IMG/VR virus record: IMGVR_UViG_3300034104_006281
Span: 1 to 28,485 of that record
Reading direction: 5' to 3' (one strand)
Origin: a virus
DNA: 28,485 bases
This document shows, piece after piece, positions 1 through 28,485 of the stretch. Both the position numbers and the translations under genes were made by a program. How positions within the stretch are numbered: position 1 is the first letter of the stretch; every line of letters starts with the position of its first letter. The notes under the pieces are model-generated. The model did not search any database. It was not told where the DNA came from and saw only the letters and a program-made list of their open reading frames with translations.

Positions 1-737
1 AGTTCCTTGGTTTTCTTGGCATGCGTAATATCTTCAGCCAAGGTTGGAAGATCCTCTCTTTTTCTAAAATATCTACTTGAGGCTTGGTACTTTCCAAGCA
101 GGTCTTCCCTAACCATTTCCATGTGGTGCATCGTTACTAGGTCTCTCTCGAAGACTCTAGATCTGGTGTATGAATCATCAGTAAGTCCACGAGTTGGATC
201 AATATCCGAAAACATGAACTGTACGGAATGATGTCGACTATTTGGTCCAATTTCATAAATGAACGGCACTTTGAATCTGGAATAGCCTTGATGTAGAGTT
301 GGAGTCAAGTAATTTATGTAGCGAACGGCTGTTGCCTGCAACTTGTCATTTACGATTTGGCGTTTTGCCTCTTCGAATTGTTCCTTTATGTAGAACTCAT
401 CCGCATCCATTGAAGTATAATGAGTCGCTCCAAGTTCAAGAGCTTTTTCTAAACAAGTTTGTCGCTTATCACATTCATATTTTTTAGCTCGGATCACATC
501 ATCCGGTTTAGTCAGGGATGATGGAACGAATTTTGTGAATTCCATTATTACATCAATTAGGCCTTTCTCCTTGAGCCTCTCTAGTGTTGGTAAAAGCAAT
601 GGAGAGCATTGAGTATTTCCCCATGACACCGTCTGATAAGACACAATAACAATATCAACACAGTCTCTGACCGATCGGATTGAGGCTTCTAGTGTTTCAA
701 GCCCATCGAAAACTACGTAACCTACCGCAAGCTTCAT
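1..737 (-). CDS. GT-A type glycosyltransferase, C-terminus cut by window edge
   Basis: An uninterrupted reading frame starts at ATG 737 and runs off the left end of the window (about 245 codons visible, no stop). The N-terminus MKLAVGYVVFDGLETLEASI followed by VDIVIVSYQTVSWGNTQCS resembles the start of a GT-A nucleotide-sugar transferase. About residues 115-121, MDADEFY carries the acidic D-x-D metal-binding signature of this fold. The role is probably transfer of an activated sugar to an unknown acceptor. It is the last gene of a minus-strand block with an FkbM methyltransferase, another glycosyltransferase and a pyruvyl transferase; it starts 6 bases after the stop of the FkbM gene, so the two are probably co-transcribed. 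The fold is fairly clear; donor and acceptor cannot be told. Confidence 0.7.
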   Translation of the reverse strand, partial: MKLAVGYVVFDGLETLEASIRSVRDCVDIVIVSYQTVSWGNTQCSPLLLPTLERLKEKGLIDVIMEFTKFVPSSLTKPDDVIRAKKYECDKRQTCLEKALELGATHYTSMDADEFYIKEQFEEAKRQIVNDKLQATAVRYINYLTPTLHQGYSRFKVPFIYEIGPNSRHHSVQFMFSDIDPTRGLTDDSYTRSRVFERDLVTMHHMEMVREDLLGKYQASSRYFRKREDLPTLAEDITHAKKTKE

Positions 738-743
738 TTAATT

Positions 744-1337
744 TTATTTTCCTAAAATTATATTTTCACCATTCAGTAGCAACTGTTTGAAACCGAAATT
801 ATTGCATCTATTTTTAATGTGATCTGAATGCCCATCGTGTTCAATGCATATAAGTTTTACAGATTCGAATACTACGTCAGTCAATCGGTCAAATAGAAAT
901 AAATTTGTGGATTCGACGTCAATCGTTAAAAAATCAACATTTTCTAAATGATCTGCTAGTAGCGAGCTTAATGAAATGGTTTCAACTTCGACTGGCGAGA
1001 ACTTAACATTTGAGCCGGCTTCCCATTTAATCTTATGGGATTCGTCTAATGAACTAACTGCATCCCCACCTGATGAAAATAGTGTAGCTCTTCCAGTTAG
1101 GTCAGTTACTGCCTTTTCTACAAGAATTATTGACGAATTAGTTGCGTATTGCTTTCTAAAATTCTGCATGCATATTGGATCTGGCTCCACATATACTCCA
1201 GACCATCCCAATTCGACCAATGCTCTAGTGTTACTAAACTTAAATGGGTCGTACGCTCCAATATCAAGGAATTTTCCATCAATTTTGTTATTGAAGTATT
1301 CTAAAATTATTTTCTCTTCGTTGTTTTGACTGTACAT
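744..1337 (-). CDS. FkbM-family SAM-dependent methyltransferase
   Basis: A 197-aa protein with the FkbM pattern: FLDIGAYDPFKFSNTRAL (residues 23-40) is the SAM-binding glycine-rich motif I, VYVEPDP (48-54) follows with the acidic residue expected to hold the SAM ribose, and VDFLTIDVEST (about 133-143) is the motif IV region. FkbM enzymes usually O-methylate sugars or small molecules, which fits the flanking glycosyltransferases. A TATAAATAA box on the same strand lies just upstream (1353-1361), suggesting late expression. The protein is a compact version of the family with no extra domains. Family assignment is strong; the substrate is inferred to be a sugar on a glycan made by the neighbours. 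Confidence 0.85.
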   Translation of the reverse strand: MYSQNNEEKIILEYFNNKIDGKFLDIGAYDPFKFSNTRALVELGWSGVYVEPDPICMQNFRKQYATNSSIILVEKAVTDLTGRATLFSSGGDAVSSLDESHKIKWEAGSNVKFSPVEVETISLSSLLADHLENVDFLTIDVESTNLFLFDRLTDVVFESVKLICIEHDGHSDHIKNRCNNFGFKQLLLNGENIILGK

Positions 1338-1352
1338 TTTGTAAACTTTAAA

Positions 1353-1361
1353 TTATTTATA
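1353..1361 (-). promoter_or_regulatory. T4-late-like promoter box TATAAATAA
   Basis: On the minus strand this reads TATAAATAA, matching the T4 late promoter core TATAAATA. It lies about 16 bases upstream of the ATG of the FkbM-type gene, in the short gap after the upstream glycosyltransferase gene. The same box precedes several virion genes in this window. Confidence 0.6.
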
Positions 1362-1423
1362 TTTGAATGATCTAATTTAATTAGTGGCCACTACTAAGAT
1401 CAATCGTTTTATTTTTAAATGGC

Positions 1424-1933
1424 CTATATGACATTATTATCAAAATAATTTGCTTTGGACTCGATATTAGATAGTCCAATAGAAACGTAATTACCAGGAA
1501 TTTTACTAAAATTTAGCTCTTTATAGATTCTTATGAATGCTGTATGAGATCCTCTTTTTTGTTCATTAATCTCATTCATCCATTTAATAATAAAGTCTTT
1601 ATTAGATTGAGTATTCTTAATAAAATGAACATAATCATGTGGACTATCATCAACTTTAACGTCACTCATCCAATCGACATCTAATTCAAAGTCAATTTTT
1701 TTATGAATGTTACAATCAACATCTAACCACAAAAAATCCTCATTTAATAAATTCATCATTCTTAAAAGGAACTCAGGTTTTGCTCTCACATTATCAATCC
1801 ACTCATTTCCAAAATTTTCTTCTAATATTAAATTTGGAATATAAAGGTCATCACATTGTTTCTTCAATCTAATAGCACTATTTTTATAAAAATTACTATT
1901 ATCGATATCGCAGTAAAAACTTACAAGTTTCAT
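1424..1933 (-). CDS. Small DxD glycosyltransferase-like protein
   Basis: A 169-aa protein starting MKLVSFYCDIDNSNFYKNSA. Residues 66-76 include FLWLDVDCNI, a hydrophobic strand followed by D-x-D (D71, D73), the usual metal and nucleotide-sugar binding signature of GT-A enzymes. Around residue 130, RGSHTAFIRIYKEL may form part of the acceptor side, but this is not diagnostic. At 169 aa it is short for a GT-A enzyme, so it may be a minimal catalytic domain. By eye the gene is more AT-rich than its neighbours, with many AAT, ATT and AAA codons, which may reflect recent acquisition. It sits between the pyruvyl transferase and the FkbM methyltransferase. I call it a probable glycosyltransferase; the specific family is not recognised. 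Confidence 0.6.
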   Translation of the reverse strand: MKLVSFYCDIDNSNFYKNSAIRLKKQCDDLYIPNLILEENFGNEWIDNVRAKPEFLLRMMNLLNEDFLWLDVDCNIHKKIDFELDVDWMSDVKVDDSPHDYVHFIKNTQSNKDFIIKWMNEINEQKRGSHTAFIRIYKELNFSKIPGNYVSIGLSNIESKANYFDNNVI

Positions 1934-1954
1934 ATTTTAAATGTACAGAGTTCG

Positions 1955-2734
1955 TTATTTTTTAAAAGGGCACACCTCTAATAATTTAAGAGGGTCTATT
2001 TTTAACCCAGTTGGGCTAGGCTTGCTAGAAATAAATTTAGCGAGTAGAGTATGATCTATGCTTTCTCTAAAATCTAGGAATTGTATATTTTTTTCAGTAG
2101 TAACGCTGTAATGATCATGAAATTTAAAATCATCGCCACCGATATTATTTGAAAATTTGACCCATTTTACTGGTATTCCATAAGCGTGCGCTAGTATTAT
2201 CCCGTGCAATGAGCTGGAAATGACAGTTTCACAAGACAGTAACTCGTCTATGAACTGCTCTGGCGCTAAACAGATATCAATCACTTTTGAGTTATTCTTT
2301 CTCATCCAGTTTTGATTAAGTTTGTTACAAACTAAGCCGGCGTCAATGTAGTGCGGAATTATCCCAAGCTTATGAGTCTTAGCAATATTAGGCTTGTAGT
2401 AATGCGGCATTAATAGAGCCGGGTCGCCGACTACTCCACCGAATTTGTATTTTTGGCGATTTTTTAATTTCTTAGCAGTCAAAAAACCTCTTACTGCTAG
2501 GATTTTATGAGTTTTTGGAATAGTGTCGTTCTTGAACGCAATACCGGCTCCCCAAACTTCAGTTTGGCAAGTCTGGTGATTTAGTATTGAACCGGTGATC
2601 ATTACTTTATTAATTGGGTCATCTGCTTGAGTCCAACAAGGGAATTTACCGGATATCTTATTAGCTAAATATGGAGATAATGCGTCACCGACGTTGTTGG
2701 AGAGGCAGTAGTAGACATTTATGTGATCGATCAT
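1955..2734 (-). CDS. Polysaccharide pyruvyl transferase family protein
   Basis: A 259-aa protein with the layout of the polysaccharide pyruvyl transferase family (CsaB/WcaK-like): NVGDALSPYLANKI near the N-terminus (14-27), an EVWGAGIAF segment, VVGDPALLMPHYY in the middle, and the characteristic ISSSLHGIILAHAYGIPVKW near the C-terminus, where SxHG..A...G.P is the most conserved stretch. Family members transfer pyruvate from phosphoenolpyruvate to a sugar, forming a ketal, in cell-wall and exopolysaccharide synthesis. Its start codon overlaps the stop of the upstream large glycosyltransferase (ATGA, 2731-2734), so the two are translationally coupled. The family is well supported; the target glycan is unknown. 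It is an unusual gene for a phage. Confidence 0.85.
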   Translation of the reverse strand: MIDHINVYYCLSNNVGDALSPYLANKISGKFPCWTQADDPINKVMITGSILNHQTCQTEVWGAGIAFKNDTIPKTHKILAVRGFLTAKKLKNRQKYKFGGVVGDPALLMPHYYKPNIAKTHKLGIIPHYIDAGLVCNKLNQNWMRKNNSKVIDICLAPEQFIDELLSCETVISSSLHGIILAHAYGIPVKWVKFSNNIGGDDFKFHDHYSVTTEKNIQFLDFRESIDHTLLAKFISSKPSPTGLKIDPLKLLEVCPFKK

Positions 2735-4785
2735 TTTGTTTGATAACGATAGTAATAAATTACGTTTTGTATTTTTGATTCAGTTTTAAGAAGACCGCTT
2801 TCGGTCAATGATTTTGACCATTCATGATCTTCTCCATAATTTATCTCAGGAAACTTTATTGATTTGGCAATAGTTGAGCGAATCGCATTCAAGTGATTGG
2901 GGGTACGTTCATACTTGACTCTCCCAGTTGATGCAGTTCTCCACTCGGTATATGATAAACTGTGCTCAAATATCTCAGGATTGATACCATTAGTGGTCAT
3001 CTCGCCAAGTAAAGAACAGCAGTCTGGATTTGATTGAACTGCCAATAGTATTGACTTAACATAGTCATTCGAAGGCCAATCGTCGTCATCAAAAAATGCG
3101 ACATATTTGCCAGTTGCCCTCATCAATAAGTCGTTTCTCTTTAGACCTTTGGTTTTTTCTCCATTGTCAATGTCATATAGAATTTCACACTCTCCATTAA
3201 ATTCAGCTGCTTGAGCCATAAATTCAGCAAATAGAGAGTCAAACATGGTCTTACGAGAGTGAATTGAGAGAATTAGGATTGAAAGAGTTGGGTGATTTTT
3301 TATAGCCTCACCAATTTCTATTCGATCGATTTCAGCAAATCTATTAGCTTGTCGATTTGTAAATGTAACATGATCAGCACTCCATAAAGATTGACTCTCA
3401 GTTATCGAATATTGAGAGTCCATTTGAGCTAGTCCGAAGGCTGGGTGTAAATGTTTAAATAACACAACAGAGTCTCCCATGTATTTGTATTTTCCAAGAA
3501 GCTTTGCCACTTCTTGAGCTTCAACATCGCACCATAAACTAATATATGATGGGTGATAGATGTAGTTAAAACGACGGTAATACTCCTTTCCTTCAATCGT
3601 CATCGAGCACAAATTAGATCTTTGATTACCGTCATTAAAATGGATGAATTGATCTAGGTTTGAATCAAACGCATTACGAATAATATTATCAAAGCCTCTT
3701 TCAACAAACACCATATCGTCAGACATGTTTATTAGAATATCCCAAGACTTTTCATAATAGTTTAGGTCACGATTTATTGCGTCTATTTTGTTTTTACTAC
3801 TTCCTAACACAACTGAAATTTTAGGATTCTCAAGAGATTTGATATATTCTAAATATTGGTCTAAGGTTGGATCATTATCGTCTAGGCTACATAAAACAAG
3901 ATAATTTGGGCTTACGCAATTATTAATGATGCTTACAAGACCTCGATAAAATAAATCAGGTCTACTTCGTGAAGTATACTTGAATAGAATAGTTTGATTA
4001 GATTTATTATTTCCAAGTATTGATGAATCTATTGTTTTAGCGGCTATTGTGATTACTTGTGATGCAATTGAGTCTTTCACCACCTTCTTTAGTTTAGTAA
4101 GCGTGGAAATTTTCGGAAGGTGTTCTGACCTGATTGCCCACATCTGTTTATGAACGTTTGAAGAGGTTGCTGATCCTGAAAAGTCAAGCGCAATCAATTT
4201 ATCGACATTGATAGTATCAAAGTCGGATGGATCCGTAAATATGAAAGAGTCCTCATGGATCTCAAAAGAACTGAATGGTACTCCATTAGAAATAATGAAT
4301 GCAAATTTAGAAATAATAGATGGATCCGTAAAGTCTAAACCAGCTAATCCATTTAGCAAAAGGTTTGAAGTAGCATCAGAGTTAATGATCGTAAATAGCT
4401 GCGAGCTTAGGAGACCTTTATGATCTTTATAAAAGAATCCGAATTGGGAATTAGTAGGCAGCTCATTTATTATGAATAGTTGAGGATCGAATACGGTAAC
4501 TCGGCAGTTTCGATAAGAAAGAGCAGTTAGCATGAATGGGTTAATCCGATAAGACTGATCAACTCTAGAGGCTCTTTTGGTTTTTTGAGAATTATGATCT
4601 GGAAAAAATCGATTCACTTGACCGTATTTGGATAGGCTCTTGATTATGCCTGGCGGAATATCGATTTGAGAACATATTGAGATTTCATCATACTCACACG
4701 CGCTATTTTTAAGTAGTGATTCAATGTTTTCTAGGAAAATGTCCTGTACTGGATTTGAATAGTAGGTAAATAATACTGTCTTCAC
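2731..4785 (-). CDS. Large multi-domain glycosyltransferase
   Basis: A 684-aa protein with at least two GT-A modules. The C-terminal module (about 490-684) is family-2-like: it starts LSILILSIHSRKTMFDSLF, has GLKRNDLLMRATGKYVAFFD followed by a D-rich DDDW segment near residue 565, and ends with NYGEDHEWSKSL, which fits the acceptor/catalytic ED motif. A middle module (about 265-460) starts ILFKYTSRSRPDLFYRGLVS and contains DILINMSDDMVFV near 350, a second acidic metal-binding motif. The N-terminal part (1-220), starting VLFTYYSNPVQDIFLENIES, may be a third, degenerate module. This suggests a bifunctional enzyme adding two sugars. It is the first gene of the minus-strand sugar block, with a late-like box upstream at 4805-4813, and overlaps the pyruvyl transferase by 4 bases. 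Confidence 0.75.
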   Translation of the reverse strand: MKTVLFTYYSNPVQDIFLENIESLLKNSACEYDEISICSQIDIPPGIIKSLSKYGQVNRFFPDHNSQKTKRASRVDQSYRINPFMLTALSYRNCRVTVFDPQLFIINELPTNSQFGFFYKDHKGLLSSQLFTIINSDATSNLLLNGLAGLDFTDPSIISKFAFIISNGVPFSSFEIHEDSFIFTDPSDFDTINVDKLIALDFSGSATSSNVHKQMWAIRSEHLPKISTLTKLKKVVKDSIASQVITIAAKTIDSSILGNNKSNQTILFKYTSRSRPDLFYRGLVSIINNCVSPNYLVLCSLDDNDPTLDQYLEYIKSLENPKISVVLGSSKNKIDAINRDLNYYEKSWDILINMSDDMVFVERGFDNIIRNAFDSNLDQFIHFNDGNQRSNLCSMTIEGKEYYRRFNYIYHPSYISLWCDVEAQEVAKLLGKYKYMGDSVVLFKHLHPAFGLAQMDSQYSITESQSLWSADHVTFTNRQANRFAEIDRIEIGEAIKNHPTLSILILSIHSRKTMFDSLFAEFMAQAAEFNGECEILYDIDNGEKTKGLKRNDLLMRATGKYVAFFDDDDWPSNDYVKSILLAVQSNPDCCSLLGEMTTNGINPEIFEHSLSYTEWRTASTGRVKYERTPNHLNAIRSTIAKSIKFPEINYGEDHEWSKSLTESGLLKTESKIQNVIYYYRYQTK

Positions 4786-4804
4786 TTGAGAATTTTACTT
4801 TTTC

Positions 4805-4813
4805 TTATTTATT
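4805..4813 (-). promoter_or_regulatory. T4-late-like promoter box AATAAATAA
   Basis: On the minus strand this reads AATAAATAA, one base from TATAAATAA. It ends 19 bases before the ATG of the large glycosyltransferase, in the divergent gap between the sugar block and the DnaJ gene. If real, the sugar block would be transcribed late, together with virion genes. Confidence 0.45.
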
Positions 4814-4851
4814 GACACTTTTAAACTTGTCGAAGGTATTTAGTATTATAC

Positions 4852-4860
4852 TGTAAATAG
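4852..4860 (+). promoter_or_regulatory. Weak late-like box before the DnaJ gene
   Basis: TGTAAATAG matches the late box loosely (two mismatches to TATAAATAA) and lies 17 bases before the TTG start of the DnaJ-like gene. It is the only candidate in the divergent gap for plus-strand transcription. Support is weak. Confidence 0.25.
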
Positions 4861-4877
4861 CATACTAGATTTAATCA

Positions 4878-5771
4878 TTGAAAAATTATTACGAAACGTT
4901 AGGAGTTGTAGAAACCGCTTCTCAAGATGAAATCAAAAAGGCTTATCGTAAGCTAGTGACCGAACATCATCCTGATAAAAATGGAGGAAGTAAGGAATCT
5001 GAGGATAAGTTCAAAGAGATTGCCGAAGCCTACGAAACTGTAGGTAATGCAACCAAGCGTAAGACGTATGATGCTAGTCGTGGCCCAAGAGGTCACCATA
5101 ATAGTTTCTATGATAGTTTCCAAGATTTTTCCTTTGGTGGACGTCGCTCTGACTTTAAGAATCTAACTCATACTGTTGATAAATGGGCTTCCATCAAAGA
5201 GGTAATGGAAGGAATTTCTTTTGATATTCAGTATTCCATAACCAAAAACGCTGGAGGTTCAACCAGTACCGAGATGAAGAACTTAAAAGTATCGGTCAAT
5301 TTGGCCGAGAATGGGTATCCTATCACGGTCGAAAACGGCAGATACTGTATTCTGTTAAAGGTTAGGGGAGGAGGTTCCATACAAGAGACAAACGAGACTG
5401 ATTTTTTCGGCAGGGCTAGAAAAATGTTGGTGACTGGTGATCTAATAGTTAGAGTAAACATTGACATGTTGGGACTAGATATTGATCAAAGTGACATTAT
5501 TCAAAGAATCGAATTGTCCTTACATGATGTATTATTCAGCGAAGAGACCTTATTAGAGAGCCCATTGGGCAAGAAATATCGAATAAAATCATTCAATCGG
5601 GACACCCTTAATGACATTACTGTCAGAATACCCAATCAGGGACTTGTTTCAGCCTTTGGTAATAGAGGCAATTACGTATTTAAGATAATTGTGAACAAGC
5701 CAGATTTTTCAAAAATTAGTGAAGAAAAACTGCAGATTTTAAAAGACTTGCTACTCGACTTTAATAAATAA
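4878..5771 (+). CDS. DnaJ-like (Hsp40) co-chaperone
   Basis: A 297-aa protein beginning with a canonical J domain: YYETLGV at residues 4-10, [18 protein letters not shown] at 20-37 with the essential HPD tripeptide (31-33), and [18 protein letters not shown] short Gly/Phe/Ser stretch follows (about 70-95), then a C-terminal substrate-binding region ending [20 protein letters not shown], which resembles the second half of a DnaJ C-terminal domain. There is no CxxCxGxG zinc finger, so it is a class II (CbpA/DnaJB-like) type. The start is TTG, which places the J domain at the usual distance; no ATG lies near. J proteins stimulate host Hsp70 (DnaK). Directly upstream of the protease and capsid genes, it may help capsid folding, much as T4 uses gp31 and gp40. 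Confidence 0.9.
5763..5771 (+). promoter_or_regulatory. Late-like box AATAAATAA overlapping the DnaJ stop codon
   Basis: AATAAATAA overlaps the last codons and stop of the DnaJ gene and lies about 36 bases ahead of a better TATAAATAA at 5808. It may be a secondary start site for the protease gene or a by-product of an Asn-Lys-stop ending in AT-rich DNA. Confidence 0.3.
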
Positions 5772-5807
5772 TGATAGTACTGCTCACCTTATACGAAAGG
5801 GGGCACG

Positions 5808-5816
5808 TATAAATAA
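5808..5816 (+). promoter_or_regulatory. T4-late-like promoter box TATAAATAA before protease
   Basis: This is a perfect TATAAATAA, 19 bases ahead of the TTG start of the prohead protease gene. The extended sequence TATAAATAATCAAA is identical to the box inside the end of the protease gene that precedes the capsid gene (7698), which argues against chance. Confidence 0.7.
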
Positions 5817-5835
5817 TCAAAAAAGTCGAATTACG

Positions 5836-7827
5836 TTGAGTAATACTAAAATCGCTAACCTAAACCAAACGGTCGTTCCGGAAAATTCAGTGTTCATCAT
5901 TGAAAGAATTAACGAGGCCGTTACTGTAACCAAGGAAACTAACGGTGACGTTATTCTTGAAGGCACTGCTGCCGTTTTTGGAGTTGTAAACGAAAACAAT
6001 CGTGTATACGAAAAAAACGAGTACTTACCTCACCTACAGTACCTAAACAAGAAGATTGAAGAGCACAGACTCTTTGGTGAACTTGATCACCCACAAAAAT
6101 TTGATGTTTCCTTAGCTAACGTATCTCACGTAATCGAAGGCCTTAGTTACGATGAAGGTTCTAACAGCGTAAAGATTAGACTGCGTCTTCTTGATACTCC
6201 ATGCGGAAAGATCGCAAAGACCCTAGTTGAATCTGGCTGTACAACTTCCGTATCTTCTAGAGCAGCAGGTAATGTTGATCAGAACGGTAAGGTTAAACTA
6301 CACAAGATATTCACTTACGATCTAGTAGCTGAACCTGGTTTCTCGCAAGCTTCCCTATCTCAAGTATCTGAAAGCTTACAAGGCAGTTTCTCAGCAATTT
6401 TTGAATCGTTAGATAATCTAAAGACCACGGCGATTACCAACAAATTAATGGATATTTCTGAAAACTTCAATTTTGAAGATTCTGTGAGAATCTATAAAAT
6501 AAATAATTCTGAAACAACACCTAAACAAAATAATACACAGCAAATGGCTAATGAGTTTGTAACAAAAGACGAGATGAACCAATACTCTGAATTGGTTAAA
6601 AAGAAATTCTCAGCTTTACAAGAGAGCATCTCTAAAAACAATAAAGGTCTTCAAAAGATCTCTGAAAACGCTTCAACTGGTGAATCGCCAGTAGTTTCGA
6701 AAATGGTTGAGTATGTAAACTACTTAGCTGGCGAAATGGAAAGCCTAGTTGAATACACTAACTACCTTTCAACAATGATGAATCAAAGTGTTAACTACAC
6801 TGAACACGTTGCAGAAAAAGTAAACAATGTAATCGACTATTCTGATTACTTAGGAGAAAAGGTTCAAAAGAACATTGCTTACTCTGATTACTTAGGACAA
6901 AAAGTAAACGAAACGGCTAACTACGCTGAATACGTTGCAGAAAACGTTGAAAAAACAGTAGAGTACGCAAACTACCTAGCTGAGAACGTTGATCTAAGTA
7001 TTCAATACTCTGAGCACGTTGCAGAACATGCCGAAAACGGAATCAAATTCTCTAACTACTTAGCTGAGAATCTTGATGCAACAATCAAATACTCTAATTA
7101 TTTAGGAGAAAACTTAGATAAAGGTATCAAGTATTCTAACTATATAGTTGAAACTCTAAATGAAAAAATGATTCCTGGAGCAACAGCTAAGACTCGTTCT
7201 CTATTGGGAGAGGTTAAGAAATTAAACGAAAGCGCTGAATTTGAAGTTTCTGAAAATTCATCAGTTGACGATCTAGTTAATGCAGTTGACGGTATCTTAA
7301 CTCATATTAAATCTAATACAGCAAATGCAGTATTGGAAGGTAAATATCCATTCCTAAAGTTATTAAGCGAATCTAGAAAACAGGCTTTCTATAACTTAGA
7401 TCAAGAGTCTAAAACTGCAATCGTTGAGACTATGAAAGGTGCTATCTTCTTCACAGAAGACGAAGTAGTTAACATTATGGAAGCGGTTCTTAACAAGCAG
7501 GTTGAAAACACTCCTAACTACGTTAAATTTATGCCGGCTCAATACAAAGAGCTATACGAAAGCATGACAGACGGTGAAAAAAATTGGATTTCAGCACAAG
7601 CTAACAACATGTCGTTGAACACTCCATACCAAGTTAAAGCTTTCTGGGATTCACGTAATCTTAGAGGAATTAGTGAAAGAATTGCTACTCAAGCAAATAT
7701 AAATAATCAAACAATTAACGAAAACCAAGGTAAAGAAGGTTATGTCTCGTTAAAACAAGTCAATGAAAGTCTAAGAGGCTACTCTAATTCTTACATTGAA
7801 ATGCTCCAAAGAAGAGCACAAAACTAA
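5836..7827 (+). CDS. Prohead protease fused to scaffold-like 14-residue repeats
   Basis: A 663-aa protein. Residues about 35-185 match T4 gp21-type prohead proteases: VILEGTAAVFGVVNENNRVY, then HRLFGELDHPQ with the catalytic His, and CTTSVSSRAAG with the catalytic Ser, then YDLVAEPGFSQASL. T4 gp21 is about 212 aa; here another 450 residues follow. Residues 237-290 look like coiled coil. Residues 291-444 are eleven uninterrupted 14-residue repeats with consensus [VI]xYS[ND]YLAEN[VL]xxx. Residues 445-663 form a separate mostly helical domain. The layout suggests fusion of protease (gp21) and core scaffold (gp22) functions, since no separate gp22 is present before the capsid gene. The start is TTG at 5836; the next in-frame ATG lies about 200 codons in. 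A box and ATG inside the gene (6498, 6544) suggest a separate nested scaffold product. Confidence 0.85.
   Translation: MSNTKIANLNQTVVPENSVFIIERINEAVTVTKETNGDVILEGTAAVFGVVNENNRVYEKNEYLPHLQYLNKKIEEHRLFGELDHPQKFDVSLANVSHVIEGLSYDEGSNSVKIRLRLLDTPCGKIAKTLVESGCTTSVSSRAAGNVDQNGKVKLHKIFTYDLVAEPGFSQASLSQVSESLQGSFSAIFESLDNLKTTAITNKLMDISENFNFEDSVRIYKINNSETTPKQNNTQQMANEFVTKDEMNQYSELVKKKFSALQESISKNNKGLQKISENASTGESPVVSKMVEYVNYLAGEMESLVEYTNYLSTMMNQSVNYTEHVAEKVNNVIDYSDYLGEKVQKNIAYSDYLGQKVNETANYAEYVAENVEKTVEYANYLAENVDLSIQYSEHVAEHAENGIKFSNYLAENLDATIKYSNYLGENLDKGIKYSNYIVETLNEKMIPGATAKTRSLLGEVKKLNESAEFEVSENSSVDDLVNAVDGILTHIKSNTANAVLEGKYPFLKLLSESRKQAFYNLDQESKTAIVETMKGAIFFTEDEVVNIMEAVLNKQVENTPNYVKFMPAQYKELYESMTDGEKNWISAQANNMSLNTPYQVKAFWDSRNLRGISERIATQANINNQTINENQGKEGYVSLKQVNESLRGYSNSYIEMLQRRAQN
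6498..6506 (+). promoter_or_regulatory. Internal late-like box upstream of a nested start
   Basis: AATAAATAA sits inside the protease gene, 37 bases before an in-frame ATG at 6544. Between the two is an A-rich leader like those before other late genes in the window. It could drive a separate scaffold transcript. Confidence 0.4.
6544..7827 (+). CDS. Possible nested scaffold protein (in-frame internal start)
   Basis: An ATG at codon 237 of the protease gene would give a 427-aa product starting MANEFVTKDEMNQYSELVKK that lacks the protease domain but keeps the coiled region, the eleven 14-residue repeats and the C-terminal domain. Upstream, the DNA reads like an intergenic leader: a run rich in Asn, Thr and Gln codons, an AATAAATAA box and an A-rich stretch right before the ATG, close to what precedes the sheath ATG. 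Lambda makes its Nu3 scaffold in this way from within the C protease gene. T4 encodes gp21 and gp22 as separate genes. This is inferred from sequence pattern only. Confidence 0.4.
   Translation: MANEFVTKDEMNQYSELVKKKFSALQESISKNNKGLQKISENASTGESPVVSKMVEYVNYLAGEMESLVEYTNYLSTMMNQSVNYTEHVAEKVNNVIDYSDYLGEKVQKNIAYSDYLGQKVNETANYAEYVAENVEKTVEYANYLAENVDLSIQYSEHVAEHAENGIKFSNYLAENLDATIKYSNYLGENLDKGIKYSNYIVETLNEKMIPGATAKTRSLLGEVKKLNESAEFEVSENSSVDDLVNAVDGILTHIKSNTANAVLEGKYPFLKLLSESRKQAFYNLDQESKTAIVETMKGAIFFTEDEVVNIMEAVLNKQVENTPNYVKFMPAQYKELYESMTDGEKNWISAQANNMSLNTPYQVKAFWDSRNLRGISERIATQANINNQTINENQGKEGYVSLKQVNESLRGYSNSYIEMLQRRAQN
6706..7167 (+). repeat. Eleven tandem 42-bp repeats (14-residue units)
   Basis: Eleven in-phase 42-base units encode residues 291-444 of the protease-scaffold protein with no gap. 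Units such as VEYANYLAENVDLS, IQYSEHVAEHAENG and IKYSNYLGENLDKG share an aliphatic at position 1, Tyr at 3, Asp/Asn/Glu at 5, Tyr/His at 6, Leu/Val at 7 and Val/Leu at 11. The DNA units have diverged in many codons while the protein pattern is held, which points to selection rather than recent slippage. Fourteen residues equal two heptads, so a long coiled coil or helical rod is likely. Confidence 0.9.
7698..7706 (+). promoter_or_regulatory. T4-late-like promoter box TATAAATAA before capsid gene
   Basis: A perfect TATAAATAA lies inside the 3' end of the protease gene, 140 bases before the capsid ATG. It shares TATAAATAATCAAA with the box before the protease gene. It would give the capsid gene its own strong late transcript with a long leader. 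Confidence 0.6.
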
Positions 7828-7846
7828 AAAAACATTTTAAAACAAA

Positions 7847-9583
7847 ATGGCAACAAAAATTTTCAAAAGATTGAATGACGCTTCAATCAAAGAAACATGG
7901 GCTCCAGTTTTAGAAGGTTATGGCGCAGACATCAACGCTCGTCCTTGGTTAGTTGACTTAGCTCACAACCATGCTATCTTCGATAACGCAGGTGCTATCA
8001 ATGAAGCTGCTGCTGCTCCAGGATTATTCCTACAACAGCCAGGTTCAATCAGCGCAATGGGCGCTATTTCAGCTCCAACTTCTTCAATGACTCCGTTCAC
8101 TGGTGGTGGTGCTACTAAAGCAGGTTACGGTGCAAACGTATCAGGTTCTGGTGATAAATTCCCAAGCCTTTTACCAGTAGCTATCCAAGTTGCTGCTAAA
8201 ACTATTGGTTTCGACCTAGTTGGTGTAGTTCCTATGGATTCTCCTGTAGGTTTCCTACCTTACCTAGATTACGTATACCAAGGTGGTAACGTTGACAAAC
8301 AATACGAGCCATTCCTAGTGAAGCTTACTGGCGCGGTATTAGCAGGTGCTGCTGGTACAGGTTTGATCGCATCAATCACTGCGGGTACTATCTACGCAAT
8401 CGATGGAGCTCTAACTGATGACTTGATCATCCAATACGTTGGAAGATCTCGTGTTGATGGTACTCCTATCTTCAAAGTAATCTCTGCTACTGATTCATCT
8501 TCTAATTCTATCCAAGACTACTTAACTACTGGTTCTCCAGTTCTTAAAGCAGTTGGTACAATTAGCAGCGGTGCTTATTCAGCAGCAGGTTCTGCTCTAT
8601 TCACTTTCTCAGGTTCTGAGAAATTCGAATTAGTTTCAGCTCTTGAAAACCACATCTCTGGTTTCACTTCATTAAGTGATACTGAATGGACTGGTACAGG
8701 TTCAACTGAAGCTACAGACGTAGACGGTCCTTTCTTAGGTGCTACTGGCTCTCAAGCTAATTTCGGTGGAATGTCTCGTGCTGACGCTGAGGTTTCTAAA
8801 TTCCGTCAAATGGGTCTTCGTATGTTCACTAAGTTCATCGAAGCTAAAGGCGACCAAGTTGCTATCTCTGCAACAGTTGAGCAAATCCAAGATCTTAACA
8901 GAGTTTGGAATTTTGACGTAATCTCTATGTTGGAAAACGTAGCAGTTAACGAACTTGCTCAATCTATCAACAAGAAATTGGTTGACAGAGTATTAACTCT
9001 AGGTAAAACACACAAAACTGCTCTTGAAGCGGTTGAAGGTGCTAACATCTGTAACCTTGACCTAACTGTAGGTTCAACTGGTTTCGAGAACATCTCAACA
9101 CTACAACGTCGCGTTGTAACCAAAATTCTTGAAATGGCTAACTTGATCTATCATAGAGGTCGTTTCGGAGCTGGTACTTACATCGTAACTAACGGTCGTG
9201 TTGCATCTGCTCTTGCTGATGTTGCTGGTTACTCTTTCGCTCCATTCAACAACGATCTACCTTCTACTCCAGGTCAATTGTATCCTGCAGGTAAAGTACA
9301 TGGTTTAACCATCTACGTAGATCCTAACTTGTCTTTCAGCGATAACCGTATCCACATCGGACGTAAAGGTGCTGACGAAGAACCAGGTGTTAAATTCTTA
9401 CCTTACATCATGGCTGAGTCTCTTCAAACTATCGCAGAGGGAACTTTCTCTCCTAAGATCGGTATGAAGTCTCGTTATGCAATCACTGAGGCTGGATGGC
9501 ATCCTGAAACTCAATACATCACTATGGAAGTAACTGGCCTAGGAGTATTGACTGGTTCAACTCGTCCTTCTGCTTCTTACTAA
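7847..9583 (+). CDS. Major capsid protein, T4 gp23-like
   Basis: A 578-aa protein (T4 gp23 is 521 aa) starting MATKIFKRLNDASIKETWAP. KFPSLLPVAIQVAAKTIGFD followed by LVGVVPMDSPVGFLPYLDYV matches the conserved N-arm to core boundary of T4 gp23 (T4 has FDICGVQPMNSPTGQVF). Later FGGMSRADAEVSKFRQMGLR, VAISATVEQIQDLN and GTYIVTNGRVASALADVAGY are also gp23-like, and the C-terminus YAITEAGWHPETQYITMEVT is consistent. Residues 51-53, INE, followed by AAAAPG, fit the (I/L)xE cleavage site of T4-type proteases, so the first 53 residues are probably removed on maturation. It follows the protease gene by 19 bases, uses many preferred codons and is followed by a strong terminator, as expected for the most abundant virion protein. 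Confidence 0.95.
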   Translation: MATKIFKRLNDASIKETWAPVLEGYGADINARPWLVDLAHNHAIFDNAGAINEAAAAPGLFLQQPGSISAMGAISAPTSSMTPFTGGGATKAGYGANVSGSGDKFPSLLPVAIQVAAKTIGFDLVGVVPMDSPVGFLPYLDYVYQGGNVDKQYEPFLVKLTGAVLAGAAGTGLIASITAGTIYAIDGALTDDLIIQYVGRSRVDGTPIFKVISATDSSSNSIQDYLTTGSPVLKAVGTISSGAYSAAGSALFTFSGSEKFELVSALENHISGFTSLSDTEWTGTGSTEATDVDGPFLGATGSQANFGGMSRADAEVSKFRQMGLRMFTKFIEAKGDQVAISATVEQIQDLNRVWNFDVISMLENVAVNELAQSINKKLVDRVLTLGKTHKTALEAVEGANICNLDLTVGSTGFENISTLQRRVVTKILEMANLIYHRGRFGAGTYIVTNGRVASALADVAGYSFAPFNNDLPSTPGQLYPAGKVHGLTIYVDPNLSFSDNRIHIGRKGADEEPGVKFLPYIMAESLQTIAEGTFSPKIGMKSRYAITEAGWHPETQYITMEVTGLGVLTGSTRPSASY

Positions 9584-9610
9584 TCGTAACAACGAAATAG
9601 GACAATAATA

Positions 9611-9640
9611 AAAGGCTCTCCATTGGAGAGCCTTTTTTTT
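9611..9640 (+). terminator. Rho-independent terminator after capsid gene
   Basis: AAAGGCTCTCC (9611-9621) pairs perfectly with GGAGAGCCTTT (9625-9635) around a 3-base loop, followed by a run of T. It lies 28 bases after the capsid stop codon. Confidence 0.92.
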
Positions 9641-9661
9641 GTTTTTATGATTCGAGCTCAA

Positions 9662-9670
9662 ATAAATAAT
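9662..9670 (+). promoter_or_regulatory. Late-like box AATAAATAA before the 121-aa gene
   Basis: AATAAATAA lies 33 bases before the ATG of the Lys-rich repeat protein and directly after the capsid terminator, where a new promoter is required for the downstream genes. The position makes it more believable than the sequence alone. Confidence 0.5.
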
Positions 9671-9703
9671 ATTCCTAAAGACACCATAAAATAATAAAAC
9701 ACA

Positions 9704-10069
9704 ATGAGCAAATCAGTTCTAAGCTACGGCGAATTCCTTCTTGAAAAGAAGTCAATTGATCAACAAATGGCTGACCTGCCTACAGGTAAAGGTTCTAAGT
9801 CTAACAAGTCAGTAGACACTAAAACTTCCGATCTTCCTAAAGGAAACGGTAAAGCAATCAGCAAATCAGTTAAACCTGAAATGGCTGGTCTGCCTAAAGG
9901 TAAAGGTAAATCAATCAACAAAACAGTTGACGAAAAGACTTCTAAGTTACCTACTACTAAAGGTAGTGCAATTAAGAAAGAAGTTGAACCTAAGATGGCT
10001 AAATTAGTTATCAAAGGAAAGGCTATCAACAAGAAAGTTGAGCCGAGTATGGCTAAAATGCCTAAGTAA
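9704..10069 (+). CDS. Lys-rich repeat protein, candidate internal head protein
   Basis: A 121-aa basic protein. The N-terminus SKSVLSYGEFLLEKK resembles the capsid-targeting sequence of T4 internal proteins (TYQEFIAE), and LLE at 12-14 fits the (L/I)xE protease site. The rest is five to six tandem units of about 19 residues, for example SVDTKTSDLPKGNGKAISK and TVDEKTSKLPTTKGSAIKK, rich in Lys and Gly, without predicted membrane segments. I infer that it is packed into the prohead with the scaffold, trimmed by the protease and left with the DNA, as T4 IPI-III are. It has its own late-like box after the capsid terminator and a downstream gene 18 bases away. No homologous family was recognised; the repeat could also simply be a flexible decoration. 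Confidence 0.6.
   Translation: MSKSVLSYGEFLLEKKSIDQQMADLPTGKGSKSNKSVDTKTSDLPKGNGKAISKSVKPEMAGLPKGKGKSINKTVDEKTSKLPTTKGSAIKKEVEPKMAKLVIKGKAINKKVEPSMAKMPK
9755..10066 (+). repeat. Tandem 19-residue Lys/Gly-rich repeats
   Basis: Five to six degenerate units with the pattern [ST]V[DEK]xxxxxLPKGKGKAI[NS]K fill nearly all of the 121-aa protein after its N-terminal motif. The later units are shorter and lose the LPKG part (for example KVEPSMAKMPK at the end). Confidence 0.75.
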
Positions 10070-10087
10070 TAAAAAAGCGATCCTGAA

Positions 10088-10393
10088 ATGAAAGATCAAA
10101 ACAAGCATAAGGTTCAATCCTTTCAAGCTTATGTAGTTCAGGAAAATTCTCTTAAAGATCTAGTCGGTAAGACGGATGATGAGGAATTGGACTTGGATGA
10201 TGCGCGAAGCATTGGAAAGAAAATCTCTAAAATGAAGGGAGAAGACCGTAAGAAGTACGTTGGAATCGTTAATTTCATGGGGGCTTCTTGCAGAATTTAC
10301 AATGAAATTTGGGCTAACTACAAGCCGGTTGACCCAACTCGAAAGAAATCTAACCGTGGAAAAGAATTCCAGGGAGAAAAAGAAATTGGATAA
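10088..10393 (+). CDS. Small protein with capsid-targeting-like N-terminus
   Basis: A 101-aa charged protein of unknown function. Near the N-terminus VQSFQAYVVQENS (9-21) has the aromatic-x-x-aromatic-hydrophobic-x-x-E pattern shared with three neighbours and close to the T4 capsid-targeting sequence; here the residue at the first cleavage position is Val rather than Leu or Ile. The remaining part has an acidic patch (DDEELDLDDA) followed by a basic stretch with KKISKMKGEDRKKY and a C-terminus rich in Lys. It lies 18 bases after the Lys-rich repeat gene and 3 bases before the next start. Likely a minor head or core protein; no family was recognised. Confidence 0.55.
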   Translation: MKDQNKHKVQSFQAYVVQENSLKDLVGKTDDEELDLDDARSIGKKISKMKGEDRKKYVGIVNFMGASCRIYNEIWANYKPVDPTRKKSNRGKEFQGEKEIG

Positions 10394-10396
10394 GAA

Positions 10397-11512
10397 TTGG
10401 CAGAACAAGGCGTAATAGCAGAATCAATAATCAGTTTCGCAATCACTTGGAAAAATCCTGGAAAAGGGCAGCAGCCTCTATGGGATCAGAACAAGCAATC
10501 GATTGAGATTCATGAAACTGACGTGTATCCTGACTTAAAGTACAGTTCAGCATACGGTGCTCCACAGTATGTTAAATACACATCCGGGTCTCTTCTAAAT
10601 GAACTAATCGTTGAAATTGATAAGATAATTGATGCACGGATAGCAATGGCCGATAAGGACAAGAAAAAAGAAGAACCTGCTAAGAATGAGGCAGCACTAC
10701 CTCCAGGTCCTAACTCTCCAAAAGCATTGAGGTCGGGAGAAGAAGAGGACGATGACTCTACTCAAAAAGCTCTTCCTGCAGGACCAGCTGCCCAAAAGGC
10801 ATTAGGTTCTGGCGAAGAAGCTAGCGACTCTACTCAAAAATCCCTGCCTGCAGGGCCAGCTGATTCTAAACAACTAGGTCAAGGCTCTTCTGGAGGTGCC
10901 CTGGTTAAGTACAATAAACCCCAACCGCCAGCTGTGATAGATAATAAGCCCAAGGAGAATGATGACTCTGAGGTGAAGACTGAGGAACCTAAATCGGATG
11001 TCTCTGGAGAATATGCTTACACGGTAGTGGTTCGCGGAGATAAGTTAAGATTTATCGAAGGCCAACAAGAACGAGGCGCCTATTCGGGAGGAGTTAAGTT
11101 TCTTTATAAAATATCAAATAACTTAACCAAACAGGCAGCTGGAGAACAAATTGATAATAAGCCTAAAATCTGGGCAGAAATCACAATGGCTGGAGCATTC
11201 GGAAGCAAATTCAAAATGGAGTTTGACGAATTTAATGAAAAGGAATTTAGATTTGGTGGAAATTTGCTTGCTCAGATACTTCCGTCTATTGAACTAAGTT
11301 TTACCCCTGAAGTTAATACAGTATACTCAAAAGAAAAGCCTGAACTTGATTTAGCCGACGTTATTAAGGCAACTAACATAACACTAGGTAGTAAGTCTAC
11401 TTCTGAAATCAAGTCAATCCAAAAGCAAATACAGAAAGAGCTGAGCGCTAGAGAACCTGATCAAAAAGAAAAGGCTTCTGATAAACAAGTGGATCAGGCT
11501 CAGAATAAATAA
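10397..11512 (+). CDS. Unknown structural-module protein with repeat linker
   Basis: A 371-aa protein that I do not recognise. It has three parts. The N-terminal domain (1-90) starts LAEQGVIAESIISFAITWKN. A low-complexity linker (about 99-205) contains nearly three units of about 24 residues, such as LPAGPAAQKALGSGEEASDS. The C-terminal domain (about 205-330) starts YAYTVVVRGDKLRFIEGQQE and continues with beta-rich sequence, followed by a charged helical tail (about 333-371) rich in Lys, Gln and Glu. The start is TTG at 10397, three bases after the preceding stop; the first ATG would remove the N-terminal domain. Position between head genes and the tail tube suggests a virion or assembly protein, perhaps a head-tail connector or neck component, but nothing in the sequence proves it. 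Confidence 0.5.
   Translation: MAEQGVIAESIISFAITWKNPGKGQQPLWDQNKQSIEIHETDVYPDLKYSSAYGAPQYVKYTSGSLLNELIVEIDKIIDARIAMADKDKKKEEPAKNEAALPPGPNSPKALRSGEEEDDDSTQKALPAGPAAQKALGSGEEASDSTQKSLPAGPADSKQLGQGSSGGALVKYNKPQPPAVIDNKPKENDDSEVKTEEPKSDVSGEYAYTVVVRGDKLRFIEGQQERGAYSGGVKFLYKISNNLTKQAAGEQIDNKPKIWAEITMAGAFGSKFKMEFDEFNEKEFRFGGNLLAQILPSIELSFTPEVNTVYSKEKPELDLADVIKATNITLGSKSTSEIKSIQKQIQKELSAREPDQKEKASDKQVDQAQNK
10694..10899 (+). repeat. Linker repeats (about 24 residues, nearly three copies)
   Basis: Three consecutive units, the last incomplete, follow the pattern LPxGPxxxKxLxSGEExxDSTQK. They encode the flexible Pro/Gly/Glu-rich middle part of the 371-aa protein. The DNA copies share stretches such as GACTCTACTCAAAAA, indicating fairly recent duplication. 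Confidence 0.8.
11504..11512 (+). promoter_or_regulatory. Late-like box AATAAATAA before the tail tube gene
   Basis: AATAAATAA overlaps the stop codon of the 371-aa gene and lies 20 bases before the tail tube ATG, the same spacing as the box before the protease gene. Confidence 0.45.
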
Positions 11513-11532
11513 CTAAAAAATAAAGACATAAG

Positions 11533-12117
11533 ATGGCAGGTCTACCACATTTTAAAAATTCAACAGCAGGTCCAGGTAAGTTTGAACCTATTTACCTTAA
11601 CCAGTTCGAGGTTATCATTACCCCACCGCCTGCAGTGTCTGGCAAAATCGGTTTCGGTAATAATCTAATGCTTGAGCACGTATTGAAAGTAACTAGCTTA
11701 CCGGAATACGCAGGTTCAGGATCAGCAGTAGTTATTCAAAACTATAAATTCTCACAAAGAACTTACGCACCGGCAAAACCAGCACAAACGTATCATCAGT
11801 TCACAATTGACTTTGAGGTCAACTTGAATAACGCTAATGATATGTACATCTACAACGCACTAAGAGCATGGGCTGATTTAATCTATAATCCATTAACTGG
11901 TCGTCAAGGGCTAAAAACTGACTACGCGGATGCAAGCATTCAAGTAACTCAGTTTAACCGAGCAGGTTTAATCTTTAGAGATTTCATGTTCTCGCCAGTA
12001 TTTATTGGACCAAACAAAATGACAGAAACCGTTCTCGATTACACAAGTGAAGGTATCTATAAATTAACTGCACAATTCACAGCTGATTCTTACACTGAAT
12101 CAAGAATTGGACAATAA
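11533..12117 (+). CDS. Tail tube protein, T4 gp19-like
   Basis: A 194-aa protein with the gp19 pattern: an N-terminal FEPIYLNQFEVIITPPPAV segment, LMLEHVLKVTSLPEY, RTYAPAKPAQTYHQFTIDFE and VNLNNANDMYIYNALRAWAD, then FRDFMFSPVFIGPNKMTETV near the C-terminus. T4 gp19 is 163 aa, so this one is slightly longer. Hexamers of this protein stack to form the inner tube inside the contractile sheath. In T4 the tube gene directly follows the sheath gene; here the sheath is 13 kb away on the other side of the replication module. Translation starts at ATG 11533 with an A-rich leader and a late-like box. Confidence 0.88.
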   Translation: MAGLPHFKNSTAGPGKFEPIYLNQFEVIITPPPAVSGKIGFGNNLMLEHVLKVTSLPEYAGSGSAVVIQNYKFSQRTYAPAKPAQTYHQFTIDFEVNLNNANDMYIYNALRAWADLIYNPLTGRQGLKTDYADASIQVTQFNRAGLIFRDFMFSPVFIGPNKMTETVLDYTSEGIYKLTAQFTADSYTESRIGQ

Positions 12118-12135
12118 AAATAATCATCTAACTGT

Positions 12136-12795
12136 ATGGACATGTTCAACACTAAAGACAGACGTAATCCTTCAATGGATGATTACATGGATCTTAAGAA
12201 ACCTAGTTTCGGAGGTCCAAAATCAAAGGAAGACTTTGATACATCAAAAAGAGAAACATTGAAAGGCTACCAGCGAGTAATTGACAGAAATGCTGATTTT
12301 GAAGGTGGAAAATTCAACCATAATTATGACCAAACCTGGAAAGCGGTAACTCGTGACCTAATTTCAAGAACGGCAAAGAAAAAACAATTTGACCCAATGT
12401 ACGCAAAACCAACAATGGCAGCAGTTGACGCTGTAGAAGAAGGAAAAATCCTTCGCTTTGAACAATTCGTTAACGAAGACTTTAACATGTTCGCTGAGGC
12501 TGAAGAAGAAATGCCAGCAAACGATGAAATGCCAGCAAACGATGACGATATGCCGTCTGACGAACCAGTAATTGACGAAGAGCAATTAGCCGCTTTAATG
12601 GAAGATTTCGGAGATGATCTTAATGACGTCATTGAAGACATCGCTGAAAAGATGGAAATGTCAAAAGAAGACATTTGCGATCTAGTATGCGCAGCAGTTA
12701 AGAAACTTTGCACAGAAGAAAGCGATGAGGACGATAACCAAGACGACGACGATAATGCTATCGGAGACGACGATGATCAAGACGAAAACGCATAA
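12136..12795 (+). CDS. Acidic protein, candidate prohead core component
   Basis: A 219-aa protein of two unlike halves. The N-terminal half (1-100) is basic to neutral and starts MDMFNTKDRRNPSMDDYMDL. The C-terminal half is strongly acidic with short repeats (EMPANDEMPANDDDMP at 125-140), a likely helical segment (150-192) and a final run of Asp. Between them, ILRFEQFVNEDF (105-116) repeats the aromatic-x-x-aromatic-V-x-E motif found at the N-termini of neighbouring small proteins and may be a cleavage or targeting site for the prohead protease. Acidic core proteins (gp67, gp68) are part of the T4 prohead scaffold, but no sequence match is claimed. It follows the tail tube gene by 18 bases. 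Function unknown. Confidence 0.5.
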   Translation: MDMFNTKDRRNPSMDDYMDLKKPSFGGPKSKEDFDTSKRETLKGYQRVIDRNADFEGGKFNHNYDQTWKAVTRDLISRTAKKKQFDPMYAKPTMAAVDAVEEGKILRFEQFVNEDFNMFAEAEEEMPANDEMPANDDDMPSDEPVIDEEQLAALMEDFGDDLNDVIEDIAEKMEMSKEDICDLVCAAVKKLCTEESDEDDNQDDDDNAIGDDDDQDENA

Positions 12796-12802
12796 TTAGA
12801 GA

Positions 12803-13150
12803 ATGATCAAGTTATTTGAACAATGGTTAGCTGAGGAAGACCTGGCAACTGCTCCAAAGCAGGAGGAGCCGACTACTGCTGCGAAACCCGGTTCGTATAC
12901 TCTCAACATCACAGCGGACGGAAAATCTTTTGAAGTTGAAGGAACTAGCGATAGCGAATTCACGACCAAGGAAATGATTTCGTTCAATGTGAGTAAATCA
13001 ACTAATCCTAGCATTAAATCTGGTGCAATCATTGCAATTTCACCAAAAGCGGATAAGGATGGAGATTTTGATATTGTCGCGGTTAATGACCAAAACAAAC
13101 CAGAAGATGCATTGATCTATTCAGGAAAGGTTGAGAAATCTAAATCATAA
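12803..13150 (+). CDS. Small protein with capsid-targeting-like N-terminus
   Basis: A 115-aa protein with N-terminus MIKLFEQWLAEEDLATAPKQ. FEQWLAE (5-11) resembles the T4 capsid-targeting sequence (YQEFIAE), and LAE fits the (L/I)xE cleavage rule exactly, so residues 1-11 may be removed. The rest (from about residue 32, SYTLNITADGKSFEVEGTSD) is probably beta-rich with an Asp/Lys-rich end; it has no cysteine and no membrane segment. It starts 7 bases after the acidic protein and is the last plus-strand gene before a bidirectional terminator. No family was recognised. A small internal head protein or decoration protein is the best guess. Confidence 0.55.
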   Translation: MIKLFEQWLAEEDLATAPKQEEPTTAAKPGSYTLNITADGKSFEVEGTSDSEFTTKEMISFNVSKSTNPSIKSGAIIAISPKADKDGDFDIVAVNDQNKPEDALIYSGKVEKSKS

Positions 13151-13168
13151 CTTTATCTAATAAAACTC

Positions 13169-13196
13169 AAAAGGGGCTTAATGCCCCTTTTTTATT
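13169..13196. terminator. Bidirectional terminator between head and replication modules
   Basis: AAAAGGGGC (13169-13177) pairs with GCCCCTTTT (13183-13191) around TTAAT. Six T follow on the plus strand, and four T followed by a T-rich stretch on the minus strand, so it can stop both converging transcripts. The minus-strand gene's stop codon lies in the loop. Confidence 0.88.
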
Positions 13197-13579
13197 GTCT
13201 CTACTCCAGTAAGTTCGCCAATTTCAAAATCTCCGTCTATTAAGCTAGGAACGAATTCAATTGTTCCGTATGCAGTATTCAGAAACTTGACAGTATTATT
13301 GATGTTACTAACGCTGAGACCAGCATTAACGTAGATTATTCGATTGTATTTACGATTCCTAACATTAATCGCTTTGTCAATTAATTTCTTAATTTCATAA
13401 TTTATTAGGAACGCTTGGATTTTGTTAGGCACAAGAATTTCGTGATCGAACTTTTCCTTTATTATTTTATTCACATTTAGTAAATAATCGCACTTCTGCT
13501 TTTTATTAAAAGCTTGAATGAATTGTTTTTGATCTCTTACGAAAACGATTTCAAGCTTTCTTTCTAATGAATCGATCAT
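13178..13579 (-). CDS. Hypothetical protein at end of replication operon
   Basis: A 133-aa protein starting MIDSLERKLEIVFVRDQKQF with no family that I recognise. It alternates charged helices and beta-like stretches (YNRIIYVNAGLSVSNINNTV at about 98-117), has a single Cys and no membrane segment. The start overlaps the stop of the dCMP deaminase gene (ATGA, 13576-13579), so it is translationally coupled to it. Its stop codon lies inside the loop of the bidirectional terminator, and its last residues KKGH are encoded by the terminator stem. Being the last gene of the nucleotide-metabolism cluster, it may act in that pathway, but the sequence gives no proof. Confidence 0.7.
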   Translation of the reverse strand: MIDSLERKLEIVFVRDQKQFIQAFNKKQKCDYLLNVNKIIKEKFDHEILVPNKIQAFLINYEIKKLIDKAINVRNRKYNRIIYVNAGLSVSNINNTVKFLNTAYGTIEFVPSLIDGDFEIGELTGVETIKKGH

Positions 13580-14049
13580 AGTGTTTCTGGGTCGATTTTT
13601 TTAACTTCAACGCCAGCTCTTCTTAAGAAGTCGAGGCCGGCGATATCTCGGTATTCTTCTAAATACACAACTCGCTTGATTCCTGCCTGTAAAATTAATT
13701 TGCTACAATCAGTGCATGGAGAATAAGTAATATAAAGAGTAGCTCCGTCACTACTTTGTGTTGATTTGGCAACCTTTGCTAATGCATTTGACTCTGCATG
13801 CAAAACATACCATTTAGTTTGGTATTCTTTGAATGAGCCGTCCTCGTGGTTTATTGCAATTTCGCATTCATTTTCAAAACCGGAAGGAGTTCCATTATAG
13901 CCATCCGCAATGATCGTGTTGTTTTTTACGATTAGAGCTCCAACCTTTTTACGGATCGCATGAGAAAGACCTGACCACGTTTGGGCCATCTTGATGTATG
14001 TAACATCGATTAAGTGTTGACGCTGTCCGCTAGTTGAATTAAATGACAT
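13576..14049 (-). CDS. cd: dCMP deaminase
   Basis: A 157-aa zinc-dependent cytidine/deoxycytidylate deaminase family protein. VGALIVKNNTIIADGYNGTP (36-55) is the family's conserved N-terminal strand and substrate loop, HAESN (84-88) gives the zinc-binding His and catalytic Glu, and PCTDC (111-115) gives the two zinc Cys. The enzyme converts dCMP to dUMP, the precursor of dTMP. The start codon lies within the end of the upstream dCMP hydroxymethylase-like gene (11-base overlap), and the stop overlaps the next start. In T4 the equivalent cd enzyme helps to balance dCMP and dUMP while cytosine is replaced by hydroxymethylcytosine. Confidence 0.93.
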   Translation of the reverse strand: MSFNSTSGQRQHLIDVTYIKMAQTWSGLSHAIRKKVGALIVKNNTIIADGYNGTPSGFENECEIAINHEDGSFKEYQTKWYVLHAESNALAKVAKSTQSSDGATLYITYSPCTDCSKLILQAGIKRVVYLEEYRDIAGLDFLRRAGVEVKKIDPETL

Positions 14050-14932
14050 TTTTATCCTCTTTTATTTTTTCGAAAATCCATTTCAAAAGATCGTTATCTT
14101 GCTGAAATAGTACAAGTTCATCAGTCTGACCAGTAGATGCAGCAAATACTATATTAAAATCTTGACTTGACGAACCGTCTATGTCTATCAAATCAGTAGT
14201 TATCGAAGGTAACGCAACTGGAATAAAATCGGAAACAAGCATTCTTTGAGCTAGATCATAATGTCTATCGTAGACATGATATGAATTTGCAACATGAGTA
14301 TAGGTACCAAGTTCAAGATCTGGATAAATTTCCTTTAAATGAGCATGAATTTGCATCTGTAGAGAGCAAAAGAAGGCTACATCGGTTGGAGTACCCCAAA
14401 TTGCATCATTACTTCTCATGTAGACGCTCATGTATAACTTATTTTGACGAATGTGCAGATTTGCATACATTGTACATACAAAATCCTTATTAGTCAAATA
14501 CTGGTGAGACGGTTTATTAAAATGAAGAATCGCTTGTCTTGTACTAGAGTCATTCATTAAACTTTGAATTGCCCATTGATACTGAGTAAGACCGTATTGA
14601 TTCTTCTCATTAAAAATCAGGTTGCCGTATGCTGAATTTGCAGTTCCATCTGGGTTTTGAATGGTTTCCCAGAACTTTGCCCATTTTGAAATGAAGGCGA
14701 CATCGTTTCGACCAGCATAGTACCATAAAAATTCGGCAGCAATATACTTCTGCTGAGAACCTCTAACCTCATTATCATATAGGCATTGAGTCGGATCTTC
14801 AACGACTATTGCAACATCAAGTAATTCTTTGCTAGTAGTGCCTCTAGCATTGTTAACCATGCCGTTCATCAATAGATAATCGATTGAATGTTGATATGCT
14901 TGTGCAAAAGTTGGCCCTGTAAATGTAATCAT
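14039..14932 (-). CDS. Thymidylate synthase-family enzyme, probable dCMP hydroxymethylase (gp42-like)
   Basis: A 297-aa member of the thymidylate synthase fold. DFVCTMYANLHIR (150-162) carries the catalytic Cys153, YMRSNDAIWGTPTDVAFF (171-188) the dUMP/dCMP phosphate and base-binding loop, and NSYHVYDRHYDLAQ (216-229) the HxY motif. At the base-discriminating position, thymidylate synthase has Asn (E. coli N177, GLPFN); here it is Asp184 (GTPTD). Asp is found in T4 gp42 dCMP hydroxymethylase, whose DFMCT, IRDKK, MRSNDVVFG and LHVYSRH segments also fit this protein better than thymidylate synthase does. It therefore probably makes 5-hydroxymethyl-dCMP from dCMP and methylene-tetrahydrofolate. 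A dUMP-specific hydroxymethylase or a divergent thymidylate synthase is the alternative. Confidence 0.78.
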   Translation of the reverse strand: MITFTGPTFAQAYQHSIDYLLMNGMVNNARGTTSKELLDVAIVVEDPTQCLYDNEVRGSQQKYIAAEFLWYYAGRNDVAFISKWAKFWETIQNPDGTANSAYGNLIFNEKNQYGLTQYQWAIQSLMNDSSTRQAILHFNKPSHQYLTNKDFVCTMYANLHIRQNKLYMSVYMRSNDAIWGTPTDVAFFCSLQMQIHAHLKEIYPDLELGTYTHVANSYHVYDRHYDLAQRMLVSDFIPVALPSITTDLIDIDGSSSQDFNIVFAASTGQTDELVLFQQDNDLLKWIFEKIKEDKNVI

Positions 14933-14952
14933 AATTTGGAAATAAGGTTATT

Positions 14953-14960
14953 CAAATATA
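14953..14960 (-). promoter_or_regulatory. Candidate Bacteroidota-type -7 element TATATTTG
   Basis: On the minus strand this reads TATATTTG, matching the TAnnTTTG -7 box of Bacteroidota primary-sigma promoters. It lies 20 bases before the ATG of the gp42-like gene, in the only gap above 50 bases in this part of the operon. No good -33 TTG element was found. Confidence 0.3.
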
Positions 14961-14987
14961 ATACTAAGAAAATAAGAAAAGGTTAGC

Positions 14988-16649
14988 CTAAACGACAGTT
15001 AGGTCAGAAAAATGATCAGTATTTTCAACCTGGATCTTGGTATCAAAATACTCTTCAGGTAAAGGATCATGAGAAATCACGAAAACTGTCATGTTGTACT
15101 TTTTGGCAAAAGTTTTCAAAAGGTCGACTACTCTGAATATTGAGTCAACGTCTAACGAAGAAAACACTTCGTCTAAGAAGAGTAGATTCACCTTGTTGTG
15201 CTTTAATTTAATTAGCTCTAATATGCAGAGCAAAACGATTAGATTCATTTTCTTTTGCTCACCAGCGGATAATGAGTCTGGCGAAACTTGCATGCCCAAA
15301 TGAGTTATTATTGGATTGAACTCTAGATCAAACTCGAATGCGAATTTAAACTCTAGGACTTTAGCAGTCTTTAGTATCTTTTTATTCAATAATGGAATGA
15401 TTTGGCTCATTAGCATCTTCTTCATACCGTTATCCGAAAGGATCATTTCCATTTCTTGGGAAATTTTTAATTTTTCCTGCCTTTCAGATAGGCTTGAGTT
15501 GGAAGTTTGAATCTCTGACTTTATATTATTAATGACTTCGGTCAAATGCTTATCGGATGTTTGGTTTCCCTGTCTGCTTAGATCAGAGATTTCACGCTTG
15601 ACTGCAGTTATTTGAGCCTCGATTTGATAGTACTTTCCCTTTGCTTCACTAGATTCATTCTCAACGGAAGATAGAGAATTTTCATGAGCTTTGATCCTCT
15701 CAGAAATTTCAGGAAACGCTGATTCTTGTTCAGCCTTTTTTGAAACAAGCTTATCTTTGATTTGAGAATGAACTTCATCAGTTAAGTCAGAAAGGCAGTG
15801 TGGACACTTATTCTTATTGTAAATGTCTAGCTTCTTTTGAATTTCAGAAATATTCGCTCTAACTGTGCTTAATTTTTCCTGTTCTGATCGAATGCTTTGT
15901 CTAAACTCCAAAATTTTACCAGAAAAGCTGCTTGCTTTGGTATGCGCTGACTTTTTATCATTAGCTAATTGGTCAAGAGACTCGTTTAATTCTGCAATTT
16001 TTGCATCATTGCTTGTTTTTATTTCAGACTTCAGGGCTTCAAGTTGAGCAATTGATGATTCTAAAAGCCGTTGATTACTTGAAATAGCTGATTCAAGTGG
16101 TAGAATATCGCCCTTAATTTTTTTAGACTCTTCCTTTGCAATTTTAGACATATCATTAACGATATCTAAGCCGAAAATCTTATCAATGATTTGGCGTTTA
16201 TCGGCTGGGCTAAGTTTGACAAAACTTTTAAAATCATTAACTGATAGGCTGATTGTATTTGAGAAAACATTAAACGGTATTTTAGTCAATTCATCTTCAA
16301 TAAATTCATCGACTCTTCTTTTATCCGGTAAATTGTACTCAACTCCATCAATTGAGAGTTTAGAAAAGTTAGGTTCGATGCCCCTTTCGATATCAATAAG
16401 TTGACCATTTCCAGTAACGAATTTTATCTGAGTGTATGCATTCTTATTGATTCGATTAGGGATTTCCTTGGTCTTGCGAATTGCAGATTTACCGTATATT
16501 GACACGGTCAAAGCATCCGAGATTGAGGATTTTCCACTACCATTTTTACCTTGAACTAGGATTAGTCTAGGCTCATCTGTAAACTTAAAGGTTTGTAATT
16601 TATTGCCGTATGAGCAGATGTTTCTGAAAGAAAATTCTTGTATCTTCAT
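14988..16649 (-). CDS. SbcC/Rad50-like recombination ATPase, T4 gp46-like
   Basis: A 553-aa ABC-type ATPase with the full Rad50 layout: Walker A GKNGSGKSS (34-42), long coiled-coil arms, a zinc-hook CPHC near residue 282, the ABC signature DSLSAGEQKKMN (about 457-468) and Walker B LLFLDEVFSSLD (about 488-499) followed by the H-loop VISHD. It matches T4 gp46 (560 aa) in length. With gp47 it forms the exonuclease complex that resects DNA ends for recombination-dependent replication. In this operon the two subunits are separated by a SET-domain gene, whose stop is 2 bases ahead of this ATG. Confidence 0.93.
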   Translation of the reverse strand: MKIQEFSFRNICSYGNKLQTFKFTDEPRLILVQGKNGSGKSSISDALTVSIYGKSAIRKTKEIPNRINKNAYTQIKFVTGNGQLIDIERGIEPNFSKLSIDGVEYNLPDKRRVDEFIEDELTKIPFNVFSNTISLSVNDFKSFVKLSPADKRQIIDKIFGLDIVNDMSKIAKEESKKIKGDILPLESAISSNQRLLESSIAQLEALKSEIKTSNDAKIAELNESLDQLANDKKSAHTKASSFSGKILEFRQSIRSEQEKLSTVRANISEIQKKLDIYNKNKCPHCLSDLTDEVHSQIKDKLVSKKAEQESAFPEISERIKAHENSLSSVENESSEAKGKYYQIEAQITAVKREISDLSRQGNQTSDKHLTEVINNIKSEIQTSNSSLSERQEKLKISQEMEMILSDNGMKKMLMSQIIPLLNKKILKTAKVLEFKFAFEFDLEFNPIITHLGMQVSPDSLSAGEQKKMNLIVLLCILELIKLKHNKVNLLFLDEVFSSLDVDSIFRVVDLLKTFAKKYNMTVFVISHDPLPEEYFDTKIQVENTDHFSDLTVV

Positions 16650-16651
16650 TA

Positions 16652-17143
16652 TTAAAAGTATGTAAGTTCACGGTTTGCAGCAACGTCTTGAGTTGTATAA
16701 AACTTATACAGCTTAGAATCACTGTCGTATTCCCAAGTAATATTAGGCATTTCGCTTCGACGATAAAGAGAACCGAATCCCAATAGTATTGCGTGAGACG
16801 ACACGCTTAATAGCTTGGTCGGATTGGCAACCTCGAGTAGAATCGCTTTGAATTGTTCAGTAGTTATTAGGCCTCTGTCTAGTCTTTCTTGTAAATCAAG
16901 TTCAGCTATCTTAGCGGCAAATTGCCTCTCCTTTTCAATTCCGTCTGGGTTAACGAATAACCGTTGACTTAAATTAGAGTCATTCTTGTCAATTAAGATC
17001 TGAATCCTCTGGCTTATTGGCAGCCATGCACAAAATTCAACGATTGAATCTCGATACAGTGGAGCATTAGTAAACACTCCAAACTCCTTATCGTTGATTG
17101 GCTTTACGTAAAGGGTATTTAAGATCTTTGGTGTTTTACTCAT
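16652..17143 (-). CDS. SET-domain protein (putative lysine methyltransferase)
   Basis: A 163-aa protein with SET-domain features. FGVFTNAPLYRDSIVEFCAW (21-40) matches the N-terminal SET strand pair (GxGvFA...i..G..IeF). LGFGSLYRRSEMPNITWEYD (121-140) matches the core GxGSLYNHSxxPN, although Asn-His of the NHS motif, which contact SAM, are replaced by Arg-Arg. KFYTTQDVAANRELTYF (147-163) matches f.a.rdI..GeElt..Y and ends with the region of the catalytic Tyr. Bacterial SET proteins of this size methylate Lys side chains. Both ends are tightly packed between gp47 (8-base overlap) and gp46 (2-base gap). The fold call is good by pattern; activity is uncertain because of the NHS change. Confidence 0.68.
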   Translation of the reverse strand: MSKTPKILNTLYVKPINDKEFGVFTNAPLYRDSIVEFCAWLPISQRIQILIDKNDSNLSQRLFVNPDGIEKERQFAAKIAELDLQERLDRGLITTEQFKAILLEVANPTKLLSVSSHAILLGFGSLYRRSEMPNITWEYDSDSKLYKFYTTQDVAANRELTYF

Positions 17144-18248
17144 GTGATCCCTCTTGTTTTATGATGTTATGAATCTCAACGAACTTTCTGGCAAGGTCAG
17201 TCTTAAACGTTTGAGAATAGTCCTTTGATTTAATAAAGCTCTTGAAAATATCAATTACATTGAATTGATCTTCAGGATTAAAATCGGACCCAGTTGTCTC
17301 TTCTTTGACTTGATCAACGTACGTAAAGAATTCAATTTTTCGGTGAGTTGATTTAGAGACCGCTTCAATGAAGCGCGTAACTGGAAATTTATTTACGAAA
17401 TTAACGCTTATCATTACGTCAACGAAAGCATTATTTAGACTTGAGACCACTTGTTCTACTGGCATCTCTAAAAGTTCGTAAATATCGAACTTCTTGTAAA
17501 CCGGCGATTGAGTATTCTCGATGAATCTTTCAGAAATTGAATCCTTAGTAAGAGTCAATTCATAAAAACCTTTAACATTATCTCGATCTCCACGATCCAT
17601 TTGATATGGAGTACCTGTATAGAGAACGTTTTTGAATTCTTGACGATGGTGAATGTGCCCAGCATAGACTCTTTTGTAAGAGCCTAGCATATCCACTTCA
17701 ATTCCATGTTCGACCTTTGTCCATTTGTTGAAACGAAGTCCTTTAATGTCAGCATGACATACAATGTACTCGCAAAGATCTTGATGGTCGGTTATGATTT
17801 GATTTATTCGACGAACGTCCTCAACCCAAGGTAACATTAAAAAGTTATGAGTTCCGTTAATCGTTAGAATTTCAGGATTTTCAAAAACATGAATGTTGTC
17901 AGCGATGTGAGATATTGACTTAAGTGAGTGAACTGCGTTTCGATCTTTGTAATACACATCATGGTTTCCAATGATTATGTAGATTCCACGCTTAAACTTT
18001 TGAGACAGTGCTTTGAATATGGTTAATGCCTCATCGTGAATTCTGACATTGATCGATTCTCTAGAATGGAAAATGTCCCCTTCTAAAAAGAGGATGTCTC
18101 GGTCTTCGTCAAAGTCTTCATCAATCTTATTTAATAAAAAGTCCAGTAGAAAGTCTTTTTGTATTTGAAGCCATTCTACTGAATTGTTTTTTATACCAAG
18201 ATGAAGATCTCCGACTAACGTTATTTTTCGAATGTTAGTGAGTTTCAT
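17136..18248 (-). CDS. SbcD/Mre11-like nuclease, T4 gp47-like
   Basis: A 370-aa calcineurin-like phosphoesterase (T4 gp47 is 339 aa). All metal-ligand motifs are present in order: GDLHLG (13-18), EGDIFHS (56-62), GNHD (94-97), CHAD (164-167) and GHIHH (197-201). TGTPYQMDRGD follows as in SbcD, and a C-terminal domain (about 250-370) would contact gp46. The protein is the nuclease subunit of the gp46/47 complex. It starts at the base next to the stop of the 225-aa gene upstream and overlaps the SET gene downstream by 8 bases. Confidence 0.93.
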   Translation of the reverse strand: MKLTNIRKITLVGDLHLGIKNNSVEWLQIQKDFLLDFLLNKIDEDFDEDRDILFLEGDIFHSRESINVRIHDEALTIFKALSQKFKRGIYIIIGNHDVYYKDRNAVHSLKSISHIADNIHVFENPEILTINGTHNFLMLPWVEDVRRINQIITDHQDLCEYIVCHADIKGLRFNKWTKVEHGIEVDMLGSYKRVYAGHIHHRQEFKNVLYTGTPYQMDRGDRDNVKGFYELTLTKDSISERFIENTQSPVYKKFDIYELLEMPVEQVVSSLNNAFVDVMISVNFVNKFPVTRFIEAVSKSTHRKIEFFTYVDQVKEETTGSDFNPEDQFNVIDIFKSFIKSKDYSQTFKTDLARKFVEIHNIIKQEGSHE

Positions 18249-18926
18249 TTAGAATATTTTATAGTTCTTGCCAGTGTTGTCTAAGAATCCGTACTTATTG
18301 TTTAATTCTACCAATAAAATCTCCTTATTGTCATAAGTTAACTGATCGAATATCTTTTTGTACTCCATGTTTATTAATGACGAGATTGAATCAAGGACAT
18401 GGATAGGATTTATGAATACATTACCGGTTGCTCCGTTCGACAAACCTAAATTTAGAATTTCAAAAAGTTCATTGATTTCAGGTTTAGTGAATTTCTTTTT
18501 ATCTGGTTCATTTCCGAGGATAGCCTGCACCTTTGAATTGGATTGGATGAATTCATATATGTCTCGCTGAACGATCTTAAGGTCGAGACTCTCTGAGAAC
18601 TTTTCCGGATCGTACATGTGGTAGTCTGGAGATCCGCTATCTAGCTTTATCTCAGAACTGCTGGCTCTTGGAGAACCTTCCTCTTCATCATCGGACGTGT
18701 CTAGTCCAAGATTATAGGTGTTATTGAATATCTTGTCGTTTTTCTTTAGGTCAGAATAGGCCGACCTGCGTCTTTCAAGTTCGTCATCGTCGTATTCTTC
18801 AGTTAACAGATGATCTTCTGGGAAGTCATCATCTCCGCCGTTAAATGGAAAGTCTTCATCTTCTTGATAATTCAACGAATTAAAATCGTCATCATCTAAG
18901 CGGTCATCGCTTTGTCTAGGTATCAC
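18249..18926 (-). CDS. Unknown acidic protein in replication operon
   Basis: A 225-aa protein that I do not recognise. Residues 1-85 are very rich in Asp and Glu (NYQEDEDFPFNGGDDDFPED) and probably disordered. Residues about 110-225 look like a compact helical domain (KIVQRDIYEFIQSNSKVQAI, then LDSISSLINMEYKKIFDQLT), ending KYGFLDNTGKNYKIF. It has no Cys and no membrane segment. It lies between the gp41 helicase gene (16 bases upstream) and gp47 (adjacent), so an accessory replication or late-transcription role is likely. T4 places its late sigma gp55 after gp47, but no sigma motif is seen here. Confidence 0.6.
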   Translation of the reverse strand: MIPRQSDDRLDDDDFNSLNYQEDEDFPFNGGDDDFPEDHLLTEEYDDDELERRRSAYSDLKKNDKIFNNTYNLGLDTSDDEEEGSPRASSSEIKLDSGSPDYHMYDPEKFSESLDLKIVQRDIYEFIQSNSKVQAILGNEPDKKKFTKPEINELFEILNLGLSNGATGNVFINPIHVLDSISSLINMEYKKIFDQLTYDNKEILLVELNNKYGFLDNTGKNYKIF

Positions 18927-18941
18927 ATTATTTGTGTTTTT

Positions 18942-20465
18942 TTAAATTGAATTTAGCAAGTCATCGTAATCGCTTGGCGATTTATATTGAGGAGCCGGTC
19001 GACTCATGGCCTCTTCCATTGTAATTAAGTTTGGAGGTAGTGTCGTTGTATGAACCGTATTATATTGAGTTCGCATTTGATTTTCTAGAGACTGGGTGTC
19101 GTCATCGTCCGAATAGAATTCAGAAGCTGGATCAGTTTCTTCGGTAAGCTTAGCGAATTCATAACTCATTCTGTACATTTTGAAACTTTCGGTGTATCCG
19201 CCATCTCGATTCGCGATTAACTTAATCTTCATACGCTTCTCCATTGGGCCTCTAATTAAACCAAATAGAGAATCTACCGTATGTACTAAGCCAAAAGATT
19301 CAGCAATGTCTGACATGCTTAAGTCTTGATCGTCTACTGCATCTCGTTTGATTTGAGTTGCTGTAATAATACACCATTCGTTTCGAATTGCAACTGCTCG
19401 TAATTCCTCTGAAATAACTTTGATCTTTTCGTAAGTGTTTCCCTGTTCTCTCATAGGTCTCATCAAGTTAATGTAGTCAACAACGATTACTGTGAATTTC
19501 TTTCCAGTATTTTGTTGAACTTTTAGAAAGTAGTTTTCAACATCAATAGCAGAAGCAGTTCCAGTAGGAAATTCTTTTACAATTAGTTCTCCAAGAGTCG
19601 GAACGGTTTTCTTTAACTTAACCATTTTATCAGCAACATCAGCGGTTTGACTATTATCTAGCATCGAGTCGTAATCCTTAAATGGAATTTCCAAAATCAT
19701 AGAGCCTAGACGTTTCATGTACTTTCGGTCAGATAATTCAAGAGTTGCGATTCCAACATTACAGCCAGAAACGAATGCTCTACCAGCAATATTTGAAAGT
19801 ACCATGGATTTACCAACTTTAGGTCGACCTTGAAAAACAACTAGAGTTTTTGGGTTCCAGCCTCCACCTAACGTCTTATCGAAAAACTTAAATCCAGTTG
19901 GATTACCGATCTTTGATAATTGAACGTGATCTACTGGATTAAAGAAATCTAGACCGGACTCGGCATTCGTGAATGATACGTTTAATTTCTCATTGAATTT
20001 TTCTCTAACTTCATTAGTGATTAGCTCAACGTTTTCCGGATTAATTTCGGTTGTTTTTAAATAGGAAAGTACGTCAATTACTGACGCATTTAGATTCTTA
20101 TAAAATATGAAAGCCTTTGTGTACTTAAATAGAAAATCGTAATTGTAACTAGAAAGATCAACTGCAAACAGTGCATTGAACTTTGCTTCTGGAATATCCA
20201 AGTTTGAAAGATTACAAAGCTCTCGAAGCTCGTTTCGAGTTGGGAGATTTGAATATTCAACAAAGAACTTTTTTGCAACTCGATAGACTCTCTGTAACGT
20301 ATCATCATTGAAATAATGAGCCTTAACTAACGGAAGGATTTCGCGCTTGTCCATTGAATCATAGTTCTTTGGCTTTATCACGACATCACCATCGTCATCA
20401 GTCAAAACAAAGTTAAAGATTATTTTTTCGAGAAGCTCAATGTTCTCTTTGAAGTCTATCGTCAT
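18942..20465 (-). CDS. Replicative DnaB-like helicase, T4 gp41-like
   Basis: A 507-aa RecA-fold helicase. The N-terminal part (1-165) is helical. The ATPase domain starts near 190 (GFKFFDKTLGGGWNPKTLVV), with Walker A GRPKVGKS (213-220), the conserved IATLELSDRKYMKRLGSMIL, Walker B VIVVDYINLM (326-335), motif III TATQIKRDAVDDQDLSMSDI, and an Arg finger region FGLIRGPMEKRMKIKLIANR. T4 gp41 is 475 aa. It unwinds duplex DNA 5' to 3' at the fork with a primase partner, which is not in this window. The order UvsX, 114-aa protein, gp41 resembles T4's uvsX-40-41. Confidence 0.93.
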   Translation of the reverse strand: MTIDFKENIELLEKIIFNFVLTDDDGDVVIKPKNYDSMDKREILPLVKAHYFNDDTLQRVYRVAKKFFVEYSNLPTRNELRELCNLSNLDIPEAKFNALFAVDLSSYNYDFLFKYTKAFIFYKNLNASVIDVLSYLKTTEINPENVELITNEVREKFNEKLNVSFTNAESGLDFFNPVDHVQLSKIGNPTGFKFFDKTLGGGWNPKTLVVFQGRPKVGKSMVLSNIAGRAFVSGCNVGIATLELSDRKYMKRLGSMILEIPFKDYDSMLDNSQTADVADKMVKLKKTVPTLGELIVKEFPTGTASAIDVENYFLKVQQNTGKKFTVIVVDYINLMRPMREQGNTYEKIKVISEELRAVAIRNEWCIITATQIKRDAVDDQDLSMSDIAESFGLVHTVDSLFGLIRGPMEKRMKIKLIANRDGGYTESFKMYRMSYEFAKLTEETDPASEFYSDDDDTQSLENQMRTQYNTVHTTTLPPNLITMEEAMSRPAPQYKSPSDYDDLLNSI

Positions 20466-20471
20466 ATTTTT

Positions 20472-20816
20472 TTAGTTATTCGAAATTGTATAAATTTTTA
20501 AAAATTCAGTTTGGGAAATTACTAGATTTTCTCCAGCTTTTGTCAAACTACCATCTTCTATCATGTCTTTCATAATAAGTTTTATGTTATCACGAAATTC
20601 ATCATCGTTCATCCTGTCGTTGAAAACGTATTTTAGAGTTTTTGTTGAAAATTTTAGATCCTCTGGGTCCAATTTTCTGGACTTACTTTCGGAAACTCTA
20701 ATTAGGTATGAAGTAATATCGAACACAAAGTCCTGCCGAGTTGGATAGTTCGGCAGGGCAATGTGAGCTTCAAGAGAATATTTAAGAGGAGCGGCTGCGC
20801 TCAGTTTAAAGGTCAT
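20472..20816 (-). CDS. Small unknown protein between uvsX and gp41 genes
   Basis: A 114-aa protein starting MTFKLSAAAPLKYSLEAHIA. The last third (DMIEDGSLTKAGENLVISQT) has the shape of a winged-helix wing, so a DNA-binding role is possible. It overlaps the end of the uvsX gene by 11 bases and lies 6 bases ahead of the gp41 gene. T4 has gene 40, also a small gene, in the same place, but I see no sequence basis to call it gp40. It could be a helicase-loading or recombination-mediator accessory, taking the part of T4 gp59 or UvsY, neither of which is seen in this window. Confidence 0.6.
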   Translation of the reverse strand: MTFKLSAAAPLKYSLEAHIALPNYPTRQDFVFDITSYLIRVSESKSRKLDPEDLKFSTKTLKYVFNDRMNDDEFRDNIKLIMKDMIEDGSLTKAGENLVISQTEFLKIYTISNN

Positions 20817-21996
20817 TATCTGTATCAGTTAAGTCTTCTAATTCTTCGGTTTCCATGTTATCAATTCCATCCTGAGTTTCTGGAAACTTAAAGGTTGGCT
20901 TGATTACTTTTTCGTCTAATTCAGTCAGAACCTCATTAGTAAAAAGTCGTGCTGAGAAAAATTCCTTGACTGGAACAGCATCACCATTATGTCTAACGAT
21001 ATAGGTTTTACCTAATTTTTTAGGTAAGAAGTAAAAGGTCTCTCCGTTAACTTCAAATTTAGAGCATAGTTCAGATTCATCAGGTTTAAGTTTAGAGAAT
21101 TCTTTTTCTGTCAACTTATTACCTCGACCGACTCCGCAATTTTCCCAGCTAACGTACTGTTCTAATCCAACGAACTGATTCATACCTTTATGGAAAGAGA
21201 TATGGAACTCAATATCGATTGGTCTTGCCAAACGGTTCTTTTTGGTTTTGGAACGAACGATGATCCCAGTAGTGGTTTTAGCCTCGTCTCTTAAGGTTCC
21301 TTTACTCAACATTAGAATGATTGACGCAGAGAATTCTGGACCTCCACCACCTGACATACCCTTTGGAGTGTATTGATCCATTGAAGCATAGGTGTGATTC
21401 GTAAAGATGAATGGAACTTTGTAATTTGAAAGATCTAAGGTTAATGATTTGAAAAGAGATCTCATCTCTTTTGCACGAAGACCCATATCTGCAGCGTTTT
21501 TACCTGCATCCATGTCACGTTGACTTTTATCAGTGTCAAGCATTCCTACTGAATCTACGAATAGTGCAAGCTTAAGTCCTGGATTTTCCTTAATTGTTTC
21601 AATTAAGTCATGTACGAAGAATTTAACTTCGCTAATAAGACCCATTCGCAAATATTTTAATTTGGTTAGATCTACTCCAAATTTAACATAATCACTAGAG
21701 TCAATTGCACCTTCTGTGTCAATGTAAATTACCATGTAATCTTTTTTCTGTAACTCACGAACTGCATTCAAGCATAGGAACGTTTTACCTGCTCCAGAAT
21801 CTCCGGCAATACCGATGCTTCTGGTGTTAGGATAACCTCCGAATACTGAGCCTGACATTTGAGCGTTTAATAAGTAGTTTCCAGTTGGAATATACTCTTC
21901 GATGTCTGAGAATCCGCGGATCTCAATTTTAGATTTGACTTTCTTTTCGAGCAAGTCGTTAAACTTGGCGAATGCGTCCATTGTTGATTTTGCCAT
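20806..21996 (-). CDS. uvsX: UvsX RecA-like recombinase
   Basis: A 396-aa RecA-family strand-exchange protein (T4 UvsX is 391 aa). Walker A is GDSGAGKT (65-72), followed by LCLNAVRELQKKDYMVIYID and TEGAID with the conserved Glu; Walker B is LALFVDSVGML (about 145); PFIFTNHTYASMDQY and GMSGGGGPEFSASIILMLSK correspond to the L1/L2 DNA-binding region. The Glu/Asp-rich C-terminus (METEELEDLTDTDNDL) is typical of UvsX, where it contacts UvsY and helicase partners. A hairpin-forming sequence sits in the 51-base leader (22017-22038). Confidence 0.94.
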   Translation of the reverse strand: MAKSTMDAFAKFNDLLEKKVKSKIEIRGFSDIEEYIPTGNYLLNAQMSGSVFGGYPNTRSIGIAGDSGAGKTFLCLNAVRELQKKDYMVIYIDTEGAIDSSDYVKFGVDLTKLKYLRMGLISEVKFFVHDLIETIKENPGLKLALFVDSVGMLDTDKSQRDMDAGKNAADMGLRAKEMRSLFKSLTLDLSNYKVPFIFTNHTYASMDQYTPKGMSGGGGPEFSASIILMLSKGTLRDEAKTTTGIIVRSKTKKNRLARPIDIEFHISFHKGMNQFVGLEQYVSWENCGVGRGNKLTEKEFSKLKPDESELCSKFEVNGETFYFLPKKLGKTYIVRHNGDAVPVKEFFSARLFTNEVLTELDEKVIKPTFKFPETQDGIDNMETEELEDLTDTDNDL

Positions 21997-22016
21997 GTGT
22001 ATAAAAATTAATCTTT

Positions 22017-22038
22017 AGTATCTTTTACAAAGGATACT
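22017..22038 (-). promoter_or_regulatory. Hairpin-forming inverted repeat in the uvsX leader
   Basis: AGTATC (22017-22022) and GATACT (22033-22038) are perfect inverted copies around a 10-base spacer that can extend the stem by two to three pairs. It lies 21-42 bases before the uvsX ATG, after the upstream stop. It may be a protein-binding site or an mRNA hairpin; no T run follows, so it is not a typical terminator. Confidence 0.4.
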
Positions 22039-22047
22039 GAATTGGGT

Positions 22048-22611
22048 TTAGTTGAAGTATGAAACTAATAAAAATGACCCGGCTAAGATAGTTGAGTCTG
22101 GAAAGTCTCCATTTACCACTTGGTGAAAGCCTACCTTTTTAATGGATGAGCTGTCCTTTGTGAAATGATCCTTTGACAAATTTCTTGTGAATTCAAGAAC
22201 TGATTTACTGGTAATATCGATTCCATAGCAGTGCATTTTGTATGACATTGGAGCACTCATTTGAATGTCACCTAAATAGTAAATGCTATTTTCGGTAAGT
22301 CCCAATTCGTCAATATTCAAACCGGCTTCTTCAATTAGAGCACGGCATACACTATCGTAAGGAGTTTTATCAAGATCCGGATTGACTGTATCAATGATTA
22401 AGGATTCAGTTTGAGAATCAGATACTGGATTGAGGTAATCTAGTACGTAAACTGACTTGATTGAGTTCTCGGAAGACTTTTCAAATGGAATCAAGCAAAT
22501 GTACTCAAGATCATCAGCTAAATATTGATTTGAATGTTGGTCCTTAGTTAAGGTTAACACGTTAAATCTACCGAGCTTACTAGTTTCTTTTGAGATTACA
22601 GGCTTATTCAT
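22048..22611 (-). CDS. Nudix-like protein with degenerate Nudix box
   Basis: About 187 aa. CRALIEEAGLNIDELGL (near 98-114) resembles the RExxEExG part of the Nudix box, followed by IYYLGDIQMSAPMSYKMHCY, which fits the next strands of a Nudix fold. The Gly and the Glu of the upstream half (Gx5Ex7) and the E of RE are missing, so hydrolysis of nucleoside diphosphates is doubtful. I chose ATG 22611, whose ATGAATAA overlaps the upstream stop by 8 bases, over a GTG at 22638 that would add 9 residues and 35 bases of overlap. The gene lies just before uvsX. It could be an inactive or altered Nudix regulator. Confidence 0.5.
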   Translation of the reverse strand: MNKPVISKETSKLGRFNVLTLTKDQHSNQYLADDLEYICLIPFEKSSENSIKSVYVLDYLNPVSDSQTESLIIDTVNPDLDKTPYDSVCRALIEEAGLNIDELGLTENSIYYLGDIQMSAPMSYKMHCYGIDITSKSVLEFTRNLSKDHFTKDSSSIKKVGFHQVVNGDFPDSTILAGSFLLVSYFN

Positions 22612-23299
22612 TAGTAGTTGTCTTCTTTTTAGTGTCACCAGCTAATGCCTTTTTCATGGTTTTCTTGATAGCATCAACTGTTACGTTATTATTTATATAG
22701 TTTGATAGTTTTGTCAAAAACTCTTCCTTGTTCTTTGAATTCTGGTACATCATCTTTAGTAGAGTTTTGCTAGGTAACTTAACTCTAACTGCCAAATTTA
22801 AGTCAGTGTCCTCAAGTGAAAACATTCCGAATAGATCGCCTGGATCGACGCCTACCTGGATTTTTGCTGGTTCTGGTGCAAGTTGAGCAGGCTGTCCACC
22901 AATAATAGGCTGAGCCGTTACTGTTTGTGACTTGATCTCATCTACAAATTCAGTAGGAATATCGGCTGACACCTTGACCTCTTCTGACAGAGACGGAATG
23001 TAATTGATTGATTGAATTTCAGCAAACGACAATGGGTCCTGTCCATCAGTTATCATCATTAAGTTAGATGAAACCAGGTCAGTATCAATCTGAGAGCCAT
23101 CTGACAACATTGCAAGTAATCTGCCATTTCGACCAGGAACAACGTCTCTAACCTCGACTATTTTACCCATTTTATTTGGGTCATTTGTTTTTATCCACTG
23201 AAATTTATTAGCTTGAAAACTTGATTTTACAGCTATCAGCGTTTCTATATCGTATCCGTTCATAATTTTATGTAGTATTTTTTTAAACTTATTTAGCAT
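22604..23299 (-). CDS. Unknown protein following the polymerase half-gene
   Basis: A 231-aa protein starting MLNKFKKILHKIMNGYDIET. KMGKIVEVRDVVPGRNGRLL (43-62) followed by AMLSDGSQIDTDLVSSN looks like a small SH3-like barrel. A Pro/Ala/Gln-rich linker (about 128-150) leads to a basic helical C-terminus (TLLKMMYQNSKNKEEFLTKL and a Lys-rich end). No catalytic motif is visible. ATG 23299 lies 11 bases inside the polymerase gene; an alternative ATG at 23263 would shorten it by 12 residues. It contains no polymerase motif, so it is not the missing half of gp43. A DNA- or protein-binding accessory role is the best guess. Confidence 0.6.
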   Translation of the reverse strand: MLNKFKKILHKIMNGYDIETLIAVKSSFQANKFQWIKTNDPNKMGKIVEVRDVVPGRNGRLLAMLSDGSQIDTDLVSSNLMMITDGQDPLSFAEIQSINYIPSLSEEVKVSADIPTEFVDEIKSQTVTAQPIIGGQPAQLAPEPAKIQVGVDPGDLFGMFSLEDTDLNLAVRVKLPSKTLLKMMYQNSKNKEEFLTKLSNYINNNVTVDAIKKTMKKALAGDTKKKTTTNE

Positions 23300-24662
23300 C
23301 TAGTTGCTCTTCTAATTTTTTCATTTCATTCTTAGTGTCCACACGACCGTTATATAAACGAGTTAATATAGTGCGGGCTGCTGAATCAAACTTTTTAGTA
23401 AATAGAGTATTGTTTTTCGTTAGTACTTGACCTTCAGTTGGTTCTTGATCAGGTTTATTTTTTCCTAAATACGCGTCTGGCGAAATGTTAAACTGAATTT
23501 GAATGTTTGGATACATTGATGCAAAGTCAAAACATGATACGTACTTATAATATCCAGGTTCAGGTTTTGCAACGTATGCACCATCGTAAGTTGCATCTTC
23601 TTCAAGATCTCTTCGATCGTTTGCCATGTATAAACCACGCTCTAAGAATTCTCTACACATTAGAGTTTCAGTAATGAATACGGCTGAGAATACTTTAGAA
23701 ACATCGACTCTTGCAAATTTAGAGATCGCAAAGGCTACATCAAGTAGACCAAGCTTGTCTTCTATTAACTTAATAAGAATTGTATCAATGATGTTGTACT
23801 TAATGAAGTTCTCAACGTCTTGCTGAGCTTCTAGCATTGTTGCATATTCACTGTGTAATTTAGTGGTTCCAAGCACAAGGTTTGCAATGTAGTCTAACTT
23901 GTAATTTTCAACAACCTTATACGGCTTGGTGTTCATGAAAACTTCCATGTAATCCAGAAGTCCCATGTGAACTGGCATTTTGGCTTTACCGATCAAAGTT
24001 TTAGATGACATTTTGGCCATTGGCTCAATTCCTAAATTCTTACAACGATTGATTAAGTACAACCAGTCAAATCCGATTACGTTCCAACCGGTTAAGAATG
24101 GAATTTTAGGAAGCACTTTGTGAAAAAAGGTTGTCATCATCTCTTCCTCTGTCTCAAAAAACAGATACTTGAGAGTAAAGTCTTGGCCGTGAGCCTTAAA
24201 GTAATCATTAACTTCATCTTGCATTTGAGAAATTACCGGATTCTCTAAGTTCTTCATGGTTGACATTACAAAACAAATATTATCCTCATTCACAAACGTT
24301 ATTAAATTAACTGGCATCGCTGCTTTATTTGGATCTGGAAAGTCGGTTGATAATAACTGGATCTCAATATCCAGATAGTACTTTTTTGGGCTATCGTCTG
24401 AATAAATTGAATCTAATTCGGTTTGATCTAACCTAGTTTGGGTCAATTCTTCAAGTCTAAACCGGCTCAACCATTTACCTTGAACCTTTTTTAGAAACTT
24501 TCCATCCCAGTTACGATTCTCAGTAGGAGTTGGAGTTAGGTTCCAGTTATACAGGTCGTGTGGCAAAATCGGTTTCTTCATGAATCCAATTGTTCCATCA
24601 GGTTTATAATACGAAATGACTAGCGTTGAGTCTTCCGTGTGAAATTCAGTACTTACAATCAT
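23289..24662 (-). CDS. DNA polymerase (family B, gp43-like), N-terminal part of a split enzyme
   Basis: A 457-aa protein corresponding to the first half of T4 gp43 (898 aa). The 3'-5' exonuclease motifs are intact: ExoI YYLDIE (95-100), ExoII TGWNVIGFDWLYL (191-203) and ExoIII KYNIIDTI (288-295). Polymerase motif A, CFDFASMYPNIQIQFNISPD (377-396), is present. The protein then ends cleanly after ARTILTRLYNGRVDTKNEMK and KLEEQLDAK, within what would be the fingers region. Motif B (KxxxNSxYG) and motif C (DTD) are absent, and downstream genes in all frames lack them, so a second gene must supply the C-terminal half. Some Aeromonas T4-like phages also have split gp43. No disrupted reading frame is seen. 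Confidence 0.9.
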   Translation of the reverse strand: MIVSTEFHTEDSTLVISYYKPDGTIGFMKKPILPHDLYNWNLTPTPTENRNWDGKFLKKVQGKWLSRFRLEELTQTRLDQTELDSIYSDDSPKKYYLDIEIQLLSTDFPDPNKAAMPVNLITFVNEDNICFVMSTMKNLENPVISQMQDEVNDYFKAHGQDFTLKYLFFETEEEMMTTFFHKVLPKIPFLTGWNVIGFDWLYLINRCKNLGIEPMAKMSSKTLIGKAKMPVHMGLLDYMEVFMNTKPYKVVENYKLDYIANLVLGTTKLHSEYATMLEAQQDVENFIKYNIIDTILIKLIEDKLGLLDVAFAISKFARVDVSKVFSAVFITETLMCREFLERGLYMANDRRDLEEDATYDGAYVAKPEPGYYKYVSCFDFASMYPNIQIQFNISPDAYLGKNKPDQEPTEGQVLTKNNTLFTKKFDSAARTILTRLYNGRVDTKNEMKKLEEQLDAK

Positions 24663-24680
24663 GTTTTACTATTTTACCAA

Positions 24681-25160
24681 TTAATAACCATTCTGTTGAC
24701 GTGCTCGGTTCTCTTCGTTTTTAGACATGTACATGTTGTACATCTCCTGAGGAGTCATTCCGATCGAAATTGCGTAATTCATAAAGAAGTGTAGCATGTC
24801 AATCACCTCGAATTTGCACTCAAGTTGATCTTCTTGTGATAAATCTGAGAATTTCTTATCCGAGTAGCCCTCGTGTGCCTTTTTCCATCTTTTCCAGATG
24901 GCATTACCGTCTCCGTCCTTGATTCCGCCTAGTGCATCGGTTGCTTCGTGAATCTCATCAATCATTGCATGATTGTTCATGTGCCAAAATGTCATTAGGT
25001 CACGTAAAGTCATGTTTTTAAAGTCATAGCCGTAAACATTTTTTTGAGTATCGGCTTGTAAGTTCATGATGTCACCTAACGTGTCCGAGTTAGGTTGGGT
25101 ACGATCTGACCAAAGGTCATTAATTTCTAATTTTGCGCAGGAATTGTCTGTATTTGCCAT
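24681..25160 (-). CDS. dCTPase/dUTPase, T4 gp56-like (all-alpha NTP pyrophosphatase)
   Basis: A 159-aa protein. MIDEIHEATDALGG (66-79) gives the first acidic metal cluster, AIWKRWKKAHEGYSDKKFSD (87-106) the linker, DQLECKFEVIDMLHFFMNYA (111-130) the second acidic cluster ExxxD, and SKNEENRARQQNGY (146-159) the basic C-terminal nucleotide loop. These align by memory with T4 gp56 (AVWKKWKARY, DQLEIKFELVDIFHF, LKNKKNFERQDNGY). Gp56 hydrolyses dCTP and dUTP so that unmodified cytosine does not enter phage DNA. Together with the gp42-like and dCMP deaminase genes it forms the core T4 hydroxymethylcytosine pathway. A dUTPase-only activity is the alternative. Confidence 0.85.
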   Translation of the reverse strand: MANTDNSCAKLEINDLWSDRTQPNSDTLGDIMNLQADTQKNVYGYDFKNMTLRDLMTFWHMNNHAMIDEIHEATDALGGIKDGDGNAIWKRWKKAHEGYSDKKFSDLSQEDQLECKFEVIDMLHFFMNYAISIGMTPQEMYNMYMSKNEENRARQQNGY

Positions 25161-25230
25161 ATTTAGTTAGTTTTACAAGATCTTTTACCCCAAAAGTGAA
25201 AAAAGTTTAAGTTTATTATGCGGGTTGCTG

Positions 25231-25238
25231 ATAAATAA
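25231..25238 (+). promoter_or_regulatory. Late-like box ATAAATAA, distal site of the sheath leader
   Basis: ATAAATAA follows CTG in the divergent gap before the tail sheath, 87 bases before the ATG. A second box lies 60 bases downstream, with an inverted repeat between the two. Confidence 0.4.
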
Positions 25239-25255
25239 CTATAGAAGCGACTAGC

Positions 25256-25280
25256 CCAAATTCAAAAAGTACGAATTTGG
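25256..25280 (+). other. Inverted repeat in the tail sheath leader
   Basis: CCAAATTC (25256-25263) is repeated inverted as GAATTTGG (25273-25280) around a 9-base spacer. No T run follows on either strand, so it is not a terminator. It lies between two late-like boxes and may be an operator or leader hairpin. Function unknown. Confidence 0.4.
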
Positions 25281-25290
25281 ACTTAATGCG

Positions 25291-25302
25291 ATAAATAAAT
25301 AA
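25291..25302 (+). promoter_or_regulatory. Late-like box ATAAATAAATAA before the tail sheath
   Basis: Two overlapping copies of ATAAATAA end 23 bases before the tail sheath ATG, at a spacing similar to the boxes before the protease and tail tube genes. It is the likeliest late start site for the sheath. Confidence 0.55.
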
Positions 25303-25325
25303 CTTCAAAATAATACGCAAAAGCG

Positions 25326-28300
25326 ATGGCAGAAAAATTAAATCTGAACCGATTCAAGTCAAGCGGTGTCTACACGGTCGAAATCGACGAGAGCACTAGT
25401 CTCAGCTTACCTTTATCGACAGGAAGACTCGTAATAGGAACCAGCAAAAAGGGACCTATAAACTCAGTAGTACTAATTAATGACTTACGTGCATTAACCG
25501 CAGTATACGGAGAAAATGATTCTAAACTAGAAAAGAATGGAAGTTTCTTTCATAGAACGATAGAAATAGCATTGAGACAAGGCCCAGTTTACGCTTTGAA
25601 CCTTCTACCGGTTGCAGATACAGACGTTGCATACTTTACAACATTCAATACTGAATCAGCATCAAACAATTCAACTTGGGCGGCTAATCTCTATCAAGAT
25701 AGCCTTTCACGATTCTACAATACTCAGAAACTATGGTTTGCTGATGTTGATGCAGTCAACAAGTACAAAAACATTCAGTTAGGAGACTCCTTCCCAGCAA
25801 CTGGAACAGCAGACAGAGATGCTAACAAACTTTTAAGTTTAGTTAATCTTTCTAAGAAAGCGGTTACTGCATGGGTTAGAGTAGCTGATACTACTGGATA
25901 CGATATTAAAGTTAAGGAATACTACAATCTCCTAGGAGATAAGGTAGAAATTCCGGAATTCTTACACCCAGACGATTACGTGTCAGACTATTTCGTTGAG
26001 ATTGTAGTGGTTGAAGGAGATTGGACAGATTACGTTAGACTTTCAAAGGATCCTATCTATGGACAGTTCTTTAATCCATCAGGTATTGAACTTGCAAAGA
26101 TGAATGATTTTCTTTCATTGAGAGAAATATCAGTAGTAAATCGTACAATCGGAGCAATGATTCCCGAATTTAGAGATTTAACTGGAGCGACTGCTTCAAT
26201 TGACTCTCTATTCAATAGAAAATTCAGCCAGTCTGGAGTATTTTGTGCAATTGACTACAAGAAAGTTGACATGATCGACTTAACTAATGCTACCTTCGAT
26301 AGCGGTAGTTCAACTGAACCTAGTGCAGAACAAAGAATTGATCTAGTAGGTTATGGATTTGATGAACTTAACACAACTGATGTTACTAAGCAACTTTACA
26401 CAGTGGATAACGGAATCAGCACAGTTGATCCAGTTGCACTAATTGATGTATTGAGCTATAGAAAATCAGCTGGATACGAATATTATTTTGCATTAGACAG
26501 CGTTGATTATAATTCAACGTATGCTGCTGGCGAAACGTACACGATTCAAAAACTTTCAGGTCCTTCTAATTTACCAACAGGAGACAAGTACATTGTTGCA
26601 ACTATTGGAAGTAAACTTTACACTGCATGGGCAAACGGCTTCATTAAAACTGGAGATACTTTGCACTACTTAGCAGGTCCTTCTGATACACCAACTACTC
26701 TTTACTTATCAACTGATGGCTTAGTTAAAACACAAAGCACTGGTCAAATTAAGTACATTGAATTCTATGCTTACCAAGATGCAGCATTTCAAAACCAAGT
26801 TGACGTTGAGTATATAACTGACGGTGTTGTTAGTCCATCACCAGCTTACTTAAATATCAAATCAACTAACGTTACTCAATTTAAAGCAGATTTCGATTTG
26901 ACTGATTCTAACTACTTCATTACTACTGGAGCTAATAACTATAAGTTCTTTTCTCCAAATCAAGTGGTATTTACTCTGAATCCTTCACTTTACGGAAACG
27001 TTGCTAAGAAAGAATCAGTAAGTGCCGGATACACATACGATTCAACTAAGAGAAATCTCGTAGATTCATTCTTTAAGGTTGGCCAATTGATTAAAGCCGG
27101 CCTTGTGAAAGATGCAAACGGTGACCAAGTTATTCGTAATCGTGCATTAAAAATTAGATCAGTTTACAGTCAATTGGTTACAGTAAACCACGGTCCTTCT
27201 AGCTTACCTGCTAAAACTCTAAAATACACAATAACTGTTGATACCGCAGCTGATTCAAATATTACAGGAATCGATATCGCGCCAGCAGTATTAGGCGGAA
27301 ATGCAGGTCTTAGCGTTTATAAAGGAATTAAAAACTACGTAACTGATCTTAGAGGATTCTATGTACCAGCAATGCAAGTTGATGAAAGCGGATTGTATCC
27401 TAATGGAACAGCTGACCGTCAAAATACTATCTTGGACTACATGTTCAATGATACTAATATTGCTTCTACATTAGCTGATAACGAAACTCTAGAGTATCGT
27501 TACATTATTGATTCTTATGAAGGTCAAATTTGGAGCGCTTCTAAACAGCAACTTGCTCAACTTGCAGCAAATCACGGAAAAGCACTAGCTATCCTAAATG
27601 CTCCATCTTTTGCACAATACGAAAGATCAATTGATCCAAGCTTTATTGATGCTAATACTAATTTAGTATCGGCTGAATTCATTTCAACTGGTGGTAACTT
27701 ATCGACTAATCCATCTTATACATTTGGATTTGCAACTGGAGAGAAAAATGGTATTTCAATCGCATCTTACACTGCGTATTTCATGCCTAACTTAGTAATC
27801 TTTGAAGGTGGTAGAAATAAATCAATTCCACCAGCAGCATACGTTGCGAATACTTACATGAAAAAGTACTCTAGTGGAAATACTTTCTCAATCGTAGCAG
27901 GAAAAAGAGGTATAATCACTGAGCCTGAAATTACGGGAGTTGAATACGACTTAACTAATGGCGATAGAGACTTCTTGGAACCAGCAGGTTTCAACTTGAT
28001 CGTTAGACGTAGAGGTTTCGGTGTTATGATTTTCTCAAACAACACTGGATTCCAAAGAGTTAGATCAGCGTTGAATAACATTCACGTAAGAGAAGCTCTA
28101 GTAACTATCGAAAGAGATATTGAAAGAATCTTATTGAACTTCCTATTTGACTTCAATGATACTACTACTAGATTAAGAGTTAAAACTCTGGTTAAGAACT
28201 ACTTAACGGCAGTTCAAGACGCTAGAGGTATCTCAACATTCGACGTAATATTCGATGATTCAAATAACGGAACTGAAGTTCTTGAAAATAATGCAGGTAT

Positions 28301-28418
28301 CATCGATGTTATTGTTGACTTCCCAAGAGGTATTCACAAGTTCATCAACCGTATTACAATCACAAGAGCCGGCGGTCAACTTGCTTCAAACTCTACTGGA
28401 TTTACTCCATCATTCTAA
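25326..28418 (+). CDS. Tail sheath protein, T4 gp18-like, enlarged
   Basis: A 1030-aa protein (T4 gp18 is 659 aa). The N-terminus FKSSGVYTVEIDESTSLSLP followed by GRLVIGTSKKGPINSVVLIN is typical of T4-like sheaths. The C-terminal domain is clearly conserved: ERDIERILLNFLFDFNDTTT, GISTFDVIFDDSNN, and IDVIVDFPRGIHKFINRITI. The central part (about 90-750) is much longer than in T4 and includes beta-rich stretches such as GETYTIQKLSGPSNLPTGDK and QIKYIEFYAYQDAAFQNQVD, probably extra protrusion domains on the sheath surface. Sheath subunits contract around the tube at infection. It lies divergent from the dCTPase gene and is followed by a terminator. Confidence 0.93.
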   Translation: MAEKLNLNRFKSSGVYTVEIDESTSLSLPLSTGRLVIGTSKKGPINSVVLINDLRALTAVYGENDSKLEKNGSFFHRTIEIALRQGPVYALNLLPVADTDVAYFTTFNTESASNNSTWAANLYQDSLSRFYNTQKLWFADVDAVNKYKNIQLGDSFPATGTADRDANKLLSLVNLSKKAVTAWVRVADTTGYDIKVKEYYNLLGDKVEIPEFLHPDDYVSDYFVEIVVVEGDWTDYVRLSKDPIYGQFFNPSGIELAKMNDFLSLREISVVNRTIGAMIPEFRDLTGATASIDSLFNRKFSQSGVFCAIDYKKVDMIDLTNATFDSGSSTEPSAEQRIDLVGYGFDELNTTDVTKQLYTVDNGISTVDPVALIDVLSYRKSAGYEYYFALDSVDYNSTYAAGETYTIQKLSGPSNLPTGDKYIVATIGSKLYTAWANGFIKTGDTLHYLAGPSDTPTTLYLSTDGLVKTQSTGQIKYIEFYAYQDAAFQNQVDVEYITDGVVSPSPAYLNIKSTNVTQFKADFDLTDSNYFITTGANNYKFFSPNQVVFTLNPSLYGNVAKKESVSAGYTYDSTKRNLVDSFFKVGQLIKAGLVKDANGDQVIRNRALKIRSVYSQLVTVNHGPSSLPAKTLKYTITVDTAADSNITGIDIAPAVLGGNAGLSVYKGIKNYVTDLRGFYVPAMQVDESGLYPNGTADRQNTILDYMFNDTNIASTLADNETLEYRYIIDSYEGQIWSASKQQLAQLAANHGKALAILNAPSFAQYERSIDPSFIDANTNLVSAEFISTGGNLSTNPSYTFGFATGEKNGISIASYTAYFMPNLVIFEGGRNKSIPPAAYVANTYMKKYSSGNTFSIVAGKRGIITEPEITGVEYDLTNGDRDFLEPAGFNLIVRRRGFGVMIFSNNTGFQRVRSALNNIHVREALVTIERDIERILLNFLFDFNDTTTRLRVKTLVKNYLTAVQDARGISTFDVIFDDSNNGTEVLENNAGIIDVIVDFPRGIHKFINRITITRAGGQLASNSTGFTPSF

Positions 28419-28438
28419 AAGGCAAACGCTAATTAATA

Positions 28439-28467
28439 AAAAAAGGACTCCAATGGAGTCCTTTTTT
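28439..28467 (+). terminator. Rho-independent terminator after tail sheath gene
   Basis: GGACTCC (28445-28451) pairs with GGAGTCC (28455-28461) around AAT, extended by an A run pairing with six T. It lies about 20 bases after the sheath stop. Its CTCC-NNN-GGAG core and 3-base loop are the same design as the terminator after the capsid gene. Confidence 0.92.
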
Positions 28468-28485
28468 GTTTTTTGGGGCCGTCCG

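What the first reader, a model, noticed from the sequence alone, without database searches (positions are those of the whole stretch)
23289..24662. Split DNA polymerase: the gene ends right after motif A
The protein has all three exonuclease motifs and polymerase motif A, then stops after 457 residues inside the fingers region. Motifs B and C are not encoded in the next genes in any frame. The reading frame is clean up to a stop that overlaps the next start, so it looks like a stable split rather than decay. Split gp43 genes are known from Aeromonas T4-like phages.
Basis: partly seen in the sequence, partly recalled or inferred. Interest (0 to 1): 0.7.

Follow-up and report, generated by a model that had tools for sequence, protein, structure and literature searches.

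The report
Phage DNA polymerase in two genes
In this large uncultured phage the DNA-copying enzyme is encoded as two separate proteins whose genes, in every close relative long enough to check, lie tens of kilobases apart; split phage polymerases were already known, but here the split holds for a whole deep group of huge phages and seems to be their only polymerase.

Summary
The ORF at 24662..23289 (minus strand) is the N-terminal half of a T4 gp43-type family B DNA polymerase: all exonuclease motifs and polymerase motif A, ending at the fingers hairpin. The window is a 28 kb contig fragment with no motif B or C in any frame. The missing half was found. All 12 close relatives whose contigs reach that far carry a separate 500-550 aa C-terminal half (motif B, DTDS) on the same strand 38-48 kb downstream; the 99%-identical relative has it 48 kb away. 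A circularly complete 271 kb relative has one N-half, one C-half, no full-length PolB and no PolA or PolIII-alpha. None of the 120-odd related loci encodes a fused enzyme. N-halves form one clade (100/100) that includes Lak and other huge phages; the adjacent splits of 44RR, Acj61, S-CREM2, ACG-2014f and Vibrio phages are separate. The N-half is under strong purifying selection (dN/dS 0.01-0.07), its distances match those of the C-half (r=0.97), and no intein marks the break, so the halves most likely assemble non-covalently. This is a new variant of a known kind; assembly is inferred, not shown, and this phage's own C-half lies outside the contig.

The parts
23289..24662 (-). N-terminal half (subunit A) of a split T4 gp43-type family B DNA polymerase, 457 aa
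   Evidence: PF03104, PF00136, phrog_2062 and phrog_262, RB69 gp43 by sequence and by predicted fold, pLDDT 85
24363..24371 (-). Exo I motif, DIE (residues 98-100)
   Evidence: invariant in alignments of relatives
24063..24089 (-). Exo II motif, GWNVIGFDW (residues 192-200)
   Evidence: G192, W193, D199 and W200 invariant
23781..23798 (-). Exo III motif, YNIIDT (residues 289-294)
   Evidence: Y289 and D293 invariant
23505..23528 (-). Polymerase motif A, DFASMYPN (residues 379-386)
   Evidence: D379, Y384 and P385 invariant
23295..23381 (-). First fingers helix (residues 428-456); the protein ends at its tip
   Evidence: predicted helix 428-456; the C-half of relatives resumes 23-25 residues before motif B
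22604..23299 (-). Conserved 231-aa companion gene overlapping the polymerase stop; internal xFxMF motif; function unknown
   Evidence: conserved after the N-half across the window subclade, absent there in the sister clade; no Pfam or PHROG match
24681..25160 (-). MazG/dUTPase-like pyrophosphohydrolase immediately upstream, a synteny anchor
   Evidence: phrog_173; 74-76% identical neighbour of the N-half in L236 and L240
20806..21996 (-). UvsX-like recombinase downstream (replication neighbourhood)
   Evidence: phrog_97, PF00154
18942..20465 (-). DnaB-type replicative helicase (gp41-like)
   Evidence: phrog_19, PF03796

Best explanation
The gene encodes subunit A (N-terminal domain, 3'-5' exonuclease, half of the palm with motif A, first fingers helix) of a two-subunit family B replicative DNA polymerase. 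Subunit B (second fingers helix with motif B, rest of the palm with motif C, thumb, plus a clade-specific C-terminal tail) is encoded by a separate gene 38-48 kb away on the same strand. The two translation products most likely associate non-covalently across the fingers hairpin and the palm to rebuild one active site, forming the phage's only replicative polymerase. Shown here: the anatomy, the break point, the C-half and its position in relatives, conservation, absence of an intein, absence of another polymerase in a complete relative. Inferred: non-covalent assembly and activity, and the presence of the C-half in this particular phage (its contig ends before that position).
For: N-half motifs and family matches. 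C-half genes with KQNAIKILINSFYG and YTDTDSVY in all 12 window-clade records reaching that region, e.g. G002 (99% identical N-half at 50788, C-half at 99888). The two halves abut with almost nothing missing: motif A to break 79 aa plus C-half start to motif B 23 aa, about 102 aa against 113 in unsplit cyanophage gp43. A circularly complete 271 kb relative carries one N-half, one C-half and no full-length PolB; no PF00476 or PF07733 in eight records. dN/dS 0.012-0.074 (N) and 0.06-0.10 (C). N and C distance matrices r=0.97, 0 of 2000 permutations as high. No intein domain in either half, although the same search detects one in the Lak C-half. Precedent: split 43A/43B proteins of Aeromonas phage co-purify and have DNA polymerase activity (PMC2988022).
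Against: No biochemistry, and a complex could not be modelled (single chains only). The C-half alone gave a poor model (pLDDT 61), so the interface is unmodelled. The C-half of this exact phage is outside the 28 kb contig. The motif A region (350-383) is low-confidence when the N-half is folded alone, which fits an incomplete palm but is not proof of complementation. The N/C distance correlation is what common descent alone would give.
Confidence: 0.9

Rival explanations
1. The N-half is a redundant or free-standing exonuclease, and an unsplit polymerase elsewhere does replication.
For: The exonuclease domain is complete. A second, distinct PolB-type exonuclease (PF10108, 248 aa) lies about 20 kb upstream in relatives, so free-standing exonucleases do occur in these phages.
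Against: Motif A and the first fingers helix are conserved, useless for a pure exonuclease. No full-length PolB in any record searched, including a circularly complete one; no PolA or PolIII alpha. A matching C-half is always present where the contig reaches.
Confidence: 0.03
2. The halves are joined covalently: protein trans-splicing by a split intein, or RNA trans-splicing by a split intron.
For: Split inteins at motif C join two pieces of the C-half in Lak, LR756500, G023 and G035; a split PolB with a split intein is published for phage MIJ3 (PMC6892783).
Against: The N-half ends directly after fingers sequence and the C-half begins 23-25 residues before motif B, leaving no room for intein halves; no Intein_splicing match in either half, while the same search finds it in Lak. 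No Rfam intron in the window. Each half has its own start and stop.
Confidence: 0.04
3. The split is a pseudogene, a sequencing error or an assembly artefact.
For: None beyond the truncated domain.
Against: The same end point occurs in dozens of independent metagenome contigs down to 33% identity; dN/dS 0.012-0.074.
Confidence: 0.01
4. On origin rather than function: the split was made by a homing endonuclease insertion as argued for other T4-type split genes, with the endonuclease later lost.
For: Endonuclease-associated splits are known in T4-type phages (PMC2988022); several unrelated splits fall at the same fingers site.
Against: No endonuclease seen beside either half in the window clade; relatives with the halves closest carry nrdB, nrdA and a 250-aa gene between them. 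The origin is too old to read from these data.
Confidence: 0.3

Closest known systems
Split gp43A/gp43B of Aeromonas phages 44RR and 25 (Petrov, Ratnayaka and Karam 2010, reviewed in PMC2988022)
   Same: PolB of the gp43 type divided into an exonuclease plus motif A polypeptide (498 aa) and a motif B plus C polypeptide (391 aa), break in the fingers; co-purification and activity reported for the two proteins
   Different: There the halves are neighbours 49 nt apart with a spacer or endonuclease; here they are 38-48 kb apart, no endonuclease, fixed in a whole clade, a separate fission, with a C-terminal tail instead of the terminal clamp peptide
Acinetobacter phage Acj61 43A/43B and vB_AbaM_DLP1
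   Same: Same break position; the halves are not adjacent (10 genes, about 4 kb, in Acj61)
   Different: Separate fission within Straboviridae: Acj61 pairs with unsplit T4 in the tree
Synechococcus phages S-CREM2 and ACG-2014f; Vibrio phages henriette 12B8 and 2.058.O
   Same: Same break position, two annotated polymerase ORFs
   Different: One or two small genes between the halves; other branches of the tree; motif B-to-C spacing 57 (where measured) rather than 72-76
PolB of Lak megaphages and huge phages LR756500-LR756504, LR745206
   Same: Same clade, same N-half/C-half break, halves far apart
   Different: 100-280 kb apart or on opposite strands in some; in Lak and LR756500 the C-half is again divided by a split intein at motif C
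MIJ3 split PolB with intein (PMC6892783)
   Same: Jumbo-phage PolB encoded in pieces
   Different: Its pieces are joined by a split intein with an HNH gene between; the window gene has no intein at its break

Membership tests
Family B DNA polymerase, T4 gp43 type (PF03104 + PF00136, phrog_262) | 3'-5' exonuclease domain with Exo I, II and III carboxylates | tested here: met
   D98/E100, D199, D293 invariant; PF03104 46.6 bits against cut-off 23
Family B DNA polymerase, T4 gp43 type (PF03104 + PF00136, phrog_262) | Motif A (D-x2-S[LM]YP) | tested here: met
   DFASMYPN at 379-386
Family B DNA polymerase, T4 gp43 type (PF03104 + PF00136, phrog_262) | Motifs B and C in the same polypeptide | tested here: not met
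   Absent from the ORF and the window; encoded by a distant gene in relatives
Family B DNA polymerase, T4 gp43 type (PF03104 + PF00136, phrog_262) | Templated DNA synthesis | not testable with these tools
   needs purified proteins
Split gp43 (43A/43B kind) | Two ORFs that together cover the whole PolB, broken in the fingers | tested here: met
   N-half ends 79 aa after motif A; C-half starts 23 aa before motif B in relative G002
Split gp43 (43A/43B kind) | Halves adjacent, separated by a spacer, endonuclease or small genes | tested here: not met
   38-48 kb apart in the window clade; 4-67 kb in relatives
Split gp43 (43A/43B kind) | The two proteins form one active complex | not testable with these tools
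   shown in the literature only for the Aeromonas phage proteins
Fractured gene joined by a split intein | Intein N and C segments flanking the break | tested here: not met
   No Intein_splicing match in either half, against 38.1 bits in the Lak C-half; no room for one
PHROG 2062 (N-half) / 1918 (C-half) | Match over most of the half-length profile | tested here: met
   N-half 51-488 of 502, E 1.7e-72; relative's C-half 25-369 of 382, E 3.3e-61

The most novel reading that the evidence does not exclude
A deep clade of huge phages replicates with an obligately two-subunit PolB whose genes belong to different transcription units (exonuclease half near uvsX, helicase and recombination genes; polymerase half next to primase), so enzyme assembly could be timed or balanced by separate expression. 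In the window's subclade the terminal clamp-binding peptide is replaced by a tail, and its role may have passed to the 231-aa companion protein with an xFxMF motif encoded right after the N-half, making a three-part enzyme.
Probability: 0.15. Interest if true: 0.7.

Novelty: new variant of a known kind. Interest (0 to 1): 0.5.

Why it matters
A single-chain enzyme regarded as one functional unit has been cut at the same fingers position several separate times in phages, and in one large clade the cut is fixed with the halves far apart. That makes it a natural set of split polymerases for asking how a PolB tolerates an open fingers hairpin, whether separate expression regulates replication or proofreading, and how essential genes drift apart after fission. 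It also warns that huge phages may be scored as lacking a full-length DNA polymerase when both halves are present.

Tried and rejected
Full-length PolB, PolA or PolIII alpha elsewhere: none found. Frameshift or sequencing error: rejected by relatives. Split intein at the break: rejected. Rfam elements and tRNAs in the window: none. Promoter and terminator scan near the gene: no promoter excess over shuffles (10 against 11.2); 3 terminator-like sites against 1.7 expected. Foldseek with the C-half model: low confidence (pLDDT 61); gp43 and E. coli Pol II were the only credible hits, so the C-terminal tail stays unidentified. The 250-aa gene before the C-half in L236/L240 looks like a gp45 clamp by eye, but gave no PHROG or PDB match, so it is not claimed. 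First whole-window phage search failed on length and was not repeated. First C-profile was built with wrongly cut reference rows and was rebuilt; only the second is used. Literature: no held paper found on a long-distance split PolB across a huge-phage clade; the Petrov 2010 original was read only through a review.

Full report
OBSERVATION. The ORF at 24662..23289 (minus strand, 457 aa) has Exo I, II and III and polymerase motif A and then stops. Pfam gives PF03104 and PF00136, the latter only to profile position 143 of 453. No motif B exists in any frame of the window, and the few DTD strings are outside polymerase context. The stop overlaps the next start by 11 nt. The window, however, is a 28,485-base virus fragment, so the missing half had to be sought in relatives.

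THE MISSING HALF. A scan of IMG/VR with the N-half gave 46 loci of 65-100% identity, nearly all matching the query to residue 453-457. Among 20 of their contigs, all 12 that reach far enough contain a second gene matching the rest of gp43 (phrog_262 positions about 495-839), on the same strand, 38-48 kb downstream; the C-half profile phrog_1918 finds a thirteenth (G021). The closest relative, G002 (99% identical N-half), has it at 99888 against 50788. These proteins, 500-550 aa, begin MSKQLEQQIKSLDLKQNAIKILINSFYGAFGN (or close to it) and contain YTDTDSVY. The contigs without a C-half hit are shorter or end before that region.

NO OTHER POLYMERASE. Four records of 270-271 kb are permutations of one genome. 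G009 has a 126-base terminal overlap, and both its ends are contiguous inside G007 at 100% identity, so this relative is circularly complete. It has one N-half, one C-half and no full-length PolB. PolA and PolIII alpha are absent from eight records of this group, while the control genomes ring.

CLADE-WIDE FIXATION. A wider scan and an ORF census with N and C profiles built here showed that all N-half ORFs in the clade are stand-alone, about 460-515 aa when complete. The only ORFs matching both profiles belong to T4-like and cyanophage reference genomes. In further relatives the C-half is again downstream on the same strand, 4-67 kb away. In L236 and L240 it is only 4-5 kb away, with nrdB-like, nrdA-like and a 250-aa gene between (named here from their sequence by eye; L236 also has a 64-aa ORF), and the same MazG-like gene precedes the N-half as in the window. 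In LR756504, LR745206 and LR756502 the halves are 100-280 kb apart on opposite strands.

ONE OLD SPLIT, OTHERS SEPARATE. A maximum-likelihood tree of the N part (44 rows) puts the 31 far-split sequences, including Lak, on one side of a branch with 100/100 support, while the five adjacent or nearby splits (44RR, Acj61, S-CREM2, ACG-2014f, henriette 12B8) need five changes among unsplit relatives. The far-split C-halves share a 15-17 residue insertion: motif B-to-C spacing 72-76 (160 in LR756501) against 55-58 in all others measured. So fission at the fingers has happened several times; fusions back are not excluded. G029 and Lak are long branches whose exact place is unsure.

BREAK POINT. Motif A to the end of the N-half is 79 aa and C-half start to motif B is 23 aa in G002, about 102 in all, against 113-114 in unsplit cyanophage gp43 and about 150 in T4. 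Little sequence is missing. By alignment to RB69 gp43 the N-half ends near RB69 residue 499, and its last residues 428-456 are a predicted helix, so the cut falls at the tip of the fingers hairpin (domain boundaries of RB69 from general knowledge).

SELECTION. dN/dS is 0.012-0.074 for the N-half and 0.06-0.10 for the C-half, by a simple Nei-Gojobori count with synonymous sites near saturation in the distant pairs. N and C distance matrices correlate at r=0.97 over 25 taxa, expected from shared descent and showing no mixing of halves between lineages.

MECHANISM. No intein domain is present in either half and there is no room for one. The most likely mechanism is non-covalent assembly, as reported for Aeromonas phage 43A/43B, which co-purify and have polymerase activity (PMC2988022). 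The N-half folds confidently on its own as RB69 gp43 (pLDDT 85) except residues 350-383 around motif A, as expected for a palm that lacks its other half. The C-half model is poor (pLDDT 61). Assembly and activity are inference.

CONTEXT. The N-half lies with uvsX, a DnaB-type helicase, gp47/gp46-like genes, thymidylate synthase and dCMP deaminase; the C-half in G001/G002 overlaps the start of a primase gene (phrog_47), followed by head-closure and portal genes, with a UvsW-like helicase a few kilobases upstream in G002. No homing endonuclease is seen next to either half.

NOVELTY. Split gp43 is a known kind, and PHROGs already holds a separate family for each half. What I did not find in the held literature is a split that is fixed in a deep huge-phage clade with the halves tens to hundreds of kilobases apart. 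I rate this a new variant of a known kind, interest 0.5.

Noticed in passing
window 22604-23299 (-): 231-aa protein overlapping the polymerase stop is conserved after the N-half throughout the window subclade and carries an internal xFxMF-x(2-3)-E motif (DLFGMFSLED, NMFSMFNADE, GIFEMFATEE) resembling T4-type clamp-binding peptides; absent at that place in the sister clade, whose C-halves instead mostly end in -LF.
   Followed up: partly
L098:1501-3129; L243:6001-7623 (C-halves): C-halves of the window subclade carry a 100-180 aa C-terminal tail after the thumb in place of the terminal clamp-binding peptide; the first part is conserved and the end is variable. No fold assigned.
   Followed up: partly
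L156, L158, L344, L345 (Lak-A2, LR756500, G023, G035): In these relatives the C-half is itself divided at motif C (DTDS) into two ORFs carrying complementary split-intein segments (PF14890 in Lak-A2), so PolB is made from three ORFs.
   Followed up: partly
L108:4942-5685 (G002) and equivalents: A second PolB-type exonuclease gene (PF10108, about 250 aa) lies about 20 kb upstream of the N-half across the clade.
   Followed up: partly
L236:10301-11059 and L240:9697-10449: A 250-aa gene overlapping the C-half start looks like a sliding clamp by eye, but has no PHROG or PDB sequence match.
   Followed up: partly
C-halves of the far-split clade: A 15-17 residue insertion between motifs B and C (W-x-x-D-x-E-x-H region) distinguishes this clade from T4-like, cyanophage and other PolBs compared.
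   Followed up: yes
L355 (CAIWBA010000291.1, 254 kb): An 86%-identical N-half sits on a 254 kb contig binned in an uncultured Bacteroidetes MAG, a weak hint at a Bacteroidota host.
   Followed up: no
window 25326-28418 (+): Unusually long tail sheath gene (1030 aa).
   Followed up: no
window 2731-4785 (-): 684-aa glycosyltransferase-like protein with matches in two stretches.
   Followed up: no
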